DNA from: a virus
IMG/VR virus record: IMGVR_UViG_3300010885_027453
Span: 1-27,793 of that record
Strand: one strand, 5' to 3'
DNA: 27,793 nt
Shown here: in pieces, positions 1 through 27,793 of the stretch
Layout of the letters: each line of letters opens with the position of its first letter
Position numbering within the stretch: position 1 is the first letter of the stretch
Made by a program: the position numbers and the translations under genes
The notes under the pieces: model-generated
The model's database searches: none
Told to the model about the DNA's origin: nothing
Seen by the model: only the letters and a program-made list of their open reading frames with translations

Positions 1-1
1 C

Positions 2-541
2 AGCCTATACGATGTCCTCAAGGACGACGGCATCGCCTCAACCTCCACGTTAACCCCGCGCTTGACGACCCCTAAAACAATACCCATTGTGGGCGAAGTT
101 GCGGCGGGGCTTTGGCGGGAAACGATGCTGGCTAATCAGAACCCAGACGAGTTTATCGCCTTGTCGGTCGATGGATATGACCCGGCGGACCTCTATGCCC
201 TTCGCGTTTCTGGGCGCTCGATGGACTTGGTTTATCCGCCTGGGCGTTGTTTGGTCGTGGCTCCGGTTTCGCAATCGGGCCTCCGCGTCGGGGATCATGT
301 CATCGTCGAACGGACTCGCGCGGGACTTGTTGAGATTACGGTGAAAGAGCTGGTCATGGAGGGCGGCAAGGCGTGGCTCTACCCGCGCAGCTCGTCGCCA
401 GAGTTCCAGACGCCCCTCCTGATCGACGGCTCTGATCTGGATCAGGACGCCCCGCGCGTGATCGGTGTTGTCGTCGCCGATTACGTCCAGCGGCAGCGCC
501 CGACCGAGTTCTTCACCCTCCCCGCGAATCTCCAGGGCTAG
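2..541 (+). CDS. Phage repressor, S24/LexA-type self-cleaving C-terminal domain (5' truncated by window edge)
   Basis: The frame is open from base 2 and gives about 179 residues, so the N-terminal helix-turn-helix is outside the window. The visible part matches the S24 peptidase (LexA/CI) fold. It has an Ala-Gly cleavage-site candidate in GEVAAGLW (residues 35-36 of the fragment), the nucleophile in SGRSMD (Ser73) and the general-base lysine in TVKEL (Lys115). Family members repress lytic promoters and self-cleave when bound to RecA filaments, releasing the prophage. It is followed by a hairpin terminator and two candidate operators at 582-623, and is co-directional with the early operon it would control. 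A TTG at 62 could serve as an internal start, but upstream in-frame coding (SLYDVLKDDG) argues that this is only the tail of a longer protein. Confidence 0.85.
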   Translation, partial: SLYDVLKDDGIASTSTLTPRLTTPKTIPIVGEVAAGLWRETMLANQNPDEFIALSVDGYDPADLYALRVSGRSMDLVYPPGRCLVVAPVSQSGLRVGDHVIVERTRAGLVEITVKELVMEGGKAWLYPRSSSPEFQTPLLIDGSDLDQDAPRVIGVVVADYVQRQRPTEFFTLPANLQG

Positions 542-581
542 GCCCCGCTCGGCCTGCCGGCGGTTTGGCGTGTGATGCGTG

Positions 582-595
582 GGGCTTAAAAGCCC
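582..595. promoter_or_regulatory. Candidate repressor operator 1 (14-bp near-palindrome)
   Basis: GGGCTTAAAAGCCC matches the second site at 610-623 at 12 of 14 positions (consensus GGGCTTAWARGCCC). Both are inverted repeats with GGGC/GCCC ends. The two starts are 28 bp apart, placing them on a similar face at a spacing near 2.7 helical turns. Assignment to the adjacent repressor is inference. Confidence 0.5.
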
Positions 596-599
596 TTTT
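582..599 (+). terminator. Terminator-like hairpin after the repressor gene
   Basis: GGGCT (582-586) pairs with AGCCC (591-595) around a TAAA loop, followed directly by four T (596-599). It sits 40 bp after the repressor stop, as expected for a weak rho-independent terminator. The same bases form one of the two candidate operators, so the dual role is open. Confidence 0.45.
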
Positions 600-603
600 A
601 TGA

Positions 604-632
604 TTGACAGGGCTTATAGGCCCCGTCATAGT
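604..632 (+). promoter_or_regulatory. Early promoter (sigma70-like)
   Basis: A perfect -35 hexamer TTGACA (604-609) is followed after 17 bp by CATAGT (627-632, 4 of 6 matches to TATAAT). The start would fall near 639, about 20 bp upstream of the first early gene at 659, which has a GGGAG Shine-Dalgarno at 647-651. The spacer holds a candidate operator. Confidence 0.6.
610..623. promoter_or_regulatory. Candidate repressor operator 2, between -35 and -10
   Basis: GGGCTTATAGGCCC is the second copy of the near-palindrome found at 582-595. It lies entirely within the spacer of the promoter at 604-632, so a protein bound here would block RNA polymerase. This is the classic position for a phage repressor operator. 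Confidence 0.55.
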
Positions 633-658
633 CTCCCCACGAACAAGGGAGACACCCC

Positions 659-880
659 ATGCATCTTGACCCCACCACCGAGGCCGGAAAGGCCTGGATC
701 GTCGACCAGTTCGGCGACCTCAATCATTACGATCTGCCCGAGTGCAGCCACTGCAAGGGGCTGTTCACCGAATGGTCCGACCTGACTGAAGGCGAGTGCG
801 AAGACTGCGCCGCCATCCCCTGCGACGGCCCCGGCAAGCCGGTGTCCTCGCACTGGTGCTACGGGGGGTCCTGCGTATGA
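659..880 (+). CDS. Small Cys-rich protein, first gene of early operon
   Basis: A 73-residue protein that I do not recognise. It holds two CxxC-type pairs (CSHC near residue 29, CEDC near residue 48) plus further cysteines near the C-terminus (PCDG, HWCYGGSCV), which suggests a zinc-binding knuckle. The ATG at 659 has a good Shine-Dalgarno (GGGAG) 7 bp upstream. As the first gene behind the repressed promoter it holds the place usually taken by a Cro-type or anti-host protein, but it has no helix-turn-helix. Its stop overlaps the next start by 4 nt (ATGA). Function unknown. Confidence 0.75.
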   Translation: MHLDPTTEAGKAWIVDQFGDLNHYDLPECSHCKGLFTEWSDLTEGECEDCAAIPCDGPGKPVSSHWCYGGSCV

Positions 881-1203
881 GCGCCCCCATCCCCTTCCCC
901 GCCGGCATTGCCCGCGACATGGCGCGGGTTCGCATCCTTGCGAACGATCTGCAGCGCCTGATCACCGATCTGGACCATCACGCCGCCATCACGCCCACCG
1001 CCTATGCGCGGATCGGCAATCTGGCCGACGACGCGTGGAGCAAGGCTCACGACCTCCAAGCGGCGCTCAATCAGGTCAGCCTGACCGCCGCCGACCGGAT
1101 GTGTGCCCAGCAGGATCGCTCTTACCCGGTCGAAAGCGGCGAAGAGCTGGCGAGCATTGTCCGCAGGCTGGCGTTCGATCTGACCGACGGAGGCGGGGCA
1201 TGA
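877..1203 (+). CDS. Hypothetical early phage protein, 108 aa
   Basis: Starts at an ATG that overlaps the preceding stop (ATGA), which is why this start is preferred over an upstream in-frame ATG at 796. It is predicted largely helical (MARVRILANDLQRLITDLDH, DDAWSKAHDLQAALNQV), without membrane segments or a recognised catalytic motif. Its place in a run of tightly overlapping genes supports it being real. No function can be assigned. Confidence 0.7.
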   Translation: MSAPIPFPAGIARDMARVRILANDLQRLITDLDHHAAITPTAYARIGNLADDAWSKAHDLQAALNQVSLTAADRMCAQQDRSYPVESGEELASIVRRLAFDLTDGGGA

Positions 1204-1475
1204 ACCGGACCCTGACCGCCCGCGAGGCCGCCGAGGCTATTGAGCAATTCGGTGACGACCTCGCCGCCCTGCAGATCGCCTTTGATGGCCTGTGCCGCCG
1301 GATGCCGTCTGGCTTCCTTGATGGCGTCAACAGCATCCCCAATCAGGACGAGCTGGACACCATTGCCGAGGCCTTCCGCGCCGAGGGGATGCGCCTGAAC
1401 GCCCTCTGCGACGAAGCCGAGGAAGCCGACGACCGGCGCCGGGGCAACTATCTTGAGCGGGATTACCGCCCATGA
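1200..1475 (+). CDS. Hypothetical early phage protein, 91 aa
   Basis: ATG at 1200 overlaps the previous stop by 4 nt. The protein is acidic and helical, with a coiled-coil-like C-terminal half rich in Ala, Glu and Asp (LDTIAEAFRAEGMRLNALCD). No recognisable domain. The next gene starts on its stop (ATGA at 1472). Function unknown. Confidence 0.7.
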   Translation: MNRTLTAREAAEAIEQFGDDLAALQIAFDGLCRRMPSGFLDGVNSIPNQDELDTIAEAFRAEGMRLNALCDEAEEADDRRRGNYLERDYRP

Positions 1476-1639
1476 CCCCGGCCCTCCCAGAGCGCCCCCG
1501 GCCTCGCAAGCACTGCGACGGCTGCGGGGTCCAGATCGTGCGGGCCGTGAAGCCCGTCAAGAAAACCACTGGCCGCCGGGTCTGCCTGGACTGCGCCGAA
1601 GTCGAGACCGGGAAGGTCTCGCCAGATTGGGATTGCTGA
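1472..1639 (+). CDS. Small zinc-ribbon-like protein, 55 aa
   Basis: Begins at ATG 1472 (4-nt overlap) and ends at TGA 1637-1639. It has a CDGC pair near residue 15 and a CLDC pair near residue 38, separated by a basic stretch (VKPVKKTTGRR). This four-cysteine layout is typical of a zinc ribbon that may bind nucleic acid or a host protein. Basic N-terminus (PERPRPRKH). Many phage early operons carry such proteins; the target is not evident here. Confidence 0.65.
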   Translation: MTPALPERPRPRKHCDGCGVQIVRAVKPVKKTTGRRVCLDCAEVETGKVSPDWDC

Positions 1640-1641
1640 CC

Positions 1642-1803
1642 ATGAACATCGACCTGACCGGAGTCCCCGGTTTCAAGGCTGACGGCCCGCCCTCGAAAGA
1701 CTGGGTGCAGCCCCTCCCCATCCTGAAGGCGATGGCCGCTTTCACCGTCTACACGCTGGCCGTGGCTGGGCTGTGCGTGGCTGTCTGGATGGTGGCGGGA
1801 TGA
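1642..1803 (+). CDS. Small membrane protein, 53 aa
   Basis: ATG at 1642, two bases after the previous stop; the only early-operon junction without overlap. The C-terminal half is one strongly hydrophobic segment (residues about 29-51, MAAFTVYTLAVAGLCVAVW), so it should be an inner-membrane protein with its N-terminus in the cytoplasm. Function unknown; it could act in host takeover or exclusion. Next gene overlaps by ATGA. Confidence 0.65.
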   Translation: MNIDLTGVPGFKADGPPSKDWVQPLPILKAMAAFTVYTLAVAGLCVAVWMVAG

Positions 1804-1970
1804 GCCCGGAAGAACCCGAAGTCCTGATGGACCTGACCGTCTTTGGTGTCGAACGCGCCATTGACGACTTCATGCGCGAAGCCCGGCGCAACCCCGACGA
1901 AGCCAGAGCGCACCGCGAACGGATGCGCCAATACGCCAACCTTCTGGAACAAGAGGCCGCCCGCCTATGA
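1800..1970 (+). CDS. Hypothetical early phage protein, 56 aa
   Basis: ATG at 1800 overlaps the previous stop. Charged, fully helical protein (FGVERAIDDFMREARRNPDE, HRERMRQYANLLEQEAARL) with no recognised domain. It lies directly before the Rad52-like gene and overlaps it by 4 nt, so it is translated with the recombination module. Function unknown. Confidence 0.65.
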   Translation: MSPEEPEVLMDLTVFGVERAIDDFMREARRNPDEARAHRERMRQYANLLEQEAARL

Positions 1971-2635
1971 CCGATTTCTTTGACCGCCTCGCCGCACCGT
2001 TCCCGGCTGACGCTATTTCGTGGCGCATCGGATCCACCACCCAGGACAAGACCAAGGGCATGGCTCTGGCCTATCTGGACGCCCGCGATGTCATGGACCG
2101 GCTGGACCTTGTGTGCGGCCCTGCTGGATGGGAACGTCGCCACCCGCACGTCGGGGGAACGACCACCTGCGAAATTGCCATCTGGGTTCCCATTCTGGAA
2201 CGCTGGGTCGTCAAGTCCGATGGGGCTGGGGATACCCAGGTCGAGGCGGAAAAGGGCAGCCTGTCCGACGCCTTCAAGCGCGCCGCCGTCAACTGGGGAA
2301 TCGGGCGCTATCTCTACAGCCTGCCCAGCCCGTGGGTTGAACTGGAGGGCGCCGGGCGTGGCCAGAAGATCAAGGCCAGCGAGTTCGGAAAACTTCGCCA
2401 CATCCTGAATAGCCACACCGGCATTTCAGCCAAGTCCGCCGCGCAGGCCAAGAAGGATCAGGACTTCGAGTTCTTCAAGGCCAAGATTGACGAGTGCGAC
2501 GACATGGAGGCCTTGGGCGCCGTAGGCCGGGAGATCAAGCAGGCCCTGCCCATGCTCCCCGCCGCGCACCGTGAGCCCCTACAGGACGCCTATGCCCACC
2601 GGCGCGAGGCCATCCTTGAAAGACAGGCCGCATGA
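1967..2635 (+). CDS. Rad52/Rad22-family single-strand annealing protein
   Basis: A 222-residue protein with the phage Rad52-family signature DAFKRAAVNWGIGRYLY (residues 101-117) and the upstream fold features YLDARDVMDRLDLVCGPAGW and KGSLSDAF. Family members form rings on single-stranded DNA and anneal complementary strands in phage recombination, replication and genome repair, replacing RecA-type functions. The family core lies in residues about 1-150; the rest is a helical, charged tail. It overlaps both neighbours by 4 nt and is followed by a NinB-like gene, giving a phage recombination module. The family call is strong; which ring partners or exonuclease it uses is not visible, as no exonuclease gene is in the window. 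Confidence 0.88.
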   Translation: MTDFFDRLAAPFPADAISWRIGSTTQDKTKGMALAYLDARDVMDRLDLVCGPAGWERRHPHVGGTTTCEIAIWVPILERWVVKSDGAGDTQVEAEKGSLSDAFKRAAVNWGIGRYLYSLPSPWVELEGAGRGQKIKASEFGKLRHILNSHTGISAKSAAQAKKDQDFEFFKAKIDECDDMEALGAVGREIKQALPMLPAAHREPLQDAYAHRREAILERQAA

Positions 2636-3033
2636 CCCGCCACTGCCTGAAACTGACCAGCCACAATCGCGACTTGGCCATCAGAGGCGTCCGAAACGCC
2701 CCGGACGGCTGGCTGCTGGAAATCCGCGAACCGACCAGATCCACCGAACAGAACGCCGCATTGTGGTCGCTGCTGACCCAGGTGGCCCGCCAGAGGCCGA
2801 TCCACAACAGCGTCAAGATGTCAGCCGAACTGTGGAAGGCCGTCTTCATGGATGCGTGGGGCGCCGAGGTGAAGTTCCTCCCGAAGCTGGAGGGCGACGG
2901 CATGTTCCCGGCGGGCCACCGGTCCTCGCACCTGACGGTCGGGGAGATGGTGTCGCTGATCGAGATGATCCTCGCATGGACGGCCAAGGAAGGCCTGACC
3001 GTTCAGCACTTCGACGAGCGGGTGGCCGCGTGA
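2632..3033 (+). CDS. ninB: NinB-like recombination protein
   Basis: 133 residues matching the lambda NinB (Orf) family: the conserved segment with an Arg-rich lead and STEQNAALWSLLTQVA (residues about 39-54), then KMSAELWKAVFMDAWG and a C-terminal TVGEMVSLIEMILAW. NinB/Orf proteins bind single-stranded DNA and SSB and stand in for RecFOR in phage recombination. Starts with ATGA overlap on the Rad52-like gene and ends overlapping the next gene's GTG. Length is close to the family norm (about 140). Confidence 0.85.
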   Translation: MTRHCLKLTSHNRDLAIRGVRNAPDGWLLEIREPTRSTEQNAALWSLLTQVARQRPIHNSVKMSAELWKAVFMDAWGAEVKFLPKLEGDGMFPAGHRSSHLTVGEMVSLIEMILAWTAKEGLTVQHFDERVAA

Positions 3034-3650
3034 GAGTCCTTGTCGCCTGCGAGTTCAGCGGCACTGTCCGCCGCGCCTTCGCCGCCCGTGGTCACGATGC
3101 ATGGTCCTGCGATCTGCTGCCGGCTGAAGACGGCTCTAACCGCCACATCACCGGAGACGCGCGCAACCACCTGGACGACGGCTGGGACTTGTTGATGGTC
3201 GCGCACCCGCCATGCACCAGGCTTTGCAACAGTGGCGTCAGGTGGCTGCGCACGCCGCCGCCCGGCAGGACAGCCGGCGACATGCAGGCCGATCTGGTCG
3301 AGGGCGCCGCGCTATTCTCGGCGTTTTGGAACGCACCCATCGAGCGGATCGCCGTCGAGAATCCCGTCATGCACCGCCATGCGAAGGCGCTGATCGAGGG
3401 GTATCCGGAGCCCGCCCAGAGCGTCCAGCCGTGGCAATTTGGTCATGGTGAGACCAAGCGGACCTGCCTCTGGCTGAAAAACCTGCCGCCGCTGGTTCCG
3501 ACCAACATCGTGGCAGGACGCGAGGCCCGCGTTCACCGGATGCCGCCCGGACCCAACCGCTGGAAAGAGCGCAGCCGGTTTTTCACCGGCATTGCCGAGG
3601 CGATGGCCGACCAGTGGGGCGACTTGGCGGCCCTGGAGCAAGCAGCATGA
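3030..3650 (+). CDS. Compact C5-cytosine methyltransferase-like protein
   Basis: 206 residues starting at a GTG that overlaps the ninB-like stop (GTGA). Motifs resemble a shrunken C5-methyltransferase: an AdoMet-binding-like start RVLVACEFSG with an acidic SCDLLPAE, a HPPC segment (residues 59-62) at the place of the catalytic PC motif IV, and VENP (109-112) like motif VI. It is about 100 residues shorter than usual C5 enzymes and seems to have little room for a target-recognition domain. Phage versions are often annotated as DNA cytosine methyltransferases, but activity is not certain. It may modify phage DNA or have lost catalysis. It is embedded in the recombination module. Confidence 0.65.
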   Translation: MRVLVACEFSGTVRRAFAARGHDAWSCDLLPAEDGSNRHITGDARNHLDDGWDLLMVAHPPCTRLCNSGVRWLRTPPPGRTAGDMQADLVEGAALFSAFWNAPIERIAVENPVMHRHAKALIEGYPEPAQSVQPWQFGHGETKRTCLWLKNLPPLVPTNIVAGREARVHRMPPGPNRWKERSRFFTGIAEAMADQWGDLAALEQAA

Positions 3651-3844
3651 CCCGCGCCGCCAAAATCCCCCAGGCCGAGGTTCAGCGCATGATCAGGGCT
3701 GTGGAAAACGAGGGCAAACAGGTCGCCGCTGTGGATATGCACCCCGGCGGCGTTGTGCGGCTCTTGATTGGCGAGCCGTTCCGAGCCGGTGATCTGGCGC
3801 AGGAGAGCGCGGACGAATGGGATCGGCTCATCGCCGCCCAATGA
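3647..3844 (+). CDS. Hypothetical protein preceding the integrase, 65 aa
   Basis: ATG at 3647 overlaps the upstream stop and its own stop overlaps the integrase start (ATGA at 3841). The N-terminal half is helical (IPQAEVQRMIRAVENEGKQ), followed by a beta-rich part (VAAVDMHPGGVVRLLIGEP). Small proteins of this kind often stand directly before integrase genes in alphaproteobacterial prophages. A role as excisionase or recombination directionality factor is a guess from position only; no winged-helix or HTH motif is obvious. Confidence 0.65.
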   Translation: MTRAAKIPQAEVQRMIRAVENEGKQVAAVDMHPGGVVRLLIGEPFRAGDLAQESADEWDRLIAAQ

Positions 3845-4887
3845 AACCCGTGGCCTCTGTCATCTTGAAGTATCTGGTTCGGGATAGGGACCGGCACGGA
3901 AACGTGCGCCACTATTTCAGGGCGCCGGGCCGTCCGAAGGTGCGGCTGCATGGCGACCCCGGCAGCAAGGCGTTCATGGATGCCTATTCTGCCGCCCTAG
4001 AGGCGCTACAGGAGCCCACCGCCGGCGCGGGCAAGGCTCCGCGTCCCGGAACCATCTCGGCCCTCTGTGTGGCGTTCTACCAGTCCAGCGACTTCCGGCA
4101 GCTGGCCACCCACACGCGCTACACCTACCGGCAGATTCTCGACCATTTCCGCGAGGCCTACGGGACCGGCAAGGCTGGAGCCTTGTCTTCAGAGGTGATT
4201 AAGAAAATCCTCGACAAATGGGCCGACCGGCCCGCCCAGGCGAAAAACATCCTGAAAGTCCTGCGGGTGCTGTTCCGGTTCGCGGTCAGCCGGGGACTGG
4301 TCAAGTCGAACCCCGCCGCAGCGGTGCAATTCAAGGCGCCGAAAACGGAAGGATATCGCGCCTGGACGGATGCCGACATCGAGGCATTCGAGGCGCACTG
4401 GCCGGAAGGGTCACGCGCCCGGCTGGCCCTCGCCCTGCTGCTCTACACCGGCCAGAGAAGATCCGACGTGGTGAAGATGGGCCGGCAGCACCTCACGGAC
4501 GGCGCCATCCGCCTTCGCCAGCAGAAGGGCGGTGCGAGCGCGCCGCTGCTTACCCTGCCGATCCATCCGAAGCTGCGAGCCGCGCTCGACCTGTTGCCGG
4601 CTGGTCAGCTTACGTTCCTGATGACCGCCCACGGCAAGCCCATGAGCCCCTACGGCTTTTCCAACTGGTTCGCCGACTGCGCCAAGAAGGCAGGGCTCCC
4701 AGAGCATTCATCGCCCCACGGCCTGCGGAAAGCAGCCGCCAGGCGCATGGCCGAGGCCGGATGCACCACGATGGAAATAATGTCCGTGACCGGTCACCAG
4801 AGCCTGCGGGAGGTCGAACGCTACACCGCCTCGGTCAGCCAGAAACGGCTCGCGCAATCGGCCCTGGACCGTATGCAGAACGGATGA
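3841..4887 (+). CDS. int: Tyrosine recombinase integrase
   Basis: 348 residues. The N-terminal arm-binding part is followed by a SAM-like core-binding domain (residues about 70-160) and the catalytic domain. Catalytic residues are visible: Arg206 in TGQRRSDV, His293 and Arg296 in SPHGLRKA, His319 in TGHQS and the nucleophile Tyr328 in VERYT. It catalyses site-specific integration and excision of the phage genome. The ATG at 3841 is chosen for its ATGA overlap with the previous gene. The 291-bp repeat-rich gap immediately after it is the natural place for attP. No truncation is seen; length is normal for phage integrases. Confidence 0.93.
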   Translation: MKPVASVILKYLVRDRDRHGNVRHYFRAPGRPKVRLHGDPGSKAFMDAYSAALEALQEPTAGAGKAPRPGTISALCVAFYQSSDFRQLATHTRYTYRQILDHFREAYGTGKAGALSSEVIKKILDKWADRPAQAKNILKVLRVLFRFAVSRGLVKSNPAAAVQFKAPKTEGYRAWTDADIEAFEAHWPEGSRARLALALLLYTGQRRSDVVKMGRQHLTDGAIRLRQQKGGASAPLLTLPIHPKLRAALDLLPAGQLTFLMTAHGKPMSPYGFSNWFADCAKKAGLPEHSSPHGLRKAAARRMAEAGCTTMEIMSVTGHQSLREVERYTASVSQKRLAQSALDRMQNG

Positions 4888-4889
4888 CT

Positions 4890-5059
4890 GTCCCACCCGA
4901 TTGTCCCACCGAAAAAATCCCCTTGCACAGAAGGAATTTTCGAGGGGATTGGTAGGCCGGGTGGGGGTGGGGTTCCGTAGCAGAATCAACGTGGTGCGCC
5001 GTCCCACCGTGTTTTCGGACCCATTGCCCTGCTTGGGTTCCTGACGGCAGTGTCCCACC
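4890..5059 (+). repeat. Four direct copies of GTCCCACC (candidate integrase arm sites)
   Basis: Perfect 8-mers at 4890-4897, 4903-4910, 5001-5008 and 5052-5059, all in the same orientation. Copies 2-4 share a following G, and copies 1, 2 and 4 share a preceding T. Copies 1 and 2 are 13 bp apart, as tandem arm-type sites often are. Binding by the adjacent integrase is inference. Confidence 0.6.
4916..4950. repeat. 8-bp inverted repeat, possible minus-strand terminator
   Basis: AATCCCCT (4916-4923) is complementary to AGGGGATT (4943-4950), with a 19-bp loop. Read on the minus strand the stem is followed by a run of T (the A run at 4912-4917), so it could stop leftward transcription or be a protein-binding site. 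The loop is long for a classic terminator. Confidence 0.35.
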
Positions 5060-5072
5060 GACCGTCCGAAAA
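5012..5072. repeat. 9-bp inverted repeat flanking a core-like site
   Basis: TTTTCGGAC (5012-5020) is exactly complementary to GTCCGAAAA (5064-5072). Between them lies a second imperfect inverted repeat, GGACCCA (5017-5023) against TGGGTTCC (5034-5041), with a 10-bp spacer that could be a strand-exchange core. Each outer arm lies a few bases after a GTCCCACCG copy. Confidence 0.45.
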
Positions 5073-5100
5073 TAATACGCAATCCCCGCGCATTTTCCTG

Positions 5101-5128
5101 TTGCGTCATACGCAGAAACTGCTAGGTT
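5101..5128 (+). promoter_or_regulatory. Possible promoter with overlapping palindrome
   Basis: TTGCGT (5101-5106), 16 bp, then TAGGTT (5123-5128) is a moderate sigma70 match, 50 bp upstream of the gene at 5179. A 13-bp inverted repeat TGCGTCATACGCA (5102-5114) overlaps the -35, and a further direct copy of ATACGCA lies at 5075-5081, which suggests an operator. Confidence 0.35.
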
Positions 5129-5178
5129 AAGTCATCGCTTGCGGGGAATGGTTCCACGGGGCGGCAGGGAACAGACCA

Positions 5179-5517
5179 ATGACCATCGAAACCGTCCTCA
5201 TTACGTTTCAAGAGAACATCGACCGCCTCACGGCCTGCACTGACGACAGCTACATCCTGGCCTGGGACAATGGCCTTGGCGTCCGGTTTGTTGAGCCCGG
5301 CAAGCCCGTCGCTTGCTCCTTGTGGGCCGCCGACGCGATAGTCACCCAGCAACAGGCCGACAAAATGCCGGAAGACGCTTGGGCATTCACGCCCATCGTT
5401 AGAAACGGCAATGGTGAACAAGCCAAATTGGTTACTCGGCAGGCCGCTATTGCCCGCGAACTTGAAGAAGCGCGACAGCATCTGGCCTTCTTTTCCGCAA
5501 AGGCGGCGGCTCAATGA
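5179..5517 (+). CDS. Hypothetical phage protein, 112 aa
   Basis: ATG at 5179, about 8 bp after an AGGGA Shine-Dalgarno-like stretch. The N-terminal part looks beta-rich (IETVLITFQENIDRLTACTD); the C-terminal end is a helix (QAAIARELEEARQHLAFFSA). I recognise no family. It is the first gene of a three-gene operon after the attP candidate; its stop overlaps the next ATG. Function unknown. Confidence 0.65.
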   Translation: MTIETVLITFQENIDRLTACTDDSYILAWDNGLGVRFVEPGKPVACSLWAADAIVTQQQADKMPEDAWAFTPIVRNGNGEQAKLVTRQAAIARELEEARQHLAFFSAKAAAQ

Positions 5518-5693
5518 GCCGCCGAACCCTCCGGGCCACGATCCCGGCTGAACTGCTGGACAAGATTTACAAGGCCGAGGGCTGGTTGCGCGGCCCCGGC
5601 GAGGTGCGCGTCCGCCGGGCCAATGCGCTCTATGTGATTACGCGCGACAATCGGGCAGGCGTTTACGTCGCCACACCAAAGGAACCCGCATGA
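5514..5693 (+). CDS. Hypothetical phage protein, 59 aa
   Basis: ATG at 5514 overlaps the upstream stop (ATGA) and the TGA at 5691-5693 overlaps the next ATG at 5690. A basic small protein (MSRRTLRATIPAELLDKIYK at the start, then GPGEVRVRRANALYVI) that looks alpha/beta and could bind nucleic acid. No recognised family. Support rests on the unbroken frame and the overlaps at both ends. Confidence 0.6.
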   Translation: MSRRTLRATIPAELLDKIYKAEGWLRGPGEVRVRRANALYVITRDNRAGVYVATPKEPA

Positions 5694-5881
5694 CTGCCGA
5701 CGAATATCGCGCCGCCCTCAAGGCGCTGGGCCTTACCCAGGTTGGCGCCGGCAAGCTGCTGGGCGTGTCTGCCCGCACTGCCCAGACCTATGCCGCCGAG
5801 GGACCAAGCGGCCCGGCTGCGTTCGCCATCCGGCTGCTGCTGTCCATGAGCGATAAAGACCGGGCCAAGTGGCTGGCATAG
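5690..5881 (+). CDS. Small HTH DNA-binding protein
   Basis: 63 residues. LTQVGAGKLLGVSARTAQTY (residues 15-34) is a clear lambda-repressor/XRE-like helix-turn-helix, with 'GLTQ..A..LGVS.RT...' spacing. It is likely a transcription regulator, perhaps filling the Cro role missing from the main control region, or regulating the promoter at 5101-5128. It ends a three-gene operon and faces the late operon tail-to-tail, with terminator-like hairpins between. Its target is not shown by the sequence. Confidence 0.75.
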   Translation: MTADEYRAALKALGLTQVGAGKLLGVSARTAQTYAAEGPSGPAAFAIRLLLSMSDKDRAKWLA

Positions 5882-5885
5882 CAAC

Positions 5886-5911
5886 AGCCCCCCGGCGTAA
5901 ACCGAGGGGCT
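5886..5911 (+). terminator. Terminator-like hairpin between convergent operons
   Basis: AGCCCC (5886-5891) pairs with GGGGCT (5906-5911), with inner pairs CGG/CCG and a CGTAAA loop. It lies 5 bp after the HTH gene stop. The following T tract is poor (ACCTTTG), so a rho-independent role is likely but weak. Confidence 0.45.
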
Positions 5912-5923
5912 GATACCTTTGAA

Positions 5924-5950
5924 CCTATCACCGGGGCTGGATTTGATAGG
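5924..5950 (-). terminator. Inverted repeat at the end of the late operon
   Basis: CCTATCA (5924-5930) is perfectly complementary to TGATAGG (5944-5950), with a 13-bp loop, directly after the phosphoesterase stop on the minus strand. It is a candidate terminator for the late transcript; there is no T run, so it could instead stabilise the mRNA 3' end. Confidence 0.4.
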
Positions 5951-7066
5951 CTATGCCGTCTTGCCCACGTCAAAGTGCCCGCGCTTCCACGTCAGATATT
6001 CCGCCGCCTCTACCAAGTTAAAAAACGGCTTAATGAACCTGACGGGATCATGAGCATAGGCCGGGTCGATCACCGCAGCCATTGACCGCGCCCAGTTGGA
6101 TTCCTTGAACCCCTTTTCCTTGGCGTAATGGTCAAAATCTTTATAGGTCCCAACCCGGAACCCATGACAAAGCCGCGCCGGGTCGTTGTGCCAAATCGGC
6201 ATGTAGCCGCTCGTATGGCGGTGGCCGCAGGCCAGGATGTGGTCCCGGTAGTTGAAAAGGGTTTCGCGAACCAAGGCGTGCGCCGGGTTAAATTGCGAGC
6301 CACCTGGGAAGTCGTGCCGGCAGTTAACGCTAAACTCAACATCACCCGGAAGGACCACGCGCATCCTGGCGCCGACGTTTTCGTATAGGCCCGGCATTTT
6401 CTTCAGCCGGTGGATGACCTCCGACACGTCCCCTTTATGCGTGTTCCATGTGTCATGGTTTCCGCCAACCGTGACCAACCACGGCAATTCCGACAGCAGC
6501 CATTCAATCAGGGTCAGGGCCTGCCGAGACGTGACTTCTTGGTTAGCATACAGCCCCATTAGCCGGCCAACCCAGTTGTTGGTCGAATCCCCAATGTTGA
6601 CCGCCATAAAGCCGGGCGTATCCCGGCATATGGCCACATCCCGCGACAGATCACCCCAGGCGCATCCGGGGTCGTCGATGTGCGGGTCGCCAAAAAACGC
6701 AATTGCTATCGGCCCATCCACATTGACGCGCACCGTCTGGAGCTTGGTCGCCTCTGCATGTGTAGCGCGCTTGGCGTGCCGGTCCGTCAATTGAGCAATC
6801 AGCGTCTCAGCGTCTGGTTCGCCATCGTCCGGTAACGCATCTACCGTGAAAGCGGCAGACTGGCGGCGTGGCTGGAATTGGGTTTCATCGACCGTCAGGC
6901 CGTGGTTTGCCTCAGCGGATCGCAGGCGGTTTCGGATGGAGGGGATAGAGATGCCCAGCCGTCTTGCCGCTTCCGGCCAATATGATTTAATCCCCTCGCT
7001 TAGAATTTCGTGACAGACCTCAATCGTATATTCCGCCAATTCTCGCGACATGGGGGGGGCGCTCAT
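5951..7066 (-). CDS. HTH-calcineurin-like metallophosphoesterase fusion
   Basis: 371 residues from ATG 7066, chosen over the ATG at 7072 because GGAGG lies 8 bp upstream and the start overlaps the Rz1-like stop (ATGA). Residues about 28-50 (YWPEAARRLGISIPSIRNRL) form a helix-turn-helix; a linker follows. The C-terminal domain then carries the full phosphoesterase metal set: GDPHID (Asp127, His129), GD (159-160), GNHD (202-205), H251 and GHRH (281-284). Such enzymes hydrolyse phosphodiesters with two metal ions, including nucleic acid or nucleotide substrates. It is the last gene of the late operon, just after the spanins. A DNA-targeted nuclease or phosphatase is likely; substrate unknown. 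Confidence 0.82.
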   Translation of the reverse strand: MSAPPMSRELAEYTIEVCHEILSEGIKSYWPEAARRLGISIPSIRNRLRSAEANHGLTVDETQFQPRRQSAAFTVDALPDDGEPDAETLIAQLTDRHAKRATHAEATKLQTVRVNVDGPIAIAFFGDPHIDDPGCAWGDLSRDVAICRDTPGFMAVNIGDSTNNWVGRLMGLYANQEVTSRQALTLIEWLLSELPWLVTVGGNHDTWNTHKGDVSEVIHRLKKMPGLYENVGARMRVVLPGDVEFSVNCRHDFPGGSQFNPAHALVRETLFNYRDHILACGHRHTSGYMPIWHNDPARLCHGFRVGTYKDFDHYAKEKGFKESNWARSMAAVIDPAYAHDPVRFIKPFFNLVEAAEYLTWKRGHFDVGKTA

Positions 7067-7338
7067 TTGCATAGCCTCCGCGCTATAGCAGCCCTATCCC
7101 ATCCTTGCCGGCCCCAGTCTCTAGCCGCCGCCTCACCACCCAGAAACGCCGCTAGGTCCGCCCGCTCTTGATCGGTGACGGGCGCCACGAGCCCGCCCAT
7201 AACGTCAGGCTCCGGCTTCAGATCAGCGCACAAACGCGGATCAACAGCGGCGACCGGCAGGTTAACCGGCGGGCTTGAGGGCGTCGAGCAGCAGGCCGTC
7301 AGGCACGCGCTCGCGGATAGGACAGCCAGTCGGATCAT
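7063..7338 (-). CDS. Rz1-like outer-membrane spanin lipoprotein
   Basis: 91 residues from ATG 7338. The start lies inside the Rz-like gene in another frame (77-nt overlap), the classic nested Rz/Rz1 arrangement. A lipoprotein signal is clear: MIRLAVLSASACLTAC with lipobox LTAC (Cys16), followed by a Ser/Pro-rich segment (STPSSPPVNLP) as in Rz1 proteins. It would be lipidated and anchored in the outer membrane, where it pairs with the inner-membrane spanin to fuse membranes at the last step of lysis. It is longer than lambda Rz1 (60 aa), with an extra charged C-terminal domain of about 50 residues that is not typical. Confidence 0.75.
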   Translation of the reverse strand: MIRLAVLSASACLTACCSTPSSPPVNLPVAAVDPRLCADLKPEPDVMGGLVAPVTDQERADLAAFLGGEAAARDWGRQGWDRAAIARRLCK

Positions 7339-7648
7339 AGCGGGTCTCCGTTTTGACGATTGTCTGGATGGCGTTGGCGGATTTGCGGGCGGCCTGGACC
7401 CTGGCGTCGCACATGGCGTCGGCCTCAGAAACGGCCCGTAGAGCCCGTCCCTGCTCCTCACGGCGCAGAGCATCCGCCTGGCGGTAGGATGCCTCCCACG
7501 CGCGCGCTCTGGCCGTCTCGCGGGCGGTTTCGAGGCGGGAGGCGTGAAGGCTGGCGTCAGAAGCCTTCAGGCGCAGGGTCTGGACCCCGGCGAGGGCGAG
7601 GCAGGCCGCGATGACCGGCGCCCACCAGAAGCGAAGCAGGAAGGTCAT
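7262..7648 (-). CDS. Rz-like inner-membrane spanin
   Basis: 128 residues. The N-terminal membrane anchor (residues about 5-25, LRFWWAPVIAACLALAGVQ) is followed by a long periplasmic helix rich in Ala, Arg and Glu (residues 30-95), and a Cys-containing C-terminus (ETRYDPTGCPIRERVPDG). This is the layout of i-spanins, which span the periplasm and contact the Rz1 lipoprotein. The start overlaps the upstream 33-aa gene by ATGA; the 3' part overlaps the Rz1-like gene. It is part of the lysis cassette downstream of the endolysin. Confidence 0.75.
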   Translation of the reverse strand: MTFLLRFWWAPVIAACLALAGVQTLRLKASDASLHASRLETARETARARAWEASYRQADALRREEQGRALRAVSEADAMCDARVQAARKSANAIQTIVKTETRYDPTGCPIRERVPDGLLLDALKPAG

Positions 7649-7746
7649 AGGTCGAACCAGTCATGCAGGAGGGTGCCGCAGATCGTGCCCACGGCGATAA
7701 TCATCACGCCCCAGACCGTCAGGGCGATGAACTCACCGGCGGTCAC
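7645..7746 (-). CDS. 33-aa membrane protein in lysis cassette
   Basis: A very short gene starting at a GTG that overlaps the previous stop (GTGA) and ending on the Rz-like start (ATGA). Nearly the whole protein is one membrane segment (EFIALTVWGVMIIAVGTICG) with a short LLHDWFDL tail. Overlaps at both ends argue that it is translated. It could be a small holin, antiholin or pinholin-like regulator, or only a coupling ORF; position in the cassette supports a lysis role. Confidence 0.55.
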   Translation of the reverse strand: MTAGEFIALTVWGVMIIAVGTICGTLLHDWFDL

Positions 7747-7931
7747 TTGCCCACCGCCTTGGAGCCCACCCACACGTTGCGCGGAATCTGGGCCGGGGTC
7801 TGGACCCGAGGGCGGTATGTCTCCGCGATGCGCTCCAGCTCCGCCGCAACGTCGGTCTGGTTCAGGGTCACCCCGGCAACGCGCTGGATAGCGTCGGCCA
7901 GGATCAGGAGGGTGTCTTCCGAGGGTTTCAT
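7743..7931 (-). CDS. Hypothetical protein in lysis cassette, 62 aa
   Basis: ATG at 7931 overlaps the endolysin stop (ATGA), which is why it is preferred over an ATG six codons upstream. Soluble, mostly helical N-terminal half (TLLILADAIQRVAGV, VAAELERIAETYRP), no membrane segment or signal. No family recognised. It may modulate lysis or be a passenger. Confidence 0.6.
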   Translation of the reverse strand: MKPSEDTLLILADAIQRVAGVTLNQTDVAAELERIAETYRPRVQTPAQIPRNVWVGSKAVGK

Positions 7932-8314
7932 TTGGGGTATTTCTCCCAAGGCAACTCAAAATGAGGCCCGTCGCGGAAGGTTTTCCAATTTCCACCCCAG
8001 GTGATCGGGACGCCCTCATCCTTTGCGGCGGCGAAAACCGTCAGCGCCAGCTTGTCGTAAAGCGGCCAGTCCCATGAGACTTGACCGGCAATGACCGGCG
8101 CCAGATCGACCGCATGGCCGGTGAGGTGCCGGCTGTTCATGGTCTTGGTCGCCCCCTTGGCATAGAGGACCGTTTGCCGTTCGCGGCTCCGCAGGCCTTC
8201 GAGGACGGTGAAGTCGATGGGGCTTTCACCTATGGCCCGCTTGACGACCCTGACGAGATCGGGATGCACTCCCACCAGCCTTTCGAGGGACCGTGGGCCG
8301 AGGGCGTAACTCAT
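7928..8314 (-). CDS. Endolysin, M15-family peptidase (L-alanyl-D-glutamate type)
   Basis: 128 residues. The M15/VanY zinc site is clear: SRHLTGHAVD (SxHxxGxAxD; His63, Asp70) and DGPHFEL with His118 and the likely catalytic acid Asp115. T5-type phage endolysins of this family cut the L-Ala-D-Glu bond of peptidoglycan stem peptides. No signal peptide is visible, so release through a holin is needed; holin candidates lie directly upstream. Length is typical for these small single-domain lysins. Start overlaps the upstream stop (ATGA). Confidence 0.92.
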   Translation of the reverse strand: MSYALGPRSLERLVGVHPDLVRVVKRAIGESPIDFTVLEGLRSRERQTVLYAKGATKTMNSRHLTGHAVDLAPVIAGQVSWDWPLYDKLALTVFAAAKDEGVPITWGGNWKTFRDGPHFELPWEKYPK

Positions 8315-8643
8315 GGTTTCACCTGTGTTGTTGTGGTCGTGGTCACGGTCGGCGGCTCATCATCCCGCTCGACATCGGCCTTCACGCCGTCTTTCCCGGC
8401 GGATAGCCCCAGCTTCATCCCGGTTATGCAGACCAGGGCGACCAGCACCATGAGCGCCGCCGCGATCTGGCCCTGCCCGAGCAGATCAAGCTGCTGTTGT
8501 TGCCGGGTGACAGCCCACGGCCCGCGCCAGATGACGACCCCGTAGCCGACGAAGACTAGCGTCAGGGCCATCCCCGCGCCGATCTGCGCCCAGAACCGGA
8601 GCGACCCGGCTGCGAGCATCGCCGCCCATACGCGCCCGATCAT
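8311..8643 (-). CDS. Putative holin, two membrane segments
   Basis: 110 residues with two hydrophobic segments (about 18-40, WAQIGAGMALTLVFVGYGVV; about 60-80, IAAALMVLVALVCITGMKLG) and a charged, polar C-terminus ending in a threonine run (TVTTTTTTQVKP). Size, topology and position right before the endolysin fit a holin that opens the inner membrane. I do not recognise a specific holin family. Overlaps both neighbours by 4 nt. Confidence 0.6.
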   Translation of the reverse strand: MIGRVWAAMLAAGSLRFWAQIGAGMALTLVFVGYGVVIWRGPWAVTRQQQQLDLLGQGQIAAALMVLVALVCITGMKLGLSAGKDGVKADVERDDEPPTVTTTTTTQVKP

Positions 8644-8921
8644 GGGGGGGGGCGCCGGCGGGGTTTCTCAGGCTCGACGAAATGCCGTTCGAGCAGTTCC
8701 CGAACGTATTTCATTTGCTCCTCAAGGCGGATCAGGGCCTCCGCTGTCCGCCGGTGTTCGGCACTTTCGGATTCCGCCCGCACCTTGACCGCGACCAGAT
8801 CAGCCTGGATGGACTGGTCAGCCTTGTCGGCGGCGTTTACCCGGCCTTCAAGTCGGACCAGCCAGACAACGGCGGGGATGACGGTCGCTCCGAGGGCGAT
8901 GAGTTCGGGATTGATCTGCAT
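8640..8921 (-). CDS. Membrane-anchored coiled-coil protein near lysis genes, 93 aa
   Basis: ATG at 8921 forms TGATG with the tail-fibre stop, so this start is chosen over one five codons upstream. A hydrophobic N-terminal segment (LIALGATVIPAVVWLV) is followed by a long heptad-like helix (residues 22-80, with IRLEEQMKYVRELLERHF) and a Pro/Arg-rich end. Such proteins occur beside phage holins; it may help holin function or be a second spanin-like part. Function unproven. Confidence 0.6.
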   Translation of the reverse strand: MQINPELIALGATVIPAVVWLVRLEGRVNAADKADQSIQADLVAVKVRAESESAEHRRTAEALIRLEEQMKYVRELLERHFVEPEKPRRRPPP

Positions 8922-9862
8922 CAGAACCACACGCACCAGAGCCAGGCGATGTTGCGCGGTCGGTTCTCGCTGCTGTTCTCGGTTCCGCCGGCTGAACCCG
9001 TAGTCTGGCCCGAGCCTGTTCCGCCGGTGACGGTCTGGCCACCAGATCCGATGTCCGTTCTCGCCGATGCGTAGGTGTGTGTATGCGCCGCAAGCTGCCC
9101 GGCCTGATCCGAACCCAGCACCCGGGAGGTGTCGACTGCCCGGCTATCATCCCAGCCCCGCACGAACTCGCCGCGCATGTCCTTCAAGGTCAGGCGCTTG
9201 TTTGCCGAAAAGTCCGCCGCCGCTGAAGCGCCCCGGCTGGACGCGCCGCCCGCACTGTCGAGGATCGGAAACTCGGTGGAATCCAGGGCCCAGATAATGG
9301 CGAACAAGGCGCTGTAGAGCGCGCTGGCGTTGGTCGATCCCGATGCCGCCGAGCCGATGGTGGCCCCGTTCATCTTCAGGGCGCCGGTCGGTGGCGATGA
9401 CTTCATCGTCAGGAAGACTTCGCCGGTCCGGTTCAGCAGGGCGTTCAGGGCCGCTGCGGTCAGGTCCGTCAGGTCAGCCTGGGGCGTGAAGCCCAGCTTG
9501 TCTTCGATGGCGCCATCTGCCAGCTTGTCCGCCGTGATGGCCTCGTCGTTGATGTCCGCCGTCTCAATCCCGCCCGCGCCGGATTCCTCGTTGATCGGAT
9601 CCGCTGCAAACAGGGGCGAGCCCAGATCACCGTTCGACGCAATGATGGTCAGCCGGTAGGTGACCGCCGGGTCGAGATAGACCACCTCGGGAAAGTTCCC
9701 GTAAGCGTCCGCCACGATCGGATAGGCCAATTCCTCGGTCAGGTCGGAGTCGGCATAGACATCCGCCGGTGTCGTGGTTCCCGAGACACGGAAGTAGGCC
9801 TTGCCGCCTGCCAGTTGCACACCGGCATTCGTGAACCGCTTGCCTAGTTGATACGTTTGCAT
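8921..9862 (-). CDS. Tail fibre protein
   Basis: 313 residues. The N-terminal 90 or so residues form a beta-rich virion-attachment-like domain (YQLGKRFTNAGVQLAGGKAY), followed by a trimeric-fibre-like linker (TADINDEAITADKLADGAI). The C-terminal part is typical of collar-type fibre tips: GEFVRGWDDSRAVDTSRVLG, DQAGQLAAHTHTY and the ending NRPRNIAWLWCVWF. It likely contacts the host receptor as a trimer. It is placed far from the spike gene, between the ejection-protein block and lysis genes. No chaperone gene is seen nearby. Confidence 0.85.
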   Translation of the reverse strand: MQTYQLGKRFTNAGVQLAGGKAYFRVSGTTTPADVYADSDLTEELAYPIVADAYGNFPEVVYLDPAVTYRLTIIASNGDLGSPLFAADPINEESGAGGIETADINDEAITADKLADGAIEDKLGFTPQADLTDLTAAALNALLNRTGEVFLTMKSSPPTGALKMNGATIGSAASGSTNASALYSALFAIIWALDSTEFPILDSAGGASSRGASAAADFSANKRLTLKDMRGEFVRGWDDSRAVDTSRVLGSDQAGQLAAHTHTYASARTDIGSGGQTVTGGTGSGQTTGSAGGTENSSENRPRNIAWLWCVWF

Positions 9863-9877
9863 GTTCGGCCCTATGAT
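9848..9877 (+). promoter_or_regulatory. Promoter for the plus-strand gene at 9883 (leaderless layout)
   Basis: TTGATA (9848-9853) and TATGAT (9872-9877), each 5 of 6 to sigma70 consensus, are separated by 18 bp. The expected start point, about 7 nt after the -10, falls on or next to the ATG at 9883, giving a leaderless or nearly leaderless transcript. The region overlaps the 5' end of the opposing tail-fibre gene. Confidence 0.6.
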
Positions 9878-9882
9878 GAGGC

Positions 9883-10104
9883 ATGGAGACAGAAGGCCAA
9901 TTCCGGGTCATTGACCCAGAGACCGGGAAGCCGCGCCCGAGGGGGACGGAAGAGTGGTCGGAAGCCGAGTTTCAGGCTTGGAAGCGCCTGCCCATTTGGG
10001 AGAAGCGCAGCCTGGTCATCACGTTTCCGGCGGTTAACTGGTTCATCGTCGCCGGCAGCCTTGCGGCTATTGTGGCGAGCGGGCTTCTAGGGTCTTTGCG
10101 CTAG
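9883..10104 (+). CDS. Small membrane protein on the opposite strand (moron candidate)
   Basis: 73 residues on the plus strand inside the minus-strand late operon. It fills the 204-bp gap between the tail-fibre start and the end of the large ejection-protein gene, overlapping the latter by 38 bp. The N-terminal 45 residues are soluble and charged (with RVIDPETGKPRPRGTEEWSE); the C-terminus is one membrane segment (residues about 48-70, VITFPAVNWFIVAGSLAAIV). It has its own near-consensus promoter and a close purine stretch (GATGAGG). This is the pattern of a phage moron, such as a superinfection-exclusion or host-envelope protein expressed in the lysogen. No homolog is recognised. Confidence 0.65.
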   Translation: METEGQFRVIDPETGKPRPRGTEEWSEAEFQAWKRLPIWEKRSLVITFPAVNWFIVAGSLAAIVASGLLGSLR

Positions 10105-12784
10105 TCGATTGCGCGGCAATGGCGGCGGATATGGCCGGATCGGCGCGGAACATCAGGGCCGCCCGGCGCCCATACTGTTGTTCAAGGTAGCGGATCACGG
10201 CTTCTGTTGACTGAGGGTCAACGGCCATCCGGGTCAGTTCATCAACCGTGGCCTCATCCACCCCCACCCGGCGGAAGAACAGTTGCGCGGCGTCCATTGC
10301 GGCGCCGATAACGTCACCCCGGACCAGCTTTCCGCCAGCCACCATGCCAGACCGCATGTCGTTGAGGTTGGCGGAGTCGTCCAGGCGCGGAGCCGTCTGC
10401 GAGCCAAAGCGCGGCGCGATGTCGTTGGCGTTCTGCAAGGCCCGGTTTTCCATGGTCAGGGCGTTCTGATATTGCTGTGTCTGGTCGGGGCCGATCAGGG
10501 CGTTCAGCTTTTGCGTCGGGTTGATGCCGGTCGCCATGTCGCGCGCAAACCGAGGCGCCCCCGCCGGGGTTTTGCCCACCTGTTGCTCAATGGCCCTTGC
10601 CGCCACGTTGCGGGCCGCTTGTTGACCAGCCATGCTCAGTGACCGCACGTCTTGGGCGAACAGGCCCGGATCGGTGTTTTCCATCATGGCCGCGCCGACC
10701 GCGTTGGGCTGCGGCGCCCCTTCTGCCGCAATGGCGCGAGCGATCTGCGCCTGCTCTTCCGGGGTAAAGAGGTAGCTTGCCAGTTCCGGGTCGCGTCGGA
10801 CCAGCGTTTCCCAATTCCGGGCCAGCCGGGTGCCGTCGCCAGTCAAGCGGCTGACCACTTCGCCCCGGATGGCCCGCACCGCTTCAGGGCCGGAAAGCTG
10901 TTCGAGGCGTTGCAGGTCTCTGACCAAATCCGGTTTGCCGATGAACGACAGATCACCGCGGCCCAGGATGGCGTTGGACGCATCTTCCGGGGCCACCCAC
11001 AGCCCTGACTGGCCGCTCATCCGTCCGCCCTCGGTCAGGCTTGACACAAGGTCGTCACCCTCATAGAGCCGCCCAAATTGACGCCGGGCGGAAATGGCGT
11101 TGCGCCAGGCGTCAACGACAGCCGGATCGCCCGACACAGCCCCGCGCGTCACAAGGTCGTCGATCTGCCGATCCAGCGCCCGCACTGCCGTTCCAGCGGC
11201 CCCACGCTCCACCCCGTCGCTGCTTTGGGTTAGCTTGGTAATGCGGCTCCTTGCGTCGAACAGGTCGCGAACCGATAGCGTCTGTTGCTCGTCGAGTTTG
11301 GCCAGTTGAGCCGTCACGCGCGGAACCGCCGCCGGATCATAATCCGCCATATCCTCGCGGATGTTGGCCGCAATCTGCGGCCGCTCTCCAATCGGGATCA
11401 TGGCGCGCTGCGGGTCCAGATCGCGGGCGGCTTGATACGCCCGGTCCACAACCGCCTTGTCTCTGGTTCTTGCGGCATTGAGTTGCGCGCTGACCTGCCG
11501 TCCGCCGGCGCCGGCCGGCAAGGCACCTAGGCCGGTCGCAAGCCGATCCTGTTGGGCCGCCATGCGCGCCGCATCGTTGGCCGCGACGACTTCCTGCGGC
11601 TGCGGCGTTGCGGAGACATACCGGCGCGTTTGCTCTCCGATCCGGGCCGGCAAGTCCGTGGCCCGCCTTTCGGCAAAGGTCCGAACCTGATCCCGGCCCA
11701 GTTCCTGACCTGGCGCCCGCGCCACCTTGACCGGCTTTGATGCCGTAGCCCGGATCAGGCCGCGCCCACCTTCGTTGACCACATCCGTCAGGGTTGGGCG
11801 GATTCCGACCGCCTCAAACTCCGCCGCCGCCGCACGCATGGCCGCCGGGTCCTGCGGCGCCCGCTTCCGCAACAGGTCAATCGCCTTGTTGCCGCCTCGG
11901 GCCTGACGGATCGGGCCAGAGGCGCGAACCCCAGTCGCCACCCCGCCGACGAGACCGCCAATGCCCGCGCCGACTTGTTCGCCGGTTTGTCCGCCAATGG
12001 CCTGCCCGACTTCGCCGCCAATGGCTGATGTGACCGCCGGGACCGCCACACTGGCAATCCGCGCCGGGACCGAACCCGGCATGGCCGCGCCCGGTAGCGC
12101 CTGGCCCGCGTAACGCGCAACCTTGCCGCCAACCGTCTGGGGAACGTAGCCGCCGCCCAACTGGTTCAGGCGCCCCTGCGCCGTTGGCTGGGCCGCCGCA
12201 GCCGCAAGACGGTTCTGCGCGTCCCGGTTTCCAAACGCACCCGCCACACTGGAGGCCAGCGCCGCGCCGCCCTGCTGTATCAGATCGCTGACCTTGGGAA
12301 CGCCGGGGCCCTGCATCCGCGAGATTTGGCCGATGGGCCCAAGGCTTAGGGCCATGTCAAGAGTGCCCTGCGCGCCTTCCATGAGGCCACGACGGCCCGC
12401 TCTGCCAACGTCAGACGCCCCGCCCACCGGGACAATGGGATTGCCCGCCTTGGGGTCCGTCAGCATCCGGGGCCCGGCGTCATTGCGGCGCACGTTGCCC
12501 TGATAGTCACGGAAGAACGAACCCACCGGCAGCTTGGCGACGGCCTCGCGGTATTCTCTGGACGTAGGAGGCCCGGCCCGCGACAGGTCAGCGACTTGTC
12601 GGCCCCTGGCGTCGGCAGCCGTGGGGGCTTTGGGCTTGGCGGGCGCCGTCAGGCCCATCCGCTTGTCAAAGTCCCCGCGCGGGACATCGCTGTAGAACCT
12701 GCGATACAGCGCGTCCGCCAACTGCTTGTCGGGCACATCCGCATATTCGGGGTGCTGCTGGCGGAACTGGGCGAGGTTGCTCAT
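10067..12784 (-). CDS. Large DNA-ejection / internal virion protein (P22 gp16-like role)
   Basis: 905 residues. The N-terminus LAQFRQQHPEYADVPDKQLA is a motif common at the start of phage internal virion proteins. A glycine-zipper hydrophobic region follows at about residues 230-295 (with SAIGGEVGQAIGGQTGEQVG and GAGIGGLVGGVATG) that may insert in the membrane; the rest is long helical and charged. Proteins of this kind are packed in the head and ejected first to form a conduit through the cell envelope. It is the last of the ejection block after the gp7-like gene, in the position of P22 gp16, but sequence similarity to gp16 itself cannot be shown here. Start overlaps upstream stop (ATGA). 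Confidence 0.75.
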   Translation of the reverse strand: MSNLAQFRQQHPEYADVPDKQLADALYRRFYSDVPRGDFDKRMGLTAPAKPKAPTAADARGRQVADLSRAGPPTSREYREAVAKLPVGSFFRDYQGNVRRNDAGPRMLTDPKAGNPIVPVGGASDVGRAGRRGLMEGAQGTLDMALSLGPIGQISRMQGPGVPKVSDLIQQGGAALASSVAGAFGNRDAQNRLAAAAAQPTAQGRLNQLGGGYVPQTVGGKVARYAGQALPGAAMPGSVPARIASVAVPAVTSAIGGEVGQAIGGQTGEQVGAGIGGLVGGVATGVRASGPIRQARGGNKAIDLLRKRAPQDPAAMRAAAAEFEAVGIRPTLTDVVNEGGRGLIRATASKPVKVARAPGQELGRDQVRTFAERRATDLPARIGEQTRRYVSATPQPQEVVAANDAARMAAQQDRLATGLGALPAGAGGRQVSAQLNAARTRDKAVVDRAYQAARDLDPQRAMIPIGERPQIAANIREDMADYDPAAVPRVTAQLAKLDEQQTLSVRDLFDARSRITKLTQSSDGVERGAAGTAVRALDRQIDDLVTRGAVSGDPAVVDAWRNAISARRQFGRLYEGDDLVSSLTEGGRMSGQSGLWVAPEDASNAILGRGDLSFIGKPDLVRDLQRLEQLSGPEAVRAIRGEVVSRLTGDGTRLARNWETLVRRDPELASYLFTPEEQAQIARAIAAEGAPQPNAVGAAMMENTDPGLFAQDVRSLSMAGQQAARNVAARAIEQQVGKTPAGAPRFARDMATGINPTQKLNALIGPDQTQQYQNALTMENRALQNANDIAPRFGSQTAPRLDDSANLNDMRSGMVAGGKLVRGDVIGAAMDAAQLFFRRVGVDEATVDELTRMAVDPQSTEAVIRYLEQQYGRRAALMFRADPAISAAIAAQSTSAKTLEARSPQ

Positions 12785-13509
12785 TTGAACAGTCCTAGCG
12801 GGTCTTGTTCAGGGGTGCGGACGGGCTTGGCGGCTGCGCCCGGTTGGGATTTCGCCCGCCACGTTGGCGCATCGGGGAACGGCCTATCAGCGCCCAGCAA
12901 TTCAGCGGAGGCGTTCAGGATCATTTTCCGATTGCGCGTTTTTGTTTGAAGCGTTTTGACCGTATCCCCGCGCTCTGGAAGGTTGGCCTGAATAAAGCGC
13001 CTCGCTTCACTATCCGTCACCGCCGCGCCGGAGAAAATCGGCATTAGAGAACTTTCAAACGACTTGGTGGCTTGCAAATAATCTTGGAAGTCTTGCCCGC
13101 CCCATTTCCGGGCCGCCCAATCGTTGAGCGATCCGTTATCGCCTTTGCCCATGAGCATTGTGGCCCCCCAGTCGCGGTCATAGGGGTTTTCCACCTTGGG
13201 CGAGCCATAGCCTTCGGACCTCGCCAGCGCGCCCATTGCGTTTACAGCGGGGTCTAGGCCGAGCATCAGGCGCGACCGCGTTGCAGCGTCCGCCGTTGAT
13301 GCTGCTGGCGCAGCCTGGATTGTGGTAAATCCGCCCTTTGGACCATAGCGGCCAATCGCTCCGTTCGGCATTTGCATGGCCCCCGGCCCCCATTCAGGAG
13401 CCGGCTTAGGCCCTTGAGCCGCCGAGGCGTCCACCCATTGGGAGCCATCCCAGCGGGCGCTTTGTGCGGGGTTGTTCGGATTGGTGCGGATTTCATTGAT
13501 CTGGGGCAT
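12781..13509 (-). CDS. Putative virion/ejection protein, 242 aa
   Basis: Starts 3 nt after the stop of the preceding gene and overlaps the next by ATGA. An N-terminal low-complexity segment (IRTNPNNPAQSARWDGSQWV, the 'WDGSQWV' type tag seen in phage structural proteins) and Pro/Gly-rich stretch precede a helical domain (residues 75-205, with FESSLMPIFSGAAVTDSEAR). The C-terminus LGLFK is short and polar. Position between the gp20-like and gp16-like genes suggests an internal virion protein; no specific family is recognised. Confidence 0.65.
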   Translation of the reverse strand: MPQINEIRTNPNNPAQSARWDGSQWVDASAAQGPKPAPEWGPGAMQMPNGAIGRYGPKGGFTTIQAAPAASTADAATRSRLMLGLDPAVNAMGALARSEGYGSPKVENPYDRDWGATMLMGKGDNGSLNDWAARKWGGQDFQDYLQATKSFESSLMPIFSGAAVTDSEARRFIQANLPERGDTVKTLQTKTRNRKMILNASAELLGADRPFPDAPTWRAKSQPGAAAKPVRTPEQDPLGLFK

Positions 13510-13512
13510 GGA

Positions 13513-14235
13513 TCACCACTGAGGCTCTTCGCCGGAACCGTAGGAGCGCGCGGGAGCCGGTGCGCCGCCATTCCCGCCGGACCTCCGCTGCGGCGCAAAT
13601 GTCCGGGGCGCCGGGCCGAAGTTCGCGACCTTTACGACCGTTCCATCGGGCAAGCGTTCGTAATAGCCATCTGGCCCCTTATACAGCTTCGACGTTTCCG
13701 CCTGCGGTTCAAACAGCGTTTGCCGTTGCGTCGGGTCCGCCGCGTTGACCGCATAGGCCCCGCGTGCGCCCATGTTCAGGATTTGCCATTCGGGCTTCTG
13801 GAGTTCGCCACCCAGGCCGGTGATGAAGGTCTGCAATTCCTGATCGGTGAAGGTCGATTGACCCATCTGTTGAAGCAGCTCGTCGGGGACGCCCCGCGCC
13901 TTGAGCAGCGGAACAAGCTGGCTTTGATAGACCGCCGCCCGCTGGTCAGCCGGGACTTTCAGCAGGGACTGCCCGCCGTCAAGGATGGCCTTCAGACCCT
14001 CGCCCTGGCGCAGCTTGGCCGCATCAGCCGCCGCCTTGTCCCGCGTCTGCCCGGCCTGCATGACTTCCATGCCGTCTCCGAGCATCCCGTTCTGAAGCAG
14101 CGCGTTGGAGGCCCCGCGATAATCGCCACCGGCCAGCGCGTTCCCGGCTTGGCGTTGGGCGTATTGGTCGCGGAAGCCTTGGGCGGCGTTGTAACCGTCG
14201 CGGAAGGCGGCCAGCGGGTTGATCATCTCAGGCAT
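13513..14235 (-). CDS. Putative DNA-ejection protein (P22 gp20-position)
   Basis: 240 residues from ATG 14235 (an ATG three codons later, 14226, is also possible). The first half is helical and rich in Ala, Gln and Gly (FRDGYNAAQGFRDQYAQRQA, GASNALLQNG), as in P22-type ejection proteins; the C-terminus is a Gly/Pro/Arg-rich tail. It follows the gp7-like gene by 3 nt, the place of P22 gene 20. The role as minor head protein released with DNA is inferred from order and composition. Confidence 0.65.
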   Translation of the reverse strand: MPEMINPLAAFRDGYNAAQGFRDQYAQRQAGNALAGGDYRGASNALLQNGMLGDGMEVMQAGQTRDKAAADAAKLRQGEGLKAILDGGQSLLKVPADQRAAVYQSQLVPLLKARGVPDELLQQMGQSTFTDQELQTFITGLGGELQKPEWQILNMGARGAYAVNAADPTQRQTLFEPQAETSKLYKGPDGYYERLPDGTVVKVANFGPAPRTFAPQRRSGGNGGAPAPARSYGSGEEPQW

Positions 14236-14238
14236 GAC

Positions 14239-14886
14239 CTAGAACCCCATGTTCGGCTGAAGGCCGGATGAGCCGTAGCCCTTGAAGGCTGACGGTTGAT
14301 TGGACGAATACATCAGGGCGTTGCCTGCGATGCCCGCCACCTGACCAATGCCTTGCGCCCAGGCGTTCCCCTGATTGTAGGAACTGTTCATCTGGTTCTG
14401 CGCGTTGGTCTGGTAAATGTTGGTAGCGTTGTTGGCGTAGTTCTGCCCGGCCTGGGCGTTCTGGGCGTTGGCGTTGGATCCAAGCCCCGCGCCGCGCATC
14501 TGGCGGTCATACCAGTTGCCGAACTCCTGCGAGGCCGACCCGGCAGCGTAGTCGTTCAGGCCCTTCAGGGCCGATCCCGATTGCAGCAGGCCATTGACGG
14601 CCCGGTTCTGCGTCACCCCTTCAAGGCCCCGTGACAGCCGGAATTGATAATCCGGCGAGGCTTGGAAGTTCGCGTTCGGGTCCGACAGTTGCGCAAGGGC
14701 GTTCTGACCAAACTGCCGCCAGGGCTCCTGATCCGCGCGGGTCAGGTCGTATTGGCGTTTCTGCTCTTCGAGGGACCGGCGGGCGGCGTTGCTGGAGGCT
14801 TGGGCCGCATCCCGCGCCGCGCCGGCTTGAATCGCCGCGCCTCCGATGGCCGTGGCGCCCATGATGAGCGGGATGGCTACAGGCAT
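14239..14886 (-). CDS. P22 gp7-like DNA transfer (ejection) protein
   Basis: 215 residues. The N-terminal hydrophobic Gly/Ala segment (IPLIMGATAIGGAAIQAGAA), then a helix with EEQKRQYDLTRADQEPWRQF and the conserved-looking ALAQLSDPNANFQASPDYQF, is characteristic of the gp7-like DNA transfer family of short-tailed phages. The remainder is Asn/Gln/Gly-rich. These proteins are carried in the capsid and ejected to help DNA enter the cell. Its start overlaps the previous gene by 10 nt. Confidence 0.8.
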   Translation of the reverse strand: MPVAIPLIMGATAIGGAAIQAGAARDAAQASSNAARRSLEEQKRQYDLTRADQEPWRQFGQNALAQLSDPNANFQASPDYQFRLSRGLEGVTQNRAVNGLLQSGSALKGLNDYAAGSASQEFGNWYDRQMRGAGLGSNANAQNAQAGQNYANNATNIYQTNAQNQMNSSYNQGNAWAQGIGQVAGIAGNALMYSSNQPSAFKGYGSSGLQPNMGF

Positions 14887-15473
14887 TTGTCAGTCTCCGG
14901 GTCGATCATCCTGGCCCCAATTCTCAAGAGCGCGGGCCGCTCGCTCACCAGTTCCGCCGGTTCCATGCCCATCAGCCGGGCAATCCGGTTGTAAATCCAG
15001 ACGCCCTTCATGGGCTGATACCGGGCAATCTCCAGGCACCGGCTCAAGTCGGTCCCCACCCATTTTTCCAAGGTAAGGAATCCGCATTGCGTCGTTCCCA
15101 AAGCCGTCAGCCGCTCATGGACCATCTGGAACCCAAGCAGCTTGCCGAACGATTCCACACGGGCGTTGGAGGCCGGGAAAAGGCCGCTCAGGGCCGTTGC
15201 GTCGGTTCGGGTGAACATCCACCGCAGAACATCGCGGGCGGCCTGTAGCGCGTGTTTTCCGCGTGCCTCTGGGGGGTAGAGCGTGTGGCAATCGTATAGC
15301 CCCGGCTCCTGGCGGATCATCACAAACCCGCCGACCTCATCCACCAGGGCGATGTTGTTCGGATCCGATAGAAGGGCAGAGACATCGACCGATCCGGCGC
15401 CACCCAGAAACGACCTGACCTCCGGGTCATTGGCGACATCATTCAAGAGGTCAGCCGAGAACGTCCTATTCAA
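14877..15473 (-). CDS. GNAT-like acetyltransferase-fold phage protein (possible P22 gp14 position)
   Basis: 198 residues from a TTG start at 15473; no ATG is near and the Shine-Dalgarno is weak, so the start is uncertain. The centre looks like a GNAT fold: beta strands VDEVGGFVMIRQ, acetyl-CoA loop-like ARGKHALQAARDVLRWMF (residues about 84-101) and a late ARVESFGKLLGFQ helix. Several podophages carry such a gene between the tail-hub and ejection genes, where P22 has the head-assembly gene 14. Either enzymatic acetylation or a structural use of the fold is possible. Confidence 0.6.
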   Translation of the reverse strand: MNRTFSADLLNDVANDPEVRSFLGGAGSVDVSALLSDPNNIALVDEVGGFVMIRQEPGLYDCHTLYPPEARGKHALQAARDVLRWMFTRTDATALSGLFPASNARVESFGKLLGFQMVHERLTALGTTQCGFLTLEKWVGTDLSRCLEIARYQPMKGVWIYNRIARLMGMEPAELVSERPALLRIGARMIDPETDKCL

Positions 15474-15603
15474 GGGCCGTCAGCCGCGCTTCGTGGTCGG
15501 CCATGAACCGTTCCAGCGCCTCAAAATAGGCCCGCCAGGCCTTCGTCATCTCGCCGTCAACCGTGATCGGTTCACGCCAGGGCGGCAGCGGGGGAACGGT
15601 CAT
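15466..15603 (-). CDS. Small structural-type protein, 45 aa
   Basis: ATG at 15603 overlaps the gp10-like stop (ATGA) and the TAG lies 8 nt into the next gene. The start MTVPPLPPWREPITVDGEMT followed by KAWRAYFEALERF is a short motif that occurs in small podophage structural proteins: a Pro-rich lead, a 'dG..t..W..yf..L' segment and a helix. Position next to the gp10-like gene suggests a tail-tip role; it is too short to be a full tail needle. Confidence 0.55.
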   Translation of the reverse strand: MTVPPLPPWREPITVDGEMTKAWRAYFEALERFMADHEARLTALE

Positions 15604-16952
15604 AGCCGGTTCGATCCCTGCTGAAGGTCGATGGTCACGGCATAGGGAACGAAGTCCGCGCCGCCGGTGAACCGAAAATCAATGGCAAGGCCCGGAGCTT
15701 TAAGCAGCCCCCATTGACGCCACATGACGCGCGGATGGTTTCCCGGCGAGCCTAGCGAGGCTTCCCGCCACGAGGACCACTCTTCCGCGCCCTGCTTGCT
15801 GTATCGGGCCTCCACGACCGGAGAACCGCCCGGCGAGCCAATTCCCGTCCGCGCATGGAGCCTGACGGCGTTGACGCGGAAAGAGCCCTCCTCGACCGGC
15901 GCCAGCGCGGAGACTTGATAGGAGATCAGGTCGCTTCCGTCGGTGCGCCGGCTGGGGTCAATCGTCCAGAGCTGGCCGGTGTCCACGTCCCCATAGACCC
16001 CATCTGCCCCGCACTGGATCCGATAGGTCGGCTGACCGAACGATTGCCACTCGCCCCACAGGCCGGTCTTGACATCATAGGCATAGGTCCCGACGCCCGG
16101 AAGGTTCAGGACGTAGAAGCTGTGGCCTGTGGAAACGATGGCCAGAGCCGTTGCCAGGGTGATGTCGGCCTCGGCAAGGGCGGCTTCGATCCCCTCGTTG
16201 GACACCGCCTGGGGAACGCCAGAGGCGCGGTAGACTTGAAGGTCAGCCCCCTGTTGCGCGGTTCCGACCCAAAAGATGGTATTGTCCAGCTTGACCGCCG
16301 TGTTCTGGCAGGCCGATCCCCGGTCATATCGCCGCCCGCCGTTGCGCTGGAAGGGAGCGTCTATGTCTCCGGTAGGAACATGCCATTCGGTGGTGTTTTC
16401 CCCGAAGAACACGATGTCAGAGCCCAGCACCTCGACGGACACGATGTCGTCCGGGTCGCTTTCGGCAGAGGCGAAGTTCAGGGCGCCCACGGTCGCCGCG
16501 TCCCCGATGTCCGAATAGCGGAACTTGCCCGTGTCCTGCACCGGGTAGATGAACCGGCCACCGGCGACCGCGACATCAGAGATCAGGTCATCGGCGGGCA
16601 TGGCGACGGTCTGCACGTCATCGCCGACCAGATAGACGATCCCCTCGGCCACCATGACCAGTTCGGTGTCGGACTGGGCGTATCGAACCAGCGACAGACC
16701 CGGAATCACCCCGATCTGCGTGGAGCCCTTGAACACCCGCGTTCCCGAGACCACGAACAGGCTGCCCAGGTGGAAGGCCACGCACCGCACCGGACCCGCG
16801 CCGAGTTCGCCGTAGGGCGCCAGACCGGGCCGGGGGACGCGCCTGTCGCTTGTCGGGCCTTCAGGCGACTGCTCTGCATAAAGGTTCACCAGCAGGCTGC
16901 GCGCCGTGCTGAACCGGCGGTCAAAGGCCTGCGAGGCTAGGGCGACCTTCAT
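15600..16952 (-). CDS. P22 gp10-like packaged-DNA stabilisation / tail protein
   Basis: 450 residues. The beginning FDRRFSTARSLLVNLYAEQS and PGLAPYGELGAGPVRC, together with the beta-propeller-like run of short strands (GSLFVVSGTRVFKGSTQIG, VVFFGENTTEWHVPTGDID-type segment near residue 180) match the P22 gp10 family. Gp10 binds below gp4 and plugs the portal, keeping DNA in the head and holding the tail needle. It starts by ATGA overlap with the esterase-like gene, an unusual neighbour. Confidence 0.85.
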   Translation of the reverse strand: MKVALASQAFDRRFSTARSLLVNLYAEQSPEGPTSDRRVPRPGLAPYGELGAGPVRCVAFHLGSLFVVSGTRVFKGSTQIGVIPGLSLVRYAQSDTELVMVAEGIVYLVGDDVQTVAMPADDLISDVAVAGGRFIYPVQDTGKFRYSDIGDAATVGALNFASAESDPDDIVSVEVLGSDIVFFGENTTEWHVPTGDIDAPFQRNGGRRYDRGSACQNTAVKLDNTIFWVGTAQQGADLQVYRASGVPQAVSNEGIEAALAEADITLATALAIVSTGHSFYVLNLPGVGTYAYDVKTGLWGEWQSFGQPTYRIQCGADGVYGDVDTGQLWTIDPSRRTDGSDLISYQVSALAPVEEGSFRVNAVRLHARTGIGSPGGSPVVEARYSKQGAEEWSSWREASLGSPGNHPRVMWRQWGLLKAPGLAIDFRFTGGADFVPYAVTIDLQQGSNRL

Positions 16953-18106
16953 CGCGCCCAGCTCTGCAGCGGCTTGTCAGAGGTCGAGCCCTTGATGACC
17001 GTGTCGGGGTTGAAGTCCGCCACGTTGTCATAGGGGAACGCCATCGCAATGGTCCCGGTGATCGGGGTTGCCAGGGTGAACGTCAGCGTCTTTGACCCGC
17101 TCGACCATGACCAGCTATTCATTGGACGCTGAACCGGGGGCGGGCTGCTGCTGGAGAAAACCGCGTCCATATTGGCCGAGGCGTCCCAGAAGGCAAACCC
17201 GCAAGGAGGTGGCCCAGAGCGGGATGGCATGTCGATGACATCTTCCGTCCCGGTCACGGTTTCCGATGCCAGGGTGACTGTCACGGTCACGTCATCCGCC
17301 GCAAGGCTCACAGAGGCGATGGTCGGCCCGGCGTAAATCTTGACCGTCGCCCCGTCTGCATCCGTGTAGGAGGTGACGCTATAAAGGGTCTTCGCCACCA
17401 TCTCCGCGAGGCGGTAACCATAGAGGGTCTGGCCGACGATGGACGGGTGAACGCTATCCCCAAGTTCGAGGTCCCATGTCTCGCAGCCTTTGAACATGGC
17501 CGACGAATTGGCCGTAATTAGCGCGAGTTGCTTTTGTCTAATCCGCTCATAGGCCAGCGTATCTGTGTTCGACAGGGACCGGCCCAGCATGGCCCATGCA
17601 ATCTTGCCGGTTGTGGAATTGTTCAGGTTGGCCCGATATTGCGGGATCAGGTTGGTCCAGGCGTTAAACCAGTTCGTAGCGCCCTGAACAACTGTAAGGG
17701 TGCCTTGGCTGACCTCGCCAGACGTGCAAGCGCTGTCTGCCTGCCCTTGGTCCCCGAGTAGGTGAACAACCTTGTTTGAGGCGTTCCGGGCCAGCATCCG
17801 CGAATGTGCGCTTTCGCACACCGAGCCACGCGCACCAGCCCCACTGTCGTCCCAATGGACCGAGGCAGACCCGCCCACCGCCGTTTGATTTAGCTGGCTG
17901 GCGTAACTGCCCCCGGTCGCATAGGGCGCAATCTCAATGCCACCATCGACCGTCGCGTCGTTGCCGCTGCCGCGCATGATCTCGGCAAATTTGCTTTTGA
18001 AGGCGTATCCGGCGTGGCTGTAATAGAGAAACGCCGCCAAAGACTGCCCGATGGCCCCAAACCGGGCCGTGGGATACGAGGTCGTGGAGACTGTAGGAAT
18101 AGCCAT
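16949..18106 (-). CDS. SGNH-hydrolase / carbohydrate acetylesterase-like tail protein
   Basis: 385 residues. SGNH/SASA-like signatures: the nucleophile block FGAIGQSLA (Ser22), a GDQGQADS block (118-125) resembling the QGExD block, and a DSVH pair (Asp217, His220) for the catalytic Asp-His. Members remove O-acetyl groups from sialic acid or other sugars. A second, beta-rich domain (residues about 250-385) may bind carbohydrate or attach to the virion. It starts 2 nt after the tailspike gene. It probably de-acetylates capsule or O-antigen to help the spike. Catalysis is inferred from motifs. Confidence 0.7.
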   Translation of the reverse strand: MAIPTVSTTSYPTARFGAIGQSLAAFLYYSHAGYAFKSKFAEIMRGSGNDATVDGGIEIAPYATGGSYASQLNQTAVGGSASVHWDDSGAGARGSVCESAHSRMLARNASNKVVHLLGDQGQADSACTSGEVSQGTLTVVQGATNWFNAWTNLIPQYRANLNNSTTGKIAWAMLGRSLSNTDTLAYERIRQKQLALITANSSAMFKGCETWDLELGDSVHPSIVGQTLYGYRLAEMVAKTLYSVTSYTDADGATVKIYAGPTIASVSLAADDVTVTVTLASETVTGTEDVIDMPSRSGPPPCGFAFWDASANMDAVFSSSSPPPVQRPMNSWSWSSGSKTLTFTLATPITGTIAMAFPYDNVADFNPDTVIKGSTSDKPLQSWAR

Positions 18107-18107
18107 C

Positions 18108-21100
18108 TCAGCCTCCGAAAAATGTGATGATGAGCGCAGCCCCGTTGGCCCCCGCCCCGCCCGCGCCGCTTGCTGTGCCGGTCAGTGACGCGCCGCCACC
18201 ACCGCCCGCGCCGCCATAGCCGCCACCAGCCCCGCCATTGCCGCCGCCCTCGCCAGAGCCACCGCCGCCGCCTGAAGGGGCCGGATGGAAGCCGCCGACT
18301 TGAGCCGTCGCTGCCGCCGCGCTGCCTCCTGCCGTGCCAGCGACCCCCGCCGATCCAGCCGAGCCGCCCGTGTTCGACAGGCCGTTAATCGAGGTCCGAC
18401 CGGTCCCGCCTGCACTGTAGGCGTTGCCCGAGGTAATGCCGCCGCCAGAGGCCCCACCCATGCCCCAGGCAGTTCCCCCGTTTGACCCCGCCGCGCCCGT
18501 TGCGGACGCACTGGCGCCCGTTGCGGCCGTGTAGCCGATGGGGCTGGAGGTGGTCTGCGTGTTGGTCGTGGTCGATCCGCCCAGACCGCCTGTGGGGGCG
18601 ACCGTGTAGGCGTAGTAAATCGCCCCCGACGACCCAAACGTCGTAGCGCCGCCAGCCGCGCCCGCATTGGACGTGCCGTCGGTAGAGGTAGACGCCCCAC
18701 CCGTCCCGCCAGTGCCGACCGTGACCGTGACGCTGCTGTCGAGGTCTGAGGCCTTGCGCGTGAACTCAACCAGAGACGACCCGTTGCCGCCATTGCCGCC
18801 GGTGCGAATGCCCCCGGCATTGCCGCACCGACCAGAGCCGCCACCAGCCCCGCCGGGGATCAGTTGGCCGTGAATGTTGGAGGCCAGCGGCGGCTTGGTC
18901 CATGTGTTCGCGCCGGTCGAGGTGTAGAGGTCAAACCTGGGTGCGATAGCCCAGCTATCGACTTCCCAAGCGCCTGACCGGACCCGCAGTGTTACCCGGT
19001 CTTTTTGCGAGGTCAGCCAAGCAACATCCGTTCCCGAACCGAAAATCTCCACCGCAATAAAGTTGGTATCCGTCGAGGATTTTTCGTAGGTGACCCACGT
19101 TCCCTCAGCCAATCCGGTTGGCGAAGGCGTCCTGATCCTGGCGCCGGTTCCCGCGCTGCTGTCCAGCCGGTTGATTGCGATGACATTGGCGTCCGGAGTG
19201 TCATTCAGCGCCGCTGCCGTCAGGGCAATCGAGGCGTAGCGGAACGCCCCGTCCGCCGTCGCCGTGTAGTCGATAAGCTGGAAGATGCCCGACGACTGCC
19301 GGCGAAGGGCAATCCGCGTTGACGTTGGAAGTTCTATGGTCTGCCCGGCAGTTGAGAGGCCGTAGACGTAGGCCTCCGTCCCCAGGAAGATTGTCGAGGT
19401 CGAGGTTGCCGAGGTGCAGAACTCGTAAATCTCACCGAACGCGACGTTGCTGGCGTCGTAGGTCTTGGCCCCGCCCGACAGGTTCCAATAATAGTGACCC
19501 GTCCGGTTGTTCTTGGACGGATCGACGATCTGCCAAGTTTCCGCGTCGGCCTGGATGTCGAGGCTGGAGCCGTCTGTTTTCAGGGCGCTGAACGGCAGCC
19601 GCTCGGCCCGCAGCGCCCCTTGGTTGGCCAAACCGATGTTGCCGACCAGAAAATACAGGTTCTCGTCCGCCAAGGACCGGGACGGCAGGCCGGTGTTGCG
19701 CACGTCCGCCGGAACATCCGACAGCCAAGCCCCGCTGTCCGGTGACAGGCTCGAAGTCTGGCCCTTGGTCGTGATGGTCGCCAACGCTGTAGCGTCGGAG
19801 TCCTTCAGCAGCACGTCGCCGGGCGTATCGCTGACCTTGACCGCCTCGATCCGGTTGCCAGCATTCACGCCAGAGGCAGCCGGGAGGGTCAGGGTTACGT
19901 CCGCCGCTCCGGTCGTGACCGCCAGGACCGCGTTGAGGTAGTTGGCGTCAGGGTCGCCCCCGCCGCTCAGGGTGGCGCCGGTCCATGTTCCATAGCTTCC
20001 CGTCATGGAAATGGTGGTCGTGTAGGCGTTCGAGGCCGTGCCGCCGGTCAGTGACCGGATGTTGAATTGATTGCCGCCCCAGTCGCTTTCCACGAGCGCG
20101 TGAACCGCCGTGCCTGTTCCGTAGATGGCGCCGGCCCCGGCGGATTTGTAGGTCGTGGCCCTGACCGCCGCGTCAAGGAACGCAAGCTGGAGATAGCCAT
20201 ATTCCGCCGTCATCAGCGGGTAGGCCGTCACTATGGCCGCGTTCGGAATCTTGATCTCGTTGGCCGCGCCGGTCAGCGTGGTCTTCCATGTGTAGGTCCG
20301 CCCGGCAAACGTGACCGTATCGTTGTTCGAGAACAGGCGCGGAGCGGGCAGTGCGTCCTCGTCCAGAGGGTCCGCGCCGTCGCGCTCAATCGTCAGGGTG
20401 CTGGAGGCCTTGAGGCTCAGGTTGGTGGTCGCGCTGACCTGAACCACCCGCTTGGCCGTGGCCCTCGGGTCAATCAGGACGTTGCCGCCGCCGAGGCCGT
20501 TATCCACCAGGGTGGTGGCGTCGTCCCACATGGATACCTTGGTCGGATCCGCCCAGACCTGATTGCCAGAGGACAGGCCGACGAACTCAGCCAGGCGGGC
20601 CGTGCCGGTGACTTCCGCCAGTTCCAGCACGCAGTCGGAGGCGTTGCCGCCCTCTTCCTGGCTGTCCGACATGGTGAACAGCAGGGTGTTGCGGTTGTTC
20701 GTGTCGGTGTATTTCGTCGGGCCGGAATAGACCTTGCGAGAAGACCGGACCCGGAACAGAAACTCATTGCCCGCAGCCCGCGCGCAAGTGACTTCGCAGC
20801 CCTGCAAGAACCGCGCGCCGTCGCTGTTTTCGACGCTCCACGCCTTCATTTGGTCTTCACCGGCCCGCTGCCGGATCGTGACCAGACCGCCGATGACGAA
20901 GCCTGGGGCGTTGGTGATGTTAACCGCAAACTTGGAGCCCGCGCCGTCTGCGTCGGTCGTCACATGCTGATCTGTGACCAGAATATCACCGCCAACGCCC
21001 GTGCAGGCCTCGACAATCGCCACAGCCGAATGGACCGAATAGCAGTTAATCGCCTTCCAGGTCAGGTTCTTGCAACCCCTGGCTTTGAAGACCGCGCCGC

Positions 21101-21989
21101 CTTCGTAGGTGTAGGCCGTCACTGTGCCGACGTTGACGTTCCACGATTCCTCGAACACGTCCGTCGAGTTGGACAGGTAAATGACGTGAGGCTGCCCGCC
21201 GTTGACCCGGTGGCCCAGCCACTCGGTCGTGACGTTGTCGATGGTGAAGTCGCGCTGTTTCTTCGCCAGGATGCCGAAGTCAAACTCGTCCAGCGTGACG
21301 TTGCGAATGATGTTGCCGTAGGTCTGGATATCCGGCGTCTCGGTCGCGTTCGCCGCCGTCAGGTCCATGCCCTGCAAGCAGATGGACGTGTGAAAGCCCG
21401 TGATGGTCAGGCCGTCGATCAGGATGTTCGAGGCGTCGTAGGAGGTGACCGCTGCTGTGCGGTTGGCTTTGCCGAGCGGGCCGAGTTCCGCGTATTGGCT
21501 CTGCGTGTTGGCCGCGTTCCACGAGGTTTGCCAGGTCTGCGTCAGCCAGTTAGCCACTGCGTAGCCGGGGTTGGCCGCGTTCCATGCCGTTGCCCACGCA
21601 GTCCAGGCCCCCGCAATCGCGCCGAAGACGGGCCGGGAGTAGAGCGCCACCAGCTTAAAGGGACCGACGACCTGGGCGCCGTCCGCGTCGAGGTGGAACA
21701 CGGGCCGGGTGGGGTTGTCGCTATGGATGGCGACCTCGCCGGCGGCCTCCAGCGTCGTCCCCTCGGGAATGATAAACGGCGTCCCGGTCTCTAGGAAATT
21801 GGGAACATGCTCGCCGGTTGTCGACGGGAGAACCAGCACCCGCTTGCCCGCATGAAGCTGCAGGAAGGCGTTGACCGTCGCCACATCGCTCATGTCAGCG
21901 ATGTAGGGCTGGCCGTCCTGCAGATAGACAGCCGGAAGCGCCACGGCCTCCGAGCGGCTACCGCGCGACGGGATGCTGACTGTCACCAT
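18108..21989 (-). CDS. Giant tailspike with beta-helix and glycine-rich C-terminus
   Basis: 1293 residues; ATG shares one base with the gp4-like stop (TAATG). Residues about 1-480 look like a right-handed beta-helix (pectate-lyase-like) with repeated short strands, e.g. ASNILIDGLTITGFHTSICL, GNIIRNVTLDEFDFGILAKK and RDFTIDNVTTEWLGH. This is typical of phage depolymerases, though no catalytic site can be assigned. The middle, 500-1030, is a beta-rich multi-domain region. Residues about 1040-1293 are extremely Gly/Ser/Ala/Thr-rich, ending in ALIITFFGG, as in glycine-rich adhesin domains. It likely recognises and cuts surface polysaccharide. Confidence 0.8.
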   Translation of the reverse strand: MVTVSIPSRGSRSEAVALPAVYLQDGQPYIADMSDVATVNAFLQLHAGKRVLVLPSTTGEHVPNFLETGTPFIIPEGTTLEAAGEVAIHSDNPTRPVFHLDADGAQVVGPFKLVALYSRPVFGAIAGAWTAWATAWNAANPGYAVANWLTQTWQTSWNAANTQSQYAELGPLGKANRTAAVTSYDASNILIDGLTITGFHTSICLQGMDLTAANATETPDIQTYGNIIRNVTLDEFDFGILAKKQRDFTIDNVTTEWLGHRVNGGQPHVIYLSNSTDVFEESWNVNVGTVTAYTYEGGAVFKARGCKNLTWKAINCYSVHSAVAIVEACTGVGGDILVTDQHVTTDADGAGSKFAVNITNAPGFVIGGLVTIRQRAGEDQMKAWSVENSDGARFLQGCEVTCARAAGNEFLFRVRSSRKVYSGPTKYTDTNNRNTLLFTMSDSQEEGGNASDCVLELAEVTGTARLAEFVGLSSGNQVWADPTKVSMWDDATTLVDNGLGGGNVLIDPRATAKRVVQVSATTNLSLKASSTLTIERDGADPLDEDALPAPRLFSNNDTVTFAGRTYTWKTTLTGAANEIKIPNAAIVTAYPLMTAEYGYLQLAFLDAAVRATTYKSAGAGAIYGTGTAVHALVESDWGGNQFNIRSLTGGTASNAYTTTISMTGSYGTWTGATLSGGGDPDANYLNAVLAVTTGAADVTLTLPAASGVNAGNRIEAVKVSDTPGDVLLKDSDATALATITTKGQTSSLSPDSGAWLSDVPADVRNTGLPSRSLADENLYFLVGNIGLANQGALRAERLPFSALKTDGSSLDIQADAETWQIVDPSKNNRTGHYYWNLSGGAKTYDASNVAFGEIYEFCTSATSTSTIFLGTEAYVYGLSTAGQTIELPTSTRIALRRQSSGIFQLIDYTATADGAFRYASIALTAAALNDTPDANVIAINRLDSSAGTGARIRTPSPTGLAEGTWVTYEKSSTDTNFIAVEIFGSGTDVAWLTSQKDRVTLRVRSGAWEVDSWAIAPRFDLYTSTGANTWTKPPLASNIHGQLIPGGAGGGSGRCGNAGGIRTGGNGGNGSSLVEFTRKASDLDSSVTVTVGTGGTGGASTSTDGTSNAGAAGGATTFGSSGAIYYAYTVAPTGGLGGSTTTNTQTTSSPIGYTAATGASASATGAAGSNGGTAWGMGGASGGGITSGNAYSAGGTGRTSINGLSNTGGSAGSAGVAGTAGGSAAAATAQVGGFHPAPSGGGGGSGEGGGNGGAGGGYGGAGGGGGASLTGTASGAGGAGANGAALIITFFGG

Positions 21990-22570
21990 TAGAAGAACTC
22001 AACCTCCACAGGCCGCGAAGGCCCGTCAAAGCGGTTTGCAAGGGCGAGGTTCATCATGGCTGCGTCGCGCACGATGCCGGCGCTCATGGGCAGGCCATCC
22101 TCTGCAGCGCGCTTGATCGCCACATGCGCTCGCAGGCCAGCAGGGAAGCGGCCAGAGAGAGGCGCGTAGTCGTCCAAGGCCAGTTCATCGACCCGCGACC
22201 AGGCGCCGTAAATGGCGTCGAAAATGTAGAGCTGGCGAGCGTCGGACAGGCCATCCGAGACCGTCACGACAGCATAATCCTTGGGCGCGCGGACCTCGCC
22301 GGTGTCTGCGTCCTCATAGGTGAGCGGGATTGTCACCGTCACCGCGTCCTCGGTCGTGACCAGCACCCGGTCAAACTCAAGGGCCTCGTAGTCGTCCGTC
22401 ACATTGACTTCGTTCAGGCGACCCAGAAACCCCTTGGCCAGGATGTCCAGATAGACCTCCTGCAGAAGTTCCAGGCCCACCTGTCCGTCAGACGCCGACA
22501 GGGTTCCGGCAGCATCCATCACCCCGGCCTTGCGATAAGCCGAAGTGATGATTTCCAGACAGGTGGGCAT
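21989..22570 (-). CDS. P22 gp4-like head-completion / tail accessory protein
   Basis: 193 residues from ATG 22570, chosen because MPTCLEIITSAYRKAGVMDA is the usual start of this family; an ATG at 22606 would overlap the upstream gene. Conserved features include the helix at 5-17 and the segment AIYGAWSRVDELALDDYAPL. Gp4-like proteins bind the portal after packaging and form the platform for gp10. They are followed in P22 by gene 10, but here two large genes (spike and esterase) lie between. Confidence 0.82.
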   Translation of the reverse strand: MPTCLEIITSAYRKAGVMDAAGTLSASDGQVGLELLQEVYLDILAKGFLGRLNEVNVTDDYEALEFDRVLVTTEDAVTVTIPLTYEDADTGEVRAPKDYAVVTVSDGLSDARQLYIFDAIYGAWSRVDELALDDYAPLSGRFPAGLRAHVAIKRAAEDGLPMSAGIVRDAAMMNLALANRFDGPSRPVEVEFF

Positions 22571-22575
22571 GGCGC

Positions 22576-23028
22576 TTAGGGGACCACGAAGTAGACGGTC
22601 AGCCAAAGCACGCCGGTGCCGCCGGCAGCAGCCGCCGCAACAACAGTGCCCTGGATGGTGGTCTCGGCGGTGAAGGTCACCGGGCCGGATTTGAGGGTGC
22701 CGTTCAGAGGCAGGAGGATGGAAACCTCCGGCTTCAGTTCGGTGACCACATCGCCGGTGATGACGCCGAAGTTCCCGAAGCCATCGGTATCAGCGGTCCA
22801 GCCGATGTCGATGTCCAGGGTCTCGGTGCCGGTGTCGATGTCCTCGCCGCGCAGATAGCCGCCCAGAACCACGGCGCCCGCAGGCACCTTGCAAAACTGG
22901 ATGATGTCGGCAATCGTCGGGTTGGCCGCCAGGGTATAGGACCCATAAGCGACCTGCAGGACGCCCGCGCCGCCGTAGCTGGTCACGGGGAAGTTGGCAG
23001 CCGCGCGGGCCGCCGTGAGCGTAGCCAT
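22576..23028 (-). CDS. Head-associated protein, 150 aa
   Basis: A strong Shine-Dalgarno (AAAGGAG, 6 bp before ATG 23028). Mostly short beta strands with Gly/Thr/Ala turns (PVTSYGGAGVLQVAYGSYTL, VPAGAVVLGGYLRG) and a hydrophobic end (GTGVLWLTVYFVVP), like small capsid decoration or head-fibre proteins. Similar genes are found next to N4-gp56-type coat genes. Decoration is inferred from position and composition. Confidence 0.65.
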   Translation of the reverse strand: MATLTAARAAANFPVTSYGGAGVLQVAYGSYTLAANPTIADIIQFCKVPAGAVVLGGYLRGEDIDTGTETLDIDIGWTADTDGFGNFGVITGDVVTELKPEVSILLPLNGTLKSGPVTFTAETTIQGTVVAAAAAGGTGVLWLTVYFVVP

Positions 23029-23102
23029 TGAAGGCTCCTTTCAAGTTGAAAAGCGCGCCGTTCCGTGCAACATTATGTTGGTCACGCAGCGCGAGGATTG
23101 AC

Positions 23103-23621
23103 ATGGAAGAGTGGAAGGCGACCGTCGAATTTCCAGACGACTACGACATCAGCAGTATCGGTCACTTGCGCCGCACATCACCCGGCAAGGGAGCAACGGT
23201 TGGTCGCTTGCGAAAGCCTCGACTGCTGAACGGATACATCGCCTACTGGTTGAAGGTAGGCGGCGTCACAACGGTGCGATACGCTCACCGTTTGGTTGCT
23301 GACGCGTTCCTTGGGCCGATCCCCCCCGGAATGCAGGTCAATCACAAGGATGGAAACCGCGCCAACTGCGACGTGGCCAACCTTGAGATTGTGACCAATG
23401 GGGAAAACCGGGCTCACTCCTATCGCGTCCTGGGCGTCTCTCCGAACCGTGGGCGGGTTGGTGAGGCGCATCACAACGCGCGGCTGACGTGGGAACAGGT
23501 TTGCGACATCCGCAAGGCCCATAGCGAAGGCGTCGGACCAAAAGACCTTGGCCTTCGCTATGGAATTTCGCGGACTGGCATTCACCGCATAGTTTCTGGA
23601 AAAGTCAGGCGGTCAGCTTAG
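23103..23621 (+). CDS. HNH homing endonuclease (intron-free, free-standing)
   Basis: 172 residues from ATG 23103 with GCGAGG 6 bp upstream (an upstream in-frame ATG at 23028 is rejected because it would overlap the head-protein start). N-terminal NUMOD4-like part (WKATVEFPDDYDISSIGHLRR), then the HNH core: RYAHRLVADAFLG, VNHKDGNRANC (residues 79-89), NLEIVTNGENRAH (ending His105). The C-terminus (129-168) is a DNA-binding HTH, DLGLRYGISRTGIHRIVSGK. It is on the opposite strand to all late genes and ends 3 bp from the coat-gene stop. Such elements spread by cutting alleles that lack them. A weak promoter (TTGAAA 23046-23051, CATTAT 23071-23076) may lie in the gap upstream. Confidence 0.85.
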   Translation: MEEWKATVEFPDDYDISSIGHLRRTSPGKGATVGRLRKPRLLNGYIAYWLKVGGVTTVRYAHRLVADAFLGPIPPGMQVNHKDGNRANCDVANLEIVTNGENRAHSYRVLGVSPNRGRVGEAHHNARLTWEQVCDIRKAHSEGVGPKDLGLRYGISRTGIHRIVSGKVRRSA

Positions 23622-23623
23622 GA

Positions 23624-24724
23624 TCAACTGTCCGCTGCCGCCGCAAAGAACGCGGTCACCATCCCGTGTTGGCGCCCATTATAGGCCAGCTTCTTGACGG
23701 TCAGCAGTTCTTCAACAGCAACGCCCGGACGGAACGAGTAGTCCTTCGTCAGGTCCGTCTTCATCATCGGCTCCTGGCCCCAGGCGATGGCCACGGCCTG
23801 TTGACCGCAGAGGAACACCGGGCGCACGTCGGCGGACGAGTTGCCGATCCCGTCCATGTCGTAGGTGCCCGATCCGGCGATGTCATCGATCTCCGGGATT
23901 TCCCGGTGGATGATGCCGTCGTAGATCAGGTCGCCGTCCTGGAAGAGCGGGTTGCTGCCGACATCACGCACCCGAGCCTCGCGGTTCGCGGCGGTCATGA
24001 CGCTGTCGCCCTTCAGGTCCCGGAAGGTCCGGGCGCCGTGGAACGCGACGTAATATTCACGCCCGTCCTCGGTGTTGAAGGGCCGGATGTGCGGATCCGC
24101 AGCCTTGGCAATGCGCTTGGCCAGGGACATCGACGCCACGGTGCAGAGGTCGTTGGTGGTGTCGAGGTTGCCGACAGCCGTGGCCCAGGTCGCTGAATAG
24201 TTGGACTTCAGCTTGCCGAACAGCAGGCGGTCAGAGTTGGCCGCGTTGTAGGCGTTGCGGTTGGCGGCGGTGGAGGCCGACATGGTGACAGTGGTGTCTC
24301 CAGTCGTGACGACCGACAGCATGGCGGTGATGACATCATCGCGCAGCTTCTCGGCTTCCCACTGCTTCAGCATGGCCTTGGCCGCGCCGAACAGGTCGAT
24401 CTCGGTCTTGTAGGAGGTCGACTTGGGGATGCGAACCGCGTTCCGGCGCCAATCGACGGACAGAGCGCAGTTGTAGTTGCCCAGCTCCTCTTCGGCGCCG
24501 TCCAGGGTGGAGGAACCGGTCACGCCGTCCGAGGTCAGGCGCAGGATCAGGGGGATGTTGATCGTCTTGCCGGCTTCGGACTGAAGCTCATACTTGGCGA
24601 CGATGATGGAACCATCGCTGGTGCCCATGTAGGGCTTGAAGCCCGACGCGCGCACATATTCAGCGAAATACTTCTTGAGGAAAACCTGCTTCTCAGAAGC
24701 AGATGCCAGGGCGACTTCAGCCAT
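23624..24724 (-). CDS. Major capsid protein, N4-gp56 family
   Basis: 366 residues. The N-terminal start (ASASEKQVFLKKYFAEYVRA) and the run TINIPLILRLTSDGVTGSST, EEELGNYNCALSVDWRRNAV are typical of the N4-gp56 family of HK97-fold coat proteins. A further family-like block is FHGARTFRDLKGDSVMTA and the C-terminal GQQAVAIAWGQEPMM. Subunits form the icosahedral shell around the scaffold. A Shine-Dalgarno AAAGG lies 8 bp before ATG 24724. The gene is directly followed tail-to-tail by the HNH gene. Confidence 0.88.
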   Translation of the reverse strand: MAEVALASASEKQVFLKKYFAEYVRASGFKPYMGTSDGSIIVAKYELQSEAGKTINIPLILRLTSDGVTGSSTLDGAEEELGNYNCALSVDWRRNAVRIPKSTSYKTEIDLFGAAKAMLKQWEAEKLRDDVITAMLSVVTTGDTTVTMSASTAANRNAYNAANSDRLLFGKLKSNYSATWATAVGNLDTTNDLCTVASMSLAKRIAKAADPHIRPFNTEDGREYYVAFHGARTFRDLKGDSVMTAANREARVRDVGSNPLFQDGDLIYDGIIHREIPEIDDIAGSGTYDMDGIGNSSADVRPVFLCGQQAVAIAWGQEPMMKTDLTKDYSFRPGVAVEELLTVKKLAYNGRQHGMVTAFFAAAADS

Positions 24725-24727
24725 CGT

Positions 24728-25405
24728 TTAGGCCTTTCGGAAAACAGCGTCGAACGCTGCCCCCGCATACAGAGGCTCTTGGCCGGGCTTGGATGTGCCG
24801 GCGGCGGGAGCCGATGCGATGGAGCGTGGCGGCGCAATGGGGGGGGAAGGGTGAGAGAGCGGGTTGGCCTTCGCGGCCTTCCACGCTTGAAATTCTGCGA
24901 GGTCGTCGGGATTGACAGACGAGAGCATCTGCTCGCGCTTGTATTGGTTCACGACAAACCCGTAGGGGTTCCGCTGACTCATGACTTCCTGCTGAAAGGC
25001 CGGGTTCGAGGCGAACTTCGCCAGGGCCCAGTCCCGCGCCTGATCGACGGCCTCGTCGCCGTGTTTCTCGCGCGCCATGTCTTCCGACAGGTCCAGTTTG
25101 ACGTTCAGGGCGGTGCTCTGAAGTTGGCTCTGCTGCCAAGTCGCGAAGGCTTCCGGGTCCTGATACAGGTCAGGAACCTCAGGCCTCGCCCGCTCCTGCT
25201 CCAGTTGCCGTTCGATGGCCTGCCGACGCTCGCGCTCCTGTTGGAGTGCGGTGACGGGGACCATTGCAGGCTCCTTCGGAGCAAAGCGCCCGCTCTCATC
25301 GCGGGGCCGTTCGACCGTTTCCTGTGGCGTTTCGGCCTCTGGTTCAGGAGTCGGCGCAGCATCAACCACCGGCTCTTCAGCCGGATCGTCAAGGAAGTCG
25401 ATCAT
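24728..25405 (-). CDS. Scaffold-like protein
   Basis: 225 residues, highly charged and helical. It starts acidic and Pro-rich (DFLDDPAEEPVVDAAPTPEP), with VTALQQERERRQAIERQLEQ coiled-coil heptads and a C-terminal segment of Pro/Ala-rich loops. GAGGG lies 9 bp before ATG 25405. Position between portal and coat and composition fit a scaffolding protein that directs shell assembly and then leaves. No protease motif is seen. Confidence 0.75.
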   Translation of the reverse strand: MIDFLDDPAEEPVVDAAPTPEPEAETPQETVERPRDESGRFAPKEPAMVPVTALQQERERRQAIERQLEQERARPEVPDLYQDPEAFATWQQSQLQSTALNVKLDLSEDMAREKHGDEAVDQARDWALAKFASNPAFQQEVMSQRNPYGFVVNQYKREQMLSSVNPDDLAEFQAWKAAKANPLSHPSPPIAPPRSIASAPAAGTSKPGQEPLYAGAAFDAVFRKA

Positions 25406-25424
25406 TGGGGATTACCCTCGCCCG

Positions 25425-27275
25425 TTACGGCGGCGACCCGTAATCGCCCGAAAACCCGGCGACGGCTGGCTCTTGCGTTTGGCCATACGGTGCGCCCGAT
25501 ACCCCGGCGGCGGGTCCCATCGCTTGCAGGAAGGCCTTGTCGGCTCCCACCTGGGCGTTGAATCGTTCGGTCTCCGTCTTGGCGACCTTCAAGGCTGTGT
25601 CGGCCTGCTTGTTCTCGATCTCGGCCTGTGCGGCCAGCTTCTCAAGCTGCATGGCCTCTTGCGCGACCTGGGCCTTCTGCTGGCCCTGCTCGTCGGACTT
25701 GGACTTCAGCCTGTCCATGACCTCGCGCTTGCCGGGCAGGCTGGACAGGGACAGCATCAGATCAAACGGCACTTCTTGAGGCCCATACATCTTGGCCAGT
25801 TCGGCCATGACCTGAAACTGCTCTTGCGCCATGTTCGCCGTGTCGGGCGTGGCGTCGAGCAGGATGTCCACGTCCATCTCAGCGAGGGCGTTTTCGTAGC
25901 CCAGCACCACCGGGAAGCCGTATTGGTCCTGACCCTGTTTGGGCATGTTGACGCCGATGAACTCAGGCGCGCCTTCGTCGTCGGTGATCCGCACATATTG
26001 CGGGGCCGTCCAGTATTGCCGGCAGCGGTTCCACATTTGCCTGTAAAGGCGCAGTTCCCACTCCTCAACGCCGCCATAGATCACGGCCTGTTCGGTCAGG
26101 CCCGCCTGTTGACGGACAAGCTGGGCCCGGCCGGATGAACTCTCACCCTGGCGCCCGAGGATGGCCGGGTTCGGGCCCATGCGCTCGATCTCGGCCTTGG
26201 CTTCCACCAACAGGTTGGCCTGACCCATCGCCATGTCCGAGGTCTGGACCTTTTGCCAGCCGAACGGGATGACGCCATCGGGTCGGGCCGCCTCTTTCCG
26301 CGCCGTCTCGCTGTCAACCTCGATGGCCGAGGGGTCCACGGCCTGAATCTGGCTGGCCGAGATCAGGTGCAGCAGCTTGGAGCGGCGCTTGTTGATCTCG
26401 TCTTGCGGCCCGCGCATGTCGCGAACGATGCCATAGCGGTTGTTTTCCCGATCCACGAAGCAGGACTGGGCCTCGATCGGGCAGGCCGGGCGCTTCTTGT
26501 CGTCGAGATAGGGAGAGGGCCCGTAAGCGAGAACGCCGCCCGAATGATAGACGCACCGGCGCCACTCCTGGCCTTCGCGGTGATACAGCTCGACCAGCAT
26601 GACCCGGCGCTTGCGCTTGTCCACCCAGGCGACAGTCGGTGACGCGTCGTTCGGACGATCAGCGAAGGTGTCATCCACCATTGCGCCGCCGCCCTCGATC
26701 TCGTTCTCCAGATCGGCCTTGGCGTCGGGATACATCGCGGCTACGTCGTCGGCGTATTGCCATTTGGCGATGCCCATGTAGCGAGCGTCGCGGAAGTCTT
26801 CCCGCCTTGACCGGGGGTCGTAGAAGAACTCTTCCCAGTTGATGTCGGTGACGGTGACTTGCAGGCTTTCGTCGATCTCGACAATGGCCGCACAGGTGCC
26901 CTGCACCAGGTAGTCCCGCGCGCATCGGATCTTCAGATCATCAAAGCGGTTGTGGTCGGCAATGAACCGCAGGACCTTGGACGCCACGTCGGCGCTGTCT
27001 TCGTCCTTCGGGGTGCGGGGATAGGCCCTCGGATCGGTAGAGCCCTGCTTCAGGACGCCCAGCGTGCCGTTTACAGCAGGCCTGACCCGGTTGAACACGT
27101 TGTCAGGCTGGCCGCGCTTGGCGAGGCTGGCTTTCTCTTCGCGGGTCCACTGATAGCCGTGGAAGTAGTCGTCGTCGATCCGCGACTGTTGACGGGCGGT
27201 AAGGGTCAGGTTCGCGCTGTCCTCGAACATGGCCTTCAGGGAAGCAATCGAGGGGGCGGTCAGGCTGTCTTCCAA
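25425..27275 (-). CDS. Portal protein, P22-type
   Basis: 616 residues if started at TTG 27275, which has AGGAG 5 bp upstream and overlaps the terminase stop by 16 nt; a GTG at 27305 is the alternative. P22-portal features are seen: an early FHGYQWTREEKASLAKRGQP, GNGTLGVLKQ-like PAVNGTLGVLKQGSTDPRAY, INWEEFFYDPRSRREDFRDA and GPQDEINKRRSKLLHLISAS, where the DE...KRRSK segment is characteristic. A C-terminal coiled-coil (QLEKLAAQAEIENKQADTAL) would extend into the head as a barrel. Twelve copies form the DNA channel at the unique vertex. Placed right after the terminase. Confidence 0.87.
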   Translation of the reverse strand: MEDSLTAPSIASLKAMFEDSANLTLTARQQSRIDDDYFHGYQWTREEKASLAKRGQPDNVFNRVRPAVNGTLGVLKQGSTDPRAYPRTPKDEDSADVASKVLRFIADHNRFDDLKIRCARDYLVQGTCAAIVEIDESLQVTVTDINWEEFFYDPRSRREDFRDARYMGIAKWQYADDVAAMYPDAKADLENEIEGGGAMVDDTFADRPNDASPTVAWVDKRKRRVMLVELYHREGQEWRRCVYHSGGVLAYGPSPYLDDKKRPACPIEAQSCFVDRENNRYGIVRDMRGPQDEINKRRSKLLHLISASQIQAVDPSAIEVDSETARKEAARPDGVIPFGWQKVQTSDMAMGQANLLVEAKAEIERMGPNPAILGRQGESSSGRAQLVRQQAGLTEQAVIYGGVEEWELRLYRQMWNRCRQYWTAPQYVRITDDEGAPEFIGVNMPKQGQDQYGFPVVLGYENALAEMDVDILLDATPDTANMAQEQFQVMAELAKMYGPQEVPFDLMLSLSSLPGKREVMDRLKSKSDEQGQQKAQVAQEAMQLEKLAAQAEIENKQADTALKVAKTETERFNAQVGADKAFLQAMGPAAGVSGAPYGQTQEPAVAGFSGDYGSPP

Positions 27276-27793
27276 CTCGTCTCCTCTCGTTTCGGGCGGC
27301 CCCACAGGTCGGGCGGCGTGCGACTGGGCGTAGCTGGCGTGGTCTTCGGAGCCCGCCGCAGGCCCTCGCAGGCGTAGCGAAGGGCGTCGATGACGTGGTT
27401 GTTCTTGTCGTCCAGCACCGGCAGGATCTCGTCGGTCTTGGAATCGACCTTGAAGCTGTAGCTGGTCAGTTCGTCGATGGTGTGCAGGCAGCGCGGGTGA
27501 ACCACGATGTCATAGGACTTCAGGAACTCGATCCCGTCTTCCACGCTGCCGGGCCCCTTGACCGCAGGCACGATGCGAAAGCCCTTCCGCTGCATGTAGC
27601 TGACCGTTTCGGGCCTGGCGCTATCCGCCCGGATCGTCCACCGGCGCGACCCTGGAACCTTGTCGAACAGCGCCGGGGTGTTGTCGATCTCGCAGCCCAC
27701 CGCGTAGGCCTCATGGTCCACATACAGGGTCCGCCCGACGATATAGGCCCGCACAAGGACCGTCGGATCCACCGAAAAGCCCCAGTCAGCCCC
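27260..27793 (-). CDS. Terminase large subunit, nuclease domain (5' truncated by window edge)
   Basis: The frame is open to the window end and gives 177 residues, the C-terminal nuclease half only. GADWGFSVDPT at the very edge is the RNase-H-like active-site start of large terminases, and DDKNNHVIDALRYACEGL near residue 135 matches the conserved late metal-binding aspartate segment. The Walker ATPase domain lies beyond the window. It packages DNA into the head at the portal. Late genes follow on the same strand. The start GTG inside the window at 27772 is not a true start. Confidence 0.88.
   Translation of the reverse strand, partial: GADWGFSVDPTVLVRAYIVGRTLYVDHEAYAVGCEIDNTPALFDKVPGSRRWTIRADSARPETVSYMQRKGFRIVPAVKGPGSVEDGIEFLKSYDIVVHPRCLHTIDELTSYSFKVDSKTDEILPVLDDKNNHVIDALRYACEGLRRAPKTTPATPSRTPPDLWGRPKREETSWKTA

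Follow-up and report, generated by a model that had tools for sequence, protein, structure and literature searches.

In phage P22, genes 20 and 16 are followed by sieA – lying on the opposite strand with its own promoter, and encoding a superinfection-exclusion protein – and then by the immunity genes and the tailspike gene. The epsilon34 genome paper treats the corresponding gap, between gene 16 and gene 9, as a moron region and counts ten types of it across sixteen genomes (PMC2629481). A superinfection-exclusion protein encoded by a moron is also described for a long-tailed phage, namely gp15 of HK97 (cited in PMC10883804).

Here, we describe a small antisense gene in the equivalent slot of a 27.8-kb virus record, where it is flanked by the last ejection gene and the tail fibre. 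The whole of this stretch was analyzed and is referred to as the window. Its early genes are on the + strand and its late genes on the - strand, running from about 27305 down to 5951. It belongs to a short-tailed phage, which is temperate judging by its tyrosine integrase. The features relevant to the locus, in window coordinates, are as follows.

62-541, + strand: S24-type repressor C-terminal domain (PHROG 4, E = 2.6e-13; Pfam PF00717 above cut-off)
3817-4887, + strand: tyrosine integrase (PHROG 1, E = 7.1e-41)
7928-8314: endolysin, near the small antisense gene
8311-8643: membrane protein of the lysis genes, near the small antisense gene
8921-9862, - strand: divergent tail-fibre gene, with its start codon and a Shine-Dalgarno-like TAGGG inside the promoter-like block; N-terminus homologous in seven distant phages and prophages
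9848-9853, + strand: -35-like hexamer TTGATA, of which TTGAT is invariant in four members
9872-9877, + strand: -10-like hexamer TATGAT, 18 bp past the -35-like hexamer and 5 bp before the ATG at 9883-9885
9883-10104, + strand: small antisense gene, a probable lysogeny-expressed moron; 73 aa, stop TAG, residues 1-39 conserved, membrane span about 52-72 variable
10067-12784, - strand: last large ejection-cluster gene, encoding 905 aa; runs towards the small gene and overlaps it by 38 bp (10067-10104)
14239-14886, - strand: DNA-ejection protein at the head of the ejection cluster (PHROG 598, E = 1.5e-29)

The 905-aa gene was assigned to the ejection cluster by its position after the DNA-ejection family member and by synteny with P22 and Pan3. 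The nearest counterpart of the portal is in Pseudanabaena phage Pam1 (48 percent identity) and the integrase resembles those on alphaproteobacterial replicons, which together make an alphaproteobacterial host likely. Just past the repressor-domain gene there is a terminator-like hairpin (581-596) followed by a promoter-like TTGACA-17-CATAGT on the + strand, the two spanning 581-632 (promoter-like part 604-632).

The open reading frame at 9883-10104 is almost certainly a real gene. As the initial annotation had described, it encodes a 73-aa protein with a single hydrophobic span (best 19-residue window 54-72, mean hydropathy 2.05), lies opposite its late-gene neighbours, and overlaps the large ejection gene convergently. 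Three relatives were found in IMG/VR: L002 (77 percent identity across all 73 residues) and L003 (71 percent, residues 1-56) by protein search, and L013 (58 percent, residues 1-62) through its neighbourhood. Loss of the frame in close relatives had been named by the initial annotation as a finding that would refute its reading; start codon, stop codon and reading frame are retained in the window and in all three. Across these four members residues 1-39 are well conserved, as FRVID.ETGKPRP.GT....EAE.Q.WKR.P.W. A basic linker comes next and then the one hydrophobic span, whose sequence varies and which has basic residues ahead of it in every member.

Codons 1-39 are under purifying selection in the four members. 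All six pairs have dN/dS between 0.06 and 0.25, differences are most numerous at third codon positions (8-22, compared with 2-6 at first and 0-6 at second), and when equal numbers of differences were placed at random, so few amino-acid changes were never obtained for any pair in 2000 trials. The GC-rich late region does yield 64 antisense open reading frames of at least 60 aa, nine of them with a hydrophobic stretch, but such strong selection in the + frame, together with a start and stop kept in four members, makes a chance frame without function extremely unlikely.

Temperate life may not extend to every member: a search of L003's 38-kb record detected neither an integrase nor an S24 repressor. 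In the record of L002 (L028) the integrase match at 12688-13686 holds one in-frame TGA, and this copy may be broken or misassembled. In a further record of 29 kb (L012), the lysis cassette at 4566-6716 follows a 385-aa tail-region gene rather than an ejection gene or tail fibre, and no moron of the 73-aa family was found.

The 73-aa protein constitutes a new small family without a name in Pfam, NCBIfam, PHROGs or PADLOC, at a kind of locus that is already known. It has no match in Pfam, NCBIfam, PHROG, PADLOC or PDB, so that the initial annotation was right in recognizing no homolog; searches of phage and plasmid records returned nothing usable, and no homology to any known exclusion protein was seen in the family libraries or in a phage collection that includes P22. 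An AlphaFold model built from the four sequences shows only helices (27-34, 38-47 and 52-71) and, with a mean pLDDT of 61, is too poor for a fold search.

The gene probably has its own leaderless promoter. The arrangement TTGATA-18-TATGAT, 5 bp before the ATG, is present as first reported, and the description of it as near-consensus suits the window, where the hexamers match at 10 of 12 positions, but not the relatives, which score lower (TTGATT or TTGATG with TATGGT). TTGAT, the 18-bp spacer and TATG(A/G)T are kept in all four members, with gaps of 5, 6, 6 and 5 bp between the -10-like hexamer and the ATG. The hexamer match alone is no better than chance, because pairs of this quality occur at chance frequency in the window (four found, about 4 expected); the weight lies in the placement exactly before the ATG and in the conservation. 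Between 9000 and 11000 this is the sole promoter-like site, where shuffled sequences give an expectation of 0.3. Homology of the window with L002 and L003 starts at the -35-like element, and the upstream block is kept although the gene to its left differs, being the tail fibre in the window and a 109-110-aa protein in L002, L003 and L013.

No Shine-Dalgarno sequence at workable spacing is common to the four members, and neither the window nor L013 has one for the + strand ATG: the window has only GAGG, one base from the ATG, L013 has no match at all, and L002 and L003 have only the overlapping GGTGA/GAGGT. In the window, any other upstream start is precluded by an in-frame TGA at 9877-9879. 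A leaderless start is the best reading because no workable Shine-Dalgarno is shared, and at the normal distance from the -10-like hexamer – which is placed as in a leaderless gene – transcription would be expected to begin on the A of the ATG or no more than one base away from it. The lambda cI mRNA made from PRM during lysogeny is a leaderless transcript. The resemblance is in a -10 element so near the ATG that transcription would begin there, and in prophage expression; cI differs in being a repressor, and the start site here is predicted from sequence alone. cI has been used as a leaderless reporter (PMC8138138), and leaderless mRNAs form a minority but real class in the Alphaproteobacteria, accounting for 7 percent in Methylorubrum (PMC9320726).

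Conservation of the block does not by itself prove a promoter, because the same bases form the start of a divergent late gene. Within the block lie the ribosome site and the start codon of the tail-fibre gene. All four members retain TAGGGC followed by ATG on the - strand; in the window this ATG begins the tail fibre, and in L002, L003 and L013 it begins a leader of 9-10 codons that is coupled to the next gene by TGATG or TAATG. The block could thus be nothing but the ribosome site and start of the divergent gene, with the + strand gene transcribed from elsewhere, but we consider this unlikely. The Shine-Dalgarno and start codon account for GCCCTA and CAT but not for TTGAT or the G.T of the -10-like hexamer, which are also kept though the divergent genes differ, and the lack of a workably spaced ribosome site for the + strand ATG in the window and L013, together with the TGA just upstream of it in the window, likewise argues against this explanation. 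It concerns the promoter and not the function of the gene, and is to be judged apart from the functional readings weighed below. Because TTGAT and G.T are left unexplained by translation signals, promoter and divergent-gene start probably share the same bases. On the divergent strand of L002 (4949-4980) and L013 (5660-5695), the leader begins at the conserved ATG, and its end shares bases with the start codon that follows, which suggests translational coupling in the late operon.

We surveyed the slot in seven distant phages and prophages, using the homologous tail-fibre N-terminus as the anchor. Pam1 and Pan3 have no annotated gene there, with 124 bp and 112 bp, respectively, separating the last ejection gene from the tail gene. 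Antisense proteins are encoded in the slots of Pam5 (45 and 128 aa), CBW1004C-Prop1 (89 and 117 aa) and Rhizobium tumorigenes (87 and 87 aa), and the 38-kb Caenibius sp. WL phage-plasmid p1 (L032) has an antisense HicB/HicA toxin-antitoxin pair (14211-14794) between its last ejection-size gene and tail gene. Together with Paracoccus versutus, these five have their slot genes on the same strand as the 73-aa gene and beside a tail fibre with homologous N-terminus; the products are mostly membrane proteins – HicBA is not – and have no recognizable similarity to the 73-aa family. The small gene is inserted between genes that are neighbours in Pam1 and Pan3, and on this point it agrees with the definition of a moron (PMC2629481). 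A terminator of its own is a usual though not universal moron feature; no terminator-like site was found on the + strand in 10104-11000, by a scan that is weak for GC-rich DNA.

Some frames in these slots are unannotated. In Pan3 (L034) a 34-aa antisense frame with a hydrophobic stretch (13135-13239) overlaps the end of the last ejection gene. The unannotated prophage of Paracoccus versutus pBEN (L036) contains a 69-aa antisense frame with two spans (33640-33849), overlapping the ejection-gene end, and a 119-aa antisense frame (33885-34244) with a lipoprotein-like start, MRAIVLALVMAVAGC.

The gene next to the last ejection gene encodes a membrane protein in four of five annotated antisense cases, P22 included. 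Among small genes elsewhere in these records the figure is 26 of 99 (p about 0.02). These counts take a hydropathy of 1.5 as the cut-off, which Pam5_14 only just exceeds with 1.53; with the usual cut-off of 1.6 the count is three of five and not significant. We regard this enrichment, from a small and partly hand-chosen sample, as a lead. Location in the slot does not alone prove an exclusion function, because the slot also holds HicBA in Caenibius and mnt, arc and ant in P22.

SieA of P22 is the closest described counterpart. The two genes have in common the slot past the last ejection gene and before the tail spike or fibre, the antisense orientation, a promoter just upstream (annotated for sieA, putative here), an inner-membrane type of product, and a temperate short-tailed phage as carrier. 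SieA is larger, at about 164 aa, and is predicted to cross the membrane three or more times, in contrast to 73 aa and one span here; it also has an ordinary leader with a Shine-Dalgarno rather than a leaderless geometry. No sequence similarity between them was detected through PHROGs, Pfam, NCBIfam, PADLOC or the phage collection including P22, and by size, span number and lack of homology the 73-aa protein is not a member of the SieA family.

We tentatively propose that the gene is a lysogeny-expressed moron and that its product, in the manner of SieA, excludes superinfecting phages by acting on ejection proteins at the inner membrane. The position, the strand, the membrane nature of the protein and the temperate context make exclusion at the ejection conduit the leading single hypothesis, although we give it somewhat less than an even chance. 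In a lysogen, host sigma-70 RNA polymerase would, judging by the spacing, initiate on the A of the ATG or on a neighbouring base and yield a leaderless mRNA for the 73-aa protein. The protein would be held in the inner membrane by its one C-terminal helix, its conserved 39-residue N-terminal part probably being cytoplasmic by the positive-inside rule. By analogy with SieA, it would there encounter the conduit that the ejection proteins of an incoming related phage form, and block the entry of DNA. During lytic growth, late transcription of the other strand would cross the promoter and shut the gene down.

This proposal refines that of the initial annotation – a moron expressed during lysogeny, such as for superinfection exclusion – which gains from the conserved antisense single-span gene, the promoter-like block and the sieA-type slot, and loses from the presence of non-exclusion genes in the slot. 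Exclusion is also weakened by the best-conserved part being predicted as cytoplasmic and not membrane or periplasmic, by the lack of homology to known exclusion proteins, by the single span where SieA has three or more, and by the failure to detect an integrase or S24 repressor in L003. It is almost as likely that the gene is a lysogeny-expressed moron of another role, in host fitness, the envelope or protection from phages that are unrelated, with ejection proteins not its target and in a slot that simply tolerates insertions. The clearly different functions housed there (HicBA; mnt, arc and ant), the ten types in the moron region of sixteen genomes (PMC2629481) and the failure of any exclusion family to match the protein agree with such a role, which fits less well with a membrane protein beside the ejection gene more often than expected (at the 1.5 threshold, in a small sample) and with SieA, the one studied case, being an exclusion protein. 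A part in the lytic cycle is improbable, whether as an antiholin-like membrane protein tuning lysis or as a transcript antisense to the ejection mRNA tuning late expression. The lysis genes are nearby, the ejection gene is overlapped by 38 bp, and with no terminator-like site seen downstream RNA could run antisense into it, but the lysis and late genes run on the other strand, late transcription would pass over the promoter of this gene, and an RNA-only role leaves the selection on the protein unexplained.

Under the proposed exclusion role, the inheritance of the membrane half is of interest. The window and L002 have in common the membrane half of the moron and the ejection C-terminus (54 percent over the last 200 residues). 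L003 shares with L002 the left flank, the promoter block and the N-terminal half, at 89 percent DNA identity, and differs from it in both the membrane half and the ejection C-terminus. This co-inheritance may be simple linkage, because the moron and ejection genes overlap by 38-50 bp. A broader and doubtful extension is that short-tailed phages with a P22-type ejection module, in Enterobacteria, Alphaproteobacteria and Cyanobacteria, have a dedicated antisense exclusion slot at the 3′ end of the last ejection gene, refilled by unrelated small membrane proteins, and that in this family exclusion specificity resides in an exchangeable membrane half inherited with its cognate ejection C-terminus. 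If exclusion is indeed the function, a 73-aa single-span protein, alongside the unrelated antisense membrane genes in this slot of other phages, would be a minimal exclusion protein and a route to testing ejection proteins as a common exclusion target, and further genes of this type could be sought on the antisense strand where they abut the end of the last ejection gene.

Several candidate relatives were set aside. The match in L005, a Chloroflexi MAG, is an acyl-CoA-ligase-like reading frame with only the FRVIDPETG stretch in common, and the promoter-pattern matches in L008 and L009 are chance occurrences inside coding sequence, where the moron is absent. The slot reading frames of L014 and L015 have marginal spans (hydropathy 1.27 and 1.24) and profile comparison probabilities of only 2.3 and 0.6 percent, and were treated as positional counterparts and not as family members. 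These two frames (L014, 3668-3850; L015, 3370-3621) are in related records and have near-identical DNA before the ATG, including a strong Shine-Dalgarno AGGAGG. The small antisense proteins that they encode are nevertheless unrelated, which looks like an exchange of the coding part behind common upstream DNA.
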